38,938 bases of DNA. Source: Halomonas sp. (GTDB lineage: Bacteria > Pseudomonadota > Gammaproteobacteria > Pseudomonadales > Halomonadaceae). A model generated the notes under the pieces. It had not been told where the DNA came from and searched no databases. It saw only the letters and a list, made by a program, of their open reading frames with translations. The stretch covers positions 1 to 38,938 of the forward strand of contig JAIVHL010000129.1 of assembly GCA_020201075.1 (NCBI GenBank). The letters run 5' to 3'. Shown here piece by piece: positions 1-38,938 of this stretch; within the stretch, counting starts at the first letter, position 1, and the number at the start of each line of letters is the position of its first letter. The translations under genes were made by a program, and so were the position numbers.

Positions 1-1
1 C

Positions 2-133
2 AGCGCCCTGGCCAGCGACATACCGCTGGATGCAGAGCTCCTGAACCACGCGGGGGCTGCCGAGGTGCTGGCCGCCCTGCTCGACGCCGGCAGTCTAACC
101 TGGGAAGGCGAGTTCGATGAGTCATCGACATGA
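2..133 (+). CDS. 3' end of a gene, possibly the RoxA/YcfD-type cupin (JmjC) oxygenase
   Basis: An open frame enters from the left edge and stops at TGA 131-133, leaving 43 residues (starting SALASDIPLD, ending WEGEFDESST). It is too short for the ORF track because its start lies outside the window. It is acidic and helix-like, with a tail resembling the small winged-helix end of ribosomal-protein L16 hydroxylases (YcfD/RoxA). In Pseudomonas aeruginosa I recall a cupin-4 gene followed by a GNAT gene and then aceA, the same order as here. That positional argument is the main support; the residues alone do not prove the family. Confidence 0.5.
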   Translation, partial: SALASDIPLDAELLNHAGAAEVLAALLDAGSLTWEGEFDESST

Positions 134-170
134 CGCTGCACCCGCCCCGGGCTGCAGAGAGGCAGCAGAA

Positions 171-608
171 ATGACAAAAAGCACCCTGACCATTCATGAA
201 GGCAGCTGGGAGGCCCTGGGCGAGTCCGCCAGCGAGATCCGCCAAATCGTCTTCATCGAGGAGCAGCGGGTCCCTTTCGCCGAGGAATGGGACGGCCGCG
301 ACGACGACTGCCGCCACTTCCTGGCACTGCTGGACGGCGCGCCGGTGGGCACTGCGCGACTGCTGTCCGACGCCCATATCGGACGGGTAGCGGTGCTGGC
401 CGAGGCCCGCGGCTCGGGAATAGGCGCGGCGCTGATGTTGGCCGCCATCGAGACCGCCCGCCGCGAGAACTATCCCGCCGTGGAGCTTGCCGCCCAGACC
501 CACGCACTGACCTTCTACGAGCGCCTGGGCTTCACGGCCTTCGGTGATCAGTTCCTCGATGCCGGTATTCCGCACCGCAATATGCGCCTCGAGCTCAGCG
601 AAGTCTGA
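171..608 (+). CDS. GNAT family N-acetyltransferase
   Basis: This 145-residue protein has the GNAT fold signatures: an N-terminal FIEEQRVP segment (residues ~27-34), then the acetyl-CoA pyrophosphate-binding loop in motif A, RVAVLAEARGSGIGAAL, where RGSGIG fits the Q/RxxGxG/A consensus. The C-terminal HALTFYERLGF is the usual motif B region. The track opens this frame at 117, but ATG 171 has a well-placed AGAGAGG eight bases upstream and avoids overlapping the preceding gene, so I prefer it. The substrate cannot be read from the sequence. Related small GNATs sit upstream of aceA in pseudomonads. Confidence 0.85.
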   Translation: MTKSTLTIHEGSWEALGESASEIRQIVFIEEQRVPFAEEWDGRDDDCRHFLALLDGAPVGTARLLSDAHIGRVAVLAEARGSGIGAALMLAAIETARRENYPAVELAAQTHALTFYERLGFTAFGDQFLDAGIPHRNMRLELSEV

Positions 609-636
609 CCCTTTCACGCCGCATCAGAGCGAAAAA

Positions 637-731
637 CGACTACACGGCCATGACCTTTTGCCTCTTCGTGTAGTCGAGCTACAACGCCCCCTCCCCCTAA
701 GAGCCCATTGTTGAAGCCCATGACCATGGGC
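637..731. promoter_or_regulatory. Inverted repeats in the aceA upstream region
   Basis: The 325-bp gap between the GNAT gene and aceA contains no convincing gene. It holds a perfect 10-bp inverted repeat, CGACTACACG (637-646) and CGTGTAGTCG (667-676), separated by 20 bases, and a tighter one, GCCCATG-AC-CATGGGC (716-731). Neither is followed by a T-tract on the plus strand, so they look more like operator or structured-leader elements than terminators. The string GAAAAACGACT also occurs twice (631-641 and 754-764), each time followed shortly by GGCCATG. A role in aceA control is inference from position only. Confidence 0.35.
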
Positions 732-933
732 CATAGTGCTCACCACGGCGAAAGAAAAACGACTGTTTCACATTGGCCATGCGCCCACTGTCTTGCATTC
801 GTTTCAAATTTGCCAGGGTTCGACCAAGGCCGCAGAGACAAGCCGGCGGCGATGAACGAACCTGAACCCACTTCGCAGGTGCAGCATAAGCCGCTACCGG
901 CATACCAACGACCAGATTCGAGGAGAACGGCCC

Positions 934-2529
934 ATGTCATACCAGGACGATATCAAGGCGCTGACCAACCTTCGCGAGGCTCAGCGCGGTAAGTGGGCGG
1001 CCATCAGCCCCGAGAACGTTGCCCGCATGCGTGCCCAGAACCGTTTCAAGACCGGACTGGACATCGCCAAGTACACCGCTAAGATCATGCGCGATGACAT
1101 GGCTGCCTATGACGCCGACACCGCCCAGTACACCCAGTCGCTGGGCTGCTGGCACGGCTTCATCGGCCAGCAGAAGCTGATTTCCATCAAGAAACACTTC
1201 GGCACTACCAAGCGCCGCTACCTCTATCTTTCCGGTTGGATGGTCGCCGCATTGCGCAGCGAGTTCGGCCCCCTGCCCGACCAGTCCATGCACGAAAAGA
1301 CCACCGTGTCGGGCCTGATCGGCGAGCTCTACACCTTCCTGCGTCAGGCCGATGCGTGGGAGCTGAACCACCTGTTCCGCGACCTGGAGGAAGCCCAGAA
1401 AGCCGGCGACAACGCCCGCGCCGACGAGCTGATCGCCAAGATCGACAACCATGAGACCCATGTAGTGCCGATCATTGCCGATATCGATGCCGGTTTTGGC
1501 AACGCCGAGGCGACCTACTTGCTGGCCAAGCAGATGATCGAAGCCGGTGCCTGCTGCATCCAGATCGAGAATCAGGTCTCCGACGAGAAGCAGTGCGGTC
1601 ATCAGGACGGCAAGGTCACCGTGCCCCACGAAGACTTTCTGGCCAAGATCAACGCCGTCCGCTACGCCTTCCTGGAACTCGGGGTCGAAGACGGCGTCAT
1701 CGTCGCCCGTACCGATTCCCTGGGAGCCGGCCTGACCCAGAAGATCGCCGTGACCAACGAACCGGGCGACCTGGGCGACCAGTACAACAGCTTCCTGGAC
1801 GGCGACGAGATCGGCAGCGCCTCCGACATCAACAACGGCGACGTGGTCATCAAGCAGGACGGCAAGCTGGTCAAGGTCAAGCGCCTGGCCTCCGGCCTGT
1901 TCCAGTTCAAGCCGGGTACCGGTGAAGACCGCGTGGTGCTGGACTGCATCACCAGCCTGCAGAACGGCGCCGACCTGCTGTGGATCGAGACCGAGAAGCC
2001 CCACGTCGGCCAGATCGCCGCCATGGTCAACCGCATCCGCGAGGTCTGCCCTGACGCCAAGCTGGTCTACAACAACTCGCCGTCCTTCAACTGGACCCTG
2101 AACTTCCGCCAGCAGGTGTTCGACGCCTGGGAAAAGGAAGGCAAGGATGTATCAGCCTACGAGCGCGCCAAGCTGATGGGCGCCGAGTACGACGACACCG
2201 AGCTGGGTCAGTTGGCCGACGAGTGGACCCGTAACTTCCAGCGCGATAGCGCTCGCGAAGCCGGCATCTTCCACCACCTGATCACCCTGCCGACCTACCA
2301 CACCGCGGCCCTGTCCACCGACAGCCTGGCCAAGGGATATTTCGGCGACCAGGGCATGCTCGCCTACGTGGAAGGCGTTCAGCGCCGCGAGATCCGAGAG
2401 GGCATCGCCACCGTCAGGCATCAGGACATGGCCGGCTCCAACATCGGTGACGACCACAAGGAGTTCTTCCACGGCGAGGCAGCACTCAAGGCCGGTGGCA
2501 AGGACAACACCATGAATCAGTTCGGTTGA
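934..2529 (+). CDS. aceA: Isocitrate lyase (glyoxylate bypass)
   Basis: Isocitrate lyase cleaves isocitrate to glyoxylate and succinate, the first step of the glyoxylate bypass used for growth on acetate or fatty acids. The 531-residue protein is of the longer type found in Pseudomonas, rather than the ~434-residue E. coli type. The catalytic signature EKQCGHQDG (around residue 219) supplies the active-site cysteine, with Gln where many relatives have KKCGH. The second conserved active-site stretch, NNSPSFNW, lies near residue 375. The metal/substrate region DIDAGFGN is also present. AGGAGA lies about nine bases before ATG 934. It is monocistronic: a strong terminator follows, and no malate synthase gene is in the window. 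Confidence 0.97.
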   Translation: MSYQDDIKALTNLREAQRGKWAAISPENVARMRAQNRFKTGLDIAKYTAKIMRDDMAAYDADTAQYTQSLGCWHGFIGQQKLISIKKHFGTTKRRYLYLSGWMVAALRSEFGPLPDQSMHEKTTVSGLIGELYTFLRQADAWELNHLFRDLEEAQKAGDNARADELIAKIDNHETHVVPIIADIDAGFGNAEATYLLAKQMIEAGACCIQIENQVSDEKQCGHQDGKVTVPHEDFLAKINAVRYAFLELGVEDGVIVARTDSLGAGLTQKIAVTNEPGDLGDQYNSFLDGDEIGSASDINNGDVVIKQDGKLVKVKRLASGLFQFKPGTGEDRVVLDCITSLQNGADLLWIETEKPHVGQIAAMVNRIREVCPDAKLVYNNSPSFNWTLNFRQQVFDAWEKEGKDVSAYERAKLMGAEYDDTELGQLADEWTRNFQRDSAREAGIFHHLITLPTYHTAALSTDSLAKGYFGDQGMLAYVEGVQRREIREGIATVRHQDMAGSNIGDDHKEFFHGEAALKAGGKDNTMNQFG

Positions 2530-2572
2530 TCCCAAGCCGGCTGACGATGGTACTCAGATAATACGGAAACTT

Positions 2573-2598
2573 GGGGAGGCGATTGCCTCCCCTTTTTT
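2573..2598 (+). terminator. Rho-independent terminator of aceA
   Basis: A perfect 8-bp stem, GGGGAGGC-GATT-GCCTCCCC, is followed immediately by six T residues, 43 bases after the aceA stop codon. Confidence 0.93.
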
Positions 2599-2674
2599 GT
2601 GCGCCAGTTTTGTGCATCAATTGTATGAATCAGGAACCCTGCGGCCCAGGAAGTCTTTTACGACTAAATTTGCG

Positions 2675-2708
2675 ATAAAAAACAAGGGGCAGCCGTTGGC
2701 TGCCCCTT
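2675..2708 (-). terminator. Rho-independent terminator of slyD
   Basis: An 11-bp perfect stem, AAGGGGCAGCC with a 3-base loop, lies 43 bases past the slyD stop. Read on the minus strand it is followed by GTTTTTTATCG, giving the U-tract. Confidence 0.88.
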
Positions 2709-2751
2709 CTTTCGATGACCGCTGCTTTTACTGCCAGCTGCCAAGCACCGT

Positions 2752-3234
2752 TCAGTGTTGGTGACCACCTTCACCGTGGACATGGCCATGTTCGAGCTCT
2801 TCCTCGCTGGCTTCCCGCACCGAGGCAATCTCGACGGCAAAATTGAGAGTCTGACCGGCCAGGGGGTGATTGCCGTCGACGGTGACGGTGTCACCCTCCA
2901 CGCTGGTCACCGTAACCATCAGCGGGCCGCCCTGGGTCTGAGCCTGAAACTGCATGCCCGGCTCGATGCCCTCAACGCCCTGGAACGCATCGCGCGGAAC
3001 TTCCTGCACCAGCTGTTCCTGCTTCTCGCCGTAGCCTTCTCCCGGCTCGACCACGGCGCTGAGTTTGTCACCGGCCTGACGACCTTCCAGTTCCTTCTCG
3101 AGACCCGGGACGATGTTGCCGGCGCCGTGGAGATAGGTCAGAGGCTCGCGGCCTTCCGAGCTGTCCAGCACTTCACCTGTATCGTTGGTCAGGGTGTAGT
3201 GGAACGAGACAACGGAGTTTTGCGCAATCAACAT
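2752..3234 (-). CDS. slyD: FKBP-type peptidyl-prolyl cis-trans isomerase, SlyD type
   Basis: This 160-residue cytoplasmic protein is a SlyD-family prolyl isomerase and chaperone. The FKBP core is split in the usual way: SFHYTLTNDTGEVLDSS and LTYLHGAGNIVPGLEKEL form the N-terminal part. Residues ~68-120 form the inserted-in-flap (IF) chaperone domain, and the FKBP strand resumes at GNHPLAGQTLNF. The C-terminal tail HGHVHGEGGHQH is a short histidine-rich metal-binding tail, without the long Cys/His extension of E. coli SlyD. A nickel-handling role is therefore possible but weaker than in E. coli. It diverges from the small membrane-protein gene at 3492. Confidence 0.93.
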   Translation of the reverse strand: MLIAQNSVVSFHYTLTNDTGEVLDSSEGREPLTYLHGAGNIVPGLEKELEGRQAGDKLSAVVEPGEGYGEKQEQLVQEVPRDAFQGVEGIEPGMQFQAQTQGGPLMVTVTSVEGDTVTVDGNHPLAGQTLNFAVEIASVREASEEELEHGHVHGEGGHQH

Positions 3235-3303
3235 TAATCAACCTTTCGGTGTGTACATGTCCCGATATGGTAACGCGTGAAAAGGGTGGCTGTCAGGGGC
3301 ATG

Positions 3304-3344
3304 GAAGATTTTCAGGATCACGAACCAGATCCTGAAAGGTCTTC
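3304..3344. promoter_or_regulatory. Imperfect inverted repeat between divergent slyD and the gene at 3492
   Basis: TTTCAGGATC (3310-3319) and GATCCTGAAA (3328-3337) form a perfect 10-bp inverted repeat around an 8-base centre. Pairing extends outward to GAAGA/TCTTC with a small asymmetry. It lies about midway between two divergent starts, in a 257-bp gap without a gene, so an operator or an RNA leader structure is plausible. Neither strand shows a T-run, which argues against a terminator. Confidence 0.4.
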
Positions 3345-3491
3345 ACGCGCCAGGCCTGAAGCAGGAGAGATCAGGCAAGACGCCTCCAGCGACGGGTTGA
3401 CCTATGGACGGTTGCGCCGGAGTGCCGGCGCGGCTAACCTAGCCGACAACTTTTTATGCCTGACTTCCACCCCTTGCATGGAGATCCGCCC

Positions 3492-3773
3492 ATGACCCAA
3501 ATTGTGATCTGGCTAATCGCCTTCGTGGCGATTTTCTTTCTCACTTTCACGCGCTGGGACAGCGTCAGCCCGTCGCTTGATCGCTCGCTTCCCAGCCTGC
3601 TCAAGAGCCACGGCAACAATCGTACCCTGTGGGGGCTTTCCCTGGCCGTCCTCGGGGCCACCGTGCTGGTTCGCCCGGTGGATATCCTGCTCACCGTGTT
3701 ACTGGCCGTGATCATCGGCCTGATCGGTTGGAAGCTCGCCGGCTGGGCAATGAACAAGGTTGATCTGCACTGA
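3492..3773 (+). CDS. Small inner-membrane protein of unknown function
   Basis: A 93-residue protein whose start is fixed by GGAGAT just upstream of ATG 3492; the track start at 3456 lacks this. It has an N-terminal hydrophobic segment (IVIWLIAFVAIFFLTF), a short polar stretch with Arg/Lys/His, and one or two further membrane segments (GLSLAVLGATVLV and ILLTVLLAVIIGLIGWKL), with a cationic end. I do not recognise a family. It is followed by a very strong hairpin, so it is probably a single-gene transcript. Confidence 0.7.
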   Translation: MTQIVIWLIAFVAIFFLTFTRWDSVSPSLDRSLPSLLKSHGNNRTLWGLSLAVLGATVLVRPVDILLTVLLAVIIGLIGWKLAGWAMNKVDLH

Positions 3774-3798
3774 GCCACCCCCAGGCGCAATAAGGATC

Positions 3799-3848
3799 CT
3801 TGAAAGCAGAAGGCCCGTGGAGCGATCCACGGGCCTTCTGCTTTCAAG
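3799..3848. terminator. Bidirectional terminator with a 23-bp perfect stem
   Basis: Perfect 23-base arms (3799-3821 and 3826-3848) flank a GCGA loop between the convergent genes ending at 3773 and 3913. The core is GGCCCGTGGA/TCCACGGGCC. The outer arms are purine-rich (AAAGCAGAA) on one side and pyrimidine-rich (TTCTGCTTT) on the other, so the U-rich tail is built into the stem in both directions. Confidence 0.85.
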
Positions 3849-3912
3849 CTAAACCATCTTGAAGACCTGAACACTCGAAATTAAGCGATAAATTACGTAA
3901 TCGCTCAGCTGC

Positions 3913-4380
3913 TCAGTAGGGAGCGACCGTCACGTTGGCGCCGCTGCCGATCAAGCGCACACGCTGGCCGGTCTGAAAACGCTGATCGGCCTTCTGCACG
4001 ACCACTACCCGCTGGCCATCATCGCGACGGATTTCCATCTCAAGGGCGTCAACTCGGTTGGCGGCCTCCTCGATGCGCGAGCCACCCACAGCGCCGCCGA
4101 TCACACCGGCAGCGGTGGCCAAATCACGGCCGGAGCCTCCACCTACCTGACGACCCAGCAGGCCACCGATCACGGCACCGCCACCGGTGCCGATGATCCC
4201 TCCTGCACGGCTGTCGGCCTGGATCTGTACCACGCGAATGGCCTCGATGGTGCCGAAGGTGACGCTCTGAGAGGAGCCTGCCTGGCTGCCGGTATAGACG
4301 TTACCGCCGTAAGGAGCCGTGTTGGCGCAGCCGGCCAGCGTCAGGGCACCAATGGCAAGTATGGGAAGAAGTCGCTTCAT
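3913..4380 (-). CDS. Glycine-zipper outer-membrane lipoprotein, SlyB/PcpC type
   Basis: A 155-residue lipoprotein with a type II signal peptide: MKRLLPILAIGALTLAGC carries the lipobox LAGC, so the mature protein would start at Cys18. Residues ~70-115 are a glycine-zipper 2TM domain (GGIIGTGGGAVIGGLLG and AAGVIGGAVGG). A C-terminal beta-like part (RVVVVQKADQRFQTGQRVRL) is typical of SlyB/PcpC. AGGAGG lies six bases upstream of ATG 4380, which is chosen over the track start at 4428. Relatives bind LPS or stabilise outer-membrane proteins under envelope stress. It is transcribed alone and ends at the bidirectional hairpin. Confidence 0.88.
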   Translation of the reverse strand: MKRLLPILAIGALTLAGCANTAPYGGNVYTGSQAGSSQSVTFGTIEAIRVVQIQADSRAGGIIGTGGGAVIGGLLGRQVGGGSGRDLATAAGVIGGAVGGSRIEEAANRVDALEMEIRRDDGQRVVVVQKADQRFQTGQRVRLIGSGANVTVAPY

Positions 4381-4665
4381 GAAAAACCTCCTGAGAAAAA
4401 ACTGTCGGACCAGAACGGGCCTGGGCAAGCCCCGTAAAGCCCGAGTGGGATCGTAGAGTTAGTGGACACTGTTTTCTAACTAGATTCAACATCAACTTTT
4501 CGATGCTTCTACAATCGGGATTGACTCTATAAGTTTTATTCTAGCCCTGAATCGCACAAGGAATGTGAAAGCTTGAATTCAGGGCCCTGCTCTGGATGTA
4601 ACGCGGAGCAGGATCGAATCGCCGGTCGAATCATCCGTTTTCAGAGTCACACCCTCTGCTCGGCG

Positions 4666-5850
4666 TCAACCAACCGGTTCTTGTCGCCGCCAGAGCCAGA
4701 CGGCAGTCCCCAGGGTAATGCCCAGCACCAGCCAGGAGCCTACCGCGACCCCAGGCCAGGCGCCGGCCTGCCAGAACGGCTCAAGCCAGAAGGCGCCAAG
4801 GCTTGCGCCAGTGTAATAAAAGACCAGATAGAGCGCAGAGGCGCTGCCTCTTGCCTGCCCGGCGTGGCGGCCCACCCAGCTCGAGACCATGGCGTGCGCC
4901 AGAAAAAAACCAAAGGAGTTGATGGTCAGCCCGAGCACGATCAGCGCCAGCGACCCCGCCAGGGTCACCAGGGTCCCGCCCATCAAGATCAGGATGCCCA
5001 GCACCATGCAGGCGGGGGGTGACAGGCGCTTCGCCAGCCTCCCGGAGAGCGATGAGCCCAGGGTTCCCCCCAGGTAGGTCAGAAAGATCAATCCCAGCAC
5101 GCTCGGCCCTAGACCGAAGGGCGCCTGGGCCAGGCGAAAGGTCAGATAGCTGTACTGATTGATGAAAATCAGGAAGTTAAGCCCGCCCAGCAGGTAGGCG
5201 GCCAGCAGAAGCGGATTGCGCAAGTGCCCGTAAAGATCAGCCAGCGCACCTCGCAGCTCAAAGGGTCGGGGAGTGAACCCCCTGGACACCGGCAGCAGTT
5301 TCCAGAACACGACCAGTCCCACCAGGGTGATCGCCCCGACCGTCAGGAAACTGGCCGAGCTTCCGGCCACCTCACCCACTGCCCCGCCTACCACGCGACC
5401 GCTGATGCCGCCCAGGGAGTTGGCGCCGATATAGAGTCCGACCGCCGGCAGCATCGCCGAAGGCTCGAATTCGTCTCCCATCCATGCGATGGCCACTGCG
5501 GGAAGCCCTCCCAGCACGAAGCCCTGCACTCCCCGCAGGACCAGCAATGCCTCAAAGCTGGGCGCCAGCGCCAGTCCAAGGGATAGCATGCCAGCCGTCA
5601 GCAGCGTAAGGCGCATGATGGCGGCACGCCCAATGGCATCCGACAGAGGCCCGAAGACCAGCAGAGAAGCGGCAAGGGCCAGGGTCGCGACCGACATCAC
5701 CAGCCCCACTGCTAAAGTCGAGACGCCATAGGCCTCTCGCAGTTCGGGCAGCAGCGGTTGGGGAGCGTAAAGATTGATGAACACCAGGAAAGAGCCAAGG
5801 CTCAGCGCAAGAGTGGCTCTCCACCAGGCGCGAGTCCGAGCCTGGATCAT
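4666..5850 (-). CDS. MFS transporter, YnfM-like
   Basis: A 394-residue integral membrane protein with the 12-helix pattern of the major facilitator superfamily. The N-terminal segment INLYAPQPLLPELREAYGVS and the loop 2-3 motif GPLSDAIGRAAIM (motif A) resemble the YnfM subfamily of putative efflux proteins. The C-terminal half has a second basic loop, SGRLAKRLSPP, consistent with internal duplication. The substrate is unknown. It lies 35 bases downstream of the NlpC/P60 gene on the same strand, so the two may be co-transcribed. The Shine-Dalgarno sequence is weak, which would fit translational dependence on the upstream gene. Confidence 0.87.
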   Translation of the reverse strand: MIQARTRAWWRATLALSLGSFLVFINLYAPQPLLPELREAYGVSTLAVGLVMSVATLALAASLLVFGPLSDAIGRAAIMRLTLLTAGMLSLGLALAPSFEALLVLRGVQGFVLGGLPAVAIAWMGDEFEPSAMLPAVGLYIGANSLGGISGRVVGGAVGEVAGSSASFLTVGAITLVGLVVFWKLLPVSRGFTPRPFELRGALADLYGHLRNPLLLAAYLLGGLNFLIFINQYSYLTFRLAQAPFGLGPSVLGLIFLTYLGGTLGSSLSGRLAKRLSPPACMVLGILILMGGTLVTLAGSLALIVLGLTINSFGFFLAHAMVSSWVGRHAGQARGSASALYLVFYYTGASLGAFWLEPFWQAGAWPGVAVGSWLVLGITLGTAVWLWRRQEPVG

Positions 5851-5885
5851 GGTATTAGTGCTCGTAGTGGAATGGGCGGCGCGAA

Positions 5886-6515
5886 TCAGCCCTGTCCGCC
5901 CGCCAGCGCCCGCTCGGCCAGATGGGTAGGCTCAAGGGTTCGACGCGCCTGCCAATAGTGGCGCTGCCAGTAGCGGTTTTCGAGGCGAGATATCATCACC
6001 CCGCGGGAGCTGGAGGCATGCATGAAACGACCCCCACCCAGATAGATCCCCACATGGTTATAGCGGCCAGGCGGACGGAAGAAGACCAGATCACCGGGCG
6101 CTAGATCACCACGCGACACGGGGTGCCCTTGATTGACCTGCTCGCCGGTGGTGCGGGGCAGCGAGACCCGGAAGGTCTCCTCAAAAACATTCTGCACCAG
6201 CGCCGAACAATCCACCCCCTGGAAGGAGGTGCCGCCGATACGGTAGGGAGTACCTACCCAACGTTCATGCTGGGCCAGCAGGGCTTGCTGGATCAATGCG
6301 GGCGGAGGGTTGCCCAGGCTGCGCGCCTCGATGATGGGGTTGTCCACAGGAGACATTGCCCGCTCCCAGTCGCTGGACAACCCGGGCAGTTGGCGGGCGA
6401 AGTAGGCCTCATCTGCGTCGCGTGACGCGACATCGCGAGGGGAGGATGCACAGCCGGCCAGGAGCGCCAGCGACAAAATAACACCCAGTGAGCGGCACGA
6501 CGAAGTGACGTCCAT
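5886..6515 (-). CDS. NlpC/P60 family lipoprotein, probable murein endopeptidase (Spr/MepS-like)
   Basis: A 209-residue protein with an N-terminal signal peptide and lipobox LALLAGC, then a linker (~25-75) and an NlpC/P60 cysteine-peptidase domain. The catalytic cysteine is in GVDCSALVQNVF, the first catalytic histidine in YNHVGIYLGGGRF, and a further His in MHASSSRGV; PGDLVFFR is the usual strand before the histidine. Family members cut D,L-bonds in peptidoglycan cross-bridges or stem peptides. This one would act in the periplasm, anchored to a membrane. The exact bond is not predictable from the sequence. Confidence 0.9.
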   Translation of the reverse strand: MDVTSSCRSLGVILSLALLAGCASSPRDVASRDADEAYFARQLPGLSSDWERAMSPVDNPIIEARSLGNPPPALIQQALLAQHERWVGTPYRIGGTSFQGVDCSALVQNVFEETFRVSLPRTTGEQVNQGHPVSRGDLAPGDLVFFRPPGRYNHVGIYLGGGRFMHASSSRGVMISRLENRYWQRHYWQARRTLEPTHLAERALAGGQG

Positions 6516-6729
6516 TCCAGCGGTGACCTCTATCCGGAGTCGCCCCCCGCCCGCACAAAACCCGATGCGAGGGAATCATCGCTGTGGAAGTGGTGCCGGC
6601 ATCCGGTATCACTGCCATAGCGGCCTGTCGGCGGCTCGCTGTGTAACATGGCTCCCGACAGGTGGAGCCTCATATAGGTAAATCGACTATAAACCAGCTT
6701 CTGGCGGTTGGCGAGTCTTGCCGCAAGCA
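6516..6729. other. 214-bp gap: NlpC/P60 promoter region and end of the DUF1266 gene
   Basis: No gene is supported here. A modest inverted repeat GGCTCC...GGAGCC (around 6653-6669) could be a weak terminator for the minus-strand DUF1266 gene. An AT-rich patch around 6675-6695 (CTATAAACC on the plus strand) may hold the promoter of the NlpC/P60 gene. Neither assignment is strong. Confidence 0.3.
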
Positions 6730-9195
6730 TCAGTGCAGGGTGCGCGAGTCCCCCGGCAGAGTGTCGATATGCATCGGCGCCCAGTGGCGGGGACGTGCCC
6801 CGGGAAACTCCAGACTCGCCCAAGGGCCCACCAGGGGGGGAGCGGCGGTCAGCCAAGCGATCAGCGCCTGGCGAAAGCCAGCAAGAAAGCTCTCTCTCTC
6901 CGGCGTCTCGCCCATAAAGAAGGAAAAGCCGGCGTGAAGCCCTCGGGCATAGGCTTCCCACCCCGAGTAGTGGGCAGCTGCCAGGTCGTGGGCGCGCTCC
7001 AGCACCGCTACGAAAGCGCCTTCCTCCAGCCAGCCAAGCTGGCGAGCAGCGATGGCCAGGTCCACCACCTGAGCAACGTCCCAAGCGGCCATATCTGTCT
7101 CATTGCAGGCGTCTTCGTTGTCTCGCACCCGCTGCAGGCGCAGCAGGTGGGTGCGCTCCTCATCGCGGCACTCGCCGGACTCCAGGGTGGCGATCTCGGA
7201 ATCAAGCCGGGCAACGTTCAGGGTGTAGGGCGCATAGTTGATCAGGTACTCCTGCCGGTCGCCGGACTCGAGCAGAAACTCTAAGAACTCCCCCAGTTCC
7301 TCGGCTTCCTGAAGTCCGTAGTGGCCGTCGATCCATTCGCGAATCGACACGCACTCGCGCTCGCTCTCCCGGTGGGGCAGGCTCCAGGCCGGGCTGTTGA
7401 GTGGCCCCACCAGCGCCATAGAAGTGAAAACGCTCAGGCTGGGCCGTGGGCCAGGTTCCTGCCATTCGCCAACACGCCAGTCGACCCAGTGGAGCAGACT
7501 GCCGGGGTCCTCCTGATGCCAGCGAATTTCCAAGGCCAGGGACGGCTGCTCCTCCTCGGGCAACAGTGTCTCCCAGCTTGCCCAGGCCTCCATCAGGCGA
7601 CGAGCGTCTGGATAGAAACGGCACAGGGAAGCACGCAGGGCATCGGCCAGAGACGTCAGTCCATGGGCATCAAAACCCTCGCTGTCCATGGCCATTTGCA
7701 GGTAAAAAGCGTACTTCTCGGCCATGTGAATGGTGGCCGCATGGCGACTGCCACGACGCAAACCATCGCGCTGGTCCAATCTCGCCGGATCGGCGTGGCC
7801 AAAGGAGGTCTCCACTGGCGGGAGGGCACCATGGGCGGCATCGGCCGCTAGTTGGTTGAGGTGGTGCGCCTGGGCCGGCAGCCAGTAGCGAGAGAGCGCC
7901 TCGATCCCCTCGTCAGGGTGCAGATCAAGGGTCTCGGCCAGGTACTCGCGGGCATCATCGCGCCGCGCTGCTGACACCTGCTCAACGGGACCCTGCCGTG
8001 CGGCCAGCTCGGGCTCACGCACCGCGGCCAGCGCCAGCACCCAGTGCCGAGGATCGGACCGCCAGGACCGTATGGCTTGCCGGGAACGCTCCAACAGGTC
8101 ATGCCCCACCAGCCCCTGCAGCGCAGGCCGCCATGGGCTTATAGGCGACTGCCGCAGGAGGCGCCAGTCGGCCTCGAAGGCGGGTAACAGATTGCGTCCC
8201 TCGAAGAGACTTCTACCGCGCTGATAGGCCCGGGCCAGAGCCGACCAATCGCTGTAGCGATGCAACACCAGATCGGCGCCATGCAGGGCAAAGTCGGTGG
8301 CTTCGCGGCCGCTAAGCCAGCCAAGGCAGGCGCCCGCCCAGGCCAGATCCACCAGCCTCAGCCAGTCCCAGGCAGCCCACTCAAGCGGCTCGCCATGCTC
8401 GACAAGCTCGAGCAGCACCCGGCCATAGCGCTGCTCGCCTTGATCGAGCTTGTTGAGCCAGGCATAGCGGCTTGCCGGGTCGCTCCCAAGCAGCCGCGTC
8501 GCGTCCAGATCCCACCCCTGGCGATCCCCCTGGGCTCCCAGCCACAGCAGAACGCGAAGCAGATCGTCGCGCCCTCGGATCTGCCAATCATCGGCCAGCC
8601 AATCCGTGAGGCTAGACCAGTCCTGCTCATCAGCGGGCACCACCATCACTGGCGCGAAGCCGGCACGCAGTCGCCACACCTGGGCCTCTTCCTCAGCTGG
8701 CCACAGCGGCGGCAGATCATCGTGTATCGCCAGCCATTCACCCAGGCGCTCCCAGGTGATGCCGTGACCCTCATATTCGAGAGCCGCCAATGCTTCGCAG
8801 GCCGTGGAAAAACCGTCATCTCCATGTATCCAGCCATCGGCGCTGCGCGCTCTGCGTAGTGCCGCCAGCCAGGCGTCAAGATCGCTGTGATGAGCGCTGA
8901 TCTCGCCGGCCAGGCGATGAGCCCAGGCGCGGCTCGTGGTCTCGTCCAGCCAACCGGCGCCGCCGGCCAGTGCGACCAGTTCCAGGGCCGCCAGCAGGCG
9001 GGCCGGATCGGCCATACTTCCGCCCGCGCCAAAGGACTCCACCAGGCGCCAGCCAAGCTCGCCGCGATCCGCCACACCCAACGCTTGCAGGCGCACCAGG
9101 GCGGCCTGCGCCTCCACGCTCAGCGGGTCTGGGTCGAAGGCCCAATCACACAGCACCAGCTGCTGGGCCCACCAGGCATTCAGAGGATCGATCAA
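6730..9195 (-). CDS. Large protein with three diverged DUF1266-like repeats, function unknown
   Basis: An 821-residue, acidic, Trp-rich soluble protein with no signal peptide or membrane segment. It starts at TTG 9195, with GAGGTGAG just upstream. I recognise the DUF1266 pattern (AWDxxRxVxLAxxGxLxG...SWxxxxxAYxxGR) twice: AWDWLRLVDLAWAGACLGWL with YSDWSALARAYQRGRSLF (residues ~275-331), and AWDVAQVVDLAIAARQLGWL with YSGWEAYARGLHAGFSFF (~704-760). Each is preceded by the helical WLxxxWxIxxRDDLL-like unit (~193-215, ~618-640) and followed by a Pro-Trp tail (SPISPWRPALQ, PPLVGPWASLEF). A third, weaker copy occupies ~30-115. Residues ~370-600 are unassigned. DUF1266 proteins have no established function. 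Single-domain relatives include the YbeQ/YbeR/YbeU group in E. coli, as I recall. Confidence 0.85.
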   Translation of the reverse strand: MIDPLNAWWAQQLVLCDWAFDPDPLSVEAQAALVRLQALGVADRGELGWRLVESFGAGGSMADPARLLAALELVALAGGAGWLDETTSRAWAHRLAGEISAHHSDLDAWLAALRRARSADGWIHGDDGFSTACEALAALEYEGHGITWERLGEWLAIHDDLPPLWPAEEEAQVWRLRAGFAPVMVVPADEQDWSSLTDWLADDWQIRGRDDLLRVLLWLGAQGDRQGWDLDATRLLGSDPASRYAWLNKLDQGEQRYGRVLLELVEHGEPLEWAAWDWLRLVDLAWAGACLGWLSGREATDFALHGADLVLHRYSDWSALARAYQRGRSLFEGRNLLPAFEADWRLLRQSPISPWRPALQGLVGHDLLERSRQAIRSWRSDPRHWVLALAAVREPELAARQGPVEQVSAARRDDAREYLAETLDLHPDEGIEALSRYWLPAQAHHLNQLAADAAHGALPPVETSFGHADPARLDQRDGLRRGSRHAATIHMAEKYAFYLQMAMDSEGFDAHGLTSLADALRASLCRFYPDARRLMEAWASWETLLPEEEQPSLALEIRWHQEDPGSLLHWVDWRVGEWQEPGPRPSLSVFTSMALVGPLNSPAWSLPHRESERECVSIREWIDGHYGLQEAEELGEFLEFLLESGDRQEYLINYAPYTLNVARLDSEIATLESGECRDEERTHLLRLQRVRDNEDACNETDMAAWDVAQVVDLAIAARQLGWLEEGAFVAVLERAHDLAAAHYSGWEAYARGLHAGFSFFMGETPERESFLAGFRQALIAWLTAAPPLVGPWASLEFPGARPRHWAPMHIDTLPGDSRTLH

Positions 9196-9414
9196 GGCTC
9201 ACCTCGGCATCAGTCAGTAAGGCAGGGGGCGTAGGCAAATTCGGCATCATCTTTTCAGGCGCAACAGTGTAGCGGAAAGCAAGGCTGTCGCCGATGGGTC
9301 GAGCCTCTCCTTTTCGTTCGAATCCAACGCGTGTCGCTCACTGCCCAGGCTTGGCGAGACGTTTCAAATAATGCACACTGTGTAAAATATGACGACAATT
9401 CCCACGGAGATACC

Positions 9415-10860
9415 ATGACACTCCTGCCTGACATTTTAATTCCCAAGGCCTTTATCGCCGGCGAATGGCGTGATGCCGAGGCTAAATTCGCCGTGACCGA
9501 CCCCGCCAGCGGCGAGACACTGGCCGAGATCCCCGACCTCGGTGCCGATGACGCTCGAGACGCCGTGGCCGCCGCCGAGGCCGCTTGGCCGGCCTGGAGA
9601 AAACGCACCGCCAAAGAACGGGCCGGCCTGTTGCGCGCCTGGTACGACGCCATCATGGCACACCAGGAGGAGCTCGCCAGGCTGATGACCTTGGAACAGG
9701 GCAAGCCGCTGGCAGAGTCCCGAGGCGAGGTGGCCTATGGCGCCTCCTTCGTGGAATTCTATGCCGAAGAGGCCAAGCGCGTGGCGGGGGAGACTCTGCC
9801 GAGCCACGGTGTCGACAAGCGCATCCTGGTGTTCCGCGAGCCTATCGGCGTGGTGGCCGCCATCACCCCCTGGAACTTCCCGCTGGCGATGATTACCCGC
9901 AAGTGTGCCCCCGCCCTGGCAGCCGGCTGCCCGGTGGTGATAAAGCCCGCCGAGGCCACCCCGCTCACCGCCCTGGCCGTGGCACGCTTGGCCGAGCTGG
10001 TTGGCTTCCCTGCCGGGGTGATCAACGTGGTCACCGCTAGCCGTCCGGCCGCGATTGGCGAGGTGCTGACCACCGACCCGCGAGTGCGGAAAGTGTCCTT
10101 CACCGGTTCCACTCCGGTGGGCAAGATGTTGTTGGCCCAGTGTGCCGGCACTGTCAAGAAGGCCTCCATGGAGCTGGGCGGCAACGCCCCCTTCATCGTC
10201 TTCGACGACGCCGACCTGGACGCCGCCGTCGAGGGCGCTGTGGCCTCCAAGTACCGGAACTCTGGACAGACCTGCGTGTGTACTAATCGCCTGCTTGTTC
10301 AGGCTCGGGTATACGATGCCTTCGTCGAGAAACTGGCCGCCCGAGTCGCCGAGCTCAAGGTCGGGAGCGGTCTCGAGGAGGGTGTGTTGCAGGGCCCTTT
10401 GATCAACGCCGCGGCAGTAGCGAAGATCGAGTCACACATTGCCGATGCCCTCGAAAAGGGCGGACGCCTGGTGTGCGGCGGAAAACCGCACGCTCTTGGC
10501 GGGACCTTCTTCGAACCCACCGTGATTGCCGATGTCACCGAAGATATGAAGGTCGCCAGGGAGGAAACCTTCGGTCCCCTGGCACCGATATTCCGCTTCG
10601 AGACGGATGATGACGCCATAGCCATGGCCAATGCCACCGAGTTCGGCTTGGCTGCCTATTTCTATGCCCGCGACTATCGTCGTATCTGGCATGTGATGGA
10701 AGGCTTGGAATATGGCATGGTAGCGGTCAATGAAGGGATACTCTCTACCGAGCTGGCTCCTTTCGGCGGCGTCAAGGAGTCCGGTCTGGGTCGCGAAGGG
10801 TCCCATCACGGCCTGGATGAATTCACTGAGCTAAAATACGTATGTATCGGCGGCCTGTGA
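9415..10860 (+). CDS. gabD: Succinate-semialdehyde dehydrogenase (NAD(P)+)
   Basis: GabD oxidises succinate semialdehyde to succinate, the second step of GABA catabolism. At 481 residues it matches E. coli GabD (482). The ALDH signatures are complete: TPWNFPLAM, the cofactor loop FTGSTPVGKML, the general-base glutamate in MELGGNAPFIV, the catalytic cysteine in NSGQTCVCTNR, and the C-terminal EETFGPLAPIF. The extra cysteine two residues after the catalytic one (CVC) is the pair that forms a redox-switch disulfide in E. coli GabD. ATG 9415 is preceded by CGGAGA; the track's GTG start at 9331 adds 28 residues with no family support. gabT follows after 29 bases. Confidence 0.95.
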   Translation: MTLLPDILIPKAFIAGEWRDAEAKFAVTDPASGETLAEIPDLGADDARDAVAAAEAAWPAWRKRTAKERAGLLRAWYDAIMAHQEELARLMTLEQGKPLAESRGEVAYGASFVEFYAEEAKRVAGETLPSHGVDKRILVFREPIGVVAAITPWNFPLAMITRKCAPALAAGCPVVIKPAEATPLTALAVARLAELVGFPAGVINVVTASRPAAIGEVLTTDPRVRKVSFTGSTPVGKMLLAQCAGTVKKASMELGGNAPFIVFDDADLDAAVEGAVASKYRNSGQTCVCTNRLLVQARVYDAFVEKLAARVAELKVGSGLEEGVLQGPLINAAAVAKIESHIADALEKGGRLVCGGKPHALGGTFFEPTVIADVTEDMKVAREETFGPLAPIFRFETDDDAIAMANATEFGLAAYFYARDYRRIWHVMEGLEYGMVAVNEGILSTELAPFGGVKESGLGREGSHHGLDEFTELKYVCIGGL

Positions 10861-10889
10861 GCGTCGTCGACTATCCAACAGGAGGCATC

Positions 10890-12182
10890 ATGACTAACGC
10901 TGAACTTAACGAACTCAAGAAACGCTACGTCGCCAATGGCGCAGCAAGCCCGGCCACCCAGTTCGCCGATCGCGCCGAAAATGCCGTGATCTGGGACGCT
11001 GACGGCAATCGCATCATCGACTTCGCTGGCGGCATCGGCGTGCTTAATATCGGTCATCGTCACCCCAAAGTGGTTGAAGCCGTCAAGGCACAGCTGGACA
11101 AGGTAATGCATACCTGCCAGACCGTGATGCCCTATGAAGGCTACGTGAAGGTGGCTGAGAAGCTTAGCCAAGTCACTCCGGTGCGCGGTCATGCCAAGGT
11201 GATGCTGGCCAACTCCGGCGCCGAAGCGCTGGAGAATGCCGTCAAGATCGCTCGTGCCGCCACCGGCAAGAACAACGTGATCTGCTTCGATGGCGGCTAC
11301 CACGGCCGTACCTTCATGACCATGGCCATGAACGGCAAGGTCGCCCCCTACGCCGGTGACTTCGGCAGCATGCCGGGCAACGTCTTCCGCGCTCCCTACC
11401 CGGTGCCCTACCACGGTGTCAGCGAAGACGAGGCCCTGCGCGGTCTGAAGATGACGCTCAAGACCGATGCCAATCCCCGCGACACCGCCGCCATCGTGAT
11501 CGAACCAGTGCTCGGCGAAGGCGGCTTCTACCCCGCTTCAGCCAGCTTTCTCAAGGCTATCCGCGAGATCTGCGACGAGCACGGTATGCTGATGATCGCC
11601 GACGAGGTTCAGTCAGGCTTCGGCCGCACCGGCAAGATGTTCGCCATCGAGCACAGTGGCGTCGAGCCCGACATCATCACCATGGCCAAGAGCATGGCCG
11701 ACGGTATGCCAATCTCCGCGATCGTGGGCACTGACGTGCACATGGACGCTTCCGGCCCCAACTCGCTGGGCGGCACCTACACCGGCAGCCCGGTCTCCTG
11801 CGCCGCTACATTGGCCGTGCTCGAGGTATTCGAGGAAGAGAACATCCTTGAGAAGAGCATGGCGCTGGGCGAGAAGCTGGGCAAGCGCTTCGCTCAGTGG
11901 CAGCAGGACTTTGACTGCGTGGACAACGGCCGCCACCTGGGCTCTATGGCGGCGCTGGACCTTGTCTCCGACAAGGCCAAACACACGCCGAATGCCGACC
12001 TGGCCGCAGCGCTCTGCAAGCGCGCTCGCGAGAAGGGCCTTGTGCTCCTCTCCTGTGGTCTATTTGGCAACACCATTCGCTTCCTGATGCCCGTCACCAT
12101 CGAGGACGAAATCCTGGAAGAAGGTCTGGCCATTGTCGAGGAATCTCTCAAGGAACTGGTGGGCCAGCCCGCCACCGCCTGA
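10890..12182 (+). CDS. gabT: 4-aminobutyrate aminotransferase
   Basis: This PLP-dependent class III aminotransferase moves the amino group of GABA to 2-oxoglutarate, giving succinate semialdehyde and glutamate. The 430-residue protein has the PLP phosphate-binding stretch NSGAEALENAVKIAR, the aspartate motif IADEVQSGFGRTG and the PLP lysine in TMAKSMADGMPIS (Ser-Met-Ala-Asp where E. coli has Ser-Ile-Ala-Gly). The substrate-binding GGTYTGSPV follows. CAGGAGG sits just before ATG 10890; the track start at 10842 overlaps gabD and is rejected. It forms an operon with gabD, and a terminator follows 25 bases after the stop. Confidence 0.94.
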   Translation: MTNAELNELKKRYVANGAASPATQFADRAENAVIWDADGNRIIDFAGGIGVLNIGHRHPKVVEAVKAQLDKVMHTCQTVMPYEGYVKVAEKLSQVTPVRGHAKVMLANSGAEALENAVKIARAATGKNNVICFDGGYHGRTFMTMAMNGKVAPYAGDFGSMPGNVFRAPYPVPYHGVSEDEALRGLKMTLKTDANPRDTAAIVIEPVLGEGGFYPASASFLKAIREICDEHGMLMIADEVQSGFGRTGKMFAIEHSGVEPDIITMAKSMADGMPISAIVGTDVHMDASGPNSLGGTYTGSPVSCAATLAVLEVFEEENILEKSMALGEKLGKRFAQWQQDFDCVDNGRHLGSMAALDLVSDKAKHTPNADLAAALCKRAREKGLVLLSCGLFGNTIRFLMPVTIEDEILEEGLAIVEESLKELVGQPATA

Positions 12183-12207
12183 TAGACCTCTCGATCGTGT
12201 GACCTTA

Positions 12208-12240
12208 CCGCCCGGCCTTGTGCCGGGCGGTTCTCGTTTC
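12208..12240 (+). terminator. Terminator of gabDT
   Basis: A 10-bp perfect stem ACCGCCCGGC-CTTGT-GCCGGGCGGT is followed by TCTCGTTT. The T-tract is interrupted but the stem is very GC-rich. Confidence 0.8.
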
Positions 12241-12301
12241 GCCCCCTTGCCAGCACGTTACCAAGCCGGGAAGATGGCGGCGTCAACCGAGAGACAACCG
12301 C

Positions 12302-12907
12302 ATGATTCTGCGAACGCTTTCCCTGCTACGCTCCCTTCAAGGCGCGAGCCATACCGCCAAGGATGCCCAGGCCACCGTTCAGCAGGCCTGCGATTACCGC
12401 TGGCTGCGTGGCGAACTTCATCACGGCGCCGTCAGCGGACCGGCTACCGCCCTGGCCGACGGCACACCCGCGGTGACCATCACCCTGGCCTATCCCGCAA
12501 CCCGGGCCCGCCTTGCCGGCGGCCGCTGGCCCGAGGCCGTAGAGGAGCGCGAAAGATGCTTCGTGGAGGGTGCTCACGCCTGCCGGGCCGCCGGCGCTCC
12601 CGCCTACCGCACCCTGGAAAGCCTGTCTCAGGGGTTAGCCTTTGGTGCCGCGTCGATACTCAAGGATACCGCCCGCCTGCAGTACCTGATCGACCAGCAC
12701 GCCCTGCGCCTGACCTGGCACCAACCGCAACACCTGCCCGAGGCCCTGGCCCGACGATTGACGGCCGGCAATGCCGCCACCCCCGGCGTTTTCCTTCTCT
12801 CGCTGAAGGTACCTGCGCGGCGCGAAGAGGTGGAACTCAGCGGCGCCTGGCTGGATCGTGCGCTGGATCGCTACCGACGCATCCTGCCGCGCCATCCAGG
12901 GCATTGA
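12302..12907 (+). CDS. Hypothetical protein
   Basis: A 201-residue soluble protein with no recognisable motif. Codon third positions are strongly G/C as in its neighbours, whereas antisense frames here are broken, so the plus-strand reading is preferred. ATG 12302 follows GAGAGACAACCGC, a weak ribosome site. The track start at 12218 lies inside the gabT terminator and is rejected. The middle is Ala/Arg-rich (ATRARLAGGRWPEAVEERER) and the C-terminus has a basic patch (RRILPRHPGH). It is separated from gabT by a terminator, so it is probably its own unit. Function unknown. Confidence 0.65.
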   Translation: MILRTLSLLRSLQGASHTAKDAQATVQQACDYRWLRGELHHGAVSGPATALADGTPAVTITLAYPATRARLAGGRWPEAVEERERCFVEGAHACRAAGAPAYRTLESLSQGLAFGAASILKDTARLQYLIDQHALRLTWHQPQHLPEALARRLTAGNAATPGVFLLSLKVPARREEVELSGAWLDRALDRYRRILPRHPGH

Positions 12908-12924
12908 GCCCTCACGAAAACGAC

Positions 12925-12948
12925 GGTGCCCGGCCTAAGCCGGGCACC
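12925..12948. terminator. Probable bidirectional terminator
   Basis: A 10-bp perfect stem GGTGCCCGGC-CTAA-GCCGGGCACC lies between the convergent genes ending at 12907 and 12974. T-tracts are weak: TT on the plus strand, GTCGTTTTCG on the minus strand. Confidence 0.7.
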
Positions 12949-12973
12949 TTGAGCGCATCACGGCGAGCAGAGG

Positions 12974-13216
12974 TTAGGCCTTGCGCACCTTGGCGATGAC
13001 CCAGAGAAGCAACACGGCGCCGACAATGGCAGTCACCAGCGAACCGACGAAACCTCCGGCCCGCAGTCCCAGCAGGCTGAACAGGAACCCACCAATCACC
13101 GCGCCCACCACCCCGACACCGATATTGCCGAGGATGCCGAAGCCGCCGCCTCGCATGATGTGGCCGGCAATCCAGCCTGCCAGCCCACCGATGATCAACC
13201 AGGCAATCAGTCCCAT
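12974..13216 (-). CDS. GlsB/YeaQ/YmgE family small membrane protein
   Basis: An 80-residue, very hydrophobic, glycine-rich protein with three predicted helices: LIAWLIIGGLAGWIAGHIM, GNIGVGVVGAVIGGFLFSLLG and a third from GSLVTAIVGAVLLLWVIAKV, ending in KVRKA. The GLAGWIAG and GGGFGILGNIGVGVVGA segments are hallmarks of the transglycosylase-associated family (PF04226). That name is historical and does not show enzymatic activity; members are often stress-induced. AAGGAG lies about seven bases before ATG 13216. It probably has its own promoter. Confidence 0.92.
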   Translation of the reverse strand: MGLIAWLIIGGLAGWIAGHIMRGGGFGILGNIGVGVVGAVIGGFLFSLLGLRAGGFVGSLVTAIVGAVLLLWVIAKVRKA

Positions 13217-13301
13217 GAAGTTCTCCTTGGCAATATTGGCAATAATAGATTGACGCCGAACCGCTCGACGACAAAGGGGTTAAAATCGGGTGAAAATCAC
13301 C

Positions 13302-13853
13302 TCAGAACGATGAGCCCGGCTGTTCGAGAAAAGCCTGTTCCTCCGGCGTAGAGGTCCGGCCTAGTATGACATTGCGATGCGGATAGCGCCCGAAGCGGGC
13401 GATGATATCGCGGTGGCGGTGCTCGTGGCGCAGCTGCTCCTCAAGACCCGGCTGGTCAAAGAGCCCCAGCGCCTCGTCGTGGATCGCCAGAGACTCGCTG
13501 TGCATCCAGGGCATATAGAGAAAGGCACGCCACGGCACGTCCAGGTGGCGATCGATGCGGCTCGCCACGGCTTCCTGGGCCAGCACCAGCGCCACCGGGT
13601 CTCGGGCGAAGGCCATCGGCGTCTCCCGGTGGATATTTCGCGAAAACTGGTCCAGCACGATGACCTCGGCCAACCGGCCTCGCGCTGATAGCCGCCACGA
13701 CCAAAGCTCGCCACGACCGGCGGCCTCGAGGAGCTCACCAAAACGCGCCGAAACAATGTCATCCAGTTCGGGGTCCTTGCGAAACCACTGGGCCGGCTCC
13801 AGTTCATCAAACCAGAAGCGAATCACCTCCTCGGCATCAGGCAACCTGGCCAT
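13302..13853 (-). CDS. DUF924 family protein
   Basis: A 183-residue protein with the DUF924 pattern: an N-terminal EVIRFWFDELEPAQWFRKDPELD, then LAEVIVLDQFSRNIHRETPMAFA (the most conserved block) and FLYMPWMHSESLAIHDEAL, ending in GRYPHRNVILGR. It is predicted all-helical with a TPR-like fold. The biochemical role is unknown. ATG 13853 has GGGAG eight bases upstream, and the track start at 13922 adds 23 residues that relatives lack. It diverges from the small membrane-protein gene at 13937. Confidence 0.9.
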   Translation of the reverse strand: MARLPDAEEVIRFWFDELEPAQWFRKDPELDDIVSARFGELLEAAGRGELWSWRLSARGRLAEVIVLDQFSRNIHRETPMAFARDPVALVLAQEAVASRIDRHLDVPWRAFLYMPWMHSESLAIHDEALGLFDQPGLEEQLRHEHRHRDIIARFGRYPHRNVILGRTSTPEEQAFLEQPGSSF

Positions 13854-13936
13854 ACGTTTACTCCCTATCGGCCCTGCGGAGACACCCCGACACCTGATAC
13901 CATCCTGCAGAGCCCACGGCAACCTGAGGAGCGCGC

Positions 13937-14125
13937 ATGTCGCCCCAGAACTTTATAGAAATGGCCTCCTTTACCTTTAACCTGGTGGGAATGGTGGTCT
14001 GCATCGGCGGCCTCACCTTGGCCAACCGCACCCGACATCAACTACTTGGCTACCTGATGGCCGGGGCTGGGTTCCTGATCGCCGCGAGTCCGCTTCTCTA
14101 CGCCATGTTTGCCGGCCCCCGCTGA
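13937..14125 (+). CDS. Small two-helix membrane protein upstream of ycjXF
   Basis: A 62-residue protein with CTGAGGAG upstream of ATG 13937. It has two hydrophobic helices, FNLVGMVVCIGGLTLA and LLGYLMAGAGFLIAASPLLYAMF, joined by a basic polar loop (NRTRHQ). I do not recognise a family. Its stop is only 20 bases before ycjX on the same strand, so it is likely the first gene of the ycjX-ycjF transcript and could be a partner in the membrane. Confidence 0.75.
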   Translation: MSPQNFIEMASFTFNLVGMVVCIGGLTLANRTRHQLLGYLMAGAGFLIAASPLLYAMFAGPR

Positions 14126-14145
14126 GCGCTGAGGAGACTCCCCCC

Positions 14146-15537
14146 ATGCGCCAGCCGCTGGCTTACGAACTCCACGATCTTCTCGAACGCGGTCGCGATC
14201 GCCAACTGCGGCTGGCGGTGACGGGCCTGTCCCGTTCCGGCAAAACGGCCTTTTTGACGTCGCTGGTCAATCAGCTACGCCATGCCGGCCTGGAAGCAAG
14301 GCTCGACCTGCTGCCCGCAGCACGCCAAGGGCGCCTGCTGGGGGCTCGACGGGTCGGCCAGCAGGACCTGAGCGTACCGCGTTTTCCCTATGATCAGGCC
14401 ATGGCGGCACTCGCCGAGACACCGCCACGCTGGCCCGAACCCACCCACGGCATCAGTGAGCTTCGCCTGGCACTGCGCTACCGGCCGGCGAAGCGTGGCT
14501 GGCTTGCCGGAGAGACGCGTCAACTAACCTTGGACCTCTTCGATTATCCGGGCGAGTGGCTTCTTGATCTGCCGCTGCTGGCCCACAACTACCTCAGTTG
14601 GTGCCGCAGCCAGCAAGCACTGGCAGGTGAGCAGCGGCGTAGCCACTTCGCCCCCTGGCACGCGGCCGTGGACGGTCTGGACCCCGCCGGCGAAGCCGAC
14701 GAAGCCGAATTGGCAGAGATCGCTGAGCGCTACGCCGAGGGGCTACGCGCTGCCCGGGAGGCGGGCTTTGCCGATCTCCAGCCGGGACGCTTCCTGCTGC
14801 CTGGAGATCTCGCCGGCGCCCCGGTGCTGCAGTTCTTCCCGCTGCCCGGCTTGTCCGAGGCCGACCCGGCCGCGCTGGCGGCCCTGCCGCCAGAGAGCAA
14901 CTATGCCACCCTGGCGCGTCGCTTCCACCATTATCAGAAGCACATCGTGAAGCCCTTTTACCGCGACCACTTCCGCCGTTTCGACCGCCAAATCGTGTTG
15001 GTAGACCTGCTCGGCGCACTGAATGCCGGTCCGGAGCGCTTCGAGGATCTTTCACGGGCGCTAGCCAACCTGATGCAGAGCTTCGACTACGGCAAGCGAA
15101 GCCTGCTGTCGCGGCTCTTCGCACCGCGTATCGACCGCCTGGCCATCGCCGCCACCAAGGCCGACCACGTCACCCCGGAACAGCACCCGCGGCTGGTGGC
15201 ACTGCTCGAGGCGCTGCTGGCCGACCCTCTCAAGGATTTGCGCTTCGCCAGCGTGCCGGTGCGCGCCCTGTCGCTGGCGGCGATCCGCGCTAGCGAGGCC
15301 CGCGAAGTAGAGCATCGCGGCCAGCGCACTCCGGCCCTGCGCGCCACCGGACTCGACGGCGAACCGCTGCTGCTGTATCCCGGCGAGGTTCCCGAGCGCC
15401 TGCCCGACTCGGCCTTCTGGGCCCGTCAGGGCTTCTCCTATCCGAGCTTTAGGCCACTGCCCCTGGAAGGCGGCGCTCTGCCCCATATTCGCATGGATAC
15501 GGCCCTGGACTGGCTGATCGGAGACAAGCTGCAATGA
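14146..15537 (+). CDS. ycjX: YcjX family P-loop protein
   Basis: A 463-residue protein with the Walker A loop GLSRSGKT near residue 27, followed by FLTSLVNQLRHAGLEARL, and the conserved LDLFDYPGEWLLDLPLL (residues ~127-143), the DUF463/YcjX signature and probable switch/Walker B region. A further conserved block is HIVKPFYRDHFRRFDRQIVLVDLLGAL, and IAATKADHV is a likely base-recognition motif (xKAD). Family members are cytoplasmic GTPase-like proteins. In E. coli, ycjX and ycjF belong to the phage-shock regulon next to pspABCDE, but no psp gene is present here. GAGGAG precedes the ATG. ycjF overlaps its stop by four bases. Confidence 0.93.
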   Translation: MRQPLAYELHDLLERGRDRQLRLAVTGLSRSGKTAFLTSLVNQLRHAGLEARLDLLPAARQGRLLGARRVGQQDLSVPRFPYDQAMAALAETPPRWPEPTHGISELRLALRYRPAKRGWLAGETRQLTLDLFDYPGEWLLDLPLLAHNYLSWCRSQQALAGEQRRSHFAPWHAAVDGLDPAGEADEAELAEIAERYAEGLRAAREAGFADLQPGRFLLPGDLAGAPVLQFFPLPGLSEADPAALAALPPESNYATLARRFHHYQKHIVKPFYRDHFRRFDRQIVLVDLLGALNAGPERFEDLSRALANLMQSFDYGKRSLLSRLFAPRIDRLAIAATKADHVTPEQHPRLVALLEALLADPLKDLRFASVPVRALSLAAIRASEAREVEHRGQRTPALRATGLDGEPLLLYPGEVPERLPDSAFWARQGFSYPSFRPLPLEGGALPHIRMDTALDWLIGDKLQ

Positions 15538-16583
15538 ACCAGACCCGTGACCCGCGTCCCGGCCAGCGTTTTTCAGCCGAGGCCGGCAAGGCCGAAACTC
15601 CTTATGCCTCCCCTGACCCGCGACCCAGCGAGGCCTTCGACGCCGAGCTGACCAGCCGTCCTCTGGCCGACGAGGATACAAGGGTCGGCGAACAGGCCCT
15701 TGAGGCGAGCCTGGCCCGGCCACGCCGTCGCCGCTGGGGGCTTCTCGCCCTGCTGAGTGGCACCCTGGGCCTGGGCGCAGTGGAGGCCGCCAGCACCCTC
15801 TATGCCGCCAGCCTGGGTGGCAACTGGCTGGCCGGCGCATGGAGTTTGCTGCTCCTACTGGCCCTGGCGCTGGGCGGCTCGGCGTTGGCCCGAGAGCTGT
15901 GGCGGCTGCGGCGACTGCGCCGCCACGACCGGCTTCGCGAACGTCTCGAGGCGCTGCCCGAGGCAGCCTCAGAAGAGGCTCACGCCACCGCCGAATCGCT
16001 GCGCCGCTGCCTGGACCTGGACGACGACCACCCCCACTGGCAGGGCTTCCTGGCCGCTCGCCAGGCGCACCATGACGGCCGTGACATCCAACTGCTGCTC
16101 GACCACCACCTGCTGGCTCCCCGCGACCGCGAAGCGAGTCGTCTCATTTCACGGATGTCAGGAGAGACGGCGATCATGGTGGCGGTCAGCCCGCTCACTC
16201 TGGTTGACATGATGCTGGTGGCCTGGCGCAGCCTGGCGATGATCGACCGCCTGTGCCGCCTCTACGGCCTGGAGCTTAACTACGCGGGGAGAATTCGCCT
16301 GCTGCGCAGCGTGCTTCACCAGATGGCCTTTGCCGGCGCCACCGAGATGGCCGGCGACGCCGGCATGCAGATGCTCTCCATGAACCTGGCCGGGCGGCTC
16401 TCGACTCGTGCCGCCCAGGGCATGGGCGTCGGCCTTCTCAGCGCCAGGCTAGGGCTGCGAACTCAGCGTCTCACACGCCCGCTGCCATTCCCGGATGAGA
16501 GCCTGCCCCGCCTGGGCGATCTGCGCCGAGAGCTGTGGCAGCAATTGCGCCGGCTGGAAACGGACGGCGAAAGCCGCGCTTGA
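15534..16583 (+). CDS. ycjF: YcjF family inner-membrane protein (DUF697)
   Basis: A 349-residue protein translationally coupled to ycjX through an ATGA overlap. A charged, proline-rich N-terminus (~1-65) precedes two membrane helices (LLALLSGTLGLGAVEAASTLY and LLLLLALALGGSALA). A basic helical segment follows (RRLRRHDRLRERLE), then a DUF697 domain with SGETAIMVAVSPLTLVDMMLV and MAGDAGMQMLSMNLAGRLSTRAAQG. It probably works with YcjX, as the pair co-occurs widely. The molecular role is not established. Confidence 0.92.
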   Translation: MNQTRDPRPGQRFSAEAGKAETPYASPDPRPSEAFDAELTSRPLADEDTRVGEQALEASLARPRRRRWGLLALLSGTLGLGAVEAASTLYAASLGGNWLAGAWSLLLLLALALGGSALARELWRLRRLRRHDRLRERLEALPEAASEEAHATAESLRRCLDLDDDHPHWQGFLAARQAHHDGRDIQLLLDHHLLAPRDREASRLISRMSGETAIMVAVSPLTLVDMMLVAWRSLAMIDRLCRLYGLELNYAGRIRLLRSVLHQMAFAGATEMAGDAGMQMLSMNLAGRLSTRAAQGMGVGLLSARLGLRTQRLTRPLPFPDESLPRLGDLRRELWQQLRRLETDGESRA

Positions 16584-16683
16584 GGGAGATCAACATTCGC
16601 AACGTCCGGGCTCAGGATGCATGACCTTGGCGTCGAAACCCGCTAGGCTCAAATCAATCCCACCTGATACAAGGAGTCTGCTC

Positions 16684-17127
16684 ATGTTCACCTCCATCCT
16701 GGTTCCGGTCGATGGTTCCGAGCACGCACAAAAGGCTCTCTCCGTGGCCTGCCAGCTCGCCCGTCAGGAACAAGCTTGCACTCTTCATCTGGTGCACATC
16801 CCGGAAGAGCTGGCCCACGAGACCACCCTGGTATGGGGCATCGGCGCCATCGCCATCGAGGCCAGTCGAGAAGAGCGCGACGAGGCCGGAAAGCAGGTGA
16901 TCAGCCGCGCCACCGAGGCCGCCCGTGAGCAAGGGGCTACCGACATCGAGACCGTGATCGGCCAGGGCGACCCGGCCCGCACCATCCTGAGCGAGGCACG
17001 CAAGCGCGGCATCGATGCCATCGTCATGGGCAGCCGCGGCCTCAGCGACCTGCAAGGCTTCGTGGTCGGAAGCGTCTCCCACAAGGTATCCCATGCCGCC
17101 GAGTGCACCGTGATCACCGTGCGTTGA
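16684..17127 (+). CDS. Universal stress protein, ATP-binding UspA family
   Basis: A 147-residue single-domain Usp. The N-terminal strand MFTSILVPVDGSEHAQKAL carries the conserved VPVDGS. The ATP-binding loop near the C-terminus is MGSRGLSDLQGFVVGSVS, matching G-2x-G-9x-G-(S/T), so it belongs to the ATP-binding (MJ0577-like) class. The start is placed at ATG 16684, behind ACAAGGAG; the track start at 16495 runs through the end of ycjF in another frame. It is convergent with the Nudix gene, with only six bases between stops, so transcripts may overlap. Expression in stress or stationary phase is inferred from the family. Confidence 0.93.
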   Translation: MFTSILVPVDGSEHAQKALSVACQLARQEQACTLHLVHIPEELAHETTLVWGIGAIAIEASREERDEAGKQVISRATEAAREQGATDIETVIGQGDPARTILSEARKRGIDAIVMGSRGLSDLQGFVVGSVSHKVSHAAECTVITVR

Positions 17128-17133
17128 TCCGCG

Positions 17134-17682
17134 CTATCCGGCAGTGGCCGCCATTGGCAGCAGATGACGGGCCACATGTTCCAGCATGCGGGTCTCACGA
17201 TGGATCGACAGCCCCATGCTGGCTTCTCTGGCCGCCATCACTCCGCGATTGTGATCGATAGCCTCGTCCAGTCTGACCCAGCGGGGCTCCATGCCGTTGT
17301 CCCGCTCGTACGCTTCCAGCCGAGTCTCCCCCAGCCGCCGATCGGCACGGCAGTGATAGAAGTAAGAGTTCATGTGCATCAGGTCGTACTGAGGCTTGTA
17401 GTGGGGTCGGAACTCCTCGACCCAGCCGTAGGGTGATACCACCTCGACGCCACTCGCTCCGGTCTCCTCGGCCAGCTCACGATGCAGCCCCTCGAGCAGC
17501 TCCTCATGATCATCCACGCCACCGCCCGGAAAGCTGAAATCATTGTAACGACGGGTGTAGAGCAGCAAAATCTCCTCGCCATCCAGGACAATGCCGCGTG
17601 CGGCACGGCGGCGATGGACCCGCTCCTGAGGGACATCGAGGCAAATAAGTTCGGGGTGAACGATACGTTCCAGCAGCTGCAT
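17134..17682 (-). CDS. Nudix hydrolase
   Basis: A 182-residue protein with a full Nudix box, GGVDDHEELLEGLHRELAEE followed by TGA, which fits Gx5Ex7REUxEExGU and provides the Mg-binding glutamates. Before it, RAARGIVLDGEEILLLYTRRYNDFSFPGGG is the usual beta-hairpin. The C-terminal part (RWVRLDEAI) closes the domain. The start is taken at ATG 17682 behind GGAGT. The track start at 17961 would add 93 residues overlapping the rnb start region without family support. The substrate is probably a nucleoside diphosphate derivative, not predictable further. Confidence 0.9.
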   Translation of the reverse strand: MQLLERIVHPELICLDVPQERVHRRRAARGIVLDGEEILLLYTRRYNDFSFPGGGVDDHEELLEGLHRELAEETGASGVEVVSPYGWVEEFRPHYKPQYDLMHMNSYFYHCRADRRLGETRLEAYERDNGMEPRWVRLDEAIDHNRGVMAAREASMGLSIHRETRMLEHVARHLLPMAATAG

Positions 17683-17875
17683 GGGTGACTCCGGCGAGAA
17701 GGGCAACAAGGCGCGCAAGCTACACCGCTCTGGCCAATCGGGCAATTGCCGCCCCACCCTGGCCCCCTCGAAGTGATGCAAGCCACTGATTTCACATGGC
17801 AGGCCCCTGCCATGTTTGGCCCTGGGCGAGGGAGTCCGTATAGTGGCTTCCCTACCCCGCCACACGTTTGTGACC

Positions 17876-19816
17876 ATGTTGCAGAACAATTCCCTGCTTG
17901 CCCAACTCAAGCAACAGATTCGCTCCAGCACCCCCCGTGTCGAGGGGGTGATCAAAGCCACTCAAAAGGGCTTCGGCTTCCTCGAGACCGATGAAGGCGA
18001 GTCTTACTTTGTGCCGCCTCCCGCCATGAAACAGGTACTGCACGGCGATCGCGTCGGGGCCGTGCTTCACGAGGAGGGAGACAAGAAACGCGTCGAGCCC
18101 GATACCCTGATCGAGCAGGGGCTCGACCGCTTCGTTGCCCGCGTGCAGAAGCGCGAGGGCAGACTGGCCGTGGTGCCCGACCACCCCCTGATCAAGAACT
18201 CGCTCAAGGCACGCATCAAGCGCAGTCTGGATGAAGCCACCATCGGCGACGCCGACTGGATCGTAGCTCGCCTGGTACGCCACCCCCTCAAGACCGACGA
18301 CCGCGGTTTTCTCGTCCAGATCGACGAACTGGTGGCCAAGGCCGATGACCCAGCCGTCCCTTGGCGCGTCACTCTCGCTCGCCATGCCCTGGAGCAGGAG
18401 TGCCCGGACGCCGGTGACGACTGGCCGCTGCTCGACGAGGGCCTCACCCGCGAGGACCTCAACGCCGAACCCTTCTTTACCATTGACGGTGAGAAGACCC
18501 GCGACATGGACGATGCCCTGCGCATTGTATCCCGCGAAGACGGCGGGTGGGATCTGAGTGTGGCTATCGCCGACCCCACCGCTTACGTAGAAGAAGGTCA
18601 CGCGGCCGATCTTGAAGCGCGTATCCGCGCCTTTACTGTCTACCTGCCGGGCCAGAACGTCACCATGCTGCCTGAGCAGCTGGCCGACGACCTCTGCTCC
18701 CTGTGGGAAGGCAAAGAACGCCCGGTGCTGGCCTGCACTCTCACCGTGCACGCCGACGGCAGCCTGGGCGACTATCGCTTCTTTGCTGCCACCGCGACTT
18801 CCCATGCCAAGCTGGCCTATGACCGCATTTCCGACTGGCTGGAAGGCCAGGGAGACTGGGCCCCGGCGGATGAGATCGCCGATCAGCTCAAGGCACTGAG
18901 GGACATGACCGAAGCGCGCAGCGCCTGGCGCGCCGAGCATGCCCTGGTGTTCAAGGACAGCCCCGACTTCGTCTTCGATCTGGACGAGTCCGGTAACGTG
19001 CTCGATATCCGCACCGAGCATCGGCGCATCGCCAACCGCATGATCGAGGAGTCGATGATTGCGGCCAACGCCTGCTGCGCCCACCTGCTCGCCGAGCACG
19101 TAGGCCACGGCATCTTCAACGTCCACCGCGCCTTCGAACCCGAGAAGGCCGAGGCCGCCCAGGAGTTCCTGGCCAGCCAGGATATCCAGGTGGAACGCGA
19201 GCAGCTCACCGAGCTGTCCCGCTATACCGAGCTGAAGCGCGAGCTCGAGGGGCGCGACGACGCCTGGCTCGACGTTCGCCTGCGCCGCTTCCAGGGTTTC
19301 ACCAGCATGTCGGCGAAACCCGGCCCGCACTTCGGCCTGGGGCTGAACGCCTACGCCACCTGGACCTCGCCGATCCGCAAGTATGGCGACATGGTCAACC
19401 ACCGCCTGATCAAGCGCGTGCTCAAGGGCGAGCAGGCACCGGCCGAGGCCAGCCTCGCGCTCACCGAGCAGCTCACCGAGCGCCGCCGGCTCAACCGCAT
19501 GGCCGAGCGCGATGTGAAGGACTGGCTCTACGTGCGCTACCTCAGTCCCGCCGCCGAGGCCCAGGAGGCCTTCGACGCCGAGATCATCGCCATCAACCGC
19601 GGCGGCATGCGTGTGCGCCTGACCATCAACGGCGCCACCGCCTTCATCCCGGCTCCGATGATGCACAGCGACCGCACCAAGGTGGCGATCGACGACAAGG
19701 AGGGGCGCATCCAGATCGAGGGCGAGGAACGCTACAAGCTCGGCGACCCTATCCGTGTGGCACTGACCGAGGCACGCGAAGAAACTCGCTCGCTGGTGGG
19801 ACGCCCCGCTGACTGA
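17876..19816 (+). CDS. rnb: Exoribonuclease II
   Basis: RNase II degrades single-stranded RNA 3' to 5' and acts in mRNA decay. The 646-residue protein aligns over its length with E. coli RNase II (644). Two N-terminal cold-shock domains contain TPRVEGVIKATQKGFGFLE and GRLAVVPDHPLIKNSLKA. The RNB catalytic domain has TIDGEKTRDMDDALRI, with the metal-binding aspartates, and AYATWTSPIRKYGDMVNHRL. A C-terminal S1 domain begins near EIIAINRGGMRVRL. The start MLQNNSLLAQLKQQ (ATG 17876) matches the family N-terminus, although no clear Shine-Dalgarno precedes it. It is not RNase R, which is longer and has a basic tail. Confidence 0.95.
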   Translation: MLQNNSLLAQLKQQIRSSTPRVEGVIKATQKGFGFLETDEGESYFVPPPAMKQVLHGDRVGAVLHEEGDKKRVEPDTLIEQGLDRFVARVQKREGRLAVVPDHPLIKNSLKARIKRSLDEATIGDADWIVARLVRHPLKTDDRGFLVQIDELVAKADDPAVPWRVTLARHALEQECPDAGDDWPLLDEGLTREDLNAEPFFTIDGEKTRDMDDALRIVSREDGGWDLSVAIADPTAYVEEGHAADLEARIRAFTVYLPGQNVTMLPEQLADDLCSLWEGKERPVLACTLTVHADGSLGDYRFFAATATSHAKLAYDRISDWLEGQGDWAPADEIADQLKALRDMTEARSAWRAEHALVFKDSPDFVFDLDESGNVLDIRTEHRRIANRMIEESMIAANACCAHLLAEHVGHGIFNVHRAFEPEKAEAAQEFLASQDIQVEREQLTELSRYTELKRELEGRDDAWLDVRLRRFQGFTSMSAKPGPHFGLGLNAYATWTSPIRKYGDMVNHRLIKRVLKGEQAPAEASLALTEQLTERRRLNRMAERDVKDWLYVRYLSPAAEAQEAFDAEIIAINRGGMRVRLTINGATAFIPAPMMHSDRTKVAIDDKEGRIQIEGEERYKLGDPIRVALTEAREETRSLVGRPAD

Positions 19817-19838
19817 CTCTCCGGCAACATGGCAGGCA

Positions 19839-19874
19839 ATGCAGGAAGGCGACCCTCGGGTCGCCTTCCTGCAT
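19839..19874 (+). terminator. Probable terminator after rnb
   Basis: A long, essentially perfect hairpin with 17-base arms (core GAAGGCGACC/GGTCGCCTTC, CTCG loop) lies 22 bases past the rnb stop. It lacks a following T-run, so it may work mainly as a 3' stabiliser or processing hairpin. Confidence 0.65.
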
Positions 19875-19934
19875 GCTGGCTGTCGATCTATCCGCGGGTG
19901 CGAGGAGGAGGACCGAGCAAACGTCGGTGCCTTC

Positions 19935-20804
19935 TCAGAAGTTGACGCGACGCCGCTTTTCCGCCGCCCAGTCGACGGCTGGAGCCGACATGCCGTGTCC
20001 GCCCCGGTAAGGCGCATACGCCGGCGATTCCCAGTCGGCCAGCAGCGAAGGCTCCAGCCGAAAGACCTCAACGCCGATGGGATGGCAGGTATCCAGAGGG
20101 TCTCGAGCGTCGGGCCCCCACAGGTCGACCGAGAGGTCACCGCCCGGGCAGCACGACAGCGCGCACAGCAGGTCGATCTCGGCGAACAACTCGATATAGT
20201 CGCCCTCGCGGGCCGGACAGGCCTTCATGAAGTACTGATCATCGTCATTGAGCCCGGTGCACTGGAAGACATTGAGGACGTCATGCACGTCGAACTCGGT
20301 GAGCCCGAAGGGGGCCACCGCCCGCACCAGGTTGGAATGGCAGTGATGATCGAAGTCCTCGCCGGTCAGCAGCTTGTTGACGTAGGGGTCGCAGCGCGTC
20401 CCCAGCAGGTCATGCACTCGTCCACCGTCGGCGTCCGTGCCGTAGCTCGCCAGGGTATCGTCGATGATGGTCGCCATGGGCCGCAGATAGGGTAGCGTCG
20501 ACCGCAGGCGATCAAACGTCGAAACATGGGCCCGCTGCAGTTGGCGAGTGCGTGAGGCCCAGAAGCGCTCCCGTGGATTATGGCGATGCCAGAGGTTGAG
20601 ATCTCCCACCTGAGGCCCATCCAGCGTCGAGAGACGCAGCACATGTCCAGCCGGCACCTCCCAGGCAAGCCCCTCGCGAATCGGCACGACCAGTTGATTG
20701 ACACGCGTTCTCGCCTCTGATGCTCTCAGTCGAGCATAGAAGTCACGATCCACGTCGAGAATGGTACCTTGCGTGGCGCGATAGGCGGCGGGGACCTTGG
20801 CCAT
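19935..20804 (-). CDS. DUF1989 (urea-carboxylase-associated type) protein
   Basis: A 289-residue soluble protein of the DUF1989/PF09347 family. Recognisable parts are the early VPAGHVLRLSTLDGPQVGDLNLW and the Cys/His-rich middle with HCHSNLVRAVAPFGL and DVLNVFQCTGL. CPAREGDYIELFAEIDLLCALS and CPGGDLS follow near the end. The conserved cysteines and histidines suggest a metal site. Relatives often sit beside urea amidolyase genes, but none is present here, so a link to urea metabolism is not supported locally. ATG 20804 has GGAGAT upstream; the track start at 20828 is less well supported. Confidence 0.85.
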   Translation of the reverse strand: MAKVPAAYRATQGTILDVDRDFYARLRASEARTRVNQLVVPIREGLAWEVPAGHVLRLSTLDGPQVGDLNLWHRHNPRERFWASRTRQLQRAHVSTFDRLRSTLPYLRPMATIIDDTLASYGTDADGGRVHDLLGTRCDPYVNKLLTGEDFDHHCHSNLVRAVAPFGLTEFDVHDVLNVFQCTGLNDDDQYFMKACPAREGDYIELFAEIDLLCALSCCPGGDLSVDLWGPDARDPLDTCHPIGVEVFRLEPSLLADWESPAYAPYRGGHGMSAPAVDWAAEKRRRVNF

Positions 20805-20861
20805 GGGGCATCTCCGGATAGGCGGCATAAGCTACCAAGCATAACCCCATGACACGGACAG

Positions 20862-20891
20862 CAGAAAGGACACCCTGAGGTGTCCTTTCTG
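20862..20891. terminator. Terminator at the end of the suc operon
   Basis: Perfect 13-base arms CAGAAAGGACACC/GGTGTCCTTTCTG with a CTGA loop lie 30 bases past the sucD stop (minus strand). Pyrimidine-rich CCTTTCTG on either strand provides a modest U-rich tail. Confidence 0.8.
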
Positions 20892-20920
20892 TTCATGCTG
20901 CCTTGAGAAAAATGCTCGGC

Positions 20921-21793
20921 TTACCAGCCGGTCACTTCCTTCAGGGCATCGCCGATCTCGGCCAGCGAACGCACGGTCTTCACGCCGGCGTCTTCCAGGG
21001 CGGCAAACTTCTCGTCTGCAGTGCCCTTGCCGCCGGAGATGATGGCCCCTGCATGGCCCATGCGCTTGCCCGCCGGAGCAGTCACACCGGCGATGTAGGA
21101 GACCACCGGCTTGGAGACGTTAGCTTTGATGTAGGCTGCGGCCTCTTCCTCGGCGGTGCCGCCGATCTCGCCGATCATCACGATCGCCTCGGTAGCCGGA
21201 TCCTTCTCGAACATCTCGAGGATGTCGATGAAGTTGGAACCCGGAATCGGATCGCCGCCGATGCCGACACAGGTGGACTGGCCAAAGCCGTGGTCGGTGG
21301 TCTGCTTGACGGCTTCATAGGTCAGGGTACCGGAGCGCGACACGATGCCGACCTTGCCCGGCTGGTGGATATGGCCCGGCATGATACCAATCTTGGTCTC
21401 GCCGGGAGTGATCACGCCCGGGCAGTTGGGACCGATCAGGCGCACGCCCAGCTGGTCGCACTTCACCTTGACCTCGAGCATATCGAGAGTCGGAATGCCC
21501 TCGGTAATACAGACGATCAGCTTGATGCCGGAGTTGGCGGCCTCCAGGATCGAATCCTTGCAGAACGCAGCCGGCACATAGATCACGCTGGCCTCGGCGC
21601 CGGTCTTCTCCACGGCTTCCTTAACCGTGTTGAACACCGGCAGACCCAGGTGCTCCTGTCCGCCTTTGCCCGGGGTCACGCCGCCGACCATTTTGGTACC
21701 GTAGGCAATCGCCTGCTCGGAGTGAAAGGTCCCCTGACCGCCGGTGAAGCCCTGGCAGATGACCTTGGTGTTCTTGTCTATCAGAATACTCAT
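20921..21793 (-). CDS. sucD: Succinyl-CoA synthetase, alpha subunit
   Basis: SucD, with SucC, converts succinyl-CoA to succinate with substrate-level phosphorylation. The 290-residue protein has the CoA-binding start [19 protein letters not shown] and the nucleotide-fold segment [20 protein letters not shown]. The phosphorylated histidine lies in the GHAGAII motif ([15 protein letters not shown], around residue 245). The length is the normal one for the family. The start overlaps the sucC stop by one base (TAATG), so translation is coupled. It is the last gene of the minus-strand suc operon and is followed by a terminator. Confidence 0.97.
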
Positions 21794-22959
21794 TACTTAC
21801 CCTCCGCTGCCTTGACGACCTGCTGAGCCGCATCGGTCAGACTGGTAGCAGCGATGATGTTCAGACCACTGGAGGCCAGCTTCTCGGTCCCCAGTTCGGC
21901 GTTGGTACCTTCGAGTCGCACGACAACCGGCACGTTGACACCCACCTGCTCGACCGCACCGATAATGCCTTCGGCGATCATGTCGCAGCGCACGATGCCA
22001 CCGAAGATGTTGACCAGCACCGCTTTGACGTTGTCATCGGAGAGGATCAGCTTGAACGCCTCGGCCACGCGCTCCTTGGTGGCACCGCCGCCCACGTCAA
22101 GGAAGTTGGCCGGGGAACCGCCGTGCAAGTTGACGATGTCCATGGTGCCCATGGCCAGACCGGCGCCATTGACCATGCAGCCGATGTTGCCGTCCAGGGC
22201 CACGTAGTTCAGCTCCCATGCAGCGGCTTCGGCCTCGCGCTCATCCTCCTGAGAGGGATCGCGCATTGCCTGCAGATCCGGGTGACGGTAAAGGGCGTTA
22301 CCGTCCAGATTGAGCTTGGCGTCGAGGCAGTGCAGGTTGCCCTCATCGGTGATCACCAGCGGGTTGATCTCGAGCAGCGCCAGATCCTTGTCGTGGAACA
22401 ACTTGGAGAGACCCAGGAAGATCTTGGTGAACTGCTTCACCTGGTCGCCTTTCAGGCCCAGGGCGAAGGCCAGCTCACGCGCCTGGTACGGCTGAGCGCC
22501 CACCAGCGGGTCAATATCGGCCTTGAGGATCTTCTCGGGCGTCTCTTCGGCGACCTTTTCGATCTCGACGCCGCCCTCGGTAGAGGCCATGAAGACCACG
22601 CGACGGGTGGCGCGATCGACAACGGCGCCCAGGTAGAGCTCCTCGGCGATCTCGGTGCAGTTCTCGACCAGAATCTTGGTCACCGGCTGGCCGTTGGCAT
22701 CGGTCTGGTAGGTCACCAGATTCTTGCCCAGCCACTGTTCGGCGAAGGCTTTGGCCTCCTCCGCGCTCTTGATGAGCTTGACACCGCCGGCCTTACCGCG
22801 ACCACCGGCGTGGACCTGGGCCTTGACGACCCACTTGTCGCCGCCGATCTTCTTGCAGGCTTCAGCAGCTTCTTCGGGGGTGTCGACAGCAAAGCCCTTG
22901 GACACTGGAAGACCGTAGTCGGCAAACAGCTGTTTGCCCTGATACTCGTGAAGGTTCAT
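21793..22959 (-). CDS. sucC: Succinyl-CoA synthetase, beta subunit
   Basis: A 388-residue beta subunit carrying an ATP-grasp domain. It starts [20 protein letters not shown], as in E. coli SucC, and contains [17 protein letters not shown] for nucleotide binding. [21 protein letters not shown] provides the Mg-binding region, and [17 protein letters not shown] lies in the C-terminal domain at the alpha-subunit interface. The Shine-Dalgarno is weak. It lies 139 bases downstream of lpd, with a GC-rich hairpin between, so there may be partial termination or a secondary promoter. Gene intact. Confidence 0.97.
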
Positions 22960-23062
22960 CGATTCATGCCATTGGTTGCATGTGACTCGAACGGTGATCC
23001 TGTCTCACCTGCTGGCGGACGTGTGGGACCACCACCGTTCCCTCCGATACTTCGCCGGAAGG

Positions 23063-23090
23063 AGCGCGCCGCCCGATGGGCGGCGCTCGT
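23063..23090 (-). terminator. GC-rich hairpin between lpd and sucC
   Basis: CGCCGCCC-GAT-GGGCGGCG (23067-23085) forms an 8-bp perfect stem that extends imperfectly to GAGCGC/GCGCTC, just past the lpd stop. No good T-run follows on the minus strand, so it is more likely an attenuator or RNA-stability element than a full terminator. Confidence 0.5.
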
Positions 23091-23098
23091 TGTGCGAC

Positions 23099-26043
<2,945 letters not shown>

Positions 26044-26085
26044 GTCGTTTCCCTTGTCTGTTCTATCTCGTCCCGGTGGCGTGCC

Positions 26086-28900
26086 TCAAAGATTGAAGGC
26101 GTCTTCCACCAGCTGGCGCTGCTGTTCAATGTGGACGGACATATAGCCCGCGGCGGGTGCTGCAGAGGCCGGACGCCCGGCGAACTTGAGCGCTCCGCCC
26201 AGGTTGCTCTTAAGCATGTCGGCCACGGCCCGCAAATGATGCTGGCTCGAGTACCAGGCGCCCTGGTTGAGGGGCTCCTCCTGGCACCACGCGATGTCGG
26301 TGACATTGACATAGGCCTTGAGCGCCTCGAAAAGCTCCTCCTTGGGGAAGGGATAAAGCTGCTCTATGCGGACAATGGCGACGTCCTGACGGTCGTTCTC
26401 GTCACGCCAGCTGGCCAGGTCATAGTAGACCTTTCCGGCACACAGGATGATTCGCTCGACCTTGCTTGGGTCACGCTCACCCTTATCGGGCAGCACCATA
26501 TGGAAATGGCCGCTAGCAAGCTCGTCGAGGCTGGACGTCGCGTCCTTGTGACGCAGCAGGCTTTTTGGCGACATCACCACCAGAGGCTTTCTTACCTTAC
26601 GAACCACCTGGCGACGCAGCAGATGGAAGATCTGCGCCGGCGTGGTCGGCACACACACCTGCATGTTGTGCTCCGCGCACATCTGCAGGAAGCGCTCCAG
26701 GCGAGCCGAGGAATGCTCTGGACCCTGCCCCTCGTAACCGTGGGGCAAGAGCATGGTCAACCCGCACAGCCGACCCCACTTGGTCTCGCCGGAGGAGATG
26801 AACTGGTCGACCACCACCTGAGCGCCGTTGAAGAAATCACCAAACTGGGCCTCCCAGACCACCAGGTGGTTGGGCGCCGTGGTGGCAAAGCCATACTCGA
26901 ACGCCAGCACCGCTTCCTCGGAGAGATAGGAGTCGTGGATGGTGAAGCGAGGCTGGCCGTCGGACATGTGCTGTAGCGGCACATAAGCACCGCCGTCTGT
27001 CTGGTTGTGCACCACCGCATGGCGGTGAGAGAAAGTACCCCGGCCCACGTCCTGGCCGGTGATGCGCACCGGGTGGCCGTCATCAAGCAGAGTGGCGTAT
27101 GCCAGGGTCTCGGCGAAGCCCCAGTTGAGTGCCATACCGCCAGCCTGCATCTTGCGGCGGTCAGCATAAATCTTGGCGACCTGACGCTGCACCTCAATCC
27201 CATCCGGGACGTCGCACATCCTGGCAGCCAGGCGCTGAAGACGTTTCATCTCGACGGCAGTGTCGGCATGGCCGGTCCACTCATGACCCAGATAGGGCTT
27301 CCAATCGACAAACAGTGAGGTGTTGGGCTCCTGAACGAGAGCGTTAGCCACGTGATTGCCGGCCATCAAGTCCTCGCGATAGGTCTCGATCATCGCCTTG
27401 GCGTCTTCCTCGGAGAGCACGCCCTGCTCTACCAGCCGCGCCGCATAGATCTCGCGAGCGGTCTTCTGCTCGCGAATCTTGCGATACATCATCGGCTGGG
27501 TGCCGCTGGGCTCATCGGCTTCGTTGTGGCCGCGACGGCGGTAGCAGACCAGATCAATCACCACGTCCTTCTTGAACTGCTGACGGTAATCGAGCGCCAC
27601 CTGGGTAACGTGCAATACCGCATCGGGGTCGTCGCCGTTGACGTGGAAGATCGGCGCCTGAACCATCTTGGCGATGTCGGTGCAGTACTCGGTGGAGCGA
27701 GTATCAAGCGGATGGGAAGTGGTAAAGCCGACCTGGTTGTTGATCACGATGTGAATCGTGCCACCGGTCTTGTAGGCGCGGGTCTGGGACATCTGAAACG
27801 TCTCCATGACCACGCCCTGACCGGCGAAGGCCGCGTCGCCATGAACGTTGATCGGCAACACCTTGCTGCCATCACTGTCGTCGCGACGATCCTGGCGAGC
27901 ACGCACCGAGCCCTCGACCACCGGAGAGACGATCTCCAGGTGGGAGGGATTGAAAGCCGCCCGGACTCATGACGTTTGAACTGAAGCCTTGATGGTACTT
28001 GACGTCGCCGGAGCCATGTTCAATGACCTTCTTGCCATCAAACTCCTCGATGAGCTCGCCGGGATTCTTGCCGAGAATGTTGACCAGCAGATTGAGACGG
28101 CCACGGTGGGCCATGCCGATCACCATCTCCTTGATGCCGTAGCCACCGCCGCGCTGGATTAGCTCGTCCATCATGGGGATGAACGTCTCGCCGCCCTCCA
28201 GACCGAAGCGTTTGGTACCCGGATACTTGGACGCCAGGTAGTTCTCCAGACCCTCGGCGGCGGTCAGCCGTTCGAACACGTGCTTACGCACTTCATTGCT
28301 GAACTTGGGCGCGCTGCGCACCGATTCGAAGCGCTGCTGCAGCCAGCGCTTTTCCTCGGTGTCGACGATATGCATGATCTCGCAGCCAATGGAGCGGCAG
28401 TAGGTCTGCTCCAGCGCCTCGACGATCTCCTTGAGCGGGGCGCGATCCAGACCCAAGAAGAAAGAACCGGTCTGGAACTCGGTATCCATGTCGCTCTTGG
28501 AGAGCTGATGGAAGGATAGGTCGAGATCGGGAACCGGCGTCGGGCTGCGCAGCCCGAGCGGGTCGATGTTGGCCTTTTGGTGCCCGCGGAAGCGGTAGGC
28601 GTTGATCAGCTGGAGAACCTTGACCTGCTTCTTACCCTCTTCACCGCCAGAGACGGTAGGCGCCATGGCGGTCCGGCGGGTCTGGCCCAGCTGGTAGAAC
28701 TGTTCGCGGATCGGGGAAAGCGGTACGTCTTGTGAGGCGCTGCCTTCAGGGGCCGGCAACTGATCGAAGTAGCTTCGCCACTCATCCGGAACAGCCGCGG
28801 GATCGTCGAGGTACTGCTCGTAGAGCGCTTCCACATAGTGGGCATTGCCGCCACTGACGTGGGAGGAGCGCCACATCAACTCCATTATGCCTTGTTGCAT
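26086..28900 (-). pseudogene. sucA: 2-oxoglutarate dehydrogenase E1, frameshifted by a ~20-bp deletion
   Basis: E1 decarboxylates 2-oxoglutarate using thiamine diphosphate. The N-terminal frame starts at ATG 28900 (MQQGIMELMWRSSHVSGGNA) and contains RGHQKANIDPLGL and GMAHRGRLNLLVNILGK. It loses homology after GSGDVKYHQGFSSNVMSPGG at about 27956. The second frame resumes with the expected FNPSHLEIVSPVVEGSVRAR and continues through NVHGDAAFAGQGVV and the C-terminal GPEHSSARLERFLQ to the family-typical end. Only the roughly seven residues between GG and FNPSH (LVHLALA in E. coli) are missing, with one base left over. That implies a deletion of about 20 bp, and the result is a truncated product. 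Everything else is full length and conserved. Confidence 0.9.
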
Positions 28901-29040
28901 TTCTCGGTCACCCTGCACTGATGGGGTGGTATCGGCGCCACCCCACGCGGGGCGCGGCGACATCGGTAGTGCCCTGCCGGTGGGGCCTGTCTCATTCCGG
29001 CGCTAGCGGCCATCGGCCGAAAGCCTTGAATGTCATGGTC
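28901..29040. promoter_or_regulatory. sucA upstream region
   Basis: Between the sdh terminator and sucA there is no gene. The sequence is GC-rich with short inverted repeats (CCCCACGCGGGG near 28941-28952). I cannot identify a confident -35/-10 pair. If the hairpin at 29041-29066 terminates sdh transcription, a suc promoter must lie here. Confidence 0.35.
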
Positions 29041-29066
29041 AAAAGCCGGTGCCTTGGGCACCGGCT
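29041..29066 (-). terminator. Terminator between sdhB and sucA
   Basis: A 10-bp perfect stem AGCCGGTGCC with a 3-base loop is followed on the minus strand by TTTTGACC, about 95 bases past the sdhB stop. It separates sdhCDAB from sucAB-lpd-sucCD, possibly allowing read-through. Confidence 0.8.
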
Positions 29067-29162
29067 CCTGACGCTACTGTGCCACTTTTCGACTGCGACA
29101 CATCGTCACAGCCGAAGACATGGAACTATGATAACAAGCCCCGGGCCATGTTTTAAGTAGCA

Positions 29163-29873
29163 TTAAGTGGCATTGGCCATCAGCATATCGCGGATTTTGC
29201 CAATCGCACGAGTGGGGTTGAGCCCCTTCGGGCAGACCGCCACGCAGTTCATGATGCCGCGGCAGCGAAACACCGAGAACGGGTCTTCCAGCTCAGCCAG
29301 GCGCGATTCGGTCGCGGTGTCGCGGGAGTCAGCCAGGAAGCGGTAAGACTGCAACAAGCCGGCCGGGCCCACGAACTTGTCCGGATTCCACCAGAACGAC
29401 GGGCAGGAAGTCGAACAGCAAGCACACAGGATGCATTCATAGAGGCCGTCGAGCTTGTCGCGCTCCTCCGGTGACTGCAGGCGCTCGATAGCGGGAGCCG
29501 GGGTATCGTTCTGCAGGAAGGGCTGAATGCGCTCGTACTGCTTGTAGAACAGCCCCATGTCAACCACCAGGTCACGGATGACCGGCAGGCCCGGCAGCGG
29601 ACGCAACACCAGTTTATTGCCCTTGATCACCTCGGAGAGAGGGGTGATGCAGGCCAGACCGTTCTTGCCGTTCATGTTCATACCGTCGGAACCGCAAACG
29701 CCTTCACGGCAGCTGCGACGGTAGGCCAGGCCGTTATCGTCTTCCTTCATCATGTGAAGGACGTCCAAAACCATGACGTCACGGCCTTGAGTGTCGACCT
29801 GAAACTCCTGCATGTAGGGCGCGGAGTCGGTCTCCGGATTATAGCGGTAAATGGATACCTGAAGCGTGGACAT
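29163..29873 (-). CDS. sdhB: Succinate dehydrogenase, iron-sulfur subunit
   Basis: A 236-residue complex II subunit that carries electrons from FAD to quinone through three Fe-S clusters. The [2Fe-2S] ligands lie in RRSCREGVCGSDGMNMNGKNGLAC. The [4Fe-4S] motif is CILCACCSTSCPSFWWN, and the [3Fe-4S] cysteines are in CRGIMNCVAVCPKGLNP. All cluster ligands are present and the length is normal. AAGGTGAG precedes ATG 29873. It follows sdhA by 25 bases in the minus-strand operon. Confidence 0.97.
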   Translation of the reverse strand: MSTLQVSIYRYNPETDSAPYMQEFQVDTQGRDVMVLDVLHMMKEDDNGLAYRRSCREGVCGSDGMNMNGKNGLACITPLSEVIKGNKLVLRPLPGLPVIRDLVVDMGLFYKQYERIQPFLQNDTPAPAIERLQSPEERDKLDGLYECILCACCSTSCPSFWWNPDKFVGPAGLLQSYRFLADSRDTATESRLAELEDPFSVFRCRGIMNCVAVCPKGLNPTRAIGKIRDMLMANAT

Positions 29874-29898
29874 CGTGACTCACCTTGTAGTTGCTGAG

Positions 29899-31671
29899 TT
29901 AGTAGGTGCGTACTTTCGGCTCGAAGGTGTCGACAGTCTTGGGCGTGAAGTTGACGTCGCGCTTGGCAAGCCGCTTGTCGGCCGGAAAATAGAGCGAGTG
30001 CTTCAGCCAGTTGACGTCGTCACGGTCCGGATAGTCATAGCGGGAATGCGCCCCACGGCTCTCCTTGCGCTCCAGGGCCGAAATGGCGGTGGCTTCTGCC
30101 ACTTCCATCAGGTTATCCAGCTCCAAGGCTTCGACGCGCGCTGTGTTGAAGGCGTTGGTCTTGTCCGGCAGGTAGGCGTTGGCGATACGCTCGCGCAGTT
30201 CGGCCAGCTGCCCGACGCCCTTCTGCATGTTCTCTTCTTCGCGGAACACACCGAACGAGTTCTGCATGATGCTCTGCAGGGCACGCTTGAGTTCAGGCAC
30301 CGTCTCGCCGCCTTCAGACTCATTCCAGCGGTTCATCCGCTTCATGGCTGATTCGATATCAGACTCAGAGGCGTCGAGATACTCGATGCCTTCGTTGAGC
30401 GCACCCTCAATGAACATACCGGCCGCACGGCCGAACACCACCAGATCGAGCAGAGAGTTGCCACCAAGACGATTAGCACCGTGGACCGAGACGCAAGCCG
30501 CTTCACCACAGGCAAACAGGCCATTAACGATCTGGTCGTTCCCGTCAGCGTCCTGCATGATCGCCTGGCCGTGCACGTTGGTCGGAATCCCGCCCATCAT
30601 ATAGTGACAGGTCGGCACCACCGGGATGGGCTCTTTGGCCGGATCGACGTGGGCAAAGGTCTTGGAGAGCTCGACGATACCGGGAAGGCGCTTGCCGAGA
30701 ACTTCCTCGCCAAGATGGTCAAGCTTCAAGAAGACGTGATCACCGTTCTCGCCGCAGCCGCGACCTTCGAGAATTTCCATGACCATCGAGCGGGCCACCA
30801 CGTCGCGGCCTGCCAGATCCTTGGCGTTGGGCGCGTAACGCTCCATAAAGCGCTCGCCGTCCTTGTTCACCAGGTACCCCCCCTCACCGCGGCAACCCTC
30901 GGTCACCAGGGTGCCCGCACCGTAGATGCCGGTCGGGTGGAACTGCCACATCTCCATGTCCTGCATCGGGAAGCCGGCGCGAAGCGCCATGCCGATGCCG
31001 TCGCCGGTGTTGATCAGCGCATTGGTGGTGGAAGCGTAGATGCGACCGGCACCGCCGGTGGCCAGCACAGTAGCCTTGGACTTGACGTGCACGATCTCGC
31101 CGGTCTCGATATCCATGGCGATACAGCCCACCACGTCGCCGTTGGCGTTCTTGACCAGATCAACCGCATACCACTCGTTGAGGAAGGTGGTGTCGTTCTT
31201 CAAGTTGTTCTGATAAAGGGTGTGGAGCAAGGCGTGACCGGTACGATCCGCCGCGGCACAGGTACGAGACGCCTGGCCGCCGGCGCCGAAGTCCTTGGAC
31301 TGGCCGCCAAACGGGCGTTGATAAATGCGGCCGTTGTCGAAGCGGGAGAACGGCAGGCCCATGTGCTCGAGCTCAAACACCGCCTTGGGGCCTTCAGAAC
31401 ACATGTACTCGGCAGCATCTTGGTCGGCGATATAATCGCCGCCCTTGACGGTGTCGTACATGTGCCAGCGCCAGTCATCGTCGGGATCGGCGGACGCAAT
31501 GGCACAGGTGATGCCGCCCTGAGCAGAGACGGTATGAGAGCGTGTGGGGAAAACTTTGGACAGTACGGCGGTCTTCTTGCCGGACTTGGCCAGCTCGAGG
31601 GCGGCTCGGAGGCCGGCACCGCCGCCGCCGATAATAATGGCGTCGAAGGAAAGGCTACGCAGGTTGGACAT
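29899..31671 (-). CDS. sdhA: Succinate dehydrogenase, flavoprotein subunit
   Basis: A 590-residue FAD subunit that oxidises succinate to fumarate. It shows the FAD fold [16 protein letters not shown] and the covalent-FAD histidine in [11 protein letters not shown]. Substrate-site motifs are [21 protein letters not shown] and [23 protein letters not shown], and the C-terminal [20 protein letters not shown] is typical. It is full length with no missing key residue. GGGGAG for its ribosome site lies inside the last codons of the sdhD remnant, three bases upstream. Confidence 0.97.
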
Positions 31672-31674
31672 GTA

Positions 31675-31884
31675 TCAAGCTCCCCACAGAATCTGAATGC
31701 CCCAGACCAGGAATACAAAGATGGCTAGGATGATGGCGGCTTGGGCGCCGACGCGAATGCCTGTCGGCTTGATATAGTCGGTGGTCACGGTCCACAGGCC
31801 AACCCAGGCGTGGGCGGACAGCGACACGAAGGCCAGCAGCGAAAAGATTCGCATCCAGGTCTGTGCGAACAGGCCATTCCAGGT
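31675..31884 (-). pseudogene. sdhD: Succinate dehydrogenase membrane anchor SdhD, N-terminal half missing
   Basis: In the frame ending at TGA 31675-31677 the sequence reads TWNGLFAQTWMRIFSLLAFV, then SLSAHAWVGLWTVTTDYIKP and IFVFLVWGIQILWGA. This is the C-terminal ~69 residues of SdhD, including helices II and III and the conserved Asp-Tyr near the quinone site. There is no start codon and no helix I. Upstream it runs out of frame directly into the end of sdhC. Normal SdhD is about 115-120 residues, so about 50 residues plus the sdhC-sdhD junction are absent. The track shows this only as the out-of-frame tail of a 156-aa ORF. Confidence 0.87.
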
Positions 31885-32255
31885 ACCCAGACTCCCGCCA
31901 GAATGATCAGGACCGCACTTACCACCACGGTGATCTGTGCTTTCTTGTGGCCGCCCTCGAGGGTCACACCGATATCCATATCCATTACCAGGTGCTTGAT
32001 GCCAGCCACGAAGTGATAGGAAAGCGCCGACAGCAGGCCCCAGGCGATCAGTTTGACCAGAAAGTTGTTGGCCAGCACGTCGCTGACGGCGGCGAAGCCC
32101 GCTGGAGATGACAGCGACTTACTGAGGGCCCAGAAGGCAAAAATCAGGCCGACAAACAGGATCACACCGGTGATGCGGTGAGCGATGGAGGTCAGGGCGG
32201 GAAGTGGAAACTGTATCGTGGACAGATCCAGATTTACGGGTCGTTTGCTATTCAC
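31884..32255 (-). CDS. sdhC: Succinate dehydrogenase cytochrome b556 subunit, 3' end joined to sdhD
   Basis: SdhC anchors complex II and binds heme b and quinone. It starts at GTG 32255 (first residues MNSKRPVNLDLS). The quinone-site motif ALTSIAHRITGVILF and the heme-ligand region LSYHFVAGIKHLVMD are present, and three hydrophobic helices are intact up to VVVSAVLIILAGVWV. About 124 of the expected ~125-129 residues remain. The reading frame then enters sdhD sequence in the wrong frame and adds about 32 unrelated residues (PGMACSHRPG...) before stopping at 31785. The natural stop codon is lost. It is the first gene of the sdh operon. Confidence 0.88.
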
Positions 32256-32530
32256 GGCTCTCTACACACTCTCTATGGCCCACTTGACAACAGGACGGGC
32301 AAGGCCCGAGCGGGCGGTGGTTTCGGGAAGTAGCGGCGCTTGCCGTGATGCCGGACAAGACCGCCTGTTCCTGCCAGTCGCGCGGGATGGATTATAGGGA
32401 CATGGCCTGGCCATGACAAATGAAGCGGTGGCCAACTAGACCATGGTGCAAAGGCCCCCGCTTCTCCAACCGCGCTATCCCCGAGCGACTTGTTTGCTCG
32501 TTTGCTCAAGGATGGTGCACAGCGTCAATT

Positions 32531-32557
32531 ATTATACAACACTTCTACCATGCGCAA
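32531..32557 (-). promoter_or_regulatory. Candidate sdhC promoter
   Basis: On the minus strand a perfect -10 hexamer TATAAT (32536-32531) is preceded by TTGCGC (32557-32552) with a short 15-base spacer. It would give a leader of about 270 bases before sdhC. The -10 is convincing, the -35 is not. Confidence 0.45.
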
Positions 32558-32591
32558 GGTGCTGCACAGCATGCGGGTCGCCATGGGCTAA

Positions 32592-32619
32592 TTGACAAAC
32601 GCTGGAACGCTTCTATAGT
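32592..32619 (+). promoter_or_regulatory. Sigma-70 promoter of gltA
   Basis: A perfect -35 TTGACA (32592-32597) and a -10 TATAGT (32614-32619) are separated by 16 bases, about 85 bases upstream of the gltA start. It lies in the 451-bp divergent gltA/sdhC region, which otherwise holds no gene. Confidence 0.75.
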
Positions 32620-32706
32620 GGGCGAACATTTTCGCCGGAAATCGCTGGGAACTCGCCAGTGAAATAACGACTTATCGCCCTTACACGAACTCGAGAGGAG
32701 GCCTCC

Positions 32707-33993
32707 ATGGCTGACAGGAAAGCGACGCTGACGGTAGACGGTCTGGACAAGACGATCGAACTGCCTGTCTATTCGGGCACCCTGGGGCCGGACGTCGTCG
32801 ACGTGCGCGGGCTGGGCGCCGAAGGCCTGTTCACCTACGACCCCGGCTTCATGGCCACCTCCTCGTGCCAGTCAGCCATCACTTACATCGATGGCGGCGA
32901 GGGCGTATTGCTTCATCGGGGCTACCCGATCGACCAGTTGGCCAAGGAGTCCAACTTCGTCGAGATGTGCTATTTGCTCCTGTTCGGCGAGTTGCCGGAC
33001 GACAAGCAGTACGCCGATTTCGAATCGCGGGTCCGCAACCACACCATGGTCCATGACCAGATCAACAACTTCTTCAAGGGCTTCCGCCGCGACGCCCATC
33101 CGATGTCGATCCTGTGTGGTGTTGTAGGTGGCCTAGCCGCCTTCTACCACGATCACATGGACACCAACATCGAAGAAGATCGCATCATCAGCGCGATCCG
33201 CCTGATCGCCAAGATGCCGACCATCGCTGCGATGTCCCACAAGTACAACGTAGGCCAGCCCTTCAACTATCCTCGCAACAACCTGAGCTATGCAGAGAAC
33301 TTCCTCTACATGATGTTCAGCAACCCTTGCGAGGACTACGTGATCAACCCGGTCTACGCCAAGGCCATGGATCGCATCTTCATGCTTCACGCGGACCACG
33401 AGCAGAATGCCTCCACCTCGACGGTTCGACTGGCGGGCTCCACTGGCGCCAACCCCTTTGCATGTATCAGCGCCGGCATTGCGGCTCTCTGGGGCCCGGC
33501 CCACGGTGGCGCCAACGAAGCGGTGCTGAAAATGCTCGACGAGATCGGTGACGACTCCGAAGAAAATATTCAGCGCTTCATCGACAGGGCCAAGGACAAG
33601 GATGACCCCTTCAAGCTGATGGGCTTTGGCCACCGCGTCTATCGTAACTTCGATCCGCGCGCCAAGGTAATGAAGGAAAGCTGTGACGAAGTGCTGGCAG
33701 AACTGGGTATGGCCGACGACCCTCAGCTCAAGATCGCCAAGCGCCTGGAGCAGATCGCCCTTGAGGATGAGTTCTTCATCGAGCGCAAGCTCTATCCCAA
33801 TGTCGACTTCTATTCCGGCATCATCCTCAAGGCCATGGGCATCCCAACCAACATGTTCACCGTGATCTTTGCCGTGTCCCGCACCATCGGCTGGATCTCG
33901 CACTGGAACGAGATGCTCAGCGACAGCTACAAGATTGGCCGTCCCCGTCAGCTATATACCGGGCATACCCAGCGTAGTTATCCGGCCAAGTAA
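32707..33993 (+). CDS. gltA: Citrate synthase, type II
   Basis: A 428-residue citrate synthase that condenses oxaloacetate and acetyl-CoA to citrate, entering the TCA cycle. It starts [12 protein letters not shown] behind GAGAGGAGG. Catalytic residues are visible: [17 protein letters not shown] (first catalytic histidine), [11 protein letters not shown] (second histidine) and [17 protein letters not shown], where the catalytic aspartate region follows. The length and N-terminal domain are those of the hexameric, NADH-inhibited gram-negative type. It diverges from sdhCDAB, as in Pseudomonas and E. coli, and has its own terminator. Confidence 0.97.
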
Positions 33994-34017
33994 TTCGGTC
34001 AAGGCGGCTTGGGCCGC

Positions 34018-34047
34018 ATGCGCTACCCTTCAATGCGCTACCTTTCA
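34018..34047. repeat. Tandem 15-bp duplication after gltA
   Basis: ATGCGCTACCCTTCA is followed directly by ATGCGCTACCTTTCA, differing at one base. It lies in the 3' untranslated region immediately before the gltA terminator hairpin. Confidence 0.85.
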
Positions 34048-34070
34048 GAAAGCCGCCTTCGGGCGGTTTT
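34048..34070 (+). terminator. Terminator of gltA
   Basis: GAAAGCCGCC-TTCG-GGCGGTTTTC forms a short GC-rich stem closed by a TTCG-type loop and followed by TTTT, about 55 bases past the gltA stop. Confidence 0.8.
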
Positions 34071-34114
34071 CTGCGTCATGATCTCCTCCACCCCAACCAG
34101 AGTGAGCAGTCAGC

Positions 34115-34882
34115 ATGAGCAAAAGCATTTCGACAGTCGCCTTTATCGGCCTTGGCGTGATGGGCTATCCCATGGCCGGTCACCTGGCCCGCGCCGGCCT
34201 CACCGTTCGCGTCTTCAATCGTACCGCCGCCAAAGCCAAGGAGTGGGCCGACGAGCACGGCGGCAGCCACCATCCCACGCCTCGGGAGGCCGCCAAAGGG
34301 GCCGATCTGGTCCTGATTTGCGTGGGCAATGACGACGACGTTCGTCAGGTCACCAGCGACGACGACGGAGCGCTACACGGGATGACCGAGGGTAGCCTGC
34401 TGGTAGACCACACTACGGCATCGGCGGATCTCGCCCTGGAACTCGACGCCGCCTGCCGCGAACGCGGCATTGGCTTTATTGATGCACCGGTCTCCGGTGG
34501 CCAACAGGGTGCGGAAAACGGCGCCCTGACCGTCATGTGCGGCGGCAGCGAGGCCGACTTCGCCCGCGCCGAGACCACCCTCGAGCACTTCGCCAAGGCG
34601 GTGACCCTGATGGGTCCCGCCGGCAGCGGCCAGCTGACCAAGATGGTCAACCAGATCTGTATCGCCGGACTGGTCCAGGGCCTGGCCGAGGGCCTGCACT
34701 TCGCCGAGCAGGCCGGGCTCGATCAGCAGCGCGTGTGCCTGGAGCAGGCTCGTCGCCTTCAGGCCCGCCTGCCAGTCACCGCGCTGGTGGATCAGTTCTA
34801 CGCCGACGTCCAGGTGATGGGCGGAGGACGCTGGGACACCTCATCGCTGCTGCGTCGACTGCGCGCCGTGGGCCACCTCTGA
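34115..34882 (+). CDS. GarR/GlxR-like NAD-dependent beta-hydroxyacid dehydrogenase, internally shortened
   Basis: Related to tartronate-semialdehyde reductase and 3-hydroxyisobutyrate dehydrogenase. The Rossmann start VAFIGLGVMGYPMAGHLARAG, the substrate motif FIDAPVSGGQQGAENGAL and the catalytic-lysine region GSGQLTKMVNQICIAG are all present. The family is normally ~285-300 residues, but this protein has 255. After GLHFAEQAGLDQQRVC the sequence jumps straight to LEQARRLQARLPVTALVDQF. The block with the usual SWQMxNR...GFAVDWMRKDL helices (~35-45 residues) is missing in frame. The deleted part belongs to the all-helical C-terminal domain that lines the active site and the dimer interface, so activity is doubtful. 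Its ribosome site is weak. Confidence 0.8.
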   Translation: MSKSISTVAFIGLGVMGYPMAGHLARAGLTVRVFNRTAAKAKEWADEHGGSHHPTPREAAKGADLVLICVGNDDDVRQVTSDDDGALHGMTEGSLLVDHTTASADLALELDAACRERGIGFIDAPVSGGQQGAENGALTVMCGGSEADFARAETTLEHFAKAVTLMGPAGSGQLTKMVNQICIAGLVQGLAEGLHFAEQAGLDQQRVCLEQARRLQARLPVTALVDQFYADVQVMGGGRWDTSSLLRRLRAVGHL

Positions 34883-34888
34883 GCAAAA

Positions 34889-34948
34889 GGGCGACGCCCG
34901 GGCGCCGCCCTCCTATCTTCCTCGGCAGCCTGTACCGGCTGCCGTTTT
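34889..34948 (+). terminator. Double hairpin/terminator after the GarR-like gene
   Basis: A GC-rich imperfect hairpin, GGGCGACGCC/GGGCGCCGCCC (34889-34910), is followed by a clear terminator, CGGCAGCC-TGTACC-GGCTGCCG-TTTT (34923-34948). Confidence 0.85.
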
Positions 34949-35288
34949 CAGGTTGACAAACCTCATGCTGTGGACTTCACGCAGCCCCGATTCGTTGTCC
35001 ACACAATCTGTGGATAAACCTGTTCACAACCACTCGAAAAAGCCGTCAAATCGCCATGAACCGGGGCTTGGGCTTAGATTGATCAATTTTTAACCTTGCC
35101 TAAGCTACTGATTTAAATAGACTTTATGAAAAAGCCTGTGATCACGGGCAATTGCAGCTTTCCTGTGCACAGACAGCCGGGCAGAACCCCGCCTAGTGGA
35201 CAAGTCAAGCAAAATTCACCCTGAAAAAGGGATCATAAGGAGATAAAACTGCGAGAGATAGCCACGCTGGCGGTTGACGCCAGGCGAT
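34949..35288. other. ~340-bp non-coding, AT-richer stretch
   Basis: No gene of credible composition is present; the longest start-to-stop frame I see (from ATG 35126, 32 codons) has no support. The stretch is richer in A/T than its neighbours (TTTTTAACC, GATTTAAATAGACTTTATGA). It holds three GATC sites and several DnaA-box-like words, listed separately. No tRNA or known small RNA is recognised. Confidence 0.6.
34995..35017. promoter_or_regulatory. Inverted pair of DnaA-box-like sites
   Basis: TTGTCCACA (34995-35003) and TGTGGATAA (35009-35017, complement TTATCCACA, a perfect consensus DnaA box) face each other across five bases. Weaker words nearby include TGTTCACAA (35021-35029), CTGTGCACA (35163-35171) and TGGACAA (35197-35203). 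Function as DnaA-binding sites is inference. Confidence 0.5.
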
Positions 35289-35318
35289 AAAAAAGGGCAC
35301 TCGAGAGAGTGCCCTTTT
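35289..35318 (-). terminator. Terminator of the tRNA-Ala/tRNA-Glu transcript
   Basis: A 12-bp perfect stem AAAAGGGCACTC/GAGTGCCCTTTT with a 4-base loop lies nine bases past the tRNA-Glu 3' end. On the minus strand it ends in TTTTTTATCG. Confidence 0.92.
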
Positions 35319-35327
35319 CAGAAAGAG

Positions 35328-35403
35328 TGGCGTCCCATAGGGGGTTCGAACCCCTGTTACCGCCGTGAAAGGGCGGTGTCCTAGGCCACTAGACGAATGG
35401 GAC
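35328..35403 (-). tRNA. tRNA-Glu (anticodon UUC)
   Basis: A 76-nt tRNA including an encoded CCA. The acceptor stem GTCCCAT/ATGGGAC pairs fully, the D-arm contains CTAGTGGCCTAG, the anticodon loop is CTTTCAC with anticodon TTC, and the T-arm is AGGGGTTCGAACCCCT. It lies 22 bases downstream of tRNA-Ala on the same strand and shares a transcript with it, possibly with gltX, whose enzyme charges this tRNA. Confidence 0.97.
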
Positions 35404-35425
35404 GCAAATGTTTCAAGGACGTAAA

Positions 35426-35501
35426 TGGTGGAGCCTAGCGGGATCGAACCGCTGACCTCGACACTGCCAGTGTCGCGCTCTCCCAGCTGAGCTAAGGCCC
35501 C
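35426..35501 (-). tRNA. tRNA-Ala (anticodon GGC)
   Basis: A 76-nt tRNA with encoded CCA. The 5' end is GGGGCCTTAGCTCAGCTGGG, the anticodon stem-loop CGACACTGGCAGTGTCG carries anticodon GGC, and the T-arm contains GGTTCGATCC. The acceptor stem has one G-T pair (position 3-70), the G3:U70 identity element of alanine tRNAs. Confidence 0.97.
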
Positions 35502-35557
35502 ATGCCCTGAAGACGAATCGCATATTACTGATTCGACTCGTCTTCGTCAACACGAAA

Positions 35558-37039
35558 TCACTCGAGTTCGCGGAACTCCTTCTCGAAGCGCTTGGCCTGC
35601 TTCTTGGAAACGCCGCCGAGCACCTCGATGGCATGGCGAAGCCGCGCCCGAGTCATATCGGAGCCGAGGATCGCCATGGCGTCCATCACAGAGGTGCTGG
35701 CGGTAGAGCCGGTGATGGCGATGAACACGGGAGCCAGAAACTCCTTCATCTTGAGATCGAAGTGGGCAGCCAGCCCCTTCACTTCGACCAGCAGTGACTC
35801 CTTGTGCCAAGCCGGCACGACCTCGAAGCGCCACACCAGGAACTGCAGCAGCCGAAGCAGGTCCTCGTGACCCAGCTTGACGGCATCGAAATTCTCTTCG
35901 GTGATGCGCGGCAGGCCCGAGAAGAAATGGCCTGCGAGCGGCACAACCTCGGAAAGGGTCTCCACCCGCGGACGCACCTGAGGCAGGATCTCCTTCACGT
36001 AGCGCTCGTTGAAGGCCCACTCCATCAGCGCCTTGAGAAAGGCATCGTCGTCGAGCTCCTCGCGGATGTAGAGGCCGTTGAGCCAGGTGAGCTTCTCCAG
36101 ATCGAACACTGGGCCGCCCAGCGACACGCGCTGGATATCAAAATGAGCCATCATCTCATCGAGGCTGAACTTCTCGCGCTCGTCGGGCATCGACCAGCCC
36201 ATGCGGCCCAGATAATTGATCACCGCCTGGGGCAGGTAGCCCATGCGCCGATAATAGTTGATCGACGTGGGATTCTTGCGTTTGGAAAGCTTCGATTTGT
36301 CTGGGTTGCGCAGCAGTGGCATGTGACAGAGCTCGGGCATCTCCCAGCCGAAATACTCATAAAGCAGCTGGTGCTTGGGCGCCGAGTTGATCCACTCCTC
36401 GCCGCGCAGCACGTGAGTGATGCCCATCAGATGGTCATCGACCACATTGGCCAGGTGGTAGGTGGGCATGCCGTCGGACTTGAGCAGAATCTGGGCGTCC
36501 ACCTGGGCCCAGTCCACCTCGATGGTGCCGCGCAACATGTCATGGATGACGCAGCTGCCCCCCGCAGGTACCGCCATGCGCACCACGTGGGGCCATGCCT
36601 CGCGCTCTCGCCGGGCCTGCTCTTCGGCAGGCAGTGCCAGGTCGGCGGGCTTAAGCGCCAGCTGCATGCCGGCATCCTTGCGCGCCTCGCGCAACTCGTC
36701 CAGCTCCTCGCTGGTGCGGTAGCACTTGAAGGCGTGCCCCGCCTCGATCAGTTGACGGGCGTACTCGGCGTAGATATCACCGCGCTCGCTCTGGCGGTAG
36801 GGGCCGTGTGGCCCCCCCACGTCGGGGCCCTCGTCCCAGTCGAGGCCCAGCCAGCGCAGTGAATCGAGAATCATTTGTTCCGACTCGGGCGTCGAACGTA
36901 CCCGGTCGGTATCCTCGATGCGCAGGATGAACTGGCCACCGTGCTGACGGGCAAAGCAGAGATTGAACAGAGCAATGTAGGCGGTACCGACGTGGGGATC
37001 GCCGGTCGGTGACGGCGCAATACGCGTGCGTACGGTCAT
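35558..37039 (-). CDS. gltX: Glutamate--tRNA ligase
   Basis: GltX charges tRNA-Glu with glutamate. The 493-residue protein is a class I synthetase with the HIGH-type motif in [16 protein letters not shown] and the KMSKS-type loop in [14 protein letters not shown] (about residue 252). The anticodon-binding C-terminal half runs to [14 protein letters not shown]. It is full length. The ATG at 37039 directly precedes [12 protein letters not shown], as in relatives. tRNA-Ala and tRNA-Glu follow within 60-150 bases on the same strand, so the enzyme and its substrate tRNA may be co-transcribed. A good -10 hexamer lies upstream. Confidence 0.97.
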
Positions 37040-37081
37040 GTCGTTACGGTGTCCCGGATCCGATGGTAAAAGAATGGACGC

Positions 37082-37087
37082 ATTATA
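37082..37087 (-). promoter_or_regulatory. Likely -10 element of gltX
   Basis: On the minus strand GCGTATAATGCG contains a perfect TATAAT about 43 bases before the gltX start codon. No good -35 hexamer is visible at 16-18 bases. Confidence 0.5.
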
Positions 37088-37182
37088 CGCACCTGTCGCC
37101 GCCTAGGCAGCCGTCAGGGGGAATCATCCAAGAAGATCGCGGTCAATCTCAGGCCATATGACCCACCAATTTGGAGAGCATC

Positions 37183-37926
37183 ATGCTCACACAACTTCCC
37201 GAGGGTTTTACCACGCTGGTGACTGGCACCGGTGGCGGCATCGGTAGTGCAGTGGTGGATACCCTGCTGGCCAGCCCGAGGTCGGGGCGGGTAATCGGCG
37301 TCGGCCGGCAGTCAAGACCTCGTCCGAACGATGACCGCTTTGAGGCGCTAAACGCCGACCTCACCACCCCAGAAGGACTCGAGACCCTGGCCTCCTACCT
37401 CGATGGAACGAAGTTACACCTGACCTTCAACGCCATCGGCATGCTGCATGACGAGACGCTCGGCATATACCCCGAAAAGCGGCTCGACGACCTCGATGCC
37501 GAGGCCTTGGCCCGACTATTCCATGTCAATGCCACGACACCCGCCATGTTGGTCAAGGCCCTGCAGCCAAGCCTCAAGGGCCGACACCCGGCGCTGGTCG
37601 CTAGCCTCTCAGCCCGAGTCGGCTCCATCGAGGACAACCGCCTGGGTGGCTGGTACGCCTACCGTGCCAGCAAGGCAGCACACAACATGCTGATGAGAAC
37701 CGCTGCCATTGAGCTGCGCAGACTAAACCCGAACCTAACCGTTGCCTGCCTGCATCCGGGCACCACCGACACCCCCCTCTCTCGCCCTTTCCAGGCCCGC
37801 GTACCCGAGGGCAAGCTATTCACCCCAGCCTTCGTGGCCGAGCAACTACTAAATGTACTTGAGCAGCGTCGCCCCGGAGAAGAAGCCAGCTTCCATGACT
37901 GGGCCGGCGAGACAGTGGCTTGGTGA
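37183..37926 (+). CDS. Short-chain dehydrogenase/reductase, C-factor (CsgA)-like
   Basis: A 247-residue SDR. The cofactor-binding loop TGTGGGIGSA fits TGxxxGxG, and the acidic/basic strand end VGRQSR suggests NADP is possible. FNAIGML replaces the usual NNAG. SLSARVGSIEDN holds the catalytic serine, and YAYRASKAA is the YxxxK motif. The C-terminal HPGTTDTPLSRPF resembles C-factor-like SDRs, whose substrate is unknown. GGAGAG precedes ATG 37183, preferred over the track's TTG at 37171. It diverges from gltX across about 143 bases. Confidence 0.88.
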   Translation: MLTQLPEGFTTLVTGTGGGIGSAVVDTLLASPRSGRVIGVGRQSRPRPNDDRFEALNADLTTPEGLETLASYLDGTKLHLTFNAIGMLHDETLGIYPEKRLDDLDAEALARLFHVNATTPAMLVKALQPSLKGRHPALVASLSARVGSIEDNRLGGWYAYRASKAAHNMLMRTAAIELRRLNPNLTVACLHPGTTDTPLSRPFQARVPEGKLFTPAFVAEQLLNVLEQRRPGEEASFHDWAGETVAW

Positions 37927-38050
37927 TCGGCATAAGCGGTTAATCAACGTTGATGCGCGATATTGCACAGCCACAGTGGATCCCGGATGATCTCCTACGA
38001 CTTTTTGTAACCTTCAAATAATGCAGCGCACGCGACAACAGGATAGCGAG

Positions 38051-38650
38051 ATGGATTCATTAGGCCCGCGCATCAAGGAGCTCCGGCAGGAAGCCAACCT
38101 CAACAAGGCCGCCCTGGCCCGTCGAGTGGGTGTCTCCGATGTGACCATCTCCTACTGGGAGTCCGGTGCCATTCGCCAGATTGGCCATGAACGGCTAATG
38201 GCCTTGGCCCAGGCGCTGGATTGCCCGCTGTCGAGGCTTCTAGAGGGTGGCGGCGAGCATCGGCCAACCCCGCTGACTCTGAGACATAAGCTTCCCGAAC
38301 CCTGGCAGGGCCCTGCCGGCAATCACATCGAAGTGCCCCGGGATCTGCTGCCCGCCTCCCGACGCCAAAAGTGGCATAGAGAGTGCTATTTGTTAACCCC
38401 GGCGCCGGGCAATACTTTCGATTTCCTGTCGGATCACGATCTCATCGCCGTAGCTCCAACGGATCGCTTCCGCCAACCGGGCCTGTATCTGGTGGAAGAG
38501 GACAGTCAGCTGTGCGTTCGCCGAGTCTCCCGGGGGGAAGACGAAGCCCTGCAGTTCAACAAACAGGATGACAATGCCCCATATCCTGCTGCCCCGGACA
38601 TCCGAATAGTGGGTATGTTGCTGGCCCGCTGGCAGGCCTCCTCGCTCTGA
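38051..38650 (+). CDS. XRE-family transcriptional regulator with degenerate S24 (LexA/CI-like) domain
   Basis: A 199-residue protein. Residues ~5-62 form a helix-turn-helix: GPRIKELRQEANLNKAALAR with VGVSDVTISYWESGA as the recognition helix. The C-terminal part (~105-195) follows the S24 peptidase layout: PGNTFDFLSDHDLIAVAP, PGLYLVEEDSQLCVRRVSR and DIRIVGMLLARW. However, the GDSM-type catalytic serine is replaced (GNTF) and I see no obvious Lys partner, so self-cleavage is unlikely. It may act as a stable repressor. ATG 38051 is chosen because AGGA lies seven bases upstream. A terminator follows directly. Confidence 0.88.
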   Translation: MDSLGPRIKELRQEANLNKAALARRVGVSDVTISYWESGAIRQIGHERLMALAQALDCPLSRLLEGGGEHRPTPLTLRHKLPEPWQGPAGNHIEVPRDLLPASRRQKWHRECYLLTPAPGNTFDFLSDHDLIAVAPTDRFRQPGLYLVEEDSQLCVRRVSRGEDEALQFNKQDDNAPYPAAPDIRIVGMLLARWQASSL

Positions 38651-38651
38651 G

Positions 38652-38674
38652 GTGGCGCGGGCACCCCGCGCCAC
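38652..38674 (+). terminator. Terminator after the XRE regulator
   Basis: A 10-bp perfect stem GTGGCGCGGG-CAC-CCCGCGCCAC begins two bases after the stop and is followed by TCTT. It lies between two convergent genes. Confidence 0.75.
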
Positions 38675-38730
38675 TCTTCCCCCGCACTATTTTATCCACG
38701 GCACTGCTCAGTATCCGTGCTCACCTAGCG

Positions 38731-38938
38731 CTATTCGAATCCCCTCACCTCGACGCTATCGTGGGTGCGGCGAGGCTCGTTGCCAATCAGGAAACGTCGA
38801 GAGGCGCTCGCAACCTGCCCCAGACCGTGGCGCGAGGTGCTCACCAGCGAACCGCTCAGATGCTCACCCCGCTCACCGATCCGGGCACGAACCCCTTCGG
38901 GCTGAACGCTGGCCTCGGAGAGATTGACGGTGATGGCA
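38731..38938 (-). CDS. 3' end of a minus-strand gene, family not recognised
   Basis: A frame open from the right edge stops at TAG (38733-38731), giving 68 residues with GC-rich third positions like its neighbours. It begins AITVNLSEASVQPEGVRARI and ends with a basic stretch (SRRFLIGNEPRRTHDS, then VEVRGFE). It is absent from the ORF track because the start is outside the window. I do not recognise a family. The competing plus-strand ORF at 38652-38927 has shadow-like composition. Confidence 0.6.
   Translation of the reverse strand, partial: AITVNLSEASVQPEGVRARIGERGEHLSGSLVSTSRHGLGQVASASRRFLIGNEPRRTHDSVEVRGFE

Follow-up and report, generated by a model that had tools for sequence, protein, structure and literature searches.

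What does a bacterium do with one large protein in which a domain of the DUF1266 family recurs several times? The question is raised by a gene of Halomonas sp. on contig JAIVHL010000129.1, within a window (the whole stretch of DNA that was analysed) of 38,938 nucleotides. A sequence-only reading of this DNA had placed a TTG-initiated open reading frame at positions 6730-9195 and had singled out its product, built from about three DUF1266-like units, as the best candidate in the window for an undescribed protein. The coordinates were confirmed exactly by the sequence and its translation into 821 amino acids, and the strand, which had not been given, is the minus strand, with the stop codon at 6732-6730. 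A search of the source draft genome found this as its sole DUF1266 gene.

Gene and translation start

The start of the gene (9193-9205, minus strand) is strongly conserved. The motif GAGGTG lies within 20 nt upstream of the start codon in 78 of 78 orthologues, at a spacing of 4 nt in 75 of them, and the TTG codon itself is kept in 77/78. TTG after GAGGT is also found in two more distant members (G131 and G037). Judged from these alignments, the conservation of TTG suggests that selection keeps initiation weak or under regulation. An Rfam search of the locus gave no matches.

In the protein, neither a signal peptide nor a membrane stretch could be recognised, the highest hydropathy over 19 residues being 1.46. 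Lysine accounts for only 2 of its 821 residues; this was considered and set aside, as the scarcity is shared by NlpC and other neighbours.

Table 1. Features of the locus, with the coordinates of the window and the residues of the protein.
Feature	Coordinates	Strand	Description	Basis
Whole gene	6730..9195	-	Four-unit DUF1266-like protein (very probable), 821 aa	ORF and translation; present in 264/275 Halomonadaceae genomes
Unit 1	8641..9195	-	Diverged DUF1266-like unit (residues 1-185), with its core helices at 64-119	hhalign and model helices
Unit 2	8110..8640	-	Residues 186-362; canonical DUF1266; core AWDWLRLVDLAWAG	Pfam PF06889, E 8e-17
Unit 3	7384..8109	-	Residues 363-604; degenerate unit with inserts; core helices 486-544	hhalign against unit 1; helix signature
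Unit 4	6841..7383	-	Residues 605-785; canonical DUF1266; core AWDVAQVVDLAIAA	Pfam PF06889, E 8e-19
C-terminal tail	6733..6840	-	Residues 786-821; conserved; ends in invariant His	Mostly low model confidence
Ribosome-binding site GAGGTG	9200..9205	-	4 nt before the TTG start	Sequence; in 78/78 orthologues
NlpC/P60 lipoprotein	5886..6515	-	Murein-endopeptidase-like; downstream neighbour	Pfam NLPC_P60, E 5.5e-32

Evidence for four tandem units

In Pfam, the whole protein matches DUF1266 (PF06889) over two stretches (E 4e-35; 121.9 bits, where the curated cut-off is 27) and no other domain. When the halves are searched separately, the N-terminal one gives a match at residues ~200-356 (E 8e-17) and the C-terminal one a match at ~625-796 (E 8e-19). 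These are the two clear cores that had been pointed out from the sequence; they fall in units 2 and 4, which match each other with an hhalign probability of 98.

A weaker N-terminal copy had also been proposed, and profile comparisons bear it out. Against a wider DUF1266 family profile containing 19 outside units, unit 1 scores 45.3 (E 9e-7), while the best of 150 column shuffles reaches 20.5 (0/150). Its scores against units 2 and 4 are 32 and 37, compared with 19 and 25 for the best of 100 column shuffles (0/100 in both cases). In a distant relative (G333), positions 84-141 of the Pfam DUF1266 profile touch unit 1, at a level below the cut-off (E 0.013).

The middle of the protein, about 230 residues, had been described as unassigned. 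This description does not hold, as a fourth, degenerate unit is found there. Residues 424-604 score 27.7 against the unit 1 profile, above the best of 150 shuffles (23.4; 0/150). Against the family profile alone, the score of unit 3 is marginal (17.3; 5/150 shuffles), although in a consistent register, and consequently its assignment rests on the match to unit 1 and on the helix spacing in the predicted model.

This AlphaFold model of the full protein, built from alignment A1, has a pLDDT of 85.8, a pTM of 0.83 and forty helices. A signature composed of a long helix, a 4-residue loop, an 18-residue helix, a 3-residue loop and another helix is found in it four times and no more. Its 18-residue helices begin at residues 85, 296, 510 and 725, that is, at spacings of 211, 214 and 215 residues. 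Four signatures never appeared in 100,000 random reorderings of the helices and loops, in a test that was designed post hoc, after the pattern had been seen. Modelled as a single unit, unit 2 reaches a pLDDT of 92.2.

Because the hhalign matches and the repeated helix signature point the same way, the protein very probably consists of four tandem DUF1266-like units of ~213 residues, with units 1 and 3 diverged and units 2 and 4 canonical in sequence. Thus, the multi-unit character that had been proposed stands, while the count rises from three to four. Neither of the two outcomes named beforehand as counting against it, a single DUF1266 match or a predicted structure lacking repeats, was obtained. 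The alternation of degenerate and canonical units possibly reflects a duplicated pair (units 1-2 and 3-4).

As for the fold, neither the full model nor the single-unit model matches any PDB fold at E <= 0.001, and a PDB sequence search with the 821-aa protein gave no match at E 10. The full model has no significant match in BFVD, a set of predicted viral proteins, and searches of NCBIfam, PHROGs and PADLOC with the protein gave none either.

Distribution and conservation

By a search with a profile of A1, which comprises 36 orthologues, 264 of 275 Halomonadaceae genomes encode the protein, usually as a single copy, and none of the 141 genomes sampled elsewhere in the order does. The gene is chromosomal, and the plasmid and phage collections gave no match. 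DUF1266 itself is uncommon, occurring in 9/369 genomes sampled from the class and 20/399 from the phylum, counts in which Halomonadaceae members are included. Approximately 80 orthologues, with identities of 58-92%, span the whole length of the protein throughout the family and keep the unit layout, a point that had been proposed for checking; unit 1 alone has been worn down or lost in a few genera, as in G037, G150 and G352. In one genus (g99; L198, L199 and L200), the gabT and NlpC genes are adjacent and the gene between them is gone, with no detectable remnant. This clean loss between conserved flanks indicates that the gene is dispensable there.

Conservation is unevenly spread along the protein. 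Across 44 members, four of them at ~30% identity, there are 137 near-invariant positions: 10 of the 185 residues of unit 1, 30/177 in unit 2, 48/242 in unit 3, 40/181 in unit 4 and 9/36 in the tail. With most of these positions falling in units 2-4 and the tail, and unit 1 worn down or lost in some members, the functional core is probably formed by units 2-4, as far as sequence comparison can tell. Invariant polar residues are found in unit 3 and at its junction with unit 4 (R436, H444, H445, E493, K494, H560, D563, D646 and R647).

The 36 residues of the tail are conserved, yet the pLDDT is 25-40 over most of them. The C-terminal residue is His in 78/78 orthologues and in 8/8 distant members, and the final pair (6733-6738, minus strand) is LH in 76/78 and 8/8, respectively. 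Conserved, for the most part of low model confidence and closed by an invariant His, the tail resembles a binding peptide.

Neighbourhood of the gene

The flanking genes had been called unrelated, which is largely correct, but one neighbour recurs, the NlpC/P60 lipoprotein gene. In most orthologous loci this gene lies just downstream and in the same direction, including loci at 45-53% protein identity where the other neighbours have changed. Upstream, gabD/gabT diverge from the gene in many loci, and the neighbours also include MFS. NlpC/P60 was considered as an obligate partner and rejected, since either gene can be found alone: in four genomes the four-unit protein lacks this neighbour, and in g99 and g111 NlpC/P60 is present while the protein is missing. 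As the pairing is not obligatory, the adjacency is read as conserved synteny.

Other features of these loci may be mentioned. Downstream of gabT, a 229-aa ORF (12218-12907, plus strand) has no NCBIfam match and is found by BLAST in 26/78 orthologous loci. In two distant genera (g110 and g102; L146 and L147), the gene is near a DUF488 gene and a carbon-nitrogen hydrolase gene; the DUF488 assignment is a Pfam match in L147 and only a similar-looking start in L146.

Possible functions

The best explanation of these observations as a whole, put forward tentatively and at a little short of an even chance, is a four-unit cytoplasmic helical protein that acts as a non-enzymatic scaffold or adaptor. 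The repeated helical units, the lack of an enzyme signature, the altered family polar positions and the conserved flexible tail are what lead to it. In such a mechanism, the all-helical tandem repeat would hold partner proteins on a surface formed by units 2-4 and the conserved C-terminal tail, and unit 1 would be an accessory element, given up in some lineages. The scaffold or adaptor function, taken by itself, is possible rather than probable; the sequence-only reading had already suggested it, and it is now the leading and a plausible reading, drawn from the helical repeats and the conserved tail. A fuller version is doubtful, namely, a near-core scaffold specific to Halomonadaceae, with repeated duplication of DUF1266, a fold without a solved relative, alternating units, a docking tail and a conserved TTG that limits abundance.

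The chief rival to the scaffold reading is an enzyme site, or a small-ligand-binding site, that has gone unrecognised in units 3 and 4. Here, the two units would form one active site from their invariant polar residues while the others are structural, and the density of such residues at ~30% identity, including the HH, MAEKYAF and GDRQ motifs, speaks for it. Nevertheless, no enzyme family or fold was matched, and polar positions that are canonical in DUF1266 have disappeared or been altered in units 2 and 4. Outside units share WD..R, the Arg of 'LAR' and W...G. In units 2/4, D277/D706, W317/W746 and G327/G756 are kept. The Arg of WDxxR is kept in unit 2 (R280) and is Gln in all unit-4 sequences, and the 'LAR' Arg, the best conserved in the family and present in 95% of the 19 outside units, is absent, with W286 in unit 2 and I715 in unit 4, which are also the commonest residues of the orthologues at this position. 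The absence of the 'LAR' Arg and the change to Gln in unit 4 argue against a shared catalytic site. By residue comparison, the polar working site of single-domain DUF1266 proteins, if there is any, is not intact in the Halomonadaceae protein. A catalytic or ligand-binding role is, in consideration of both sides, rather unlikely.

Neighbouring genes are the source of two further proposals. One of them, that the protein is an accessory or client of chaperones, as the DUF1266 genes of E. coli might be, draws on ybeR and ybeU, each of which overlaps a gene for a J-domain co-chaperone (djlB and djlC) next to the Hsp70 gene hscC, and on 3 loci, out of 12 others examined, where a DUF1266 gene is accompanied by a DjlB/C-like J-protein and HscC (in one of the three, L187, a separate search placed the DUF1266 gene, which the context scan did not recover). 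In nine Halomonadaceae genomes, however, the best matches of the HscC query are only 36-38% identical and lie in DnaK-sized frames of 648-677 aa, and the DjlC query has no match; by these searches, neither an HscC-like nor a DjlC-like protein is present in the nine. The DUF1266-J-domain-HscC module of YbeU type, with its adjacent J-domain and HscC genes, is absent from the Halomonadaceae locus, and no chaperone gene was recognised beside it, which leaves a chaperone role with a small share of the likelihood. The other proposal is a role in the cell envelope jointly with the NlpC/P60 lipoprotein. In most loci the two lie side by side and point the same way, even at 45-53% identity with other neighbours changed; against this, the protein looks cytoplasmic while its neighbour is a predicted exported lipoprotein, either gene is found alone in some genomes, and synteny alone accounts for most of the pairing. 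A joint envelope role is improbable. Finally, large lineage-specific proteins of unknown function often belong to defence, toxin immunity or mobile elements. A near-universal distribution in Halomonadaceae disfavours such an origin here, as do the absence from plasmid and phage collections, the lack of a PADLOC or PHROG match and the housekeeping neighbours, and the idea can be given hardly any credence.

The protein is of interest beyond its own locus. In a searchable library of the literature, DUF1266 is named only in gene tables, with no functional treatment, and PF06889 is uncited; together with the lack of a similar PDB fold, this agrees with the suggestion that the protein is undescribed. 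For a family with no function in the literature searched and no similar solved structure, a four-copy protein that is confidently modelled, found nearly family-wide and amenable to deletion, tagging and crystallisation offers a good way in. Halomonas is a genus of the family used in biotechnology, and the protein is in nearly every species of the family, with the natural loss in one genus suggesting that a deletion would be tolerable.

Comparison with known systems

Helical-repeat scaffolds such as Sel1/TPR and HEAT/armadillo proteins are, like this protein, all-helical tandem repeats with a presumed binding surface. They differ in that their repeats are 30-45 residues long, compared with ~213 here, and no significant structural match to the PDB was found for the present protein.

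Among DUF1266 proteins, E. coli YbeU and YbeR (single-unit PF06889) share with units 2 and 4 the above-cut-off domain and the WD and W...G positions, and their open frames of 236-246 aa are about the size of one unit. By contrast, the Halomonadaceae protein has four tandem units, two of them degenerate, lacks the 'LAR' Arg in units 2 and 4 and has no J-domain/HscC neighbours. A recurrent module (L185, L186, L187 and L184), in which DUF1266 genes accompany HscC genes and J-domain genes of the DjlB/C type, may prove central to explaining what DUF1266 does.

DUF1266 proteins had been described as usually single-domain, and outside Halomonadaceae most matches are indeed single-unit. Proteins of 327-384 aa (L121, L122 and L166) carry one DUF1266 unit, at the C-terminus, behind a non-DUF1266 part, which looked hydrophobic in those inspected by eye; no segment of this kind is present in the Halomonadaceae protein. 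The exceptions to the single-unit rule are two-unit proteins, 484-485 aa long and from another family of the same order (L191:4488-5942, minus strand; L170; L174), of which that in L191 begins with a hydrophobic segment. Those of G095 and G899 resemble the present protein in having tandem DUF1266 units, ~220 residues apart, and differ from it in having two units only and a hydrophobic N-terminal segment (by eye in G899) and in not being orthologous. Thus, a multi-unit architecture as such is not unique to Halomonadaceae.
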